Source: Nitrospirota bacterium
GTDB taxonomy: Bacteria; Nitrospirota; Nitrospiria; Nitrospirales; UBA8639
NCBI GenBank assembly: GCA_029864405.1
Contig: JAOTTP010000011.1
Location: 1-50,831, forward strand
DNA length: 50,831 nucleotides
Direction of reading: 5' to 3'
Numbering within the stretch: the first letter of the stretch is position 1; each line of letters opens with the position of its first letter. Under the pieces are notes generated by a model. The model was not told the origin of the DNA, did no database searches, and was given only the letters and a program-made list of their open reading frames with translations. Positions 1 through 50,831 of the stretch are shown here, piece by piece. Position numbers and translations under genes: made by a program.

Positions 1-2
1 CT

Positions 3-95
3 CAACCTACAACCATTAACGAGCGTACCGATAAGACCATTGCCACAGACTATGGCGATAAACGGGATAATTTCAACAAGGGTACGACTCAATAA
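3..95 (+). CDS. C-terminal end of an upstream gene (partial, hypothetical)
   Basis: An open frame enters from the left edge and stops with TAA at 93-95, giving the last 30 residues of a protein that is very hydrophilic and rich in Thr, Asp and Lys, ending in GTTQ. A strong factor-independent terminator begins 30 bases after the stop, which supports this frame as a real gene end. The competing frame that runs through the terminator hairpin is less believable. The family cannot be recognised from so short a tail. Confidence 0.45.
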   Translation, partial: QPTTINERTDKTIATDYGDKRDNFNKGTTQ

Positions 96-124
96 GTTTC
101 TGGTTAAAAGCAAGTTCGTAATGA

Positions 125-168
125 AAAAGAGCGTGCCGGTTCAAAAACCGGCACGCTCTTTTGTTATT
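125..168 (+). terminator. Rho-independent terminator
   Basis: A perfect 17-bp stem (125-141 with 146-162) closes a CAAA loop. The GC-rich core is flanked by A and T runs, so the hairpin ends in TTTT followed by GTTATT. It lies just after the partial gene ending at 95 and before the tusA-like gene. The A/T-flanked symmetry could let it work on either strand. Confidence 0.9.
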
Positions 169-252
169 GGGCCAATAAAATCTATTCCGCATAGTCTCTT
201 AAGAGACAAGTTAGTTAATTGATTGATGAGAACGGGAGAATATTGAGAGGAT

Positions 253-477
253 ATGGAAGAATTGGATCTTCGAGGCGTGATTTGCCCTTACAATTTTGTG
301 AAAACCAAGCTTAAGCTGGATTCTTTAGAAATCGGTGACCAATTGAGGGTTTTGTTGGATGAAGGCGAACCAATTCGAAATGTCCCCAAAAGCATTACCA
401 ATGAAGGACATCAGATCCTTAAACAAGAACGAGTTGACCACTATTACCTTATCGTTATTCAGAAGGAAGCTGAATGA
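253..477 (+). CDS. TusA-family sulfurtransferase-like protein
   Basis: This 74-residue protein has the TusA/SirA/YeeD layout: a first beta strand (LDLRGVICP), the conserved Cys-Pro at residues 11-12 that starts the first helix, and a closing strand (YYLIVI). In the family this cysteine carries a persulfide and passes sulfur to tRNA-modification, cofactor or sulfur-oxidation partners. No tusBCDE or sulfur-oxidation gene is adjacent, so the partner is unknown. The ATG at 253 has a purine-rich GAGAGG directly upstream. Its last 23 bases overlap the convergent rsmI. The family assignment is firm; the specific role is not. Confidence 0.85.
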   Translation: MEELDLRGVICPYNFVKTKLKLDSLEIGDQLRVLLDEGEPIRNVPKSITNEGHQILKQERVDHYYLIVIQKEAE

Positions 478-1204
478 TGGGATTCGAGTTGGTGATTTCA
501 GTTGGTGGTTCCGGTTGCCTTTTTTGACGTTGAGGTAACCCTTGAATTAACAGCGTAATTTCTCCTTTAATCGATTTGCCTTTTAACTGCTGAGCCACTT
601 CTTCGATTTCTCCCCGCAGAATTTCTTCGTTGAGTTTTGTCAGTTCTCGTGTCAGCACGATGTGTCTGTTTCCCATGACGGTGGTGATGGCTTGCAAGGT
701 TTTGAGAATCCGATGCTGGGTTTCAAAGACAATGATGGTTCCCTTCTCTTCCTTAAGGTTTTGGAAAAATTTTTCCCTTGCTCCTGGTTTTCTGGGCACA
801 AATCCCTCAAAGATAAACCGATCCGTTGGGAGGCCTGACACGCATAACGCCGTAAGAACGGAGGATGGTCCTGGAATAGGGATCAGCGGAATGTTTGCCT
901 TGATGGCTTGGCGAACCAGATAAAACCCCGGATCGGAAATAAGAGGGGTTCCGGCATCGCAGACCAATGCCACGGAACTTCCTTCCTGGAGGCGCTGAAG
1001 AAGAATGTCGGTTTTCTCCTCCTTGTTGAAATCATGGTAACTGGTGAGTGGCGTGCCGATGTGATAATAGGTGCAGAGTTTCTGTGTGCGCCGTGTGTCT
1101 TCAGCTGCAATAATGGCCACTTCTTGTAGAATGCGGATTGCCCGGAAGGTCATATCTTCCAGATTCCCGATAGGGGTGCTGACAATATAGAGTGTGCCGG
1201 TCAT
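455..1204 (-). CDS. rsmI: 16S rRNA (cytidine(1402)-2'-O)-methyltransferase RsmI
   Basis: RsmI uses S-adenosylmethionine to methylate the 2'-hydroxyl of C1402 in the decoding centre of 16S rRNA. The sequence shows the family signature in order: VSTPIGNLEDMT near the N-terminus, AAEDTRRTQKL, CDAGTPLISDPG, PGPSSVLTAL, GFVPRK and an FETQHR stretch. The length, 249 residues from the ATG at 1204, is typical. The frame stays open to a TTG at 1234, but TGTLYIVSTPIGNLED is the usual start of the family, so the ATG is preferred. The C-terminal tail is Pro/Asn-rich and unconserved. The gene is convergent with the tusA-like gene, with tail overlap, and divergent from the SDR gene. Confidence 0.93.
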   Translation of the reverse strand: MTGTLYIVSTPIGNLEDMTFRAIRILQEVAIIAAEDTRRTQKLCTYYHIGTPLTSYHDFNKEEKTDILLQRLQEGSSVALVCDAGTPLISDPGFYLVRQAIKANIPLIPIPGPSSVLTALCVSGLPTDRFIFEGFVPRKPGAREKFFQNLKEEKGTIIVFETQHRILKTLQAITTVMGNRHIVLTRELTKLNEEILRGEIEEVAQQLKGKSIKGEITLLIQGLPQRQKRQPEPPTEITNSNPIIQLPSE

Positions 1205-1327
1205 GGCCTGTTGAGGAAAGTTGATGTAGGGCAAGGTTGGGATGGTACTGGGTGAGTCTTTGATTGTCCAGGAGAGTCTCGTCGTGCTTGCCTCGTCTCT
1301 CCGTTACCTTATGTAAGGATATAAACG

Positions 1328-2122
1328 ATGGATGAAGACCATAGATTGCAGGGTCAGGTGGCGTTGGTCACGGGAGGTGGAGTGGGGATTGGACGCGCCA
1401 TCGCGCAGGCGTTAGTTGGTCAACAGGCACGAGTCGCTATTTGCGGGAGACGTCTTGAAGCATTAGAGCGCACAGCCGGGGACTTCACTAAGGCTGGTGG
1501 GGAAGTGCTTTCTTTACCATGCGATGTGACCCAACGAGTTGATGTTGAGCGAACCATCAAGGCGGTAATCCAGAAATTCGGTCGTCTGGATATTCTCGTG
1601 AATAACGCTGGAGCATCAGGCAGAACATCGATCCACGATCCTGATGATTCGAAATGGCAGAATATTCTTCAGGTGAATTTAACAGGCAGCTACCTGTGTT
1701 CGAAGCTCGCTGTTCCTCATATGCTCACGCACCGCTATGGCCGTATCGTCAATATTTCCTCAGTCTTGGGACGATTTGGCGTGGCAGGCTATTTGGCGTA
1801 TTGTACGGCCAAGCATGGAATTTTAGGGTTCACCAAAGCTCTGGCGTTGGAGGTCGCCTCTCAAGGCATTACCGTGAACGCCATTTGCCCAACGTGGGTG
1901 GATACCGCAATGGCCAGGCAGGGGATCGAAGAAACCGCAGCCATCCTGGGGGTTTCACCGGAGGAATTTCGGGAAATGGCGATCAGTGCGGTTCCCATCA
2001 AAAGGATGGCGGAAGCCGACGAAGTTGCCAGTGTCGTCCTGTATCTCTGCTCAAAGGCTGCAAGTGCGATGACTGGGCAAGCCTTGAATGTCTGTGGTGG
2101 AGCCACGGCAGGTATTGTATGA
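1328..2122 (+). CDS. SDR-family NAD(P)-dependent oxidoreductase
   Basis: A 264-residue classical short-chain dehydrogenase. The Rossmann glycine motif TGGGVGIG is at residues 15-22, the NNAG motif at 92-95, and the catalytic Ser145, Tyr158 and Lys162 have the correct 13-residue and 4-residue spacings. CGRR after the second strand suggests NADP(H) preference. The C-terminal VCGGATAGIV resembles FabG and 3-hydroxybutyrate dehydrogenase-like members, but motifs alone do not give the substrate. The ATG has AAGGAT eight bases upstream. It stands between divergent rsmI and the haem operon, and the 135-base gap to ccsA shows no clear terminator. Confidence 0.85.
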   Translation: MDEDHRLQGQVALVTGGGVGIGRAIAQALVGQQARVAICGRRLEALERTAGDFTKAGGEVLSLPCDVTQRVDVERTIKAVIQKFGRLDILVNNAGASGRTSIHDPDDSKWQNILQVNLTGSYLCSKLAVPHMLTHRYGRIVNISSVLGRFGVAGYLAYCTAKHGILGFTKALALEVASQGITVNAICPTWVDTAMARQGIEETAAILGVSPEEFREMAISAVPIKRMAEADEVASVVLYLCSKAASAMTGQALNVCGGATAGIV

Positions 2123-2257
2123 GTGGTTATCCTGTGTGGCTTTCCTGTTGTCTTTCAATAATGAATGTTGGTAACTCGTTGATTTTCTTGACCTTCTCTA
2201 GAGGCAGATCTATACTCGACATGGGTTTTTGTGTCTGTCTCTTTAATAGGTTGTTCA

Positions 2258-3067
2258 ATGCCTGAATTGTTGTCTTATCTCACCATGGGTCTCTATTTTG
2301 GAGGGACGCTCCTTTTTCTTCTGTATCTCTGGCATCGCTCTGAAATCATCTCAAAAATTTCTCTTGTGGCCACAAGTTTGGGGTTTTTTTCTCATACTGC
2401 GGCGCTCATCATGGCTATGGTGTCGACTGGTCATGTCCCTATCATGACCTTTAAGGATGCGATGTCCTTTTTTGCCTGGGGGTTAGTGTTGGTCTTTTTG
2501 GTGGTTGGACTGAAACGGGGCTTAGAAGTGTTGGGCGCATTTATTCTTCCTCTGGCTTTTCTTTCTCTTGTCTCGGCAACCCTGGCGCCTCAGGCGGCCG
2601 ACTCGCTTGCCCCGGTTTTTCAGACGGTGTGGGTGCATGTGACCCTGAGTATCTTGGGTACCATTGGATTTGCCGTGGCCTTCGTGGCCGGGCTGATGTA
2701 TGTGATGCAAGAGCGTCTCTTGAAGTCCAAGCAATTTAATGTCTTATCGTTCAAGCTTCCTCCGCTGGATTTTTTAGATTCGTTAAATCAACGATCCATC
2801 CTTTTTGGTTTTCCCTTATTAACTTTGGGAATTCTGACGGGGGCGGTATCAGCCCAATTGACGATTGGATCGTACCTGAGTTGGAATTCTGAGCAAATTT
2901 GGGCGTTGATTACCTGGTTCTTTTATTTCGCGGTCCTGTTGGGAAGGGTGACGGCTGGATGGAGAGCGAAAAAGGCCGCCTATCTGACCATTGTCGGATT
3001 TGCCGGAGTGATTTTGACTTTTGTCGGCATCCTTATCAAAAGTCCTCAACCCTTGTCACCGTTATGA
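2258..3067 (+). CDS. ccsA: Cytochrome c biogenesis protein CcsA / HemX-family membrane protein
   Basis: A polytopic inner-membrane protein of 269 residues with about eight hydrophobic segments. The tryptophan-rich signature appears near residues 205-225 as GSYLSWNSEQIWALITW, the expected degenerate form of the WWD-type haem-handling loop of CcsA/CcmC/HemX proteins. System II cytochrome c assembly uses CcsA to move haem to apocytochromes; HemX homologues beside hemA instead affect HemA levels. The position directly before hemA fits either role. The start at 2258 (MPELLS) has TAGG upstream and is preferred to 2231. The stop overlaps the hemA start as ATGA (3064-3067), so the two are translationally coupled. 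Confidence 0.82.
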   Translation: MPELLSYLTMGLYFGGTLLFLLYLWHRSEIISKISLVATSLGFFSHTAALIMAMVSTGHVPIMTFKDAMSFFAWGLVLVFLVVGLKRGLEVLGAFILPLAFLSLVSATLAPQAADSLAPVFQTVWVHVTLSILGTIGFAVAFVAGLMYVMQERLLKSKQFNVLSFKLPPLDFLDSLNQRSILFGFPLLTLGILTGAVSAQLTIGSYLSWNSEQIWALITWFFYFAVLLGRVTAGWRAKKAAYLTIVGFAGVILTFVGILIKSPQPLSPL

Positions 3068-4422
3068 ATATTATCGTGTTAGGTCTCAACCATCGGACGG
3101 CTTCCGTCGAACTTCGCGAATTACTCGCTATCCAGGATAGCCGGATGGGAGAAGCGTTGGGTCGGCTCATGGCGTATCCCGGAATCAAAGAGGCCATGTA
3201 TCTGGGGACCTGCAACCGGGTTGAAGTGTATGCGGTCGTTGAAAAGGGGGAATGGGGTTTTCGTCAATTGGAAGATTTTTTGGTCTCAACCCATTTTTCC
3301 TTGTCGTCTGAGGATTTACTCCCTCACCTGTATCGTTATAGTGATGATGAAGCCATCGCGCATTTGTTTCGGGTGTCCGCCAGTTTAGATTCCATGGTCG
3401 TGGGAGAGCCCCAGGTCCTTGGGCAAGTGAAGGAAGCCTATGAGCTGGCTCTGACCCATCGTTCATCCGGAGTCATTCTCAATAAGGTCGTCAAAAAAGC
3501 CATTTCGGTAGGGAAGAGTGTCCGGACGAACACGCGGATTGGGGAGTATGCCGTTTCCGTCAGTTATGCCGCAGTGGAATTAGCCAAAAAAGTTTTTTCC
3601 AATCTGAAACAACGAGTCGTGTTGTTAGTGGGCGCAGGGGAGATGGGAAAGTTGGCGGCGCAACATCTGGTGAACCAGGGTGTCAAAGAAGTCCTCATTA
3701 CGAATCGGAATCATCATCGCGCTTTCACCCTGGCGGAACGGTTTCACGGGCATGCGGTTCCTTATGAACAGCTTCGAAGCACGCTACCCAAAGTAGATAT
3801 TGTTATTTGCGCCACGGGCGCTCCCCACTATGTCATTTCCAAAGATGATATCGAAAGGGCGGTGCATCATCGAATGAACCGGCCGATGTTTTTGATTGAT
3901 ATTACGGTGCCTCGAAATATTGATCCGACGGTCAAGGATGTTGATAACGCGTATTTGTTTGATATTGATGACCTTAAAGCCCATGTGGGGCAAAATCAGG
4001 AAGAACGATTAAAAGAAGCCGAAACGGCAGAGCACATGGTGAGAGAAGAAGTCGGAAGTATGGTGGCCTGGGTTCGGGGGCTGGAAGCGACACCCACCAT
4101 TGTCGCCTTGAGAAAAAAAGCGGAAGAGATTAAACAGGGCGAGCTGGAGAAAGTCTTTAATCGTTTGGGGGAATTGTCCCCGAAGGAGCGAGCTGCCATT
4201 GAAGGGCTTGCCTCGGCGATTGTGAATAAATTACTCCATGGCCCGGTCGTGACGTTAAAAACGGAAGCGCAATCTCAAAATGGATTTGCGTTCATTGAAG
4301 CCGCCCGACGGTTCTTTGAACTTCGGGAACGGGAGATCCACTCCGAGGAGATCCAGCTTCTCAAGGATGAGGCCGGTGATGTCATCAGCGAAGAGACGCT
4401 GCCGCAGAAGGATGGCGTGTGA
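3064..4422 (+). CDS. hemA: Glutamyl-tRNA reductase HemA
   Basis: First committed step of C5-pathway tetrapyrrole synthesis: reduction of glutamyl-tRNA(Glu) to glutamate-1-semialdehyde with NADPH. The 452-residue protein starts MNIIVLGLNHRTASVE and carries the catalytic cysteine at position 50 in GTCNRVEVY. The NADPH-binding VGAGEMGKLAA follows in the middle, and the C-terminal helical dimerisation domain (KLLHGP and onwards) is present. The long in-frame extension back to 2899 lies inside ccsA and is rejected. The start overlaps the ccsA stop by four bases and the stop overlaps the hemC GTG start (GTGA), so the cluster is co-translated. Confidence 0.96.
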   Translation: MNIIVLGLNHRTASVELRELLAIQDSRMGEALGRLMAYPGIKEAMYLGTCNRVEVYAVVEKGEWGFRQLEDFLVSTHFSLSSEDLLPHLYRYSDDEAIAHLFRVSASLDSMVVGEPQVLGQVKEAYELALTHRSSGVILNKVVKKAISVGKSVRTNTRIGEYAVSVSYAAVELAKKVFSNLKQRVVLLVGAGEMGKLAAQHLVNQGVKEVLITNRNHHRAFTLAERFHGHAVPYEQLRSTLPKVDIVICATGAPHYVISKDDIERAVHHRMNRPMFLIDITVPRNIDPTVKDVDNAYLFDIDDLKAHVGQNQEERLKEAETAEHMVREEVGSMVAWVRGLEATPTIVALRKKAEEIKQGELEKVFNRLGELSPKERAAIEGLASAIVNKLLHGPVVTLKTEAQSQNGFAFIEAARRFFELREREIHSEEIQLLKDEAGDVISEETLPQKDGV

Positions 4423-5369
4423 ATCAACGGGATAGTCCAACACGATCCACGCTCATCGTGGGGACGCGAGGAAGCCAATTGGCCATATGGCAAGCCGAAT
4501 GGGTGCAATGCCAGCTCAAAGCCATTGCGCCGGATATTTCTGTGATTTTGAAGCGCATCCAAACCAGTGGAGATAAAATTCAAGATGTGCCGTTGGCTAA
4601 AATTGGAGGAAAGGGGCTGTTTGTCAAAGAAATCGAAGAAGCTCTTCTCCGACGAGACATTGATCTGGCTGTTCATAGCATGAAAGATGTGCCTTCAGAA
4701 TTACCTGAAGGGTTGGAGATTGTTTGTGTTCCCGAGCGGGAAGATCCTAGAGATGCGTTGATTGCCCGTGAAGGCTATACCTTAGCGACTTTGCCGGTCG
4801 GTGCACGAGTTGGAACCAGTAGTTTGCGAAGACAGGCGCAGTTGTTACATGTTCGTCAGGATCTTGAAATTGCGATGTTGCGCGGGAATGTGGATACACG
4901 GCTTCGAAAGGTTCGTGAGGGTCATTTTGATGCCATCATTCTCGCGGCTTCCGGCCTCAAGCGCTTGGGCTGGGATCAAGAAGTGACGGAATATTTGTCT
5001 GTGGATGTGAGTTTGCCGGCAATTGGACAAGGTTCGCTAGGTCTTGAAGGTCGGAAAGATGATACGTTGGTTCGAGATCTGGTCGCTCAGTTTGAACATC
5101 GGCTAACCCGGATTGCGGTCACTGCCGAACGAGCGTTGCTTGCAGGCTTGGAGGGCGGATGTCAGGTTCCTATTGCCGGTTATGCGACTCTCCAAGGTGA
5201 CACCTTGACTCTCGATGGGTTAGTCGCGAGCCTTGATGGAAAGCGATATATTCGTCAAGTGGTATCGGGCCCCGCGGGAGAGGCCGAATCAATTGGCACC
5301 AGGGTGGCTGAGCAATTATTGGATGGTGGGGCCCAACCCATTCTCCAGGAAATTTATGGGGCGGCATGA
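4419..5369 (+). CDS. hemC: Porphobilinogen deaminase (hydroxymethylbilane synthase) HemC
   Basis: Polymerises four porphobilinogens into hydroxymethylbilane. The 316 residues contain VGTRGSQLAIWQ, the substrate-binding DLAVHSMKDVP, RVGTSSLRRQAQL and RGNVDTRLRK. Cys248 in EGGCQVPIAGYA is the dipyrromethane cofactor attachment site. The start is GTG at 4419, overlapping the hemA stop. The protein begins MNQRDSPTRSTLIVGTRGS, so about ten residues precede the conserved core. It is followed by cobA-hemD with an ATGA overlap, placing PBG polymerisation and cyclisation in the same translational unit. Confidence 0.96.
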   Translation: MNQRDSPTRSTLIVGTRGSQLAIWQAEWVQCQLKAIAPDISVILKRIQTSGDKIQDVPLAKIGGKGLFVKEIEEALLRRDIDLAVHSMKDVPSELPEGLEIVCVPEREDPRDALIAREGYTLATLPVGARVGTSSLRRQAQLLHVRQDLEIAMLRGNVDTRLRKVREGHFDAIILAASGLKRLGWDQEVTEYLSVDVSLPAIGQGSLGLEGRKDDTLVRDLVAQFEHRLTRIAVTAERALLAGLEGGCQVPIAGYATLQGDTLTLDGLVASLDGKRYIRQVVSGPAGEAESIGTRVAEQLLDGGAQPILQEIYGAA

Positions 5370-6937
5370 CCAAGTCGGTTGCAAGTAACGGTCGGGTATT
5401 TCTAGTTGGAGCCGGGCCTGGAGATGCCAAGTTGCTGACCTTACGAGGGAAAGAATGTTTAGAGCAGGCTGACGTGGTGCTTTACGATCACTTGGCTAAT
5501 CCGGAGTTGTTGAAATTTGCCCCTTCCCATGCCGAGTGTATTTACGTCGGCCGAAAGGGGCGTGGGGCCTACCGAGATCAGGCAGAGATTCATGCCTTGT
5601 TGGTCACGAAGGCTCAAGAAGGTAAGTGTGTGGTGCGACTGAAGGGGGGGGACCCCTTTGTGTTTGGCCGTGGAGGTGAAGAAGCCGAGGTGGTTGCTGA
5701 CGCAGGAATCTCATTCGAAGTCGTGCCGGGTGTCACTGCGGCCGTGGCCGTCCCGGCTTATGCGGGTATTCCCGTGACGCATCGGACTCTGGCCTCGACC
5801 GTGGCATTCGTGACCGGGCATGAAGATCCGACGAAACCCTCAAGTGCGATGGAATGGCCGCGTCTTGCTTCGACCGAAGGGACTCTGGTCTTTTTGATGG
5901 GTATGAAAAATCTTCCCCAGATTGTGGATCGGCTCATTCAGGAAGGCAAGCCTGCGACGACTCCCGTGGCGGTGATCCGATGGGGGACCTATGCTCGCCA
6001 ACGAACGGTGGTGGGGACGTTATCCGATATTGTGGGGTTAGCTTCCCAGGCAGAGATGAGTCCGCCGACGGTGATTGTCGTGGGTGAAGTCGTTCGGTTA
6101 CGTGAGCGACTGAACTGGTATGAATCACGGCCTTTGTTTGGACAAGGAGTCTTGGTGACCAGACCTCGTGCTCAGGCGCCGGCTCTTTCAAATTTGCTGG
6201 CAGCGCAGGGTGCCGAACCTGTGGAATGCCCTACGTTGGAGATTCATCCTCCTGATAGCTGGACGCCTGTGGATGAGGCGATTGCCGCGCTTTCGACATA
6301 CGATTGGGTGATTTTTACGAGTGTGAATGGCGTGCAATCCTTCATGGGGCGGCTCTGGTTTCTTCACAAAGATGTGCGAAGTTTGGCCGGACTCCGCGTG
6401 TGTTGTATTGGTCCTCGGACACAGGAAGAGGCTGCTCGTTGGGGGATCGCCTCGGATCTGGTTCCTCAAGATTTTCAGGCCGAAGGGATTTTGGCGGCCA
6501 TGGGTGGGTTAGGGGTCGCCGGGCAACGGATATTGATTCCACGAGCCAAAGTGGCACGCGAGATTCTTCCTGACCAATTGGAAGCCATGGGTGCTAAGGT
6601 TCATGTGGTTCATGCCTATCAAGCTCTGCCTCCTACAGTCGAGATTGGCCCTATTCGTGATCGACTCCGCAACAGGGAAATTCAGTATCTGACCTTTACC
6701 AGTTCTTCCACGGTGAGGAATTTTTGCCAGTTGTTTGAGAATCGCCAGGAATTGCAGGAATTAACCCGGCATACGACTGTCGCGGTCATTGGTCCGATCA
6801 CGGCTCAAACCGTTCAGGAAGAAGGGCTGTCGGTGGATGTCGTGGCCTTGGAGAATACCGTTCCGGCGTTGGTCGATGCCATGATCATTCATGCACAGCA
6901 AGCTCCGAGGGATACGCGATTGGTCTCGTCTTCATAA
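5366..6937 (+). CDS. Fused uroporphyrinogen-III C-methyltransferase / uroporphyrinogen-III synthase (CobA-HemD)
   Basis: A 523-residue bifunctional protein. Residues about 8-250 are a SAM-dependent uroporphyrinogen-III methyltransferase with FLVGAGPGDAKLLTLRG, YVGRKG, LKGGDPFVFGRGGEE, the PGVTAA loop and GIPVTHR, making precorrin-2 for sirohaem, haem d1 or cobalamin. Residues about 262-515 are HemD, starting GVLVTRPRAQ and containing TSVNGVQSF and FTSSSTVRNF, which cyclises hydroxymethylbilane. The fusion occurs in several phyla and joins formation of uroporphyrinogen III to its first diversion. It overlaps hemC by four bases. No separate hemD is seen nearby, so this probably supplies the cell's only uroporphyrinogen-III synthase. 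Confidence 0.93.
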   Translation: MTKSVASNGRVFLVGAGPGDAKLLTLRGKECLEQADVVLYDHLANPELLKFAPSHAECIYVGRKGRGAYRDQAEIHALLVTKAQEGKCVVRLKGGDPFVFGRGGEEAEVVADAGISFEVVPGVTAAVAVPAYAGIPVTHRTLASTVAFVTGHEDPTKPSSAMEWPRLASTEGTLVFLMGMKNLPQIVDRLIQEGKPATTPVAVIRWGTYARQRTVVGTLSDIVGLASQAEMSPPTVIVVGEVVRLRERLNWYESRPLFGQGVLVTRPRAQAPALSNLLAAQGAEPVECPTLEIHPPDSWTPVDEAIAALSTYDWVIFTSVNGVQSFMGRLWFLHKDVRSLAGLRVCCIGPRTQEEAARWGIASDLVPQDFQAEGILAAMGGLGVAGQRILIPRAKVAREILPDQLEAMGAKVHVVHAYQALPPTVEIGPIRDRLRNREIQYLTFTSSSTVRNFCQLFENRQELQELTRHTTVAVIGPITAQTVQEEGLSVDVVALENTVPALVDAMIIHAQQAPRDTRLVSSS

Positions 6938-7004
6938 TTACTCTATGGCGTAGGAAGTTCTGGACACCACGTTTTGTTAACCGATTGATGGGAGGAGAAG
7001 TGTC

Positions 7005-7397
7005 ATGGTTCCTGTAAAATCTTGTATGGTCCCGGTAGGCAAAATTGTCAAAGTTGACCGTGATATTTTGGTCAAGACCGCTGCGGAAATGATGCGGGAT
7101 AATGGAATCGGGAGTGTGATTGTGACCAGTGGAGAGGAAATCATCGGCATTTTGACTGATACGGACTTGGTGCGACGAGTGGTTGCTGCGGGTGCGGACC
7201 CGATGCAGACCACTGTCGAAAAAATTATGTCCGCTCCGATTGTCAGTATCGAGGCAGATCGAACCCTGTTGGATGCGAATGATTTAATGGCCAAAGAACA
7301 TATTCGGCATCTGGGTATTACCCAGGATGGGACTATGGTGGGGATGATCTCTGTGCGGGACTTGGTTGTCTTTTTAACGAATCTTCCTCGAAAGTAA
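7005..7397 (+). CDS. Two-CBS-domain protein
   Basis: The 130-residue protein consists almost only of two CBS repeats forming one Bateman module. The first runs from residue 10 to about 62 ([24 protein letters not shown] followed by GILTDTDLV). The second is about 70-128 ([21 protein letters not shown] to [12 protein letters not shown]). Such modules bind adenine nucleotides or SAM and act as sensors; no catalytic domain is attached. A good GGAGGAG ribosome site precedes the ATG. It sits between cobA-hemD and hemB, with only eight bases to hemB, so it is probably expressed with tetrapyrrole synthesis. A regulatory role there is inference only. Confidence 0.85.
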
Positions 7398-7405
7398 GGA
7401 CGAGT

Positions 7406-8389
7406 ATGGGTTTCCCCGTTCACCGATTACGTCGATTGCGCCAGCATGAATCCCTTCGCCGAATGGTTCGGGAGACTCAGCTGAGCCCGGCAGATTTTAT
7501 CTACCCCTTGTTTGTGACCTTTGGTGAGAATAAGCAAGAGCCGATCGCCTCGATGCCTGGTCAATCGCGGTGGTCTGTCGATCGTGTAGTTCAGGAAGCC
7601 AAGGAGGCCTGGGAATTAGGGATTCCGGCCGTTATCCTGTTTGGGATTCCTGAACACAAGGATGAGCGTGGATCTTCCGCCTATGAGAAGGAAGGGGTCG
7701 TTCAGCGTGCGGTTCGGGCACTTAAGGATCAATTGCCTGATTTAATGGTCATCACCGATGTGTGCATTGATGAATATACTTCGCACGGCCATTGCGGAAT
7801 TGTCCGTGACGGCCGGATTCTCAATGATGAAACGCTGGAGTGTCTTCAAGCAATGGCGCTGAGTCATGCGGAGGCGGGGGTCGATATGGTTGCCCCTTCC
7901 GATATGATGGACGGCCGGGTTGCCGCGATCCGTCAGGCCTTGGACCAACAAGGCCTGTCTGAAATGCCCATCATGGCCTATTCCGCCAAGTATGCTTCCG
8001 CGTTATATGCCCCGTTTCGCGATGCGGCCTTCTCCAGTCCATCTTTTGGGGACCGACGGTCCTACCAAATGGATGCAGCCAACGGGAGGGAAGCACTGCG
8101 TGAGGTTGAATTGGATATTCAGGAGGGTGCCGATATTGTGATGGTGAAACCGGCCCTGTTTTATTTGGATATTCTTCGACGAGTTCGTGAACTTGTGGCC
8201 GTTCCCGTGGCGGCCTATCAAGTGAGTGGAGAATACAGCATGATCAAGGCTGCGGCGCAATTAGGCTGGGTTGATGAATCCTCGGTCATGATGGAAAGTT
8301 TACTCTCCATTAAACGCGCAGGGGCGGACCTGATCCTGACGTATTTTGCCAAAGAGGCCGCATGCCTCCTCAACCGTGACGGTGTATGA
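7406..8389 (+). CDS. hemB: Porphobilinogen synthase (delta-aminolevulinate dehydratase) HemB
   Basis: Condenses two 5-aminolevulinates into porphobilinogen. At 327 residues it has the normal length, with the two active-site lysines at Lys195 (YSAKYAS) and Lys248 (VMVKPAL). The metal loop reads [14 protein letters not shown]: Cys120 and Cys130 of the zinc triad are present, but the middle ligand is Asp122, a mixed form between the three-Cys zinc type and the Ala/Asp magnesium type. The AAGGAC before the ATG is a good ribosome site. The stop overlaps the ribF start (ATGA). Together with hemA, hemC and cobA-hemD it gives most of the route to uroporphyrinogen III; hemL is not in the window. Confidence 0.95.
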
Positions 8390-9357
8390 AGATTACCCGA
8401 GGATTACCGACGGTTCCTCCCGCCTCCTGTCCTGTTCTCACCATTGGCAATTTTGATGGACAGCATCTGGGGCACCGTGCTCTTGTGGAGGCTGTCGTGA
8501 ATTGCGCTCAACAAGTCAACGGATTTCCGATGGTGTTATCCTTTGCTCCGCATCCTGTTGAGGTGTTGCGTCCAGGGTCTGTCCATAAGTTTTTATCTGA
8601 TGATGAAGAAAAAATAGCGTTCTTTGACCGTCTAGGAGTCGGGGAACTAGTGATTCTTCCTTTCACGAAAGAGTTAGCCAGTCTGACCCCTGATCAATTT
8701 GTCGGTCAGGTGCTTCGTGACGGCCTTGGAATCCGAAAGCTGTTCGTTGGAGAAAACTTTGTGTTCGGCAAGGGACGGAGTGGAGCAGTGAAGGATCTGA
8801 TTGAACTGGGGGCAAAAGCGGACTTTTCGGTTGAGCCGATTGCGCCGGTGATTGTGGGGCAGGAAGTAGTGAGTTCGACGCGTATTCGCAAATGTCTGAC
8901 GGCTGGAGACGTGGCTCAAGGTGCACAATGCTTGGGGCGGCCGTATATGTTAGAGGGGACTGTGATTCCCGGTGAGAAACGAGGGAAACAGTTTGGATGG
9001 CCGACGGCCAATCTTCGACTCCCCGGGCACCGCGTTCTTCCTGCGGATGGTGTCTATGCCACGCTGACGGTGATTAAGAGCGAATGTCTGGATTCCATTG
9101 CCTATATTGGCACGCGGCCGACGGTTTCTAAAGGGGAACGGTTATTGGAAGTGCATATGTTTGATAAGACCGTTCAGCTGTATGGAGAAGATATTTCAGT
9201 GCATTTCATTGAAGGAGTGCGTGGGGATATGACCTTTGACAATGTCCAGGACCTCGTGAGTCAAATGGATCACGATGGTCTGCGGGCCAGGGACATCTTG
9301 CGGAACTATTCAGGACAACCCAGGATCCCTGTGGTCGTTCAGGGGGGAAAGGCATGA
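8386..9357 (+). CDS. ribF: Bifunctional riboflavin kinase / FAD synthetase RibF
   Basis: Converts riboflavin to FMN and then FAD. The N-terminal nucleotidyltransferase half shows [13 protein letters not shown] near residues 20-32 and the [10 protein letters not shown] signature around 165. The C-terminal flavokinase half begins near [16 protein letters not shown], has the GWPTANL metal/ATP motif and GVYATLT, and ends after [11 protein letters not shown]. The length, 323 residues, is standard. The start overlaps the hemB stop and the stop overlaps the tilS start, continuing the co-translated cofactor operon. No riboswitch-like leader is expected at this internal operon position, and none is seen. 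Confidence 0.94.
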
Positions 9358-10784
9358 TGGATCGTCGGGTCCCCTTTGTTGGAATGGAACGCAAAGTTGA
9401 CCAAGCTATCCGGGCCAAGGGGTTATTGGCGTCAGGAGACCGGATCGTGGTGGCGGTTTCTGGTGGTCCGGACTCTGTGGCCCTTTTTAGGTGCTTGGTG
9501 GAGTTGCGGATCCGGTGGAATTGGGACATCTGTATCGGTCATGTGAATCATGGTTTTCGGGGAGCTGAAAGTGACGGGGACGCGAAGTTTGTGGAGACAT
9601 TAGCTGAGACATTTGCCGTGCCTGTCATGGTGCGCCGGCTCCATCTGAACAAACACGATGCAAAATTGAAGAAGCAATCACTCCAGGAATATGCCAGAAC
9701 GGCGAGATATCAGGCCTTAGAGCAAATGGTCCTTGACTGGAACGCGACAAAATTAGTGCTTGGACATACAGCAGATGATCAAGCTGAGACGGTTCTGATG
9801 TGGATGCTTCGCGGGTGTGGAACGGGTGGATTAGGAGGTATTCCTCCCAAGCGGGGAGCGCATGTGGTTCGTCCCCTTCTTGATATCCAGCGGAGTGAGA
9901 TTGTGGCCTATCTGAAAGAGCGGCAGGAGGAGTTCAGGGTGGATTCCACCAATGTTCAACCGGTGTACCTCCGGAATCGCATTCGCCAGCACTTGATTCC
10001 TCAATTGAAACAGTATTCCCCAGGGATTGTGAACGTGTTGACCCGGCAGGCACACATGCTTCGCGATGATCATGCATACCTGGAGGCGTTAGCGGATGAA
10101 GCGTTTCAACGCACATGTGTGTCCGATCGGACGGGAGAACGGCAATTTGACCGTTTGGCTCTTTTGAACGTGCCTTTGCCGATTCGTCGGAGGGTGGTTC
10201 GCCAGAGCCTTCAAGTAATTGCAGGACACACGCAGAGTCCGAGGTTTGATCTTGTAGAACGGGTATTAGATCGGTTGGAACATGGGCAGTCGGGTTGGAC
10301 GATCGCATGCAATGGAGTGTGGGTTGGCCAGGAATATGACCGTTTGGTGATTAGCTGCTGTGAGGAAATGAATCAACCTGGAACAGATGATTCCGGCGTG
10401 AGCGTGATGCCATTATCAATCCCTGGTGAGGTGGTTTGGCTTCCCACAGGACACCGTTTTTCGATTTCAAGAAAATCATCTCCAGTGATTGATAGCTACG
10501 TGCACCACTCAGAGATTTATCTTGACCCGGCGAGATTTACTCCTGAATTGACGCTACGAAGTTGGGTGCCTGGAGATACTTTTTGTCCCAAGGGGCTTGG
10601 GGGGCGACAAAAAAAACTTCAGGACTTTTTTTCGGATCTTAAATTACCCCGTTCGCATCGGAACAAGGTGCCTTTATTGGTTGCACCTGAGGGAATTGTC
10701 TGGGTTGGCGGATTACGAGCAGATGAACGGTTCCAGGTTTCACCATCCACCAAATCGGTGGTGGTCGCCAAGATGATCGTTTAA
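9354..10784 (+). CDS. tilS: tRNA(Ile)-lysidine synthetase TilS
   Basis: Attaches lysine to C34 of the CAU-anticodon tRNA-Ile so that it reads AUA. The N-terminal PP-loop ATPase motif SGGPDS is at residues 36-41, followed by HVNHGFRG, ARTARYQAL, GHTADDQAETVLM and the RPLLDI segment. The C-terminal part keeps the LRSWVPGDTFCPKGLGG substrate-recognition region and the KKLQDFF motif. The length is 476 residues. Two ATGs are adjacent at the start; the first overlaps the ribF stop. It is followed by hpt and ftsH, an order shared by very many bacteria, which strengthens the call. Confidence 0.94.
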   Translation: MMDRRVPFVGMERKVDQAIRAKGLLASGDRIVVAVSGGPDSVALFRCLVELRIRWNWDICIGHVNHGFRGAESDGDAKFVETLAETFAVPVMVRRLHLNKHDAKLKKQSLQEYARTARYQALEQMVLDWNATKLVLGHTADDQAETVLMWMLRGCGTGGLGGIPPKRGAHVVRPLLDIQRSEIVAYLKERQEEFRVDSTNVQPVYLRNRIRQHLIPQLKQYSPGIVNVLTRQAHMLRDDHAYLEALADEAFQRTCVSDRTGERQFDRLALLNVPLPIRRRVVRQSLQVIAGHTQSPRFDLVERVLDRLEHGQSGWTIACNGVWVGQEYDRLVISCCEEMNQPGTDDSGVSVMPLSIPGEVVWLPTGHRFSISRKSSPVIDSYVHHSEIYLDPARFTPELTLRSWVPGDTFCPKGLGGRQKKLQDFFSDLKLPRSHRNKVPLLVAPEGIVWVGGLRADERFQVSPSTKSVVVAKMIV

Positions 10785-10797
10785 TATGGAAGAACGT

Positions 10798-11349
10798 ATG
10801 GAGCAAATTTTTGGGAAACCACTCGTCACACAAGAAGCCATGAGGGCTCGCATTAAGGAACTGGGAAAGCAAATTTCTCAGGATTATCAGGACAAGGATC
10901 TCCTCGTTGTCGGGGTTCTTAAGGGAGCCTATGTGTTTTTTGCCGATCTTGTTCGAGTCATTCGATTGCCGATTCAGATTGATTTTCTGATTGCCAAGAG
11001 TCACAAAACAATTGGCAGTTCGGCCAAAAAGGTCAAAGTGTGGTCAGAGTTGACCGAAAAGATCAATAACCGTCATGTGTTGCTGGTAGAAGATATTGTG
11101 GACTCTGGAGTGACCGCTCAGTTTTTAGTCAAAAAATTGATGAAAAATAAACCCGCCTCTGTGGCCATCTGTTCATTGATTAGTAAGCCTGCCCATCGCA
11201 AGGTGGAGGTCGATCTGCGGTATGTGGGGTTTGAAGTGCCTCCGACGTATGTTGTGGGATATGGGCTTGATTTTAAGCAAAAATATCGAAATCTGCCCTA
11301 CCTGGCTAAGCTCGATCCAAAGCTGGTTCGAGAAGACTCTCAGGCCTAA
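10798..11349 (+). CDS. hpt: Hypoxanthine phosphoribosyltransferase
   Basis: Salvages hypoxanthine or guanine with PRPP. The PRPP-binding signature VLLVEDIVDSG is present, together with the early VGVLKGAYVFFADL and the C-terminal DFKQKYRNLPYLAKL of type I bacterial HPRTs. Two starts are possible: ATG at 10786, one base after the tilS stop with no ribosome site, or ATG at 10798, preceded by GGAAG at good spacing. The latter (183 residues, starting MEQIFGKPLVT) is preferred. It lies in the conserved tilS-hpt-ftsH order. Confidence 0.93.
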   Translation: MEQIFGKPLVTQEAMRARIKELGKQISQDYQDKDLLVVGVLKGAYVFFADLVRVIRLPIQIDFLIAKSHKTIGSSAKKVKVWSELTEKINNRHVLLVEDIVDSGVTAQFLVKKLMKNKPASVAICSLISKPAHRKVEVDLRYVGFEVPPTYVVGYGLDFKQKYRNLPYLAKLDPKLVREDSQA

Positions 11350-11449
11350 TGCGGTTGTCAGTTCTAAAAAGTGCATGATAGAATCATTTGGTTAAGCTAA
11401 TGGCTGGAAGTTATGGCTCATTTGAATCGCTAAGGGGGTTACCCTCGAT

Positions 11450-13267
11450 ATGAATTCTCGGGTGAAAAACTTACTGTTTTGGGTGTTTGTGTGTTTGTTC
11501 ATGATTTTGTTATTCAACCTCTTTACGGTGCCCAATCAGCACCCTGAAGATGCGGTCATCTTTAGCGAATTTATGGCTCACCTGGAAAAAGGGGATGTTG
11601 AACGGGTCATCATCAAACACAATAATATCAGCGCAATTCTGAAAGATGGCACCAGGATCCAGACCTATTCGGTCGAGTATCCAGATCTCGTTAATGTCTT
11701 GCAGGAAAAGGGTGTGCAAATCGAAGCGAAACCCCCGGAAGATAATCCCTGGTATATCACCTTCCTGCTCTCCTGGGGGCCGTTTGTGCTCTTTTTAGGT
11801 TTGTGGTTTTTCCTGATGCGCCAAATGCAAATGGGCGGCAATCGGGCTATGTCATTTGGGAAAAGCCGCGCGCGCCTTCTGACCGAAGAGAAGAAAAAAA
11901 TCACGTTTGCGGATGTGGCAGGAGTGGATGAAGCTAAGGAAGAAGTGGTGGAAATCATCGATTTCCTGAAGGACCCCGCAAAATTCCAAAAATTAGGTGG
12001 GCGTATTCCTAAGGGAGTCTTGATTGTTGGGCCTCCCGGGACGGGAAAAACCTTGTTGGCCAAAGCGATTGCCGGTGAGGCTGGCGTGCCGTTTTTTAGT
12101 ATTAGTGGATCGGATTTTGTGGAAATGTTTGTTGGTGTTGGTGCTTCCCGGGTTCGAGATCTCTTTGAACAGGGGAAAAAACATGCGCCCTGTATCATCT
12201 TTATTGATGAAATTGACGCGGTAGGCCGATTGCGCGGCGCTGGTCTTGGTGGAGGTCACGATGAACGGGAGCAAACACTGAATCAATTGTTAGTGGAAAT
12301 GGATGGGTTTGACACGACCGAAGGCGTGATCCTTATTGCGGCTACCAACAGACCTGATGTCTTAGATCCCGCCTTGTTACGGCCAGGCCGGTTTGATCGG
12401 CAAGTTGTGGTGAATCGTCCCGATGTTCGTGGGAGAGGGGAAATTCTGAGGGTCCATACTAAAAAAGTTCCCGTCTCGTCAGATGTGGATCTTGAGCAAA
12501 TTGCCAGAGGAACTCCAGGGTTTTCAGGGGCGGATTTAGAGAATCTGGTCAACGAAGCGGCCTTGTGGGCGGCTCGCCTGGATAAAAAATCCGTCGACCA
12601 GATTGATTTTGAAAACGCCAAAGATAAGGTGTTGATGGGTGTCGAGCGTAAGAGCATGGTCTTGACTGAGGAAGAAAAACGTACGACGGCCTTTCATGAG
12701 GCTGGTCACGCCTTGATGGCGAAACTCTTGCCAGGTACGGATCCTGTGCATAAGGTCACCATTATCCCTCGTGGACGGGCCCTGGGTATGACGATGCAAT
12801 TGCCCATCGATGACCGACATAGTTACTCGAAGGATTTTTTGTACAATACCCTCTCCATTCTGTTTGGTGGGCGTGTCGCGGAAGAATTGATCTTTAAAAG
12901 TGTGACGACTGGAGCTGGGAACGATATTGAGCGGGCCACTGAATTGGCCAGGAAAATGGTCTGCGAATGGGGTATGAGTGAAAAGTTAGGTCCATTGACA
13001 TTTGGAAAAAAAGATGAAGAAGTCTTCTTGGGGCGTGATTTTGGCTCACGTCGGGATTTTAGTGATCAAGTCGCTTTGGAAATCGACAAAGAAGTCAAAC
13101 GGCTTGTGGTCGAATCCTACGAACGAACAACTAGGATGCTGACCGAGCACATTCATACATTACGGGCCATTGCTGAAGCGTTGTTGGAGAAAGAGGTGCT
13201 AGACGGGATAGAAATTGAGAAAATTGTTCAACAGTCCTCTTCGCTTGAACAAGCTGCGGCTGTGTAA
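11450..13267 (+). CDS. ftsH: ATP-dependent zinc metalloprotease FtsH
   Basis: Membrane-anchored AAA+ protease that degrades unassembled membrane proteins and regulatory factors. Of 605 residues, the N-terminus has a first membrane helix (about 5-26), a periplasmic domain, and a second helix near 101-123. The AAA module has Walker A GPPGTGKT near 195, Walker [12 protein letters not shown], the second region of homology [22 protein letters not shown] and the FVG pore loop. The zinc protease motif HEAGH is at 416-420. The C-terminal tail is short. It has its own leader of about 100 bases after hpt, with a GGGGG-rich ribosome site, and precedes folP by about 350 bases. Confidence 0.97.
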
Positions 13268-13619
13268 TGGGATTTTCCAATATTTTTCTTATTCGGAATA
13301 GCCAAGAAATTCTAGTCCCAAGCTGAGCCTGTTAGCTTTTTCACTCATCCCCTTTTGTTGTGGAGAACTCAAAAGGTGGAATCCCCTGTTCCCATCCAGA
13401 TCATGTTTCTGTATTCCCCATGGATTGAGAGCATGTTGAATAGGCCCACCAACGTTGTGTGGGCTTCGCGTAAAGAATTAATCTACCTAACTTTCTCCCC
13501 CTCAGGTATTTTGGGCAGATTCGCACTTTTTCTAACCATTCAATTCGGCGTGCTCTGTAAGGCAGAGAGCCTTATATGATTTTCAGAGCCCATTCTGGCA
13601 ATGAGTCGGTCAACGGATA
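13268..13619 (+). other. Intergenic region ftsH-folP
   Basis: No convincing gene was found. A 6-bp GC stem (13444-13449 with 13459-13464, loop CAACGTTGT) is not followed by a T run, so it is only a weak terminator candidate for ftsH. A second weak hairpin, CTCTG/CAGAG, lies near 13554-13569. A 74-codon frame at 13355-13579 has no ribosome site and no recognisable composition. Confidence 0.5.
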
Positions 13620-14504
13620 ATGAGCATGAAACCCGTGGCCATCTCAAAGCCCTCTTTTCCTGAAATCCGTTGTCGAGAAAAGAGGCTACCCATTGGGTCA
13701 AAGGTGTTAATCATGGGTGTATTGAACGTGACCCCGGATTCATTTTCTGATGGGGGACAGTGTCTCAATCCTGAGGTCGCCATTGAACGGGCACAACAGA
13801 TGATTGCCGAGGGAGCGGACTTGATTGATATCGGGGGAGAATCGACGAGGCCTGGATCGTCCTATGTGGACCAGGATGAGGAAATAAAACGAATTTCTCC
13901 CATTCTGATCCTGTTGAGAAAACTCACCAATATTCCCCTTTCTATCGATACACGGAAAGCTGCCGTGGCTCGGATGGCGTTGGATCTCGGGGCCGACATC
14001 ATCAATGATGTGAGCGCGCTTCAAGATGATCCTCGCATGGCTCAATTAATACAAGAATCGGGAGCGGGAGTTGTCCTCATGCACCGGCAAGGGCATAGTG
14101 TGACCATGCAGAAAGCCCCACAATATGAGGATGTCGTGGGTGAGATAAAGGCCTTTTTGTCTAAACGGGTCTCAATGGCCCAGTCAATGGGAATTCCGGC
14201 AGATCATATTATCGTTGATCCGGGAATCGGGTTTGGGAAAACCCTCAATCATAATTTGGAAATTCTTGGTAACATTGGGGAGTTGCTTCCATTAGGACAA
14301 CCTATTTTGATTGGGGTGTCACGGAAAGCCTTTATCGGCACATTAACTGGAAAGCCGGTTGGTGAGCGAGAAATGGGAAATGCCGCTGCCCTGGCCGCTG
14401 CGGTCTGGCAGGGAGCCCATATCGTACGGGTCCATGACGTGGGAGCCATCCACGATGCTATCCTGGTGGCTCAAGCTTTACGAAATTCGTGCGACAAGTT
14501 GTAA
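13620..14504 (+). CDS. folP: Dihydropteroate synthase FolP
   Basis: Joins p-aminobenzoate to dihydropterin pyrophosphate in folate synthesis. The 294-residue TIM barrel shows both family signatures, MGVLNVTPDSFSDGG and DIGGESTRPGSSYV, then SIDTRKAAVA, INDVSAL, the HRQG loop, DPGIGFGKT and GVSRKAFIG. The ATG at 13620 is followed by a second ATG two codons later; either gives about 25 residues before the core. It lies in the ftsH-folP-glmM order typical of bacteria. Confidence 0.95.
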   Translation: MSMKPVAISKPSFPEIRCREKRLPIGSKVLIMGVLNVTPDSFSDGGQCLNPEVAIERAQQMIAEGADLIDIGGESTRPGSSYVDQDEEIKRISPILILLRKLTNIPLSIDTRKAAVARMALDLGADIINDVSALQDDPRMAQLIQESGAGVVLMHRQGHSVTMQKAPQYEDVVGEIKAFLSKRVSMAQSMGIPADHIIVDPGIGFGKTLNHNLEILGNIGELLPLGQPILIGVSRKAFIGTLTGKPVGEREMGNAAALAAAVWQGAHIVRVHDVGAIHDAILVAQALRNSCDKL

Positions 14505-14528
14505 CAGGGTGGTTAGAAATCTCTCACG

Positions 14529-14547
14529 GCGGCGTCCTCGCCGCTTT
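14529..14547 (+). terminator. Weak terminator-like hairpin after folP
   Basis: A GCGGCG/CGCCGC stem of 6 bp closes a TCCT tetraloop 25 bases after the folP stop and is followed by only TTTG. It is stable but lacks a proper U tract, so it may be a pause or attenuation hairpin in the 240-base leader before glmM rather than a terminator. Confidence 0.3.
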
Positions 14548-14741
14548 GTCGTGCTTACATACCGTCGTGATGCGCCGTGTGCGTGGTGCCGCAAAGAATG
14601 TATGCCCTTGCTTGGAGAGGAATTTTTGAATATCCCTGCCAAGCTTTTGATGTGCTTATGAGTAGGGAGACAGGACGAGTTTCCCGCTACTCAAATTGTT
14701 CAATCGCCTGCGCTAATTACGAAGAAAGAAAAGGGAGCCAT

Positions 14742-16091
14742 ATGGGGAAACTATTCGGTACGGATGGGGTGCGTGGGGTCGCGAACCTGGATCCGATGAC
14801 TAGCGAAATGGCGATGAAATTAGGACGGGCGGCGGCTCATGTTTTTCGTAAACGTGAAGGACGACATAAAATCATCATTGGCAAGGATACTCGTGTGTCT
14901 GGGTATATGCTGGAGTCGGCATTAACTGCCGGACTGTGCTCCATGGGCGTGGATGTCTTGTTAGTCGGACCCTTGCCAACCCCAGCGATCGCGTTCATGA
15001 CCCGTAGCTTGAGAGCCGATGCCGGGGTGATGATTTCTGCCTCTCATAATCCCTATCAGGATAATGGCATAAAATTTTTCTCGAATGACGGGATGAAATT
15101 GCCGGATGAATTGGAACATCGTATTGAAGATCTTATTCTCTCGAATGAAATTGAACATATTCGACCGACGGCCGAAGCCATCGGGAAAGCCTATCGCATC
15201 GATGATGCCGAAGGACGATATATTGAGTTCGTCAAGCGCTCGCTTCCCCGTGACATGGACTTTCAGAATATGCGAATTGTCTTGGACTGTGCTCATGGAG
15301 CGGCTTATCATGTTTTTCCAAAGGTCATTCGGGAACTGGGTGCGAAGGTCTGGGTGATGGGCAATGAACCTGATGGTCTCAATATTAACGACGGGTGCGG
15401 AGCGGTGCACCCAGAACGATTACAGCAGATGGTTCGAGATCGGAAGGCCGACCTCGGTATTGCACTGGACGGAGATGCGGATCGGGCGTTGTTTGTCTGT
15501 GAGCAGGGCCAGGTGGTCGATGGAGATCATGCCCTCGCGGCTTTTGCTCTTGACCTCAAACGGCTAGGCCGATTACGACACAATACTGTGGTCGGAACCG
15601 TGATGAGTAATTTTGGGTTTGAGGTCTGCATGCGAGAGGCTGGTATCAATCTGATACGAACGGCTGTGGGGGATCGATACATTTTGGAGCGGATGGTGGC
15701 TGAAGATTATAATCTGGGTGGAGAACAATCCGGCCATATGATTTTTTTGGATTATCATACGAGCGGTGATGGGATGATCTCCGGCTTGCAAATGCTGAAG
15801 CTGATGCAGCGGGCTCAAAAACCACTGTCGGAAATTGCCATGTGTATGCATTCCACGCCTCAGGTGTTAGTGGGGGTCACCGTTCCCCGCAAACCGGACT
15901 TGCAGACCCTCCCCCAATTACAGCAGGCTATCCAGGACAAAGAACGCGCGCTGAATGGAACCGGACGGATCCTTGTGCGCTATTCCGGTACGGAACCGTT
16001 GCTGCGAGTGATGGTCGAAGGGCAAGATAGCCAAGTCATCCAGAAGATTGCGGATGATTTAATCACGGTGGTGAAATCCTGCATTCAGTAG
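14742..16091 (+). CDS. glmM: Phosphoglucosamine mutase GlmM
   Basis: Interconverts glucosamine-6-phosphate and glucosamine-1-phosphate for peptidoglycan and lipopolysaccharide precursors. The 449 residues start [15 protein letters not shown], the fixed family start. The phosphorylated serine is Ser101 in ISASHNP, the magnesium loop is LDGDADRAL, the sugar-binding segment is GGEQSGHMI, and the phosphate-binding loop is [15 protein letters not shown]. An in-frame extension back to 14577 has no family support; AAGGGAG directly before the 14742 ATG fixes the start. Confidence 0.96.
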
Positions 16092-16346
16092 GGACCAGGA
16101 GGTCTCTCACCATTTTTTCAGCCGTTCGCTCCACTGAGCGATTTGCCATTTAGCAAGAATCAGAGACAATGGTCGATAAGGGCTGTTTTCTCACCAGCCC
16201 TATTCAGTTGCATTGGGTTCCGCGCTCTTTCATGAGCAAGGCCGCACGAAGGCAATGGAATACAATGTCTTGCATCTAGTTATGGGGTCCATGAATACGA
16301 CGCCGGCCCTGGTGAATAGTTTCAATAACCATGTGCGCTTTCCTAT

Positions 16347-18905
16347 GTGATACTCCTGGGAGTGGTGTCCTACCTCACCGGGCTGTGGTTTGGCCCGTTT
16401 ATCTCCTTGTTCCCCCTGTCACTTCTGGGGGCTCTTCTTAGTTTTGGGTGTATCCTCACCTGGTTTGAACAACAGAGACGTCTGACCCGACAGACAGGAT
16501 TCATCCTGTTTGCGCTTGTGGTGGGAGGAATTGGTCATGCCCATTGGGCATCGACCGCTCAGTTGGATTCGAATCTGGTTGTCGTGGTGGATGAACAGCC
16601 CATATTCCTTGAAGGAGCCATTGTAGCCCCGGTCCGGCAGACTCCGGATGGGTTAGTCCTGCTGGTGGAGGCGACGCGAATGGTGAGGCAGGGGGAGGAG
16701 CAAATGGCCCATGGGCGAATCCGTCTCACCTGGCGGGAACCCGGTGAGTATGCATTGATCTACGGTGACCGTGTCGCCTTCATGGCTCGGGTGCGTGAAC
16801 CCTATGGAACACTGAATCCTGGCGGGTTTCATTATGGGCAATACCTGAAACGGCAAGGAATTCATGCTGTCGCGACCGTGCAAGGCTCGCAAGCTATCAG
16901 GGTTCAGGGTACCCAAGAGCGGACCACCCGTGAATTAATCTTAGGTGTCGTCGATCGCTGGCGCCAAACGATTCATCATGCGGCGGTCTCCAGTCTCACG
17001 AATCCTGCATTGGGATTATTTTTAGGGATGGTATTAGGAGAACAAAGTTATATTGAATCGGACATTCGAGATGCATTTATGGCCAGCGGAACCGTGCATA
17101 TTCTCTCGATCTCTGGCTCTCATTTAGGATTATTGTCCTTATTGATTTTTGCCGGGGCGCGATGGAGCCTGCGCCTTTTACCGGCATCCTGGCTGGAACG
17201 ACTGTCAATGCGCCTCACGGCTACCCGCTTTGCGATCCTCATCACATTGCCGGCCGTCTCCTTTTATACCTTGCTGGCGGGGGCGGAAATGGCGACGGTC
17301 CGCTCATGGATCATGATCGTGGTGTGTTGTGTCGGCATATGGTTGGGACGGGAACGCAATCTGGTGACGGCGTTAGCCGTGGCCGCGCTCCTCATGGTCC
17401 TGCCGCATCCGGAAGCCATCCACGATATTTCTTTTCAGTTATCATATCTTTCAGTTGCGGCAATCGGCCTGGTGGTTCTGGCGAGAAAAGAGAAAGAATC
17501 CAACCTGTCGGGATTAGATGCGGCCTTTCCACTAGCACAACCGACCTGGATCGTGGGTCTCTGGCAGAAGGCCGCGCTGGCGTGGCTTATCACACTCGCA
17601 GTCAGCTTGACCACCTTGCCCTTGGTCGCCCATGACTTTCATCAAATTCCGTGGCTAGGGTTATTGACGAATATGGTGATAGTGCCCCTGGTTGGAATGT
17701 TGATGATTCCTATAGGTCTGCTGTCCGGGGTGATCACCTTAGTGTGGGGAGGAGACACTCTTCCTATGGCGAGCGTGAATCAATGGGTCTTCGACTTACT
17801 CGCGCAAGTCGTGATGAGCCTCTCGCATGTTCCGGGAGCGGCCTGGTATGTCGCATCGCCGAGCGTGAGTTCGATGATGGTCTTTTGGGGAATGCTGGCC
17901 GGGGTTGTGGCCCTGTGGCATCGGCCTCTGATCCGATGGGGATGTGGTACGATCCTGCTCGCGATTCTGCTGTGGTGGGGATGGTCGCCACGCACAGGAT
18001 GGGAGCCGGGAACCTTACGAGTCACGTTTTTGGATGTGGGACAAGGTGATGCCACCCTCATTGAATTACCGGACGGCCAGACCGTGTTGATCGATGGAGG
18101 ACCATCCTATCGAAGATTGGACATGGGGCGTGCGGTCATCGGCCCATATCTCTGGAATCAGGGTATCCGGCGGCTGGATCATGTGGTCGCGACGCATCCG
18201 CAATGGGATCATGTCGGCGGATTGCCGTGGGTGTTGCACACGTTTGAGGTTGGACAGTATTGGGATAATGGCATCTCGCGGCCAGAACAATTCTTTTCTC
18301 AACTTCGCTCGGCGGTGAAGTCTGTCGGACTTCAGGAACAGACACCCGCAGCAGGAACCGAAATTGTCAGCCCAGGGCCCTGTTCTCTGACTGTGCTGAG
18401 CCCTTCTCGCAGCCAAGGTAACGAGGGGTATCGTTCAGAGACAGTGTCAAGCGGAAAGGATCTCAATAATCGATCGCTTGTCACCAGACTCGAGTGCGGG
18501 GCGCATTCATTTTTGTTGACGGCCGATGCGGAACAACAATCTCTGGATGGATTGCTGCACGTTCCGAATGGTCTTTTCGCTCGCGTGGTGAAAGTGCCGC
18601 ATCATGGAGCGAAAAGTTCTCTGCATCGTGAGTGGGTGAATCGGCTTCAAGCTGAAGCGATGGTTGTTTCGGTTGGTGCCCACAACCGGTATGGACATCC
18701 GGCTCCTGAAGTGCTTGATGCGTATGAACAGCGAGGCCTTCCTCTGTACCGGACTGATCGCGATGGAGCGGTCTGGTTTACCGCGACTCTTGGATCGGAT
18801 GACATGACGGTGAGGACAACAAGGGAGGGAAGCCTTCTCCGGGTTCAAGCTGGCCCGAGTATGTGGAGAGAGGAATGGGCCAATTGGGCTCGGATATGGA
18901 ATTGA
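16347..18905 (+). CDS. comEC: DNA internalization-related competence protein ComEC/Rec2
   Basis: Forms the inner-membrane channel for uptake of single-stranded DNA in natural transformation. The 852-residue protein has the full three-part layout. An N-terminal membrane/OB segment (about 1-200) includes the EPYGTLNPGGFHYGQYLKRQG signature. The polytopic Competence domain (about 220-520) begins LGLFLGMVLGEQSYI and contains HILSISGSHLGLL. A C-terminal metallo-beta-lactamase-like domain begins LDVGQGDATLIELPDG and has THPQWDHVGG at 616-625 and KVPHHGAKSS near 750. The only plausible start is GTG at 16347, because a stop lies just upstream. A 19-codon frame (16291-16350) overlaps it as ATGTGA and could couple translation. 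Other competence genes are outside the window. Confidence 0.92.
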   Translation: MILLGVVSYLTGLWFGPFISLFPLSLLGALLSFGCILTWFEQQRRLTRQTGFILFALVVGGIGHAHWASTAQLDSNLVVVVDEQPIFLEGAIVAPVRQTPDGLVLLVEATRMVRQGEEQMAHGRIRLTWREPGEYALIYGDRVAFMARVREPYGTLNPGGFHYGQYLKRQGIHAVATVQGSQAIRVQGTQERTTRELILGVVDRWRQTIHHAAVSSLTNPALGLFLGMVLGEQSYIESDIRDAFMASGTVHILSISGSHLGLLSLLIFAGARWSLRLLPASWLERLSMRLTATRFAILITLPAVSFYTLLAGAEMATVRSWIMIVVCCVGIWLGRERNLVTALAVAALLMVLPHPEAIHDISFQLSYLSVAAIGLVVLARKEKESNLSGLDAAFPLAQPTWIVGLWQKAALAWLITLAVSLTTLPLVAHDFHQIPWLGLLTNMVIVPLVGMLMIPIGLLSGVITLVWGGDTLPMASVNQWVFDLLAQVVMSLSHVPGAAWYVASPSVSSMMVFWGMLAGVVALWHRPLIRWGCGTILLAILLWWGWSPRTGWEPGTLRVTFLDVGQGDATLIELPDGQTVLIDGGPSYRRLDMGRAVIGPYLWNQGIRRLDHVVATHPQWDHVGGLPWVLHTFEVGQYWDNGISRPEQFFSQLRSAVKSVGLQEQTPAAGTEIVSPGPCSLTVLSPSRSQGNEGYRSETVSSGKDLNNRSLVTRLECGAHSFLLTADAEQQSLDGLLHVPNGLFARVVKVPHHGAKSSLHREWVNRLQAEAMVVSVGAHNRYGHPAPEVLDAYEQRGLPLYRTDRDGAVWFTATLGSDDMTVRTTREGSLLRVQAGPSMWREEWANWARIWN

Positions 18906-19168
18906 TGAACCGGGTTTTTCCTACTACCTGACAATCAGACTCCAGCTTCGTCATAGACCGGTCTTCTACGTCGTGAATCCATCTGGGACGTTTTACGATT
19001 GGATTCTCGTCTCCGCCAACTGCTAAGGGGATGGTTCTATTCCTGCAGGTAGTGCAGAGAAGAGTACAGAATTATGTGTTGCCGTTTTAAACCACCGTCG
19101 AGGAAATACGTGTAAGCCACAGGTGAAATAGTTTTGTCAAGACGGGTTGTTGGCATTAAAGGAGTCTT

Positions 19169-19897
19169 ATGGCGAATCAAGAGCAACTGAAACGTATCAA
19201 AGGAGGCGTGGAAGTCTGGAATGCCTGGAGAAAGGCGAATCCGTCTATTCGCGTTGATTTGAGTGGTGGGAATTTCTCAAGGATGGAATTGACCGGTGTC
19301 GATTTGGATGGTGCCAACCTTCAAGATGTTAATTTCAATCACACGAATCTTTCAGGAGCCATGTTGTCTGGAGCAAATCTGACTGAGTCCAGTTTGATGG
19401 AAGCGAATTTGACCGGGGCGAACTTGAAAAATGCGAATGTGAGTGACGCTGATTTGCTCAAGGTCATTCTCGTACGGGCAAATCTTGAGCGGGCACATCT
19501 GGCCAAAACTGATTTGACAGGGGCAGATCTCACGGAAGTGAATTTGAATGAAGCCAATCTTCACTTAGCTAATTTGCGTGGCGTAAAACTCGTCGAGGCC
19601 AACCTGGAAGGGAGCAACCTTCGAGAGGTCAATATGGTTCAGGCCGATCTCGCTGGAGCCAATCTTGGCAGAGCCGATCTTGCCCAGTCGAATCTCAATC
19701 AAGCGAACTTACGTGGTGCGAATATCGAAATGGCCTCCCTGATTCAGGTGAACTTGCAGGAGGCTAATCTTCAGGCTCTTCACAACGTGACTATTCTCCA
19801 ATTGTCCAAAGCCAGGTCTTTGCGTCAGGCTCGACTAGATCCACCGATCTACGAACAGCTGGCAAGGGAGTATCCTCATGTATGTGAGAGGGATTAG
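19169..19897 (+). CDS. Pentapeptide-repeat protein
   Basis: A 242-residue protein. Residues about 33-205 are almost unbroken pentapeptide repeats of the A(D/N)LXX form (ANLQDV, ANLTES, ADLTGADLTE, ANLRGV and so on). They are expected to fold as a right-handed quadrilateral beta helix. A short N-terminal cap holds a VWNAWRKANPSIRVDLSG stretch, the usual lead-in of cytosolic pentapeptide proteins, and a non-repeat tail ends EYPHVCERD. There is no signal peptide. Some family members mimic DNA and protect gyrase, but most have no known role and nothing here selects one. AAAGGAG before the ATG is a good ribosome site. Confidence 0.88.
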   Translation: MANQEQLKRIKGGVEVWNAWRKANPSIRVDLSGGNFSRMELTGVDLDGANLQDVNFNHTNLSGAMLSGANLTESSLMEANLTGANLKNANVSDADLLKVILVRANLERAHLAKTDLTGADLTEVNLNEANLHLANLRGVKLVEANLEGSNLREVNMVQADLAGANLGRADLAQSNLNQANLRGANIEMASLIQVNLQEANLQALHNVTILQLSKARSLRQARLDPPIYEQLAREYPHVCERD

Positions 19898-19951
19898 TTG
19901 GAAAACGTTGGGGAGTATCAAGAAATCTTTTCTGGTGAGGGAGAGTTCACG

Positions 19952-20110
19952 ATGGGCAACCGTAAGCTTATGCCAATTTGTCGTAATGTGAGCTCCGAGA
20001 TGATCTTCGTATCTGAGAGAGAAAGCCTAGGCGCTCTTTCGTGTGTAAAAAGAATGAGGGTGGCCGTCGAGGAGGTCTTGCAGGGGTTTGTGTTGGCCTC
20101 TGAACTTTAA
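19952..20110 (+). CDS. Small hypothetical protein
   Basis: A 52-codon frame starting at the ATG at 19952, with GAGGGAGAG upstream, directly after the pentapeptide-repeat gene and on the same strand. The product is soluble, with two cysteines, and ends VEEVLQGFVLASEL. A longer TTG-started reading from 19898, contiguous with the previous stop, is also possible. No family is recognised. It may be a real downstream operon member or chance. Confidence 0.3.
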   Translation: MGNRKLMPICRNVSSEMIFVSERESLGALSCVKRMRVAVEEVLQGFVLASEL

Positions 20111-20139
20111 GGAGAGCTACGTTGGAGTCAATTTTCCTC

Positions 20140-20901
20140 TTACGAGCGGATACCGCTGACTATTTGCAGGACCATGGCCGTGAGGAACATGAGACTGATT
20201 CCGGTGAAGACACCATAGGCCGATTGGACCCGGCGGGTGGCGGTATAGAAAATCGTGGTTAAGGAAAAGATGACGTATAACAGCGAGCCAGCAGCCAGCG
20301 CAAAAAACATGATGGTAAAGTAATGAGACACCGCGAATCCACTGATTAAGGTCCCTAGACAAGTTGGCAGACCTGCCAGCAATCCCATCAAGATGATATC
20401 TTTGAGCCCCGGCCTGGATTTTCCAGCCGAGCCGATGATGGCAAATCCTTCCGTCCCATTGTGTAAAGCAAAACCCATGATGAGGACCCCACTTAAGACC
20501 CATTCACCCTGCATATACGCGGCGCCGATCGCGAGGCCTTCGCCCAAATTATGGAGGCCCATTCCTAAGGCAATCATGTAGGGTAAAAACAGCTTGGATG
20601 GCTCTGTCCGGTTCCGACCCTGCTGGCGCTGCTCGATGAGCACCAGTCCCACAAACCCGACCAACAAGCTGCCGAGAAAGGCGACCCACGAAAGTAGATC
20701 GGTCGCGCCCGTGAATTCCACGGCTTCGTGCATGAGGTCAAAAAAGAGGTAGACGAGCACACCGGTGGCGATCCCGGTTAAATAGCCTTCCCATGATCGG
20801 CTCATGGCCTTTGCGATGACTAAGGCCAAGGCGATGCCCAGATAAATCGGGAAAACTCCCGCAATCGCCCCCAACCCGATTAATTGTCCAATTGTTTCCA
20901 T
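20140..20901 (-). CDS. ZIP-family divalent metal transporter
   Basis: A 253-residue inner-membrane protein with about eight helices. Both metal-binding helices of the ZIP family are visible: HNLGEGLAIGAAY near residue 118 and HNGTEGFAIIGSAG near residue 150, which carry the conserved His/Glu ligands of ZupT-like transporters. It probably imports Zn(II), Fe(II) or Mn(II); the substrate cannot be fixed by eye. The variable loop after helix 3 is not His-rich, unlike many eukaryotic ZIPs. Its promoter region holds a symmetrical AT-rich inverted repeat (20939-20957), suggesting control by a Fur-family metalloregulator. Confidence 0.86.
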   Translation of the reverse strand: METIGQLIGLGAIAGVFPIYLGIALALVIAKAMSRSWEGYLTGIATGVLVYLFFDLMHEAVEFTGATDLLSWVAFLGSLLVGFVGLVLIEQRQQGRNRTEPSKLFLPYMIALGMGLHNLGEGLAIGAAYMQGEWVLSGVLIMGFALHNGTEGFAIIGSAGKSRPGLKDIILMGLLAGLPTCLGTLISGFAVSHYFTIMFFALAAGSLLYVIFSLTTIFYTATRRVQSAYGVFTGISLMFLTAMVLQIVSGIRS

Positions 20902-20938
20902 ATGGCAAATTTATCAAATACTAGAGTTTGTTGGCAAT

Positions 20939-20957
20939 AATGAAAATTGCTTTCATT
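20939..20957 (-). promoter_or_regulatory. Inverted repeat, candidate Fur/Zur-family operator for the ZIP gene
   Basis: AATGAAA (20939-20945) and TTTCATT (20951-20957) form a perfect 7-bp inverted repeat with a 5-base spacer, 38 bases upstream of the ZIP start codon. An overlapping register TGAAAAT/ATTTTCA adds further symmetry. Length, AT content and position match a Fur-family operator. The exact consensus is not matched, so the regulator is inferred. Confidence 0.45.
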
Positions 20958-20987
20958 TTCAAATAATAGACAAAATGGGGTCGAGAA

Positions 20988-23900
20988 TCAGTGAATCTCG
21001 GCTGTATGAATGGTCTCAAACAGTGCGCGAGGCTGAGAGAGCGGTTCCCATTGCAGGATGGTGAGCGAGTCGTCGACATAGACCGGATGGCGCATGCCAT
21101 TGAGCACACAGGTCACACCGGGGGTGCTGGCAACGGCCCAAAGGGCTTTACGGGAAAAGGGTTCCTCACGTTTGGCTTCCGGTAATAAGGGGTCGATCAT
21201 CTGACGAATTTCAGAGAGCTTTTTGGCACTTTTTTGCGCGGCCTCCATGCGCATGACCTTGAGGAGGGAGACGAGTTCAGGGACATACCGATTACGCCAC
21301 GATTCCCATATTTGTTCTTTTTCCTTTTTGCCGGCGAAATGCCGGGTAAGCAGTTGGAAGACCTGATTGGCATGTGGGGCAATCGTTTGGGATTCGATTT
21401 GGTCCCAGTGCTCAAGATTTTGGATGGATGATCGAATCCGTTGCAGTTCTTCGGCCCAGTTGAAATAGTCCAGCGGAGCTGCTCCTTTTTCGGGTTTTGG
21501 GATCTGGGGTGCTAACACCTGTTTGTAGTCGTGTTCCAGCGCGGCGACTTTTGGCTGTTGGGCATCAAAGTTCGTATTGGAAATTTCCACCTGAGGGTCT
21601 GCGAGGCGGATCATTCCTCCGCCTTTCTCTGGGATGGCATTGAGTGGTCGGTTCACCAAGACCGCAATGTTGGCTTCCTTGGCCAATGCCAGCACTGCTT
21701 GCGACTGTTCCGGGCCGGTATTGGGCGTGAGCAGGGCTCCCGATTCAAACACATTCATCGGGAGTTGCAGGACACGAAAATGATGGTGAGGAATGCCGGC
21801 ATCCTTTGCAGCAGCCTCAGCAGCTTTAAGCATACGAGAGAGTGACGTGGCTTCGGGATTATCGGGTTTGGCCGTGCAGGTATTGGAGGAGACTCCATAG
21901 AATTGCAAGCGGCCGGCAGCGATTTGTGTCTCTAGATAAATAAACGCCTGTTGCAGGCGTCGGTAAAATTCCTGCCTGAGATCTTCAAGTCTGATGGGAT
22001 CAATCGACAAGTTCCGATTCTTGGCATCGGACAGGAAATATTCTGGATTGTGCAGGAGGCAGACATCCAGGGTTTCCAGTCCCAGGCGGTCAAGAGACAG
22101 AATGAGTTGTTCTTCTAGAAACGAAGGATGGAGGCAATGCCAGATGCCCTCGCCATATTTGACCATCTCGGGAAACGGTTTGCCGGCTTGTTCCCTGGCC
22201 TCAGCGCGCGTAAGATTGTTCCCCTGCACATAGCCGATTTTTGAGACCACGATGACTTCATCACGAGAGACCACCTGTTTAGCAATAAGATCTTTGAGCA
22301 CCACGCCGACCAACCGTTCGCTCCCACCCTCGGCATAATTGGTGGACGTATCGATAAGGTTGCACCCGCCTTGTAAAGACTTTTCCAGTGCCTTTCGTTG
22401 GTCTTCCACTCCAACGTCGATCCGGTAGCCACCAAAGCCAAGGCGAGAAGTTGTCAGTCCGGTTGAACCCAACGTGGTGTATCCATGAGAGGAAGGGCGC
22501 GAATCCTGTGGGCTGGCCAGGATTCTGGCCACGTACTGTCCCGTTCCTTGAGGAGTGGCATGTCCGGAAAGGCCCTGGCTGGTCAGTGCCTGCAATTGTT
22601 CTCCCGGTGCTGAGGAGGTAACTCCCTGAGGGCTACTTAGCGCGGACGGTACGGCTTGAGGGTCGGTGATCGGAGCCTGGCAGGCAAAGTTCTTACAGAC
22701 ATAGAGTGCAGCTTTCCCATGGATCAGGGTTTTTCCGGCTAACAGGGGATGAGTCGGTTCACCCTCCAGCTCTTGGCGATAGGCCAAAATGCGGTAAGGC
22801 ACAAAGCACGCATTCACCGCTGAACGGAATTGGTCATACCCCTTGTCGCCGGGGGTTCCTACTATCGCCAACTCTACCGGGCTCCGCAATAAGAGGTCGA
22901 CAACCATGAGACTTTTCGAAAACCCTCTGGGCATCTGCCCGATTTGTTGTCCGTAGGCCCGAATGGCATTGGTCGCGGCTTTCCGAAAGTCTTCACGATC
23001 GCCATGAAATGATAGGCGGGCCAAATTGAACGCGGCCACGGCGTTCCCGCTCGGAGTTGCCCCATCAGCACCTTCTCGTCCCCGGATAATGAGAGCTTCG
23101 TGGTCGGTGGGGGTGGTAAAGAATCCTCCATGGTCTCGATCTTCAAAATCTTCCAGAATACGTTCAGCCAAGGAGACCGCCTCGTGGAGATACCGTTCGT
23201 GCCCCGTGGCCTCATAGACGTCGATCATGGCTTCGGCCGCATAGGCATAATCTTCCAGGCAGGCATTGAGATGCGCGTGCCCCGCGCGATAAGTGCGCCA
23301 CAGCCGGCTTTCGGGACGTGAAAGTGTGGAGAGAAGGAAATCGGCAGCCCGGAGGGCCCCATCCAGATAGGGTTGGTGGTTGAACACCCGACCGGCCTCG
23401 GCCATCGTCCCGATCATCATGCCATTCCAGGCGGTGATGATTTTGTCATCAAGTCCCGGCGGTACACGTTTCAGTCGAGCCTGGTACACGGTCGGTTTCA
23501 CCCGGTTGATCGTGTCGCGTATGTCCTCGGAGGAACAGCCTAATTCCTCTGCCACCGTTTCTAGTGATTTTGTCGTGCGTGGGATGTTGGTGTGTTCCCA
23601 ATTGCCTTCCTCCGTGATGTCGTAATAGGCGCAGAAGCGAGTGGCGTCTTGTTCATTTGTCACGATTTCACGAATCTGTTCCGTGGTCCAGACGAAAAAT
23701 TTGCCTTCCACCCCTTCGCTGTCCGCGTCAGTTGCTGAATAAAACCCGCCTTCCGGTGCGGTCATTTCTCGCAAAATGTAATCTAAGGTCTCCGTGGCGA
23801 CCTGGCGGTATCGCTTTTCCCCTGTGACTTGAAACGCCTCAACGTAGGTCCGTGCGAGGAGGGCATTGTCATACAGCATTTTTTCAAAGTGCGGGGCTAA

Positions 23901-24701
23901 CCATTCATCATCAGTGGAATAGCGCGCAAACCCGCCTCCAATATGATCGTACAGTCCGCCTCCGGCCATGCCATCCAGAGTTTTGGTGACCATGGCGAGT
24001 ATTTTTTTCTCTCGACTCCAGTGATATTGGCGCAAGAGAAATGAGAGGCCGGTGGCAGGTGGAAACTTGGGCGCACGCCCAAATCCCCCATAACGTGCAT
24101 CAAAATCGCGGGCAAATTGCTTGACGGCATCTTCAATCTCGGCTGCACCAACGGCAAGCGGAGATGCAGGTTGCAGGGCGGTTCGCAGACGTGTGGTGAA
24201 TCGACTAGCTTGTTGGGCGATGTTGGATTGATCTTTCTTCCACCCCTCCCCAATGTTTGTCAGAATTGATCCGAATCCCGGACGACCATAGCGGTCGGTC
24301 GGAGGGAAATAGGTTCCCGCAAAAATCGGCTCCTGATCGGGAGTGAGGAATACGGTCATGGGCCACCCACCGTGTCCTTGATTCATCGCGGTGGTGGCTT
24401 GCATATAGATTTCATCCAAATCCGGTCGTTCTTCCCGGTCCACTTTAATGTTGACGAAGTAACGGTTCATGAGATCCGCGATGGCCTGATTTTCAAACGA
24501 TTCACGTTCCATCACGTGGCACCAATGGCAGGCTGAGTATCCGATGGAGAGCAAAATGGGCTTGTTTTCTTGCTTGGCCCGACTCAGCGCCTCCTCCCCC
24601 CAGGGGAACCAATCTACGGGATTGTAGGCATGCTGAAGAAGGTAAGGGCTGGTTTCGTGAATCAGCCGATTGGGTTGGCGCTCGGTTGTGGATTCAGACA
24701 T
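20988..24701 (-). CDS. Fusion: DUF255/YyaL thioredoxin-domain protein + aldo/keto reductase
   Basis: A single 1237-residue frame. Residues about 1-690 match the YyaL/SPATA20-like family: [20 protein letters not shown] at the start, a thioredoxin-fold CHWC at residues 58-61 ([14 protein letters not shown]), [11 protein letters not shown], and then an alpha/alpha-barrel part with [17 protein letters not shown] and [16 protein letters not shown] Ser/Gln/Thr-rich linker (about 690-738) leads to an aldo/keto reductase from about 740 ([17 protein letters not shown]), with the Asp and Tyr of [12 protein letters not shown], the Lys of VVSKIGYV and the His of CLLHNPEYF, followed by a long C-terminal extension. 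Both halves look intact. The start at 24701 ([10 protein letters not shown]) is preferred over the hydrophobic extension to 24773. Function is unknown. Confidence 0.85.
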
Positions 24702-24793
24702 AAAGAATTTCTCGCTCAACGTGATCAGGATAATAAAAAATAGAGACGCTGTACTATGCGAACATTCAATCAATAGGCTAGGAAAAGAAGTGA

Positions 24794-25300
24794 TTATTTT
24801 GGCTGTTCCCCGAGGCTTCGTTCATACAGCAACACTTTCCAGCCATCTTCTTCCGAAATGAAACCGTTGGGTTGGACAACGGGCAGCATCCCTGTTCCGG
24901 GCACCCGGCCGGTTTGTCCCATGCTGCCATTCTTGAGGACCCACATCATTTCACCAGGTGTTCGATAGGAGTTGAATTTCGGGTTGGTGAAATTTCTTGG
25001 TTGAATGGGAAGGTTTTTCGCGGCTGCCCCATCCCCTTTCCCTTCCGCACCGTGACAACTGATACAGCCTCCACGTCCCAGAAAGATTTCTTTTCCTTCG
25101 GCCAGGATTTCCGGAGTAGGCTCAAAGGGAGATTTCGTCGATTTGGCCTTGGCGATTTCATTCGAGGGGACTCGGGAGATTTTGATGTTGAATTCACCAC
25201 CTGCGCTGCCATAGCCAGCAGGGTTGACCGACCAGGCTGGTGTCGCAAAGATGATCGAGAGGACAAGACTACTTCCCAGAATAGACAGGGGATGATTCAT
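24794..25300 (-). CDS. Secreted mono-haem c-type cytochrome
   Basis: A 168-residue precursor with a Sec signal peptide (about 1-22, ending TPAWS) and one haem-attachment motif, CISCH, near residue 78 within [25 protein letters not shown] stretch near the C-terminus probably holds the distal methionine ligand. The layout is that of the cytochrome cbb3/SoxX-like Cytochrom_C class. It should sit in the periplasm as an electron carrier; its partner is not nearby. The ATG at 25300 follows GGAGGG; the frame upstream is not used. It lies 92 bases upstream of the DUF255-AKR fusion on the same strand and may be co-transcribed with it. Confidence 0.87.
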
Positions 25301-25561
25301 GGAACCCTCCTTCAATGAAATTTGGGATAGGCTGAAAAAAATAGGATATTTTGGGGCTAGCCTGCGTTCCCCACACCTTATAATCATTTAGGGTTGTGCG
25401 TTCATAAAGGTAGCCAGGATACCAATCATCAAGGTGTGGGGCAATCTCAGCCCCTTCTCCCTATCTATATGGTGAACCTCCCATTCATTTGACAACAGCC
25501 TCCTTGCATAGAGGGCAGTTGTGTTACAATTGCCCCAAAATTTTCCTTGAGCATTGGCATT

Positions 25562-26182
25562 ATGGCGTTGAATGAACACAATCGACGGAAGTTTGTGGCT
25601 GGGATGAGTCGGCGGATTGCTAAGCTTCGCGATCAATCTGAGCAAAGCTTGGACTTTGCTCTCGAAACGATGTTTCAAGAGCGAACCGATGCCTATTTGC
25701 ATGTTGAGCAGGGGTTGATCGAAGTTGATCGGATGTTAGGGCTGGTTGAGGGGGAGTTGGAGGACATTATCGAATTGACAGCCGCACAGCGCTTGGAGTC
25801 GCGGTTGGAATTTATTGAGGACCGGTTTGAAGAGTTTGAAAGCGAGATCAGGCAACGTCCTCGTCGTCGACGGCACAAGATCAATCTCTTTAATTTCTTT
25901 AAGGCTGCGGGAGGTGGAGGAGGGGAGGGAGAGCCCACTTCTGTTCGTGGAGAAATTCGTTCGTCTGTCCACGCCTATGAAGTGCTAGGTGTTGAATTTG
26001 GAAGTCCTTTGCCAGTGGTGACTCGAGCGTTTCGGGAGCGGGCCAAGAAGATACATCCTGATATCCGGCAAGGTGACCGCAGTGCTGAGCCGGAATTGCG
26101 GCGGATTATCGAAGCGTACCAATTTCTCAAGACCGACTATTTTGGCAATACGGCTTCGGATTCTTTTCAGCGGCCGTTTTGA
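25562..26182 (+). CDS. J-domain (DnaJ-like) protein of unknown role
   Basis: A 206-residue protein whose C-terminal 65 residues form a J-domain: AYEVLGVEFGSPLPVVTRAFRE, then KKIHPDI with the essential HPD, then IIEAYQFLK. The first about 100 residues are highly helical and acidic, a likely coiled coil, followed by an Arg-rich RRRR patch and a glycine run. There is no zinc-finger or substrate-binding domain, so it is a type III J-protein that would direct DnaK to a specific client. The frame is open to a TTG at 25547, but the ATG at 25562 is preferred. It is divergent from the cytochrome gene. The client is unknown. Confidence 0.78.
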   Translation: MALNEHNRRKFVAGMSRRIAKLRDQSEQSLDFALETMFQERTDAYLHVEQGLIEVDRMLGLVEGELEDIIELTAAQRLESRLEFIEDRFEEFESEIRQRPRRRRHKINLFNFFKAAGGGGGEGEPTSVRGEIRSSVHAYEVLGVEFGSPLPVVTRAFRERAKKIHPDIRQGDRSAEPELRRIIEAYQFLKTDYFGNTASDSFQRPF

Positions 26183-26218
26183 CTATTAGCCCGGCTCTAT
26201 TCTGGTGCCAGGATCCCG

Positions 26219-26569
26219 TTAAAGGATTTTGCTGACTGTTTCAGGAGGACGGGCGAGAATCGCTTGGTCTCCTTTTTGGACCAGGGGACGTTGGATGAGA
26301 TCCGGATGTTTGATGAGGATGTCTAATAATTCATCATCAGTGAATTGCGAGTCTTGCAAGTTCAGCTTTTTGTATATCTCTTCTTTTTTACGGATGATTT
26401 CTGAGGACTTGAGCCCTGCCTTTTTGAGGAGCCCTTTGAGCGTGGATTTGGAAAAGGTTTTTTCATAGTAATTGATGGCGGTAAAGGGTTGACCGCTTTC
26501 CTCGACTAATTTGATGACCTGTCGGCAGGTGGAGCAAGTTGGTTTGTGATAAATGACGATGCCAGCCAT
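26219..26569 (-). CDS. ArsC/Spx-family thioredoxin-fold protein
   Basis: A 116-residue ArsC-family protein starting MAGIVIYHKPTCSTCRQ. Cys12 is in the ArsC active-site position and Cys15 makes a CxxC. The typical INYYEKTFSK strand-turn, LKKAGLKSSEIIRKKE and the C-terminal QRPLVQKGDQAILARPPE (with the Arg of the RP motif) follow. Family members are glutaredoxin-dependent arsenate reductases or, in the YfgD/Spx branch, proteins of other function. With CxxC and no arsenic genes around, arsenate reduction is not assured. AAAGGAGG before the ATG at 26569 fixes the start, excluding the long upstream extension. Confidence 0.85.
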   Translation of the reverse strand: MAGIVIYHKPTCSTCRQVIKLVEESGQPFTAINYYEKTFSKSTLKGLLKKAGLKSSEIIRKKEEIYKKLNLQDSQFTDDELLDILIKHPDLIQRPLVQKGDQAILARPPETVSKIL

Positions 26570-26705
26570 GGATGCGCCTCCTTTGTAAGTAGACTGTCTG
26601 CTCCTTCCGCCTTGACCTCCTTTTTGAGGCCATGCTACAAGCTGATCCATCCTTATGCGGAAGGATGAGTCTGATGTATACATGTGACAGAGGAATATTG
26701 CCAGG

Positions 26706-27068
26706 ATGAGCGAGCCAAACCCATCGCAAGATTTTTTTTGTGCCTCTGAGACGGAGCGAACCTTAAAGGATCTTCGGTTCAAACGTAAAGGCCAGCCCGT
26801 GTATGTGATGGGTCATGAGGATCAGTATAAGGGCAAGGAAGGGGTATTTGAATTTTTTAATGTTCGGCTCGCGGTGGTCAAATTTCCCGATGAAAAAACG
26901 CTAGGATTTGATCCCATCGATTTATTGCTACCGTGTGAGATCAACGAGGATGGCGTGCCCTTTTTTGAAATTCGCTATTGCGAAACATGCGATCAAGTCT
27001 TTCCTCTGACCTCAGGGGAGTTTTATGCTCCTGCTGAGCGAAAAGAATGTCCCGAGTGCGCCCCGTAA
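26706..27068 (+). CDS. Small zinc-ribbon-like hypothetical protein
   Basis: A 120-residue protein with two CxxC knuckles, Cys92/Cys95 (YCETCDQ) and Cys115/Cys118 (ECPECAP), forming a probable C-terminal zinc ribbon. The central part (VYVMGHEDQYKGKEGVFEFFNVRLAVVKFPDE) looks like a small SH3-like beta barrel. The combination would suit a nucleic-acid- or ribosome-associated protein, but no family is recognised. It is divergent from the ArsC-like gene, with 136 bases between the starts. Composition and codon use look like a real gene. Confidence 0.65.
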   Translation: MSEPNPSQDFFCASETERTLKDLRFKRKGQPVYVMGHEDQYKGKEGVFEFFNVRLAVVKFPDEKTLGFDPIDLLLPCEINEDGVPFFEIRYCETCDQVFPLTSGEFYAPAERKECPECAP

Positions 27069-27300
27069 GTCTCTATTGAGAATAGGAGCCTTTCCTTCAG
27101 GTTGCTTGGCTGTGCACTCTCCGTTTTCTTTTCTTTTTTTCTTCCTTTTTTTCGAATCCAAGAGTCGATTTCTCATTGATGAAATGGGCAGACCATCGTG
27201 ATGGATGAAGGAGTGCAATCCTCGATTTGCCAGGCTATGAAGCTAATGGGATATTAAATGAAATTGGTCGAGTCGGTTGTGGAGAGTCTGAAGACAGAAG
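27069..27300. other. Convergent intergenic region with a pyrimidine tract
   Basis: The 232 bases between the convergent zinc-ribbon gene and nadK hold no gene. The notable feature is a run of almost pure C/T at about 27119-27151. No stable stem precedes it, so it is not called a terminator. Confidence 0.4.
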
Positions 27301-28155
27301 TTACCCATCCCCCCACTTCAATTTAGTGCGTAACACTTCAAAGTAACTTCGGTCTGGAAAACGAATGAGTTGTGTGCGATGGTCTGAAGCTCGAACATGC
27401 ACAAGATCACCCGTCAGCATTTCTGCTCCCACTTGGCCATCGATTGTCGCCATGGCCGGTTCTTGACTTGTCAGTTCAATGGTGATCGGCACATCGCCAG
27501 GGGCGAGGAAGGGGCGGTGGGAAAAGGTGTGCGGGCAGATTGGGTTAATCAGAAGGACTTCAAGTCTTGGATCTAAAATCGGTCCCTTTGCCGAAAGGGA
27601 GTAAGCGGTCGATCCTGTCGGTGTGGCGACGATCAGTCCATCACCACGCAAGTTTGTCATGAAGGCGTGATTGACCCATATCTTGGTTGCGATCATTCTG
27701 GCCAAATGCCCTTTGCTTATCACCACATCATTTAAAGCTGAATAGGTGCCGATGATTTGGTCACCCCGCTGGAGCTGAACTTTTAACATCAAGCGTTTAT
27801 CCAGTTGCCATTCCCCTGCGAACACTTTTTCTAACGCTGTGGGGAGATCGTCGAAGTTGATTTCAGTGAGGAAGCCCAGACCGCCCATGTTGACTCCCAA
27901 GATGGGGATTTCCCTTTGTTCAACGAGGCGCGCTCCGCTCAACATCGTGCCATCTCCGCCCAACACAATGAGGAGATCGGCTTCCTTGGCAATCTGAATA
28001 CGGGTGGGACTATCCGAGGTAGGAAATCCTTGAGTGGAATCAAGAATGACAGTTTTGTGATGTGCCACCAACCAATCACGGAGATGGGAAATCTCCTGCA
28101 GTATGTTGGGTGCGTTAGGTTTGGTGATGATCCCGATGGTCTGGAAGGTAGGCAT
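27301..28155 (-). CDS. nadK: NAD kinase NadK
   Basis: Phosphorylates NAD to NADP. It has the two family signatures: GGDGTMLSGARL, with the catalytic aspartate, and the glycine-rich RGDGLIVATPTGSTAYSLSAKGPIL, followed by NPICPHTFSHRP. From the ATG at 28155 (MPTFQTIGIITKPN) it has 284 residues, the usual length. A start at 28206 would add 17 unconserved residues. It is convergent with the zinc-ribbon gene and divergent from clpC. Confidence 0.94.
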   Translation of the reverse strand: MPTFQTIGIITKPNAPNILQEISHLRDWLVAHHKTVILDSTQGFPTSDSPTRIQIAKEADLLIVLGGDGTMLSGARLVEQREIPILGVNMGGLGFLTEINFDDLPTALEKVFAGEWQLDKRLMLKVQLQRGDQIIGTYSALNDVVISKGHLARMIATKIWVNHAFMTNLRGDGLIVATPTGSTAYSLSAKGPILDPRLEVLLINPICPHTFSHRPFLAPGDVPITIELTSQEPAMATIDGQVGAEMLTGDLVHVRASDHRTQLIRFPDRSYFEVLRTKLKWGDG

Positions 28156-28469
28156 GAGCTTTGAAGGGGATGGTGTTGTCAGGAGCCACGATGGTAGTGT
28201 CTTCATTGATCTGATAGCAAGCGGGAAATTTTTGGAGAATGAGTAGGCAATTTTTTCCGTGCCGGGCAGGAGGCTTTTCTTAGCGTATTTTGATTGTTAG
28301 AGTGAATCCTCATCCCCGTTGCTGGGTCCTCTGTTCTCAAGCTTCTGACTTGACAGTTTTGAGGGATCACGGATAGACTGAAATTGTGAATTTTTCTCGA
28401 ATTTTTTGTGGATAATAGACGAAGGCGTGAGCGAAAAGTTTCGCGAATAAATCGGCTAGAGGAGGTCCA

Positions 28470-30899
28470 ATGTTCGAACGATTCACGGATCGTGGTAGAA
28501 AAATTATCATCCTTGCCAGAGAAGAAGCGGAACGGCACCAAAACGATTATCTAGGTACCGAGCATTTGGTGCTTGCCATCCTTCGGGAATCGGATGGCAT
28601 TGCCCTGATGATCATCAAAAAGATGGGCCTTTCGCCGGAACAAATCCGTCTTGAAATCGAACGCAATCTGCCTGGGGGTGGAACGACGGTGACGTTCGGG
28701 GAAATTCCATTTAGCCCAAGAGTAAAGAAAGTGATTGAGTACGGTGTTGAGGAAGCCAGATTGCTGGGTCACAACCATATCGGGAGTGAACATCTGCTCC
28801 TTGGCCTTCTTCGAGAAGAAGAAGGAATCGGGGGGAAAGTTCTTCGGAGTTTAGGGGCAAATCTTTTAACGGCTCGTCAATTGACCGTCACGTTCTTGCG
28901 AAAATCAGGAACCAGGGAGCGAGATAAAAAAAGCAGCACACCTGCCTTAGATGAATTTGGTAGGGATCTGACGCAGTTGGCTCAGGAGGGAACGCTTGAT
29001 CCCGTTATTGGACGGTCAGATGAAATCCAAAGAGTTCTTCAAATCCTTAGCCGTCGAACAAAAAATAACCCGGCCTTGATTGGTGAATCAGGTGTGGGGA
29101 AAACAGCTATTGTGGAAGGCCTGGCCCAGCGGATCATTGGCATGGATGTCCCGGACAATTTATTGAATCGCCGGGTGATTGCCTTGGATCTTGGTTCCTT
29201 GGTGGCAGGTACGAAATATCGTGGACAGTTTGAAGAACGCCTGAAGGTGGTGATGAAAGAAATTTCCCAAGCGGGGAACATCATTCTCTTTATTGATGAA
29301 CTTCACACGTTAGTAGGTGCAGGTGCTGCGGAAGGCTCCATTGATGCCGCGAATATGTTAAAGCCGGCGTTGTCTCGTGGAGAAATTCAATGCATTGGGG
29401 CGACGACACTGGATGAATATCGAAAACATATTGAAAAGGATGGGGCGCTCAAGCGGCGGTTTCAGCCTATTTATGTTCAGCCTCCTTCAGTAGAGGAGAC
29501 CGTGCAGATCATTCATGGGCTCCGTGATCGATACGAAGAGCATCATGGAATCGAAATCACGGATGAGGCGGTTGAAGAAGCTGTGAAGCTGAGTGAACGG
29601 TATATCACTGATCGGTTTTTGCCGGATAAAGCCATTGACCTTATTGATGAAACCGGTTCGCGAGCGAAATTGCTCACGTATGCCCTCCCTCCTGAGTTGA
29701 AGTCTCTGGAACAGGAACTAAAAAGGGTTGCTCGTGAAAAAGAAGTCGCAATCGGGCTTCAGAATTTTGAGGAAGCCGTAAAATTCCGTGAAGAGGAAGA
29801 GCGATTTCGGAAATTATTAGATGATTCCAAGCGGGATTGGAAGAAAAAGCAAGAGAAAAACCGACCGGTGATTTCCGGTGAGGATGTGGCGTATGTCATA
29901 TCGAAAATGACCGGGATTCCCCTCTTTAAACTCGAAGAAGAAGAATCTGAAAAGCTGCTACATATGGAGGATTACCTTCACAAGCGAATTATAGGGCAGG
30001 ATGAAGCTATTTCTGCCGTTTGCCGGTCTATTCGTCGGTCGCGGGCTGGATTGAAGGATGCAAAAAAACCAATTGGGTCATTTATTTTTCTTGGCCCGAC
30101 CGGGGTAGGGAAGACGGAGCTGGCTCGCGCATTAGCCGAGTTCTTGTTCAATACCGATGATGCATTGATTCGGGTGGACATGTCAGAATACCAGGAGAAA
30201 TTCACCAGTTCACGGTTGTTTGGTGCCCCTCCAGGCTACGTGGGTTATGAGGAGGGCGGGCAATTGACGGAGAAAGTGAGGCGCCGTCCCTATTCAGTTG
30301 TATTATTTGATGAAATTGAAAAAGCGCATCCAGATATTTTCAATGTGTTGCTGCAAGTTCTGGATGATGGAGTATTAACGGATAGTTTAGGCCGGAAGGT
30401 GGACTTTAAAAATACCATTTTGGTGATGACATCAAATTTAGGAACTCGATTCATTCAAAAAGGTGTGTCGATGGGATTTCAACGTGATGTGGAATCCGAG
30501 CATAACTCACGTATGAGGGGTGAAGTATTGGCCGAGCTGAAGCGTCATTTCAGTCCTGAATTCTTGAATCGTATCGATGAATTGGTTGTCTTCCATCAAC
30601 TCGCGAAAGAACATTTGGTGAGTATTGTTGACATTCTCATTGGGGAGCTCAATGCCCGTCTTGTGGAAAGAGGAGTGCATTTAGATGTGTCCGATGAGGT
30701 GAAGCAGTGGTTGATTGATGAAGGGTTTGAACAACAATATGGTGCCCGTCCCCTTCGCCGAACTATTCAACGCCGTCTAGGAGATCCTCTCTCTGAAGAA
30801 CTGATTAAAGGGCGGTTTAAAGACGCGAAGAAGATAAAGGTTGTCTTGACCGATCACACCCCCAGTTTTATTGAGGAAGAGGTCTTAGCGAATGTGTGA
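28470..30899 (+). CDS. clpC: ATP-dependent Clp protease ATP-binding subunit ClpC
   Basis: An 809-residue class I Hsp100 unfoldase that feeds ClpP. It has the N-terminal double Clp-N repeat ([21 protein letters not shown] and [20 protein letters not shown]). The first AAA domain has Walker A GESGVGKT near 207. A UVR-like middle motif near 428-463 ([15 protein letters not shown]) marks ClpC rather than ClpA or ClpB. The second AAA domain has GPTGVGKT near 541 and the C-terminal D2-small domain. AGGAGGT directly before the ATG is a near-perfect ribosome site. No ctsR, mcsA or mcsB is adjacent, so the Firmicutes-type control operon is absent. A strong terminator follows. Confidence 0.96.
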
Positions 30900-30931
30900 T
30901 TGGAAGTAGGAACGGTCAGATCCTAAATGAG

Positions 30932-30969
30932 ACCCTCAGGACCGATGGTCCTGAGGGTTTTGTTGTTTT
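30932..30969 (+). terminator. Rho-independent terminator after clpC
   Basis: A perfect 12-bp stem, 30932-30943 with 30947-30958, closes a 3-base loop and is followed by TTTGTTGTTTTTT. It begins 33 bases after the clpC stop, so clpC is probably a single-gene transcript and tsaD starts a new one. Confidence 0.93.
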
Positions 30970-31000
30970 TTGCTAAAGGAATCTTGGTGTTGTAAAGGAT

Positions 31001-32047
31001 GTGCCTGTGGTTTTAGGAATTGAAACTTCGTGTGATGAAACGGCTGTAGCCGTGTTGGATCCCGAGGGTCACATTCTTTCAAATGTATTGGATTCGCAGG
31101 TTGAGGTGCATGCCCGTTACGGGGGAGTGGTCCCGGAATTGGCTTCGCGCCGTCATATGGAGTGCGTGGAACTTCTGACAAGGGAAGCCTTAGATTTGGC
31201 CAAGGTTTCTCTTTCCCAATTAACGGGTATTGCGGTCACCAATCGTCCCGGATTGGTGGGGGCCTTACTTGTTGGCGTGAATTTCGCAAAAGCTCTGGCT
31301 TATGCCACCAATATACCCTGGGTGACAGTGAATCATTTAGAGGGGCATTTGGCCTCCGCATGGTTGGCCAATCCGAATTTGCCAACTCCAACCATGGTCT
31401 TGATCGCGTCCGGTGGGCATACGCATTTGGCCTTGGTTCCTCATCGCGGAGAATATCAGTTCATCGGATGGACGATGGATGATGCAGCAGGAGAAGCGTT
31501 CGATAAAGGTGCCAAAATGCTAGGGCTCCCCTATCCGGGTGGTCCGGCTATTGATCGGCTCGCTGAACATGGCAATGCTCATTATGTATCCTTCCCTCGC
31601 CCAACGCTTCACAGCCAAAATTTGAATTTTAGTTTTAGCGGGCTGAAAACAGCACTCCGATATTTTGTGCGGGACGAACAGCAAAAAGGGAATTCCCCCT
31701 TGCCCGTGGCGGATGTAGCTGCCAGCTATCAGGAAGCTATTGTGGATGTGTTGGTGGGAAAACTTTGTCGCGCTGCCCGTCAATATGATGTGAAAGCGAT
31801 CTCGGTAGTGGGAGGAGTGGCCGCAAACTCTCGCCTTCGCCTGAAGCTTGGGGAGCGGGCTCGCACATTAGGGTTGGATATCACTCTGCCTCCACGGGCG
31901 CTCTGCACGGACAATGGTGCCATGATTGCTGCTGCGGGGTTGGAAAAACTCAAGCGCAAGGAGAGGGCAGCATGGGATGTGGATGCGATCTCTACGTTGC
32001 AATGTAAATACGATGGGTCCGCGATGGCTGGAGTTCCCTCTCAATGA
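31001..32047 (+). CDS. tsaD: tRNA N6-adenosine threonylcarbamoyltransferase TsaD
   Basis: Catalytic subunit that transfers threonylcarbamoyl to A37 of ANN-decoding tRNAs, acting with TsaB, TsaE and TsaC. The ASKHA-fold protein has GIETSCDETAVAV at the start, SRRHMECVE, the metal-binding His pair in NHLEGHLASA near 112-116, LIASGGHTHL, GEAFDKGAKMLGL, and GGVAANSRLR near the C-terminus. The 348-residue length is standard. The start is GTG at 31001 or a second GTG at 31007; AAAGGA lies just upstream. It heads the tsaD-hflX-nth-yicC-gmk-rpoZ-coaBC run. Confidence 0.95.
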   Translation: MPVVLGIETSCDETAVAVLDPEGHILSNVLDSQVEVHARYGGVVPELASRRHMECVELLTREALDLAKVSLSQLTGIAVTNRPGLVGALLVGVNFAKALAYATNIPWVTVNHLEGHLASAWLANPNLPTPTMVLIASGGHTHLALVPHRGEYQFIGWTMDDAAGEAFDKGAKMLGLPYPGGPAIDRLAEHGNAHYVSFPRPTLHSQNLNFSFSGLKTALRYFVRDEQQKGNSPLPVADVAASYQEAIVDVLVGKLCRAARQYDVKAISVVGGVAANSRLRLKLGERARTLGLDITLPPRALCTDNGAMIAAAGLEKLKRKERAAWDVDAISTLQCKYDGSAMAGVPSQ

Positions 32048-32131
32048 CACACATGCTATGGCAAAAGGAGAAGAGTCATTCCGGTTGTCCTTGGTAATCT
32101 TCATGGGTTAAAGGCGAATCAGATTAGCCGA

Positions 32132-33781
32132 ATGGAGCGTCTCTATCGTCGACGGATACCTCCAGAAAAAGTTGTCACACCTGAGGTGGCTCGGGAATGC
32201 GCCGAACTCACCTATGAGACGAGGCGCCAAATCGGGCTATTGATCAATCGACAAGGTCAGATAGAGTCGGTCTTGATTGGGGATCACCATGAATTGGTCA
32301 TCCCACATCTCTCGCGGACTCGTTCAGGCCTTCGATTGTTGCGGGGAGTTCGTTTGGTCCATACCCACCTCAATAATCAACCGCTGACCCAGGATGACCT
32401 GACCGACCTGGCTCTCCTTCGGTTGGATTTAATGATCGCCCTCGGTGTGGGAAAAGATGGCAGCCTTCGGGATGTTTATGTGGCGCATATTCTTTCGAGT
32501 CCCATTCAGGGTCGAACGACGTTGGAATTACCGCCTTGTCCCTTTCACTCGTTCCAGTTGGATTGTCAGCAATTTATTCAATCATTGGAACAAGAGATTG
32601 TTCGCTCGAATCCAGGGTTGCGAGAAGGTGTTCGGGAGGGGAGGGCACTTCTGGTCAGTGTCAGCACAGGGAATGCCGCTTCGGAAGAAGGTCGTCTCGA
32701 GGAGTTACAAGAATTGGTGCGTGCGCAGGACTTGGAAGTGTTAGGGTGCATCACGCAACGGCTGGGGGCGATTCATCCGAAGTTTGTGGTTGGTTCGGGA
32801 AAGATGAAAGAGCTGGCAATCCGTGCGCTCCAGTCCGGTGCCGATACGTTGATTTTTGATCAAGATTTGACCCCCGCCCAAGTTCGGGGTATTTCGGAAA
32901 TCACGGACCTGCGAGTCTTGGATCGCTCGCAAGTGATTCTCGATATCTTTGCACAACGGGCGCATTCCTCCATTGGAAAAATTCAAGTTGAGCTGGCGCA
33001 ACTTCGGTATTTGCTTCCACGTCTTGCCCAGTCCAGTACGGCTCTTTCCCGGTTAGCGGGGGGAATTGGGACTAGAGGGCCGGGAGAAACTAAGCTGGAG
33101 ACGGATCGCCGTCGAGCCCGTGAGCGCATTCAGCGACTGGAGCGAGACTTAGAGTCTATGGCGCATGGTCGTCAGGAGCAGCGAAAAATGCGCATGAAGC
33201 GAGGGCTCCCAATCATTTCCATAATTGGCTATACCAATGTGGGGAAGTCGACTCTGTTAAATGCGTTGACGAATAGCCAGGTCTCTGTAAAGGATCGCGT
33301 CTTTGAAACACTCGATACGGTTAATCGGCGATGGTATCTACCAGGTTTAGGGGATGTCATTCTAACAGATACCGTAGGATTCATCCGAGATTTGCCCAAA
33401 GATCTCATGGCGGCATTTCAAACGACCTTACTGGAATTACAGGAAGCTGATGTGTTGCTCCACGTGATAGATGCCCATGTGCCAGATCCCGGGCAGCACA
33501 TTACCGCAGTAGACAATATTTTGAATGAATTGGGACTTGAAAACATTCCATGTCTGCGTTTTTTTAATAAGGCAGATCTGATGGGCGAAGAAGACGTGCA
33601 ACTCCTCTGCCAGCGATACGGGGGAATGGGGGGATCCGCGTTACAGGACGCGTCGCTTCTCATGATTCAACAGGAACTCACGTCACTACTTCGTGGTCTT
33701 CAGGCGGAGGGTGTCAGGAAGGGGAAGTCTCAGGACAGGCCTCTCTATCCTCCTGTGGCTCCAGCCGAGACCTTTCCATGA
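32132..33781 (+). CDS. hflX: GTPase HflX with long N-terminal extension
   Basis: Ribosome-splitting GTPase of the Obg-HflX superfamily. The core has the HflX N-domain from about residue 170 (ALLVSVSTGN), the glycine-rich linker GGIGTRGPGETKLETDRR, and the G-domain with G1 GYTNVGKST near 366, G3 DTVGF and G4 NKAD. At 549 residues it is longer than the E. coli type. The first about 165 residues form a separate globular domain with HTH at 77-79 followed by LTQDD, reminiscent of a JAMM/RadC-type HxH...D motif (see findings). The stop overlaps nth by four bases (ATGA). The GTPase call is firm; the extension is unassigned. Confidence 0.93.
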   Translation: MERLYRRRIPPEKVVTPEVARECAELTYETRRQIGLLINRQGQIESVLIGDHHELVIPHLSRTRSGLRLLRGVRLVHTHLNNQPLTQDDLTDLALLRLDLMIALGVGKDGSLRDVYVAHILSSPIQGRTTLELPPCPFHSFQLDCQQFIQSLEQEIVRSNPGLREGVREGRALLVSVSTGNAASEEGRLEELQELVRAQDLEVLGCITQRLGAIHPKFVVGSGKMKELAIRALQSGADTLIFDQDLTPAQVRGISEITDLRVLDRSQVILDIFAQRAHSSIGKIQVELAQLRYLLPRLAQSSTALSRLAGGIGTRGPGETKLETDRRRARERIQRLERDLESMAHGRQEQRKMRMKRGLPIISIIGYTNVGKSTLLNALTNSQVSVKDRVFETLDTVNRRWYLPGLGDVILTDTVGFIRDLPKDLMAAFQTTLLELQEADVLLHVIDAHVPDPGQHITAVDNILNELGLENIPCLRFFNKADLMGEEDVQLLCQRYGGMGGSALQDASLLMIQQELTSLLRGLQAEGVRKGKSQDRPLYPPVAPAETFP

Positions 33782-34482
33782 GGGGTCTTGCTTCACCAAC
33801 GGGTCGCCTCAGAACATCACGTCGTCCCATTGAATTGCCGGTGGCGGCGAAAAAGCGTGTAGGCCGGATCCTTGCGGCATTGGATCAATCCATCCCTGAC
33901 GTGAGAGTAGAATTGGATTCCTCCAATCCGCTTGAGTTGTTAGTGGCCACGATTCTTTCGGCCCAATGTACGGACGAGAGAGTTAACCAGGTGACGCCGA
34001 ACGTCTTTTCCCGCTATCGCACCGCAAAGGATTTTGCCAATGCCGATCCAGCGGAATTAGAAGCTCTCATTCGGCCAACGGGATTTTATAAAAATAAAGC
34101 GCGCCATCTCATTGGGTGTGGACAAGCTCTGATACAACGCTTTCACGGAATGGTGCCAGGAACGATGGAAGCATTAACCTCCCTACCCGGAGTTGGGCGA
34201 AAAACGGCCAATGTTATTTTAGGAAGCTCTGTGGGAGAACCTGCCATAGTGGTGGATACCCATGTGAAGCGGGTGGCCAATCGGCTCGGGTTGACGAGAA
34301 GCCAAGACCCGACCAACATTGAAGAGGATCTTCAGCGCCTCTTGCCCAAAGCGCAATGGACGGTCGGGGCTCAACGCCTCCTGCTCCATGGTCGATATGT
34401 TTGTCTGGCTAGAACGCCAAATTGTCCTCATTGTGTGCTTGCTTCAGACTGTGAATGGGAAGGAAAACGAAAGCCAACATGA
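33778..34482 (+). CDS. nth: Endonuclease III (Nth)
   Basis: Bifunctional DNA glycosylase/AP lyase for oxidised pyrimidines. The helix-hairpin-helix is LPGVGRKTANVIL with catalytic Lys142; the catalytic Asp160 lies in VVDTHVKRV. The [4Fe-4S] cluster loop is complete, with Cys209, Cys216, Cys219 and Cys225 at the canonical 6-2-5 spacing. The 234 residues include about 25 extra basic residues at the N-terminus. The start overlaps the hflX stop and the stop overlaps the yicC start, both as ATGA. Confidence 0.95.
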   Translation: MRGLASPTGRLRTSRRPIELPVAAKKRVGRILAALDQSIPDVRVELDSSNPLELLVATILSAQCTDERVNQVTPNVFSRYRTAKDFANADPAELEALIRPTGFYKNKARHLIGCGQALIQRFHGMVPGTMEALTSLPGVGRKTANVILGSSVGEPAIVVDTHVKRVANRLGLTRSQDPTNIEEDLQRLLPKAQWTVGAQRLLLHGRYVCLARTPNCPHCVLASDCEWEGKRKPT

Positions 34483-35357
34483 AAAGCATGACCGGTTTTG
34501 GAAAACGAGAATCGCTTTGTCAGGGAACCATGGTTGGGGTTGAAATTCGATCCGTGAATCATCGGTTTTGCGAGATGATGATGCGCCTGCCTAAGCCTCT
34601 TTCTCATATGGAGTTGGGACTCAAAGAGCAAGTCAAGCGTATCTGTGAGCGTGGTCGCATTGAATTGACCGTGACTATGAATGGTGGAGGGTCTGGAGCC
34701 AATAAAACCGTACAGGTAGATCGCGCAATGGCGAGTCGGTATGTTCAAGGGTTACGGGATTTGCAGCGGGAATTCAAGCTGAGTGGAACGGTGGATGTGA
34801 ATGTGGTGGCAGGGTTTCGAGATCTATTTTTCACAAGTGAGGAGTCCACGGTGATCAAGGATGTGCCCAAGGTTGTCGAGGGGTTAGTCCAGCGGGCCTT
34901 GACCGATTTAGAAAAAATGCGCAAGAAAGAAGGCACCGCATTACAAAAAGATCTCTTGCAGCGGGTTCAGATCGTCGAGGGACGGCTTCAGGTGATTCAG
35001 CAACGCATTCCTCTTGCACTGCAGGTGTCCGCTGATCGTCTGAAAGCTCGTGTCGCCAAGTTATTAGAAGGGGAGCGGGTGAACGAAGATCGAATTGCTC
35101 AAGAAATCGCCATGTTGGCGGAACGATCAGACGTGACAGAAGAATTAACACGGCTGAAAAGCCATGTGGCACAATTTCATTCAGCCCTCAAATCCAAGGA
35201 TCCGGTTGGAAAACGGCTTGATTTTCTCCTTCAAGAAATGGGGAGGGAAGTCAATACTATCGGATCAAAGGCGAGCGATTCCGAGATCTCTGCACAGGTT
35301 GTGGACTTAAAGAGTGAATTAGAAAAGATCCGTGAACAGGTCCAAAATATTGAATAA
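34479..35357 (+). CDS. yicC: YicC-family protein (putative endoribonuclease)
   Basis: The 292-residue protein starts MKSMTGFGKRE, the hallmark N-terminus of YicC, followed by EIRSVNHRFCEMMMRLP. The C-terminal DUF1732 segment contains RLDFLLQEMGREVNTIGSKASD and the terminal EKIREQVQNIE. YicC homologues have been linked to endoribonuclease activity and stationary-phase survival. The usual yicC-gmk neighbourhood is kept. The start at 34479 overlaps the nth stop and is preferred to the longer frame from 34455. Confidence 0.94.
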   Translation: MKSMTGFGKRESLCQGTMVGVEIRSVNHRFCEMMMRLPKPLSHMELGLKEQVKRICERGRIELTVTMNGGGSGANKTVQVDRAMASRYVQGLRDLQREFKLSGTVDVNVVAGFRDLFFTSEESTVIKDVPKVVEGLVQRALTDLEKMRKKEGTALQKDLLQRVQIVEGRLQVIQQRIPLALQVSADRLKARVAKLLEGERVNEDRIAQEIAMLAERSDVTEELTRLKSHVAQFHSALKSKDPVGKRLDFLLQEMGREVNTIGSKASDSEISAQVVDLKSELEKIREQVQNIE

Positions 35358-35390
35358 TCGATCAAGTCCTGTCGTAACCTCCGAGGAACT

Positions 35391-35996
35391 GTGTCATTAA
35401 AAGGGCAAAAATTGTTATTTGTTGTATCGGGTCCTTCCGGAGTGGGGAAGTCGACGCTCTGCCGGCACATCTTGAAGACGATTCCCGATGTTCGCCTCTC
35501 GGTCTCCTATACCACCAGGATGCCACGGTCTGGCGAAACGGATGGGAAGGAGTACCGGTTTATTTCAGAAGACGAGTTTCACACAAAAATTTCCGAGCAT
35601 GCCTTTGCTGAATACGCCGAAGTCTATGGACGATTATACGGAACACCATGGATGGAGTTGGAGCAAGAGTCTGATTCGAACACGGATATCTTGTTGGACA
35701 TTGATGTGCAAGGCGCGCGGCAGGTCATGAAAACGCTTCAAAAGGCCGTGACCGTGTTCATTTTGCCTCCTTCCTTGGAGGTGCTTCGGGCTCGTTTGGT
35801 TGAACGAGCGACGGATACACCGGATGAGCAGGAGCGTCGGTTTCAGAAAGCCCAAGATGAGATGCGAAGCTATACGGAATACCAATACACCATTCGCAAT
35901 GAAACCTTGGGGCAGGCCATCGAGGAAATCCAAGCCGTCATTGTGGCAGAACGTGTTCGAACCACCCATGTCGATCCAGCTCATGTATTCCGATAG
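35391..35996 (+). CDS. gmk: Guanylate kinase Gmk
   Basis: Phosphorylates GMP to GDP. P-loop GPSGVGKSTL is at about residues 12-21. SVSYTTRMPRSGETDGKEY binds GMP, followed by FAEYAEVYGRLYGTP, the DIDVQGARQV strand and the lid RATDTPDEQERRF. The length is 201 residues. The start is GTG at 35391 with GAGG upstream. There is no remA/DUF370 gene between yicC and gmk, unlike in many bacteria. Confidence 0.95.
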   Translation: MSLKGQKLLFVVSGPSGVGKSTLCRHILKTIPDVRLSVSYTTRMPRSGETDGKEYRFISEDEFHTKISEHAFAEYAEVYGRLYGTPWMELEQESDSNTDILLDIDVQGARQVMKTLQKAVTVFILPPSLEVLRARLVERATDTPDEQERRFQKAQDEMRSYTEYQYTIRNETLGQAIEEIQAVIVAERVRTTHVDPAHVFR

Positions 35997-36076
35997 ATGC
36001 TGCATTGACGGGATTGATTTGTGTAGACTACACACCTAAGCTTGTTTTCATCACAGAAAGGAAAGAGGACATTACA

Positions 36077-36442
36077 ATGGATGCCTTATCGTTATTACCA
36101 GAACATCACCAAAAAGAATATGATTCGCGGTATCGGATCGTGCAGATTGCTGCCCAGCGGGCCAAGCAGTTGGTGCGAGGTGGAGAGCCGTACGGAGCCA
36201 GTAAATTTTCGAAAGACACCTCAAGGGCTATAGAAGAAGTGCTCAACGGACAAGTTCCATATGTCATTGGCCAGGAAGCCAAAGACGCCATTCGAAATGC
36301 CAAACGGTCGAATGAACGGCCTATCGATCCGGCGCTCTATGCACAGCCGGATGAGAATGCTCAGGAGATTAAGAAAGAATTGAGCGTGTATATCGATGAC
36401 ACGGCTCAACATCTTGGCACGGTGATCGGACCCGAGGAATAG
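36077..36442 (+). CDS. rpoZ: DNA-directed RNA polymerase omega subunit
   Basis: A 121-residue protein between gmk and coaBC, the standard place of rpoZ. The core RYRIVQIAAQRAKQLVRGGEP is the omega signature (helices that clamp beta prime), followed by NGQVPYVIGQEAKDAI, where the family usually has an A-x-x-E-x-x-x-G segment. A tail of about 40 residues is longer than in E. coli. The ATG at 36077 follows GAAAGAGGAC. Part of the identification rests on position, since omega is short and divergent. Confidence 0.85.
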   Translation: MDALSLLPEHHQKEYDSRYRIVQIAAQRAKQLVRGGEPYGASKFSKDTSRAIEEVLNGQVPYVIGQEAKDAIRNAKRSNERPIDPALYAQPDENAQEIKKELSVYIDDTAQHLGTVIGPEE

Positions 36443-36472
36443 CTGAATTCCCTTGGCGAGAGAATATAGACG

Positions 36473-37711
36473 ATGAACACGGTGTTAGCAGGGAAGCGGA
36501 TTATTCTAGGGGTGACGGGGAGTATTGCCGCCTATAAGGCGGTCGGACTTGTACGTTTGTTGACACAGGCCGGTGCAAACGTTCATGTGGTCATGACGGA
36601 TTCGGCTATCCGCTTCATCGCCCCCCTGACGTTTGAAGTGCTGTCAGGGAATCCGGTGTCGAGTGATGTCTTTGCCGGCCATCAGGACATGAAACACTTG
36701 TCCTTAACCGAACAAGCCGATTTGTTAGTCGTGGCTCCCTGTACCGCGAACACATTAGCCAAATTGGCTCTCGGGTTAGCCGACAATTTGCTCGGAACCC
36801 TTTCACTCACCGTTCAATGTCCGGTGATGATCTGTCCAGCGATGGATGGCGAAATGTGGGCCCATCCGGCAGTCCAAGCCCATGCTCAGACCCTCTGCCA
36901 TCGAGGGGTGGTCCTGGTCGAGCCAGAAGTTGGGGCGTTGGCCTCTGGAGAATGGGGACAGGGGCGTTTGGCTACCGAGGAAATCATCATGTCGACTGCG
37001 GTTGACCTGCTGCATCGCCGAACGGATTGGCAAGCGGAGCGTGTTTTGATATCGGCTGGTCCCACACAGGAACCCATTGACCCTGTGCGATTCATCAGTA
37101 ACGGGTCATCAGGCAAAATGGGATTTGCCTTGGCCGAGGCAGCAGCCGCACGTGGGGCCGAGGTCGTCTTAGTGACGGGTCCCAACCAGTTAATGGCTCC
37201 GAAGAACGTGACAGTGATTCCTGTGGTCACCGCAGAAGACATGTTACAGGCGCTCACGGCGCGATTTGAATGGGCGACCACGCTCTTGATGACGGCTGCC
37301 GTAGGAGATTTTCGCCCCAAACAGGCGCATGCACAGAAAGTAAAAAAAGACCAATGGCAGGGCGAAGGGTTGGATTTGGAACGGACGCCAGATATTTTAA
37401 TGGCACTCTCCGCCCAGCGTACACACCAACGTATGATTGGCTTTGCGGCTGAAACAGACCATCTTATTGAGCATGGACAAGCCAAGCTCGCCAGCAAACA
37501 TCTGGATATGTTGATCGTGAATCATATCGGGGGAGAGCAGTCTGCCTTTGGAAATGATACCAATGAGGTGTATGTCCTCACGCCCGGTTCTGCCACGCAT
37601 CACATCCATCGAATGCCGAAACGACAGCTCGCCGATACTCTCTTAGATCGTATCGTGTCCCTTCCGGTTAAAGCTTCCAGTCAGAAGACCCTGTCTTCAC
37701 CGACGTCATAG
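36473..37711 (+). CDS. coaBC: Bifunctional phosphopantothenoylcysteine decarboxylase/synthetase CoaBC
   Basis: Two successive steps of coenzyme A synthesis. The N-terminal flavoprotein decarboxylase (about 1-185) begins with ILGVTGSIAAYKAVGLVR, has VVAPCTANTLAKLALGLADNLL and an active-site PAMDGEMW. The family normally has Asn in the fourth position of PAMN, so Asp here is a small deviation. The C-terminal synthetase (about 190-400) begins VLISAGPTQEPIDPVRFISN, with NGSSGKMGFALAEAA and the AAVGDFRP and KKDQW segments. The length is 412 residues. It closes the run that started at tsaD. Confidence 0.94.
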   Translation: MNTVLAGKRIILGVTGSIAAYKAVGLVRLLTQAGANVHVVMTDSAIRFIAPLTFEVLSGNPVSSDVFAGHQDMKHLSLTEQADLLVVAPCTANTLAKLALGLADNLLGTLSLTVQCPVMICPAMDGEMWAHPAVQAHAQTLCHRGVVLVEPEVGALASGEWGQGRLATEEIIMSTAVDLLHRRTDWQAERVLISAGPTQEPIDPVRFISNGSSGKMGFALAEAAAARGAEVVLVTGPNQLMAPKNVTVIPVVTAEDMLQALTARFEWATTLLMTAAVGDFRPKQAHAQKVKKDQWQGEGLDLERTPDILMALSAQRTHQRMIGFAAETDHLIEHGQAKLASKHLDMLIVNHIGGEQSAFGNDTNEVYVLTPGSATHHIHRMPKRQLADTLLDRIVSLPVKASSQKTLSSPTS

Positions 37712-37728
37712 TTTGTGCTCACCTGTTT

Positions 37729-37748
37729 GGGTGTCTCCTCACCCTTTT
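37729..37748 (+). terminator. Possible terminator after coaBC
   Basis: A GGGTG/CACCC 5-bp stem with a 6-base loop starts 17 bases after the coaBC stop and is followed by TTTT. It is short, but well placed to end the tsaD-coaBC transcript. Confidence 0.35.
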
Positions 37749-37923
37749 CCATCCGAAAGGAACAGAGTCTCCAAAGTCGGAGGGACCTCTTTGTCTGGTG
37801 AATGACTGAAGGTCGTAGTGGATTCGGGGGCGAGGAAAGGGATAATGAGTGAAAAAAGGAGTAGGAACATCAGAGAACAAGAAAAAACTTAACTTTAGAT
37901 GCTGATATGCCGATAAGAATAGT

Positions 37924-38001
37924 ATGGAAGGATTTTTTATCAATATCGTCTTTTTTGCCTGGCTCGTTTCCATGGTTCTTCTGGCTATCCGAAGAATCTA
38001 A
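37924..38001 (+). CDS. Possible single-helix membrane microprotein
   Basis: ATG to TAA encodes 25 residues: a short acidic start (MEG), a continuous hydrophobic helix rich in Phe, Val, Leu and Trp, and a basic end (RRI), the pattern of small bitopic membrane proteins with the C-terminus inside. No good ribosome site precedes it, and an overlapping 43-codon frame from 37908 is equally open. Treat it as a candidate only. Confidence 0.22.
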   Translation: MEGFFINIVFFAWLVSMVLLAIRRI

Positions 38002-38262
38002 CCCCTCTTTTCAATGCCTGTTCAGAATAGAGTCGTGACTTCTCTTTCTGTCAGCCTGATTTCTCTTAAAGAACCCGGAGCAACGAGAATCATTGCTCAG
38101 GCTGGAGATGGCAACCTGCTGGTGGGAAGTGATGGCTGTTAATCGGCATCTATTGTTGAGCCCTCCTTGCGTAGTCGATGAGCCGAATCATGCATGCTCG
38201 GATTAAATCTTCAGGAACAGGAAAGTAACAAGAATGGGTGCCGCATGAACAGCTATGGCCTG

Positions 38263-38295
38263 AAGGCCGGATGGGTTTTTTGACCAGACGGCCTT
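38263..38295 (-). terminator. Hairpin downstream of pyk
   Basis: AAGGCCG (38263-38269) pairs with CGGCCTT (38289-38295), closing a loop of 19 bases that contains a T6/A6 run. It lies just after the pyk stop on the minus strand. No U tract follows on that strand, so it may be a processing or Rho-dependent end rather than an intrinsic terminator. Confidence 0.3.
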
Positions 38296-38298
38296 GTT

Positions 38299-39699
38299 TT
38301 ATGGAATGGCTCGGATTTGAATGGAATCGACCCGTTGTTGAGCCAGGACGTCTGAGATAATCACGACCTTATCTCCCGTTTGGAAATGTTCACGTTCTTT
38401 TAAAATTCTAAAGGCGGTTTGCAACGTTTTTTCAGGGTCTGAGCTAAAGTCGATCCGAAAGGGGTAGACGCCTCGATTGAGCGTCATCGTTCGACGGGAT
38501 TGACTCCCGTTGGTGAAGGCATAAATGTTTGTGGAAAAGGGACGACAATTTGAGACAAAATCCGCCATGATGCCTCGTCGAGTGATCACGACAATCCCTT
38601 TGGCGTGTAATCCTTCTGCGAGTTGGACCGCGGCGGTGGCTAGTTGCTGTTTGTCTGTTGTCAGTTTCAACTGTTTTGCAAACTGCAATCCTGGAATGGC
38701 TTCGGTTTTGATGGAGATTTTTCGCAGATACTCGATGCATTTCAGCGGATATTTCCCGACCGTGGTTTCTCCCGATAGCATCACCCCATCGACTTCTTCA
38801 TAGATGGCATTAGCCACGTCAGTCACTTCGGCGCGTGTGGGGATCGGATTATGGATCATCGATTCCAGGAGATGGGTTGCGACAATCACGCGTTTGCCGG
38901 ATTCCGCGCAGAGCCGGACAATTCTGCGCTGCACATTCGGCAAATCCTCTAAGTTGATTTCTGCTCCTAAATCTCCGCGAGCCACCATAATGCCATCCGA
39001 TTCCTGAATAATGGCTTCCAGATTGCGAACGCCTTCTTGATCTTCAATTTTGGCAATAATTTTTACCTTCCCGGTTTTGGGGCCCATGAGCTGTTTTAAT
39101 TGTCGGATATCCTCAGCTTCTCGAACAAACGAAAGGGCAATGAAGTCCACATCCGCTGCTAAACCAAACGCAATATCTTTTTCGTCCTTTTGCGTAATCG
39201 CAGGGAGATTGACGCGGATCCCTGGTAAATTGACATGGCGTTTGCTTTTCAACACACCCCCATCAAGGACACGGCACTGCATGAGGCGACCTTTTTTTTC
39301 CAGGACCTCAAAATTGATCAACCCATTATCCACCGTAATTTTATCTCCGACATTCACCGCCTCGATTAAATCGGTATAGTTGATGTGAATAGAACTTTCT
39401 TCCACATCCATGGGTCCTCGCGCAGAAATAGACACGATGGTGCCTTCCTTGAGATTGAGGTCAATCGACAAATCTCCTGTGCGGATTTCGGGACCTTGCG
39501 TATCTAAAAGAATCGGAATCGGAAATGCGACCTTTTTATTGAGCGTCTTGATGTGTTTGATCACCTTGGCATGGGATTCGTGGGTTCCATGGGACATGTT
39601 CAACCGCACGATGTTCATGCCGGCGTCATACATTTTTCGTAACATCTCGTAAGATTCCGTCGCCGGTCCGATCGTACAGATGATTTTTGTCTTTTGCAT
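38299..39699 (-). CDS. pyk: Pyruvate kinase
   Basis: Converts phosphoenolpyruvate and ADP to pyruvate and ATP. The 466-residue protein has TKIICTIGPATES at the start, NIVRLNMSHGTHE, LDTQGPEIRTG, the substrate-binding KIEDQEGVRNL with its catalytic Lys, MVARGDLGAEI, ATHLLESMIHNPIPTRAEVTDVANA and LSGETTVGKYP. The C-terminal regulatory-type domain is present to DVLAQQRVDSIQIRAIP. The gene is divergent from the phosphatase-PFK fusion, so two enzymes of glucose breakdown share one intergenic control region. Confidence 0.96.
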   Translation of the reverse strand: MQKTKIICTIGPATESYEMLRKMYDAGMNIVRLNMSHGTHESHAKVIKHIKTLNKKVAFPIPILLDTQGPEIRTGDLSIDLNLKEGTIVSISARGPMDVEESSIHINYTDLIEAVNVGDKITVDNGLINFEVLEKKGRLMQCRVLDGGVLKSKRHVNLPGIRVNLPAITQKDEKDIAFGLAADVDFIALSFVREAEDIRQLKQLMGPKTGKVKIIAKIEDQEGVRNLEAIIQESDGIMVARGDLGAEINLEDLPNVQRRIVRLCAESGKRVIVATHLLESMIHNPIPTRAEVTDVANAIYEEVDGVMLSGETTVGKYPLKCIEYLRKISIKTEAIPGLQFAKQLKLTTDKQQLATAAVQLAEGLHAKGIVVITRRGIMADFVSNCRPFSTNIYAFTNGSQSRRTMTLNRGVYPFRIDFSSDPEKTLQTAFRILKEREHFQTGDKVVIISDVLAQQRVDSIQIRAIP

Positions 39700-40271
39700 G
39701 AAATTTTCCCTGTCAGTTCTTAAATGATCGCCAATTGTAAAAACTATCCCATCATCCTAAAACGGCAGTTGAACCGCCTTGCACCCGTTCATACTTTGAG
39801 ACCCTCAGCCCGAACGGGTTTGAGCGACCATTACCTGCTTGGTGAACACCTGTTTGCCTGGGCGCCGCATCCGACGCCGTAGTCGAAGGGGAGCGGGAGT
39901 CCCAACTCCCGTTTGAGGTTCATAGGATCGTGGGTTCTAATGTCCCAGGAGTGCTGTTCGGCGCAGAAGATATCCCACCTCCCTGTGGAATCTCATAAAG
40001 TGTGGCCCACTACAGGTCAAACTATAGCATGGTCTATTGCCGACAGGGACTCCTCTATGTTGGCCTGGTTCCACTCACCTGGTGATTGAGACAAGTGGGT
40101 TCCTTTGTCAATGAAGCGCCAGGACCGTCTGCCAGAATTATCGTGTCGGCAGGAGATGAATCAGACGTTCATGGCTAGAACCTGTGTTGTCGATTAGGCT
40201 GAAAAGCATTACCATAAAGAAAGATTGATATGAGACCACATAACAGCTAAAGGGGTGGATGAGGTGAATAG
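39700..40271. other. Divergent intergenic region pyk / phosphatase-PFK, with hairpins
   Basis: There is no gene in these 572 bases. Several inverted repeats are visible: CCCGTTC/GAACGGG (39784-39790 with 39812-39818) enclosing a nested TGAG/CTCA hairpin, CGGGAGT/ACTCCCG (39894-39900 with 39905-39911, loop CCCA), and an imperfect GGCAGTT/AACCGCC near 39764-39778. All lie within about 215 bases upstream of pyk and could form a structured leader or regulator sites. No known riboswitch is recognised. Confidence 0.4.
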
Positions 40272-42587
40272 ATGAAGGCAGAAGCAGAAAACCTGGATTT
40301 TGTAACAATTGAGGGCCTGTTAACGTATGGCGAGGCGATTGCCCGACGCCCGCCCGTAGAGGGAGCGGAGCCTCCTCCCCCTCTCGCTTCATCGGGGGAT
40401 CGCCCGCAACGAGCATTGGAGGCCATGGTCGCCATGCGACTATTTGTCCAGGATGCCCAAACAGGGTTTGCCAATGCCGCGGACTACAGAGACGCAAGGC
40501 ATGCGCTGATTCAGCAAGCCTGCGGGGGAGATGAGTTGGTGTTTTTCGCTGCCTGGAATCAGCTTCTCGCTCAGGGCGAGCTTTCTCCCTTATTTCGAGC
40601 ACCTATCGGGGTCACGAAAAAACCAATACGACGTCGACCCGTGGCGATCGTCCCACGTGAGCATATGACGCCTAATCTGGCTGAGGGTCGGATAGTCCTT
40701 GATATTGGCGAAGATCGCTACTGGTTGATGCCCCGTGATTTAAGTGCCCGCACGCTGTTTTTTACCATGCGGCATGGAGTCTCTCAGATGGATAGTAAGA
40801 AGTTCCGTGTGGGGCGCCGGTTTAGGAACGTCCTTGACCCCGAGCGGGGAATTCCCAAGGCTGAAGCCATCGGGACCGCACTTGTCCGGACGTTAGGCCT
40901 CGTCGGGAAACAACTGGACTTTCTCCACCTGGATAACTATCTGGATTCGGAATCGTTTGTCCACATGGTGAGTAAGAGTCCCAATACCCGGCAGCTTTTT
41001 GAACGGGTCGTCTCCATCCTGTCTCCCGAGACAGCTAAGGCCACCCAGCCCATCACTGAATGGGCGTTAGAATCCCAAGACTTTGGATGGGCCACCGGCA
41101 TTGAGAAAACGACCGAAATTGAAGAAGCCGCCAAGGCCTTTGGGGTCGACACGAAGACGGCCCAGCGACTGATTAAACATCCGCTCTACAGTTATGCGGG
41201 AGGCCACTCGTTCTTTGAACTCTATGTGGATTTGGTCGATGGGTTCCATCAGTTGGGCCAGAGCCACCAGGGAAAAGTATTGTGTTTGTATACGCACAGT
41301 TCAACCTTGCGAGCGCTCTTAATTTTTCTCGATCCTCGTCCGTTCAGTGAAGCGTTTTCAGAATTTGGAGCCTACAAGGAAGGACAGGACAACGTCGTCC
41401 TCCTCACCTATGAACATGGGCAATTGTCGGGGTATTCCACTGCCGTCGGTCTTTCAGAACGAGAACGGGCGGCCCGTGAGGCCTGGATGACCGTAGAACA
41501 AGGCCGCCGTGAGAAGGTCACCTTGAAACCACGTCAAATTCGGCGAATTGTCGCCCTGGTCTCCGGTGGGGATTTTGCCGGAGCCGGTGCGGCCTTGAAG
41601 GAGCTTCGCGTCACAGGGAATCGATTAGGCCTCGAAGTCTATTTCGTGCAACATGGATTTCTGGGTTTGGCGAATAATTGGATTGAGTTGGTGACGGAGC
41701 AGGACACGCGTGGAATGAGTAATCACGCCAGCAGCCCGATTGGAAGCAGTCGGTTTGAAGATTTTAAAGATGAGGAGGCCCAACTGGCCGCCATTCATCA
41801 TCTCAAACCGTACATGGAGGATGGGGCGTTAATCGTGATGGGAGGTGACGGAAGCATGCGCGGGGCTCGTGCCATCTATGAACGGTTTGGTATACAGGTC
41901 GTGGGGATTCCTGGTTCGATCGACGACAATATTGCCGGAACCACGTCACTCGGGCTCCAATCAGCTGTCGCCCTAGCCAACCAATCAATCGAGTCGCTAA
42001 AAGCGACCAGTGCGGCCATGGGAAGTGTCTTTTTTGTCGAAGTCATGGGGGCAGGATCCGGGCACCTGGCATTAATGTGTGCATACCAGGCACGAGCTGA
42101 GGGCCTGTTGGTCAATGAACATCCTGATCCTGATGCGTATATCGAGGAGGTCATTCTGGGCACATTGAAACAGACGTTGGGTGTCCGGAACAAAAGCCAT
42201 ATTTTTATTGTGGCCGAACGCACGCCTCACCGACATCATCCAGAGGGCGGGGTCCATGGCCTGGTGGACTATGTCGCCAGTCGGATCTCTCAGTGGACCC
42301 ACCTGCAAACACGATCCGGGCATTACCCCCTCTCAGTGGCAACCAAAGCCACCATTCTTGGTCATACCCTACGAGGGGCCTTCCCGACTCCGGTGGACAA
42401 AACCATGGCTCAACTCTTCGCCTACGAAGCCATCCGGTGTTTGATCGAACAGCCCGAACAGGTCATTGGATGCATGTTAGCCTACCGGGACCCTGGAACC
42501 ATTCAACCAATTCCCCTGCATGCTGTAGCACCAAAACCATTTGATTGGGAGCTCTTCGCTCGAATGCACGGAACCGAATTGGTCTAG
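40272..42587 (+). CDS. Fusion: histidine-phosphatase domain + phosphofructokinase-like domain
   Basis: A 771-residue protein in three parts. Residues 1-160 are an unassigned helical region plus a short beta domain. Residues about 160-410 are a histidine phosphatase (phosphoglycerate mutase-like) domain with the phospho-acceptor motif TMRHG, His168, and the second His342 in LYTHSSTLRALL. Residues about 420-771 are a PfkA-like domain: VALVSGGDFAGAGAAL, GGDGS at 524-528, GIPGSIDDN at 545-553, VEVMG at 589-593 and LGHTLRGAFP around 696-704. Gly527 after the Asp fits ATP rather than pyrophosphate use. Several phosphofructokinase active-site positions differ (see findings), so the reaction is uncertain. 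GAGGTGAATAG precedes the ATG. Confidence 0.85.
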   Translation: MKAEAENLDFVTIEGLLTYGEAIARRPPVEGAEPPPPLASSGDRPQRALEAMVAMRLFVQDAQTGFANAADYRDARHALIQQACGGDELVFFAAWNQLLAQGELSPLFRAPIGVTKKPIRRRPVAIVPREHMTPNLAEGRIVLDIGEDRYWLMPRDLSARTLFFTMRHGVSQMDSKKFRVGRRFRNVLDPERGIPKAEAIGTALVRTLGLVGKQLDFLHLDNYLDSESFVHMVSKSPNTRQLFERVVSILSPETAKATQPITEWALESQDFGWATGIEKTTEIEEAAKAFGVDTKTAQRLIKHPLYSYAGGHSFFELYVDLVDGFHQLGQSHQGKVLCLYTHSSTLRALLIFLDPRPFSEAFSEFGAYKEGQDNVVLLTYEHGQLSGYSTAVGLSERERAAREAWMTVEQGRREKVTLKPRQIRRIVALVSGGDFAGAGAALKELRVTGNRLGLEVYFVQHGFLGLANNWIELVTEQDTRGMSNHASSPIGSSRFEDFKDEEAQLAAIHHLKPYMEDGALIVMGGDGSMRGARAIYERFGIQVVGIPGSIDDNIAGTTSLGLQSAVALANQSIESLKATSAAMGSVFFVEVMGAGSGHLALMCAYQARAEGLLVNEHPDPDAYIEEVILGTLKQTLGVRNKSHIFIVAERTPHRHHPEGGVHGLVDYVASRISQWTHLQTRSGHYPLSVATKATILGHTLRGAFPTPVDKTMAQLFAYEAIRCLIEQPEQVIGCMLAYRDPGTIQPIPLHAVAPKPFDWELFARMHGTELV

Positions 42588-42671
42588 CAAAATGAGTAGG
42601 TCATTCTTCCGTCTTAAATTTCTTCCCTTCTCTAATAACTTTTGAGACCCTGCGACCTCTTCGTCAGAAGG

Positions 42672-43466
42672 TATGGGGCATGTAGTAAATAGGCGTGTGT
42701 CAGGGCATGTGAAGGATTGTTGTGATTTCCAATCAAGTAAGAACCATAAGGCTATCTCCGGTACGTTTGCCTTCTTAACGAGCCTTCTTGCAAAGGGGTC
42801 TATCATGCCGATTGGAAAGGTCACTATTCAATTTACGCTTGTCACTGTGTTACTCCTTACCGGGTGTGGGGGAGTGCAGTCGGGACAAATTCCCGCATTG
42901 AATGGTTCCCAGTTGCCAGAAGAGCAAGGTTGGGTGGTTTCCACCAACGCTGTTCGCCCATTGGACGTGGTGACAAATGGGAGTGTTTTAACGCTCAACA
43001 CGATTGGAGTCCTAAGAGCTATCGACCAACTTCCAGGGAAAGCGTTCGTGTGGTTTTATAAGGACATGCCTTTTGACTTCCAAACGGAATTCTCAATTGA
43101 GTTTACTTTGCAGGTGCACAAAGTGGAGCAACCGCATAATTTTCTTGATTCGGGCATTATGTTTTATGGTTCTATCGATACCTCTGCCGGTAGCTTCGCA
43201 GAAGGACCACGAAGTCATATGATCTTCTTTGACGAGGATGCCATTGGATGGGGAGACGAAACAGGGAGGTTTGCGATGGATACCACCGACAAATTCCACA
43301 CCTATACCTTAAAGGTTGAGGGTGAAAAATTTGCCAAGGTTTATGTTGATGGAAAACTTGCGTTGCAACGAAATGACTGGGTGGGAATACCCAGAATCGG
43401 CTTTGGGGATATGACGAATGATGATGGGGTTAATGGAAAGTTTTCTATAGGAGACATCATTGTGAC
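42672..43466 (+). repeat. Duplicated segment, copy A
   Basis: This segment is clearly similar to 49100-49912. Similarity starts abruptly at TATGGGGCATG, covers about 130 bases upstream of the lipoprotein start and the lipoprotein gene to its GDI-strand, and ends just before the divergent C-terminal tail. The leader contains several amino-acid-changing differences in the frame that stays open, so it is probably non-coding regulatory sequence. Confidence 0.85.
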
Positions 43467-43548
43467 CTCCGATCCCCGACTCCTCCCTTCACAGCCTGCC
43501 CCCCGCCGTCACCTAATACCTCCTTCACGACGTGCTCCCAGTCGTTAG
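42805..43548 (+). CDS. Putative lipoprotein, jelly-roll/LamG-like, paralogue A
   Basis: A 247-residue precursor with a lipoprotein signal (hydrophobic TLVTVLL and lipobox LTGC, Cys near residue 20). The mature part looks like a concanavalin-type jelly roll as in LamG/DUF1080 proteins: FSIEFTLQVHKVEQPHN, GIMFYGSIDTSAGSFAEG, FHTYTLKVEGEKFAKVYVDGK and RIGFGDMTNDDGVNGKFSIGDI. It is probably anchored on the cell envelope and may bind carbohydrate or another ligand; no catalytic residues are evident. AAAGGGG precedes the ATG at 42805. The last about 26 residues are a Pro/Arg-rich tail absent from paralogue B and read into the edge of a transposase relic. Confidence 0.75.
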   Translation: MPIGKVTIQFTLVTVLLLTGCGGVQSGQIPALNGSQLPEEQGWVVSTNAVRPLDVVTNGSVLTLNTIGVLRAIDQLPGKAFVWFYKDMPFDFQTEFSIEFTLQVHKVEQPHNFLDSGIMFYGSIDTSAGSFAEGPRSHMIFFDEDAIGWGDETGRFAMDTTDKFHTYTLKVEGEKFAKVYVDGKLALQRNDWVGIPRIGFGDMTNDDGVNGKFSIGDIIVTSDPRLLPSQPAPRRHLIPPSRRAPSR

Positions 43549-44510
43549 AATAGGGGGCAAAATTTTTGTTGACTAATTTCTGCCTCAACCTGTGACACCC
43601 GTTTCTTGGAGCGTTGGTCAGCGGCCTGTTTCGCCCGGACCTGCGCACAGGTCCAGCCCACGACCCCATAGCTCTCCATCCCAACGTGCACCGCCGTTTC
43701 CTGCAACGTCAGATCACACAGTAACTCGACCAGATACATCGCCGCCTTGCGAGCATGGTTCGTTTCCCCGCGACGGCCGCTCATTAAAGTCGTGACCTCC
43801 ACCTCAAACACCATCGCGACCCGCTGCATCACCTGCCGCACCGAGGGGCGACCGGTCACCCGCTCATAGCGCGGATGCTCCCGCGAGAGGCGCTGGCCCT
43901 TGTTCTTGACCCACCCCAAGAATCCTTCCGTGCCTAACACCGGCAACTGGCGTTTGGCCGCGTAAAAGGCTTCCAACGCCTCCTCGTTGCCGGCCACCGC
44001 ACATTCATGAAAGGTCCGGGGCGTGCCAAAGTATTCCAAAGCTTCTCTCACACGCAGCCACGAGGAGGCGGAGGTCGGTTTCAAGTACCGGGCATGGCTA
44101 CTCCAGCCGTACGTTTCCGGTGATGTGGCCAAATAGCCTGGACTGGGTTGAGATGAATGTACCGAAACACCGAGCCTCAATAGGCCTCCGCGTCTACCAG
44201 GATCGCTTGATAGCGCTCTCGAAACAATGGCCCATCCGGCCGATGTGCTCGATGAACCCGTCGGGTACATCATTGAGATACCGCATGACGTGCCCCAGAT
44301 TCCTGCGGGCGGGCGCAGACACAGATGAAAGTGATGGCCCATCGAAAATTGGCGAAGTCCTCCACCTCCCCAAGGGGTATGGGTCTCGCCCAGCACCTGG
44401 AGAAATGTTTCATAATCAGTGGGAGTACAGAGGGTCGCCTAGCGAGGCAGACCACGGTTCATCACATGATAGACCGTACTCGGATATTCAATACGCAGAG
44501 GCCAAGGCGT
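43545..44510 (-). pseudogene. Degraded REP-associated tyrosine transposase (RAYT, IS200-like Y1)
   Basis: Minus-strand remains of a RAYT. Reading across frames gives PLRIEYPSTVYHVMNRG at the N-terminus, an HUH-like HHFHLCLRP, then GHVMRYLN, a YIHLNPVQAG-like stretch, and a long intact C-terminal part (YGWSSHARYLKP onward, with the helix-turn-helix-like end SYGVVGWT). The start codon position now reads ACG (44508-44510), a stop interrupts it right after NRGLPR, and at least three frame shifts separate the pieces. The longest remaining frame is 43545-44396. It is certainly inactive. Its left end lies against lipoprotein A. Confidence 0.8.
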
Positions 44511-44920
44511 CCGAGCAGCGTATTGCCTGCGCACGAAACTCTCAACAAAAGGCTTGCCCCCGATATCAGCCAGAGATTTTTGAGGACAAGGGCCTGGTGA
44601 GACTTGAGCATAGAAAACACGATATGAATTACAGAAGAAGGTACCATACGGATAGTTGGGTAGGGTGGCTAGTTGTCTGATGTTGTCCAAAATTTCAAGG
44701 GGGACACATTAGTAGAAGAGACAACTTGAAATTATTGACACAATAGTGTGAACTACCTTTGGAGCATTGTTGGATTAATAATGAAACACATGGGAAGACT
44801 CAGCATGTGGGTAGTGTATTTTTTTATGAAATAGGCATTTATTCCCCAACCTTGCGGGATTGAACTTATTGTAAAACGGTTCCCTTTTGTAAGAGTCCTT
44901 TTCTTAACACAGAGAATATT
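44511..44920. other. Non-coding gap between transposase relic and large membrane protein gene
   Basis: No gene is supported here. A GGGGGACACA stretch near 44698-44708 together with AAAATTTC may be an outer end of the transposase unit: the left side has GGGGGCAAAATTT near 43552. A TTGACA at 44735-44740 lacks a clear -10 partner. The 3' part before 44921 is AT-rich and should hold the promoter of the large gene. Confidence 0.35.
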
Positions 44921-47900
44921 ATGCCTAATAATTCCCCCCAATCAGGCCAAGATTCAAAGGCTGGGCCAATAGCCTTTGTGCTTGTGGCTGCCATTCTGAG
45001 CGGCATTTGGTTTACTCAACCGCCTTTGAAAAGCTTTCGCCAAGGAGAAGTCTCCCAGGAATTACTCCGCGAAAAGGAAGATGTGCAAGCTCGTCTTTGG
45101 CAAGATCCTTTTCTTGCCGTTCAAAAGCATGAGCAGGAGGAAGAGGAAGGAAAAAAACAAGATCAAGTTAACCTCACCCATCATTCCTTTGAATCCTTTA
45201 AAGAAAAAATCAAAGAAAAGTTTTCACAAAATGATACCTCTGAAGCCATTACCATTGTGATTAATATGGTCGACGGGGGGCCTTATGCTGAAGCCCGAGA
45301 ATCGAGGATTCGTCATCGATATGCCGTGGTGTCGGGTTTAGGGGTGAAGAATTTTGTGCCTGAAGACTCTCAGAAAATTGGATTTTTCCGATTTCCCTTA
45401 ACGCGTGAAAAAAAGGACTGTCATTCGGGTACAGAAGTCCCGAAAAAAGCGTGTTCTGATGCCCCAGATGCTCCGGCGTCAAAAATGGAAAATCCTCAGA
45501 ACAGTAGAGATGCTAAGAACGTAAAAGACTGTAGTCTGAACTCTATCGGACAAATAGAAAAGTGCCTTGTCGTGCCGTATGAGTGGTACAAAACGGACCC
45601 TATTCTCACGCTTTCCAGTGAAAAGGAAGATGGTGAGCATAAGGCAAAAGAGGATGGCAATGGGCAGGAAAAGGGCGAGAATCAGACAGATGTGGGTAAT
45701 TTGGTTTTAGTTTTATGGATCATGGATGAGGTTTTGGATCATGAGACGCCTCTCCGCGATCTTCATAGTCTGGTATACGCGCTCAAGCAAAATATTCCAA
45801 ATGATAAATTGAAATTCAAAATTATTGGGCCACGAACGACGACGACTCTCAAAAATATGGTGAAAGAGTTAGAATCGAACTCGACTGAGAAAGATGCCGA
45901 AAAAAGCCAATCAACTGCTTTAGCAGACGTGCCGTTTTTTTCTCCTTGGTCTACTTCCCCGGAATGGCTTCTCCTTAAGCCAGAGCCAGAGCCAGAGCCA
46001 GATGCGCAGATGTCTATTGGGTCTCTATTTATGAAAATTGAGTCTCTATTTATGAAATATGATAAGGATGAGGAAGATAAACCAGACAAGCCAGACAAGG
46101 AGTCTATTCAAGATAAGAAAAACACATTTATTCGGACTATTGGGACAGACGATCAATTGGTTGAAGCTCTGATTCAAGAGCTGTGTCGACGAGGGATGGA
46201 AGTGGGTCGGGAAGATGTTCCTATTACGCTGGTATCAGAGTGGGACACTGCGTATGGGCGTGCTCTTCCTTTGACGTTTGCGGCTATTGTTGCCCAAATG
46301 AAAGAAGATAGATTTCATGCTAGTGATTTCACAGACTTAAAAATGTTTATAAACAAGTTGCAAGAAGCAGCGGATCCTTTATCGCAATACCTTAAAGAGC
46401 AATTTTCCAAAACAACAAGGGATCTAGTCGATACTTACAATGATTCCGAATCTCCCTCTGAGCAGATTGAAACAGCTCTTCTTGGGGAGCTGAACAAATT
46501 ACTTCGTGGTCCTTCTCTTTACCATGAACAGCGATTCGCAAAAGAGGAATTAGGAAAGAGAACTCGTAAATTGATTGAAAAATTAAAAGAGAAAGAAGAG
46601 AAAGAAAAGAAAGAAAAAGAAAAGAAAGAGATTATTGCTTACCTCAATAAATTATTCTTGGAAGATGCGTACCCAGAAGAAATAAACTTCTCTATTTGCC
46701 GCCACGAAAAGTTTCAAGATAGGAATTCCAAAACGCATTCCGATCTTCGGAGAAAAGTCCAGGCTTTGAAACGGAAGCCAGAGAATTTAGCCAACTTGGG
46801 AATCAAACAATATGCCTATCTTCGGGGATTGGACGGAGAGTTACCTCAAGAATTTTCTTCAAAAACATCAAATTCCTCTCAAGGGTCCAATAACTCGAAA
46901 GGATTATGGGGGAAAAAGCAAGAGGTGTCATCAGACATTAAAAGACCTGAAGGGGCTACGCAAATCGATTATGTCAGGCGACTGACTTCTCGAATTGAAG
47001 GAGAGATGGGTGAAGGGGGCACACCCGTCAAGGCCATTGGGGTGTTGGGGAGTGATGTGTACGACAAACTTCTGATTCTTCAGGCTCTGCGACCTCGTTT
47101 TCCGAATGCTATTTTTTTTACCACTGATCTGGATGCCAGGTTTTTGCATCCCAGTCAAAAGGATTGGACACGGAATCTCCTGGTTGCTTCCCACTATGGT
47201 CTGGCCTTACACAAGAATTTACAAGGTATGGTTGCTCCGTTTCGGGACGGATATCAGACGGCGGTTTTTCGGTCTGTTCTGCAAGCGTTGTGTTCTCCAA
47301 CTGACAACTCCCTTTGTGGTTTCCCGCAAGTAGGATATGGAGAGAAGGAAATACGGTTGTTCGAGCTGGGGATGACGATGCCGGTAGATTTAAGCGAGTC
47401 CGATGGGAGCCATGTGCATCCAGATCCTATCCCACCCTCTTCGCTCTATTGGGAAAAATCGTTCCATCCCTTGATCCTCTTGTCATGCTTGTTGCTTGCG
47501 CTGATGTTGATTGGCCGGTTTGTCATTGCCGGATTTCTGGATGACCGGACGTGGTGGGCGATGGCTGTATACTGCGTGGTGATCGGATTGGTTTTGTGGT
47601 TCTCTTGGGATCTTTCCAAAAGCCGCGAGTTGTTGTATTGGACGGGCGAGCCTTTTTATTGGTTTGAAGGTGTGAGCATATGGCCATCGCAACTCTTGCG
47701 AGTAACGGCTGCGTTTTTATGTGTGTGTTTCTTGTTGAAGATCTATGGTGAATTTCATGATAGGGAAACTCCTAAGAGTGCTAAGAGTTCTGGAGGATCG
47801 GAGGACACGAGTTGGACAGTATGGAAAGCCACATATGAAGAAAGGTACCCTCGGTGGAAGAGAGTCGTGGTTTATAGTGTTATTTATGTTGTTTTTGCAA

Positions 47901-48559
47901 TTTTGTTATGGACTCTTATAGGGCAGCCGGAGAATGACGTTCTCTACCGAGGGCAAGTTGAGGATTCTTCTTTCACACGGAATACTGTGGTGAAAGGGCC
48001 GTTGCTCATCGCCGTGCTTTTGCTTATTGGACTGATTTGGCAGGTGATTGAGCGCACATTAGAGTGCTGTCATTTCGTTCGAAACTCAGGGAAAAAGTAT
48101 CAAGTCTGGCCAGTAGAGAAATCGTTCATTGTTGAGGTTGCCAACCGGACAGAGAAAGTAGGACAAATCATTTATTACCCGGTTATCGCGTTGATTGTGT
48201 TGGCTGCGTCGCGGTTTTCACTTTTTGACAATTGGGACTTCCCTCTTGCCCTTATTCTTATCATTGGGATTAATTTTAGTCTCATGCTGTGCTGTGCCGT
48301 GGTTCTTCGAGTATCAGCAGAAAAGGCGAGAAAAGAAATCTTGGAAAGCTTGGAAGACAAACTTTTTCAATTTACTGTGGAAGGGAATGACTCAAAATTT
48401 GCCTCAAAATTGAGATCCCATAAATTTGTCATCGATGAAATCCAACGTCTCAAACATGGGGCCTTCGCTCCCCTGAGTCAACACCCTATTTTTGGAGCCA
48501 TTCTTTATCCGTTTGGTGGTGTAGGACTTCTTGTTTTAATTGAGCATTTTATTACCTGA
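44921..48559 (+). CDS. Large unrecognised receptor-like membrane protein
   Basis: A 1212-residue protein of no family I can name. Residues 14-33 are a membrane anchor, then a charged Glu/Lys-rich linker. Residues about 95-830 look extracytoplasmic and alpha/beta: AITIVINMVDGGPYAEARES, LVLVLWIMDEVLDHETPLRDL, KFKIIGPRTTTTL, ITLVSEWDTAYGRALPL, and near 700-745 AIGVLGSDVYDKLLILQAL and AIFFTTDLDARFLHP. The rhythm resembles a type-I periplasmic-binding fold. A KEK coiled-coil-like run lies near 556-580 and a PEPEP repeat near 353-360. About eight membrane helices fill 850-1212 (near 850, 886, 925, 982, 1026, 1083, 1108, 1190). There is no kinase, GGDEF or protease motif. Base composition is more AT-rich than the housekeeping genes. 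Only a weak AGAG precedes the ATG. A ligand sensor or signalling role is inference. Confidence 0.7.
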   Translation: MPNNSPQSGQDSKAGPIAFVLVAAILSGIWFTQPPLKSFRQGEVSQELLREKEDVQARLWQDPFLAVQKHEQEEEEGKKQDQVNLTHHSFESFKEKIKEKFSQNDTSEAITIVINMVDGGPYAEARESRIRHRYAVVSGLGVKNFVPEDSQKIGFFRFPLTREKKDCHSGTEVPKKACSDAPDAPASKMENPQNSRDAKNVKDCSLNSIGQIEKCLVVPYEWYKTDPILTLSSEKEDGEHKAKEDGNGQEKGENQTDVGNLVLVLWIMDEVLDHETPLRDLHSLVYALKQNIPNDKLKFKIIGPRTTTTLKNMVKELESNSTEKDAEKSQSTALADVPFFSPWSTSPEWLLLKPEPEPEPDAQMSIGSLFMKIESLFMKYDKDEEDKPDKPDKESIQDKKNTFIRTIGTDDQLVEALIQELCRRGMEVGREDVPITLVSEWDTAYGRALPLTFAAIVAQMKEDRFHASDFTDLKMFINKLQEAADPLSQYLKEQFSKTTRDLVDTYNDSESPSEQIETALLGELNKLLRGPSLYHEQRFAKEELGKRTRKLIEKLKEKEEKEKKEKEKKEIIAYLNKLFLEDAYPEEINFSICRHEKFQDRNSKTHSDLRRKVQALKRKPENLANLGIKQYAYLRGLDGELPQEFSSKTSNSSQGSNNSKGLWGKKQEVSSDIKRPEGATQIDYVRRLTSRIEGEMGEGGTPVKAIGVLGSDVYDKLLILQALRPRFPNAIFFTTDLDARFLHPSQKDWTRNLLVASHYGLALHKNLQGMVAPFRDGYQTAVFRSVLQALCSPTDNSLCGFPQVGYGEKEIRLFELGMTMPVDLSESDGSHVHPDPIPPSSLYWEKSFHPLILLSCLLLALMLIGRFVIAGFLDDRTWWAMAVYCVVIGLVLWFSWDLSKSRELLYWTGEPFYWFEGVSIWPSQLLRVTAAFLCVCFLLKIYGEFHDRETPKSAKSSGGSEDTSWTVWKATYEERYPRWKRVVVYSVIYVVFAILLWTLIGQPENDVLYRGQVEDSSFTRNTVVKGPLLIAVLLLIGLIWQVIERTLECCHFVRNSGKKYQVWPVEKSFIVEVANRTEKVGQIIYYPVIALIVLAASRFSLFDNWDFPLALILIIGINFSLMLCCAVVLRVSAEKARKEILESLEDKLFQFTVEGNDSKFASKLRSHKFVIDEIQRLKHGAFAPLSQHPIFGAILYPFGGVGLLVLIEHFIT
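45977..46060 (+). repeat. Short tandem repeats inside the large membrane protein gene
   Basis: Two adjacent simple duplications: CCAGAG repeated four times (45978-46001, encoding PEPEPEP) and GTCTCTATTTATGAAA-type units repeated twice about 21 bases apart (46021-46057, encoding SLFMK twice). Both keep the frame, so they change linker length without disrupting the protein. Confidence 0.75.
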
Positions 48560-49205
48560 GAGCATATCTAGAAGCTTGTAATATCCTGGGTTTTCAGTGC
48601 GAAGCCGGGGTGAAATAGCTTGTCTGTTTGCAGCCATTCTGACCGGGACTCACTCTTAAGGCCTTCTATTTCCTTTCAAACTGTGGCGCACAAGAGATGA
48701 GAGATCACAAAATTAGATATTGTCGGGAAAAGCTCTGGGACCCACAGTTGACGGCCCAATGGGATCGCCAAATGAATGGTAGATAATGGTGCCGAATTCG
48801 GCGAACAATCAGGGTCCATGGTAGAGCATAGAGTGGCTTAATTGGAGCAAAACGTTTGAAGGAATTAGGCCCTTCCTCCGTATTGGTAGAGAAGCCGATC
48901 TTGTGGCTGACTGCTGGCGGATAACGGGTGATGGGTTGAGAGGAGTGTCGAGTAGTTCAATGCCCGTCTCTAGAGGAGATTGTTGATTCTTAAGCTGGAA
49001 GAGCTATAGTAGAATCTCTTCCATTGGCCGGAAGTGGGGAAGGAGATTTTTGTGTTTGAGTACTCTCAATCTCATAAATAGTTAGGGATATGGGGCCGCT
49101 ATGGGGCATGTGGTAAATGGGCGTGTACCAGGGCATGTGAAGGATTGTTGTGATTTACAATCAAGTATGAGCCATAGGGCTATTTCCGGTACATTGGTCT
49201 TCATA
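48560..49205. other. Intergenic region before lipoprotein B
   Basis: There is no convincing gene in 646 bases. Frames are short and broken, as in decayed sequence. A GGAAGAG/CTCTTCC stem (48997-49003 with 49016-49022) has no T run. The last about 105 bases (from 49100) are the leader shared with lipoprotein A. Confidence 0.4.
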
Positions 49206-49912
49206 ATGCGCCTTCTTGTAAAGGGCTGTGCCGGGTGGATCGGAAGAGCAACTATTCTAAGTACGCTTATCCTTGCGTCCATCTCAAATTACGCTTGTCA
49301 CTGTCCCTGGTGTGGACCGCAGACGGAACAGATGAGGGTATTGGATGGTGCCCAGTTGCCAGAAGACCAGGGTTGGTTGGTGTCTACGAACGTGGTGGCC
49401 CCATTGGACGTGGTGACAAATGGGAGTATGTTAACGCTCAACACGATTGGTGTCCGAGGAGATATCGACGAACTTTCAAAAAATAACGCGTTCATGTGGT
49501 TTTATAGGAAAATTCCTTTTGACTTCAAATCAGGATTCTCAATTGAGTTTACGTTGCAGGTCCACAGAGTGGAACAACCGCATAATTTGTTTGATTCAGG
49601 CATTATGTTTTATGGTTCTATAGACACTTCTGCTGGTACCTTCGCAGAAGGACCACGAAGTCATATGATATTTTTTGATGAAGATGCTATTGGATGGGGA
49701 GACGAGACGGGGAAGTTTTCGATGAATACCACGGACACATTCCACACCTACACCTTAAAGGTTGAGAATAAAAGATTTGCCAAGGTATACGTTGATGGAA
49801 CACTGGTTTTACAACGAAACGATTGGGTGGGGATACCGAGAATTGGTTTTGGTGATATGACCAATGATGATGGGGTCAATGGAAAGTTTTCTATAGGAGA
49901 CATCATGGTAAC
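49100..49912 (+). repeat. Duplicated segment, copy B
   Basis: Counterpart of 42672-43466 in direct orientation, about 6.4 kb apart. It has the same abrupt left edge at TATGGGGCATG, and its right edge is at the end of the final conserved strand (GDIMVT). Confidence 0.85.
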
Positions 49913-49928
49913 AGGGAAAAGGGATTGA
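49206..49928 (+). CDS. Putative lipoprotein, jelly-roll/LamG-like, paralogue B
   Basis: A 240-residue paralogue of the protein at 42805. The mature domain is nearly the same: AQLPEDQGWLVSTN, PLDVVTNGSMLTLNTIGV, SIEFTLQVHRVEQPHN, GIMFYGSIDTSAGTFAEG and RIGFGDMTNDDGVNGKFSIGDI. It ends soon after the last strand (VTGKRD). The signal region differs. The ATG used by copy A is lost, so the likely start is MRLLVKG at 49206, with a hydrophobic segment and a lipobox-like SNYAC; a cluster of three Cys (YACHCPWC) follows. The frame is also open from 49101, but that part matches the non-coding leader of copy A. Confidence 0.7.
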   Translation: MRLLVKGCAGWIGRATILSTLILASISNYACHCPWCGPQTEQMRVLDGAQLPEDQGWLVSTNVVAPLDVVTNGSMLTLNTIGVRGDIDELSKNNAFMWFYRKIPFDFKSGFSIEFTLQVHRVEQPHNLFDSGIMFYGSIDTSAGTFAEGPRSHMIFFDEDAIGWGDETGKFSMNTTDTFHTYTLKVENKRFAKVYVDGTLVLQRNDWVGIPRIGFGDMTNDDGVNGKFSIGDIMVTGKRD

Positions 49929-50066
49929 AGGCAGGCCTCCCCGTCCCCGAATCCTCCACCATGCTATTGATGGGATCGGGACTGCTGAGGGTGAGCATGT
50001 TTGTCTGGCGAAGGGAATGCACGCAACAGGCTTAGCGCAAGTTCAAATAAGTCTGCATGTCACAAG

Positions 50067-50096
50067 AGCCTGACTCCTGCAGGGGGTGGGCTTTTG
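50067..50096 (+). terminator. Possible terminator downstream of lipoprotein B
   Basis: AGCC...CTCC with TGCA loop pairs with GGGG...GGCT, followed by TTTTGTATTTT. The stem has an internal mismatch loop and lies about 140 bases after the lipoprotein B stop. Confidence 0.35.
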
Positions 50097-50339
50097 TATT
50101 TTGAAGAGGGTCAGGAGTCGTGAATTATTTCTTGTGGGGCTAATCCACCCCTCATTCAGGCTAACTGTTACGTCTCACGCCGATCATGTGCTGGCCTGGT
50201 AGGTGTACTCGGCGGCTTTCGCACCCAATGCATCTCTCACGACTTTTGCCAGGTGCTTCGGCGGACAGCTTTCGTCTCGGTAAATATGCTTTTCGATACG
50301 TGCTTAAGCCTTCGTGGGTCTCTGTGGCATGCCAGCCGT

Positions 50340-50390
50340 AGCCTTGGCCGCTTGCGCGCCAAAGCTGGCTTCAGCGGCGAGCGCGAAGGC
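50340..50390. repeat. Imperfect GC-rich inverted repeat next to the tRNA fragment
   Basis: AGCCTTGGCCGCTTGCGCGCC is echoed in reverse by GGCGAGCGCGAAGGCT with small bulges, directly abutting the 3' CCA end of the tRNA-Ser fragment. It could form a long hairpin. Similar GC-rich palindromes near tRNA ends occur in many genomes; the role is unknown. Confidence 0.4.
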
Positions 50391-50450
50391 TGGCGGAGAG
50401 GGTGGGATTTGAACCCACGGTCCCTTTTGAGGACAACGGTTTTCGAGACC
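50391..50450 (-). other. 3' fragment of tRNA-Ser(CGA), probable integration attachment site
   Basis: The minus strand carries the 3' two thirds of a serine tRNA: the anticodon loop CTCGAAA (anticodon CGA) with three stem pairs GGT/ACC, a long class II variable arm (GTCC with GGGAC), an intact T arm GTGGG-TTCAAAT-CCCAC, acceptor strand CTCTCCG and an encoded CCA. Bases 5' of the anticodon stem do not match any D arm or acceptor strand, so the gene is broken at about position 28. It cannot be a functional tRNA. It is the typical direct-repeat footprint of integrases that use tRNA 3' ends. Confidence 0.82.
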
Positions 50451-50831
50451 TTGAAGATTCAAAAAGCGAGGATGGCGAAAGCTCTGATAAGACCTAATAT
50501 TCCACTGGTTTTATTGAAGATTGCCCAATGACGAACTTTGCATCTAGTTGCATAGGATGTGAAGGGTCTTAGGGAAAAAGGTTACATTTACGGTTACACC
50601 TTCTTTGCTCAAAGATATTCTCACCGGTGCCTTGTTAGATCCTGATTAAAAACCCATAAAGGGTATCCGGCATCCATTGGGGGTTTTCGTCTATGAACCA
50701 ACGTCAGGGCACGTAAAGCCTCATACAGTGGGGTACGTGTCGGCCTAGTAGAAAAGAGAATCAACCTCCGATGTAGATATTATTCCTCCATTTGTCTATT
50801 CTTTGCCCTAAATGGAAGGATGACTGAATCA
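50451..50831. other. Right-hand end of window, non-coding
   Basis: No gene is supported. There is a direct repeat GGTTACA at 50580-50586 and 50592-50598, and a long-range AAAACCC/GGGTTTT pair (50649-50655 with 50681-50687). If the tRNA fragment marks an integration site, this is the internal edge of an island that continues beyond the window. Confidence 0.35.

Follow-up and report, generated by a model that had tools for sequence, protein, structure and literature searches.

The window analyzed here, a stretch of 50,831 nucleotides from a Nitrospirota bacterium, contains a gene for a large membrane protein whose features are collected in Table 1. This open reading frame is a real gene of a conserved family and not a chance frame, because 14 relatives at 30-36% identity have 106 invariant columns in common with the window protein, and 377 of 430 candidate stretches from a scan of species genomes were confirmed as encoding relatives. 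Full-length relatives are mostly 1000-1120 aa long. Pfam and NCBIfam returned only weak matches of the window protein, all below the cut-off (five in Pfam), PADLOC gave no significant match, and among PDB sequences phmmer found no relative at E 1, nor did family profiles find anything significant (best E 0.16). The initial annotation's description of an undescribed family lacking a standard output domain is consistent with these results, the first part within the searches of Pfam, NCBIfam, PADLOC and PDB sequences and the second within those of Pfam and NCBIfam. Among the literature matches listed, no title describes such a family.

Table 1. Features of the membrane protein gene, in nucleotide positions of the window
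Feature	Positions	Strand	Basis
Whole gene of the putative receptor, 1212 aa	44921..48559	+	ATG-to-stop frame open; relatives full-length
TM1, residues about 17-34	44969..45022	+	Family-mean hydropathy peak 19-29; model helix 2-16 = residues 17-31
Predicted periplasmic ectodomain, residues about 40-845, type-I periplasmic-binding-protein (PBP)-like, with copy-specific low-complexity insertions	45038..47455	+	hhalign, model
PBP-like signature region (GPxxS, RTIxTD, EWDTxYGR), residues about 297-450	45809..46270	+	hhalign columns 129-272; location in the window copy read by eye off the alignment with relatives
Linker TM2, residues 848-872	47462..47536	+	C-terminal model helix 9-33; hydropathy peak 854-865
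Predicted seven-helix unit S1-S7b, residues 875-1211, insect gustatory/odorant receptor-like	47543..48553	+	AF2 model, Foldseek
S7a/S7b conserved break, residues 1177-1189 (G1180, F1182, P1189)	48449..48487	+	Conservation, model helix gap

Relatives were found in 25 of 59 genomes that belong to the window organism's genus, family and order, with its own genome counted. The best 80 of the 377 relatives come from Nitrospira, Nitrosospira, Nitrosomonas, Nitrococcus, Nitrotoga, Brocadia and Scalindua, among other sources, as well as from Nitrospinota, methanotrophs, Variovorax, Rugamonas and others. At E 1e-20, 60 of 125 genomes were positive in the family of a Nitrosospira briensis genome, at least 14 of 299 in the family and at least 9 of 369 in the class of a Variovorax genome, and at least 8 of 199 in the phylum of a Phycisphaerales genome, each tally counting its centre genome, an already known positive. 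The Variovorax and Phycisphaerales figures are lower bounds, since candidates were partly scored and the profile is mostly nitrifier-derived; on these bounds, the family is sparse outside the Nitrosospira family and the genus, family and order of the window genome. No relatives were found on viral contigs or plasmids. In a tree of 120 rows from several phyla, built by a quick method and rooted at the midpoint, the window copy forms a long branch in a mainly Nitrospirota clade of 44 rows (support 97). A five-row Nitrosospira-type group (support 100) is nested inside this clade, which suggests that the family has been exchanged between nitrifiers.

Family-averaged hydropathy indicated one N-terminal membrane segment (residues 19-29) and eight C-terminal segments (854 to 1199), one of which appears as two pieces, in agreement with the one N-terminal and about eight C-terminal helices initially annotated. 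Within loop limits that we chose from the hydropathy, mean Lys+Arg counts were 2.4, 10.7, 6.9 and 9.6 in loops 872-876, 944-980, 1051-1078 and 1128-1188, which would be cytoplasmic, and 0.8, 1.9 and 0.3 in the intervening C-terminal loops, which would be periplasmic. These charges place the ectodomain outside and give the last seven helices an N-in/C-out orientation. Only the charges of the C-terminal loops indicate that TM1 begins inside; on the N-terminal side the count covered residues 38-60, just after TM1, which have 3.9 Lys/Arg against 3.1 Asp/Glu. By the same hydropathy-based limits, the inside loops are 37, 28 and 61 residues long, compared to 24, 25 and 8 for the outside loops.

The Glu/Lys-rich linkers of the initial annotation are present as stretches, but they are largely insertions of the window copy, given the lengths of its relatives. 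The AT-rich composition noted at the outset was also found, with a GC content of 0.439 for the gene compared to 0.501 for the window, and it is most pronounced in the copy-specific insertions (0.391, against 0.454 for the core). The neighbours at 42672-43460 and 49100-49906, putative lipoproteins in the initial annotation, are indeed duplicates, with 82% identical DNA, and neither has a Pfam match. In contrast, the supposed transposase relic, the open reading frame at 43545-44396, matches only a DnaA C-terminal domain, below the cut-off, and the suggestion of an acquired unit is not supported, as the window copy groups with Nitrospirota members and no adjoining mobile element was confirmed. 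Recent acquisition by a mobile element likewise finds no support in this tree placement. The stretches fetched from three genomes of the same genus (L291-L293) match the window solely at the duplicated neighbour gene and thus provide no empty site.

Gene neighbourhoods were compared in 148 stretches, from which L205, L209, L210 and L213 were excluded because a crude gene caller gave no family open reading frame despite a match; of the 144 remaining loci, 98 were non-redundant and 84 scorable on both sides. In 50 of these 84, neither flank of the family gene had a same-strand gene within 120 bp; the corresponding share was 37% among 506 other large genes of these loci. The lipases, amidases and lysozyme encoded next to some members had raised the suspicion of an effector system, which was rejected because no partner recurred across the family in the counts that follow. 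After similarity clusters of operon-like neighbours had each been collapsed to a single member, 100 remained, of which 19 were dropped (those of L204, L206, L217, L068 and L118, any shorter than 115 aa and any with X), and no Pfam family occurred in more than two of the 81 scanned. Because collapsing hides partners common to close relatives, uncollapsed neighbours were also counted, yielding 18 same-strand clusters within two genes in at least 3 of the 144 loci (maximum 20 loci). Judged by eye, clusters in five or more loci each belong to one clade, except for a stray L040 and one five-locus cluster that spans two clades. Three of the neighbour clusters accompany 17-20 loci that belong almost entirely to one Nitrospira paralogue clade; another is found at 11 loci of a Nitrosomonas-type clade and a further one at 6 Nitrosospira-type loci. 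We read these recurring clusters as chromosomal context or clade-specific companions. In the neighbour counts and Pfam scan, no partner gene, ATPase included, recurred across the whole family, and the protein looks largely self-contained and often encoded by a solitary gene.

The ectodomain probably has PBP ancestry and a periplasmic position. An ectodomain alignment of 48 relatives, with the window copy excluded, was compared by hhalign with 30 Peripla_BP_6 proteins from four genomes, resulting in a score of 37.7 (E 4.9e-4, probability 31.7%) over 95 of 517 ectodomain columns. With the same query, the best of 33 unrelated families taken from the fetched loci scored 22.1, and reversed profiles scored 14.6 and 12.2. 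The aligned segments pair GPxxS with the binding proteins' iGxxxS, followed by RTIxTDxxLA and then by IALIsEWDTxYGR with DyxxG, in agreement with the segment order typical of type-I binding proteins (GPxxS, RTxxxD and a DxxYG-type segment). The full-length model (mean pLDDT 72.4, pTM 0.73) displayed strands alternating with helices in the ectodomain, as expected for a type-I binding-protein fold, the pLDDT reaching 86-95 in many blocks and dropping under 50 in several, and its Foldseek matches include 5ere, 4ry8 and AmiC (1qo0), all weak (E 0.75-2.5, probability 0.21-0.54). Together, these comparisons favor the type-I periplasmic-binding, or Venus-flytrap, reading first made from the bare sequence. 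Peripla_BP_6 is absent from the window protein's weak Pfam matches, and its genome, which is 66% complete, gave no PF13458 match at E 1e-5. The protein shares with type-I PBPs (Peripla_BP_6, PF13458) the segment order detected by profile comparison and the periplasmic position, but differs in lacking a Pfam match over the cut-off, in its helix anchors on both sides and large insertions, and in the joining of the binding domain to a polytopic membrane domain.

For the C-terminal region, an AF2 model made without templates (pLDDT 78.3, pTM 0.78) was searched by Foldseek against 350,542 PDB chains, and ranks 1-10 were all insect gustatory or odorant receptor (GR/OR) chains, representing about five distinct proteins: Gr64a, Gr43a from two species, the OR28/Orco complex and MhOR5. 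Ranks 1-3 of the full-length model were likewise chains of Gr64a and the OR28/Orco complex. The resemblance is weak in absolute terms: the ten matches have Foldseek probabilities of 0.47-0.98 and E-values of 0.04-0.4, TM-scores to these chains are 0.27-0.38, under the usual same-fold level, and no match of the models reached E 0.001. Foldseek values of this size are indecisive one by one, since the same C-terminal model, searched in a viral library, also matched a tail fibre (E 0.016), presumably unrelated, and an uncharacterised Catovirus protein (probability 0.99, TM 0.41). The weight of the insect-receptor likeness lies in the fact that PDB ranks 1-10 all fall to the same kind of receptor. 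The initial annotation had not recognised an insect-receptor-like fold in this region.

The criteria for the 7TMIC superfamily, to which insect GR/OR proteins belong, include long helices 4 and 6 and a split helix 7 (PMC9998090). Further marks of the superfamily are long TM4, TM5 and TM6 that extend beneath the bundle, and tetrameric cation channel activity. In the C-terminal model, S4 has 43 residues, S5 has 32 in two pieces and S6 has 46, while S7 is divided into model helices 319-337 and 350-372 with conserved G, F and P between them. As to the other criteria, the last seven helices are seven transmembrane segments with N-in orientation, preceded by one extra helix (TM2); the intracellular loops are longer than the extracellular loops; and TM7 is split in the model into a 7a, cytosolic by the topology, and a membrane 7b. 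Sequence comparisons gave no corresponding signal. The Pfam families 7tm_6 and 7tm_7 are absent from the window protein's matches and from the best 25 of 71 Pfam families for the C-terminal alignment (E up to 10), and a PDB search with the C-terminal profile returned no insect receptor among the matches listed. A likeness of the last helix to the insect S7 motif was striking by eye, yet failed a position-specific test: the top-scoring segment lay near the C terminus in 3 of 49 rows and the terminal helix was best in 4 of 49, while with column-permuted motifs the terminal helix was best in 1.7 rows on average (maximum 13). An insect-receptor (7TMIC) fold for the membrane domain has a probability that we would place just short of even.

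Conservation across the 120 rows was at least 0.85 at 19 positions of the membrane domain. Eleven of these fall in three periplasmic loops (including G917, S919, W921, R1010, G1011 and D1103), three where S7 breaks or S7b begins (G1180, F1182 and P1189, at 0.93-0.97), and five within S2-S6, among them L1038, P1087, A1133 and P922, the last bordering on the first loop. None lies in the linker helix, S1, loop 950-977 or S7a, and the mean top-residue fraction is 0.23 for residues 950-977 and 0.28 for S7a. Conservation of the periplasmic loops and the S7 break is the pattern that coupling between the ectodomain and the last helix would require. In the ectodomain, D442 (0.95) and Y445 (0.88), both in the PBP-aligned segment, are conserved, as are D712, D738, R775 and E815.

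Our preferred reading, tentative and held with slightly less than half of our confidence, is that the protein is a ligand-sensing inner-membrane chemoreceptor, often from a solitary gene, that combines a flytrap with an insect-receptor-like helix unit and has a gated ion pore as its likely output. The periplasmic Venus-flytrap domain, tethered by TM1 and TM2, would bind a small molecule, and its closure would be relayed via the conserved periplasmic loops of the seven-helix unit to the split last helix. As insect GR/OR proteins head the matches of the membrane domain, the protein may carry its own output, and this would most likely be a gated ion pore built by an oligomer, given the resemblance to insect receptor channels and the lack of a partner gene conserved across the family. 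Channel activity as such we regard as possible but somewhat doubtful.

Several other readings were weighed against this one. The long helix extensions in the models, the large Lys/Arg-containing cytoplasmic loops and the lack of any channel or transporter family over the cut-off in Pfam and NCBIfam could instead reflect a receptor without a pore, in which the flytrap reshapes the membrane domain, whose long cytoplasmic helices then signal to a cytosolic partner encoded elsewhere. This is unlikely, given that the neighbour counts and Pfam scan showed no partner gene common to the family and that the cytoplasmic parts (for example residues 950-977 and S7a) are little conserved, where a docking site should be kept. 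It is also conceivable that the flytrap hands solute to an eight-helix membrane domain acting as a transporter, as tethered binding proteins exist in other transport systems and transport is the usual role of type-I PBPs. However, the same Pfam and NCBIfam searches revealed no transporter family over the cut-off, PDB ranks 1-10 for the membrane domain include no transporter, and no ATPase or other partner gene recurs across the family, making this quite improbable.

The weak Foldseek E-values, with presumably unrelated proteins scoring equally in the viral library, and the failed S7 motif test would be expected of a structural or enzymatic envelope protein with a degenerate binding-protein-like part, its insect-receptor resemblance being a chance likeness between helix bundles. 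We consider this decidedly improbable, because the six conserved ectodomain residues named above are kept across several phyla and because one superfamily in 10 of 10 top PDB ranks is unlikely for a generic bundle, even with only about five distinct proteins behind these ranks.

The protein has insect GR/OR proteins (7TMIC) as its top ten PDB fold matches and resembles them in the predicted N-in/C-out seven helices, the long S4 and S6 and the split S7, but it is bacterial, carries a flytrap ectodomain and an extra helix, has a TM-score of at most 0.38, and had no sequence similarity to them detected in the Pfam, PDB-profile and motif tests. The general plan of a flytrap ectodomain followed by a seven-helix unit is shared with class C GPCRs (cf. 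PMC2670285). In contrast to these, the window protein adds N-terminal and linker helices and its helix 7 is split; no GPCR fold is found in the ten best PDB matches of the isolated membrane domain, the first GPCR entry among the best 50 being rank 35 (E 2.3, probability 0.08). GluR0, a bacterial ionotropic glutamate receptor, joins a type-II binding domain to a K+-channel-like pore, and the likeness would be one of principle, with a pore under the control of a binding-protein domain in a bacterium. Ectodomains of this kind are already known, and so, from eukaryotes, is the membrane fold if its assignment is right; it is their combination in bacteria that seems new.

Even without the channel reading, nearly half of the Nitrosospira-family genomes scanned carry a member of this receptor-like family, for which neither Pfam nor NCBIfam has a model. 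If the architecture holds, it would offer a bacterial protein for studying how such a pore might be gated by a flytrap, and would bear on whether the 7TMIC superfamily has prokaryotic relatives. In that case, nitrogen-cycle bacteria have a self-contained chemical sensor that is in part like a nutrient-binding protein and in part like an insect taste or smell receptor, which, if confirmed, would be a new kind of bacterial chemical sensor.

The receptor gene and the 283-aa ORF beside it are enclosed by a pair of related genes that share 82% DNA identity across 808 bp. Neither member of the pair has a Pfam match, and both were read as putative lipoproteins in the initial annotation. Relatives of these paired genes were found singly in three of the other genomes searched, all three belonging to the same genus, where they occupy a different setting. 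The GC content of the enclosed 283-aa ORF (0.589) is above that of both adjacent genes. The domain layouts of two further ORFs of the window are given in the table; in one of these, the 771-aa ORF, residues 1-424 matched no Pfam family at E 0.001.

Features in the window and hydrolase-type neighbours of the receptor gene in stretches of other genomes (L-numbers)
Feature	Location	Strand	Content
1261-aa ORF	window 20988-24773	-	DUF255 thioredoxin-like domain 35-196; aldo/keto reductase domain 778-1044
771-aa ORF	window 40272-42587		phosphofructokinase domain confined to residues 425-723
Paired gene	window 42673-43548
283-aa ORF	window 43545-44396	-	DnaA C-terminal helix-turn-helix, sole Pfam match, below cut-off
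Paired gene	window 49101-49928
Hydrolase-type neighbour	L079 4334-9235
Hydrolase-type neighbour	L090 8261-9961
Hydrolase-type neighbour	L071 10463-12177
Hydrolase-type neighbour	L072 13187-15360
Hydrolase-type neighbour	L066 13153-13860

Hydrolase-type neighbours of the receptor gene occur in several distant lineages and are patatin-like lipases, a subtilase, DUF900 hydrolases, peptidoglycan amidases or a lysozyme; no one family is widely recurrent among them. At 11 loci of a Nitrosomonas-type clade (L226-L229, L231-L236 and L253), an uncharacterised gene of ~366 aa lies immediately downstream, possibly as a clade-specific companion.

A fold search of a viral library with the predicted structure of the C-terminal membrane domain matched A0A1V0SCD1, an uncharacterised 440-aa Catovirus protein, with a probability of 0.99 and a TM of 0.41, its query-normalised TM being the highest among the 50 matches listed.

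In the family tree, Nitrosospira-type copies (L055, L073, L074, L082 and L255) form a supported group within the mainly Nitrospirota clade. This nesting suggests that the receptor gene has been exchanged between ammonia oxidisers and nitrite oxidisers.
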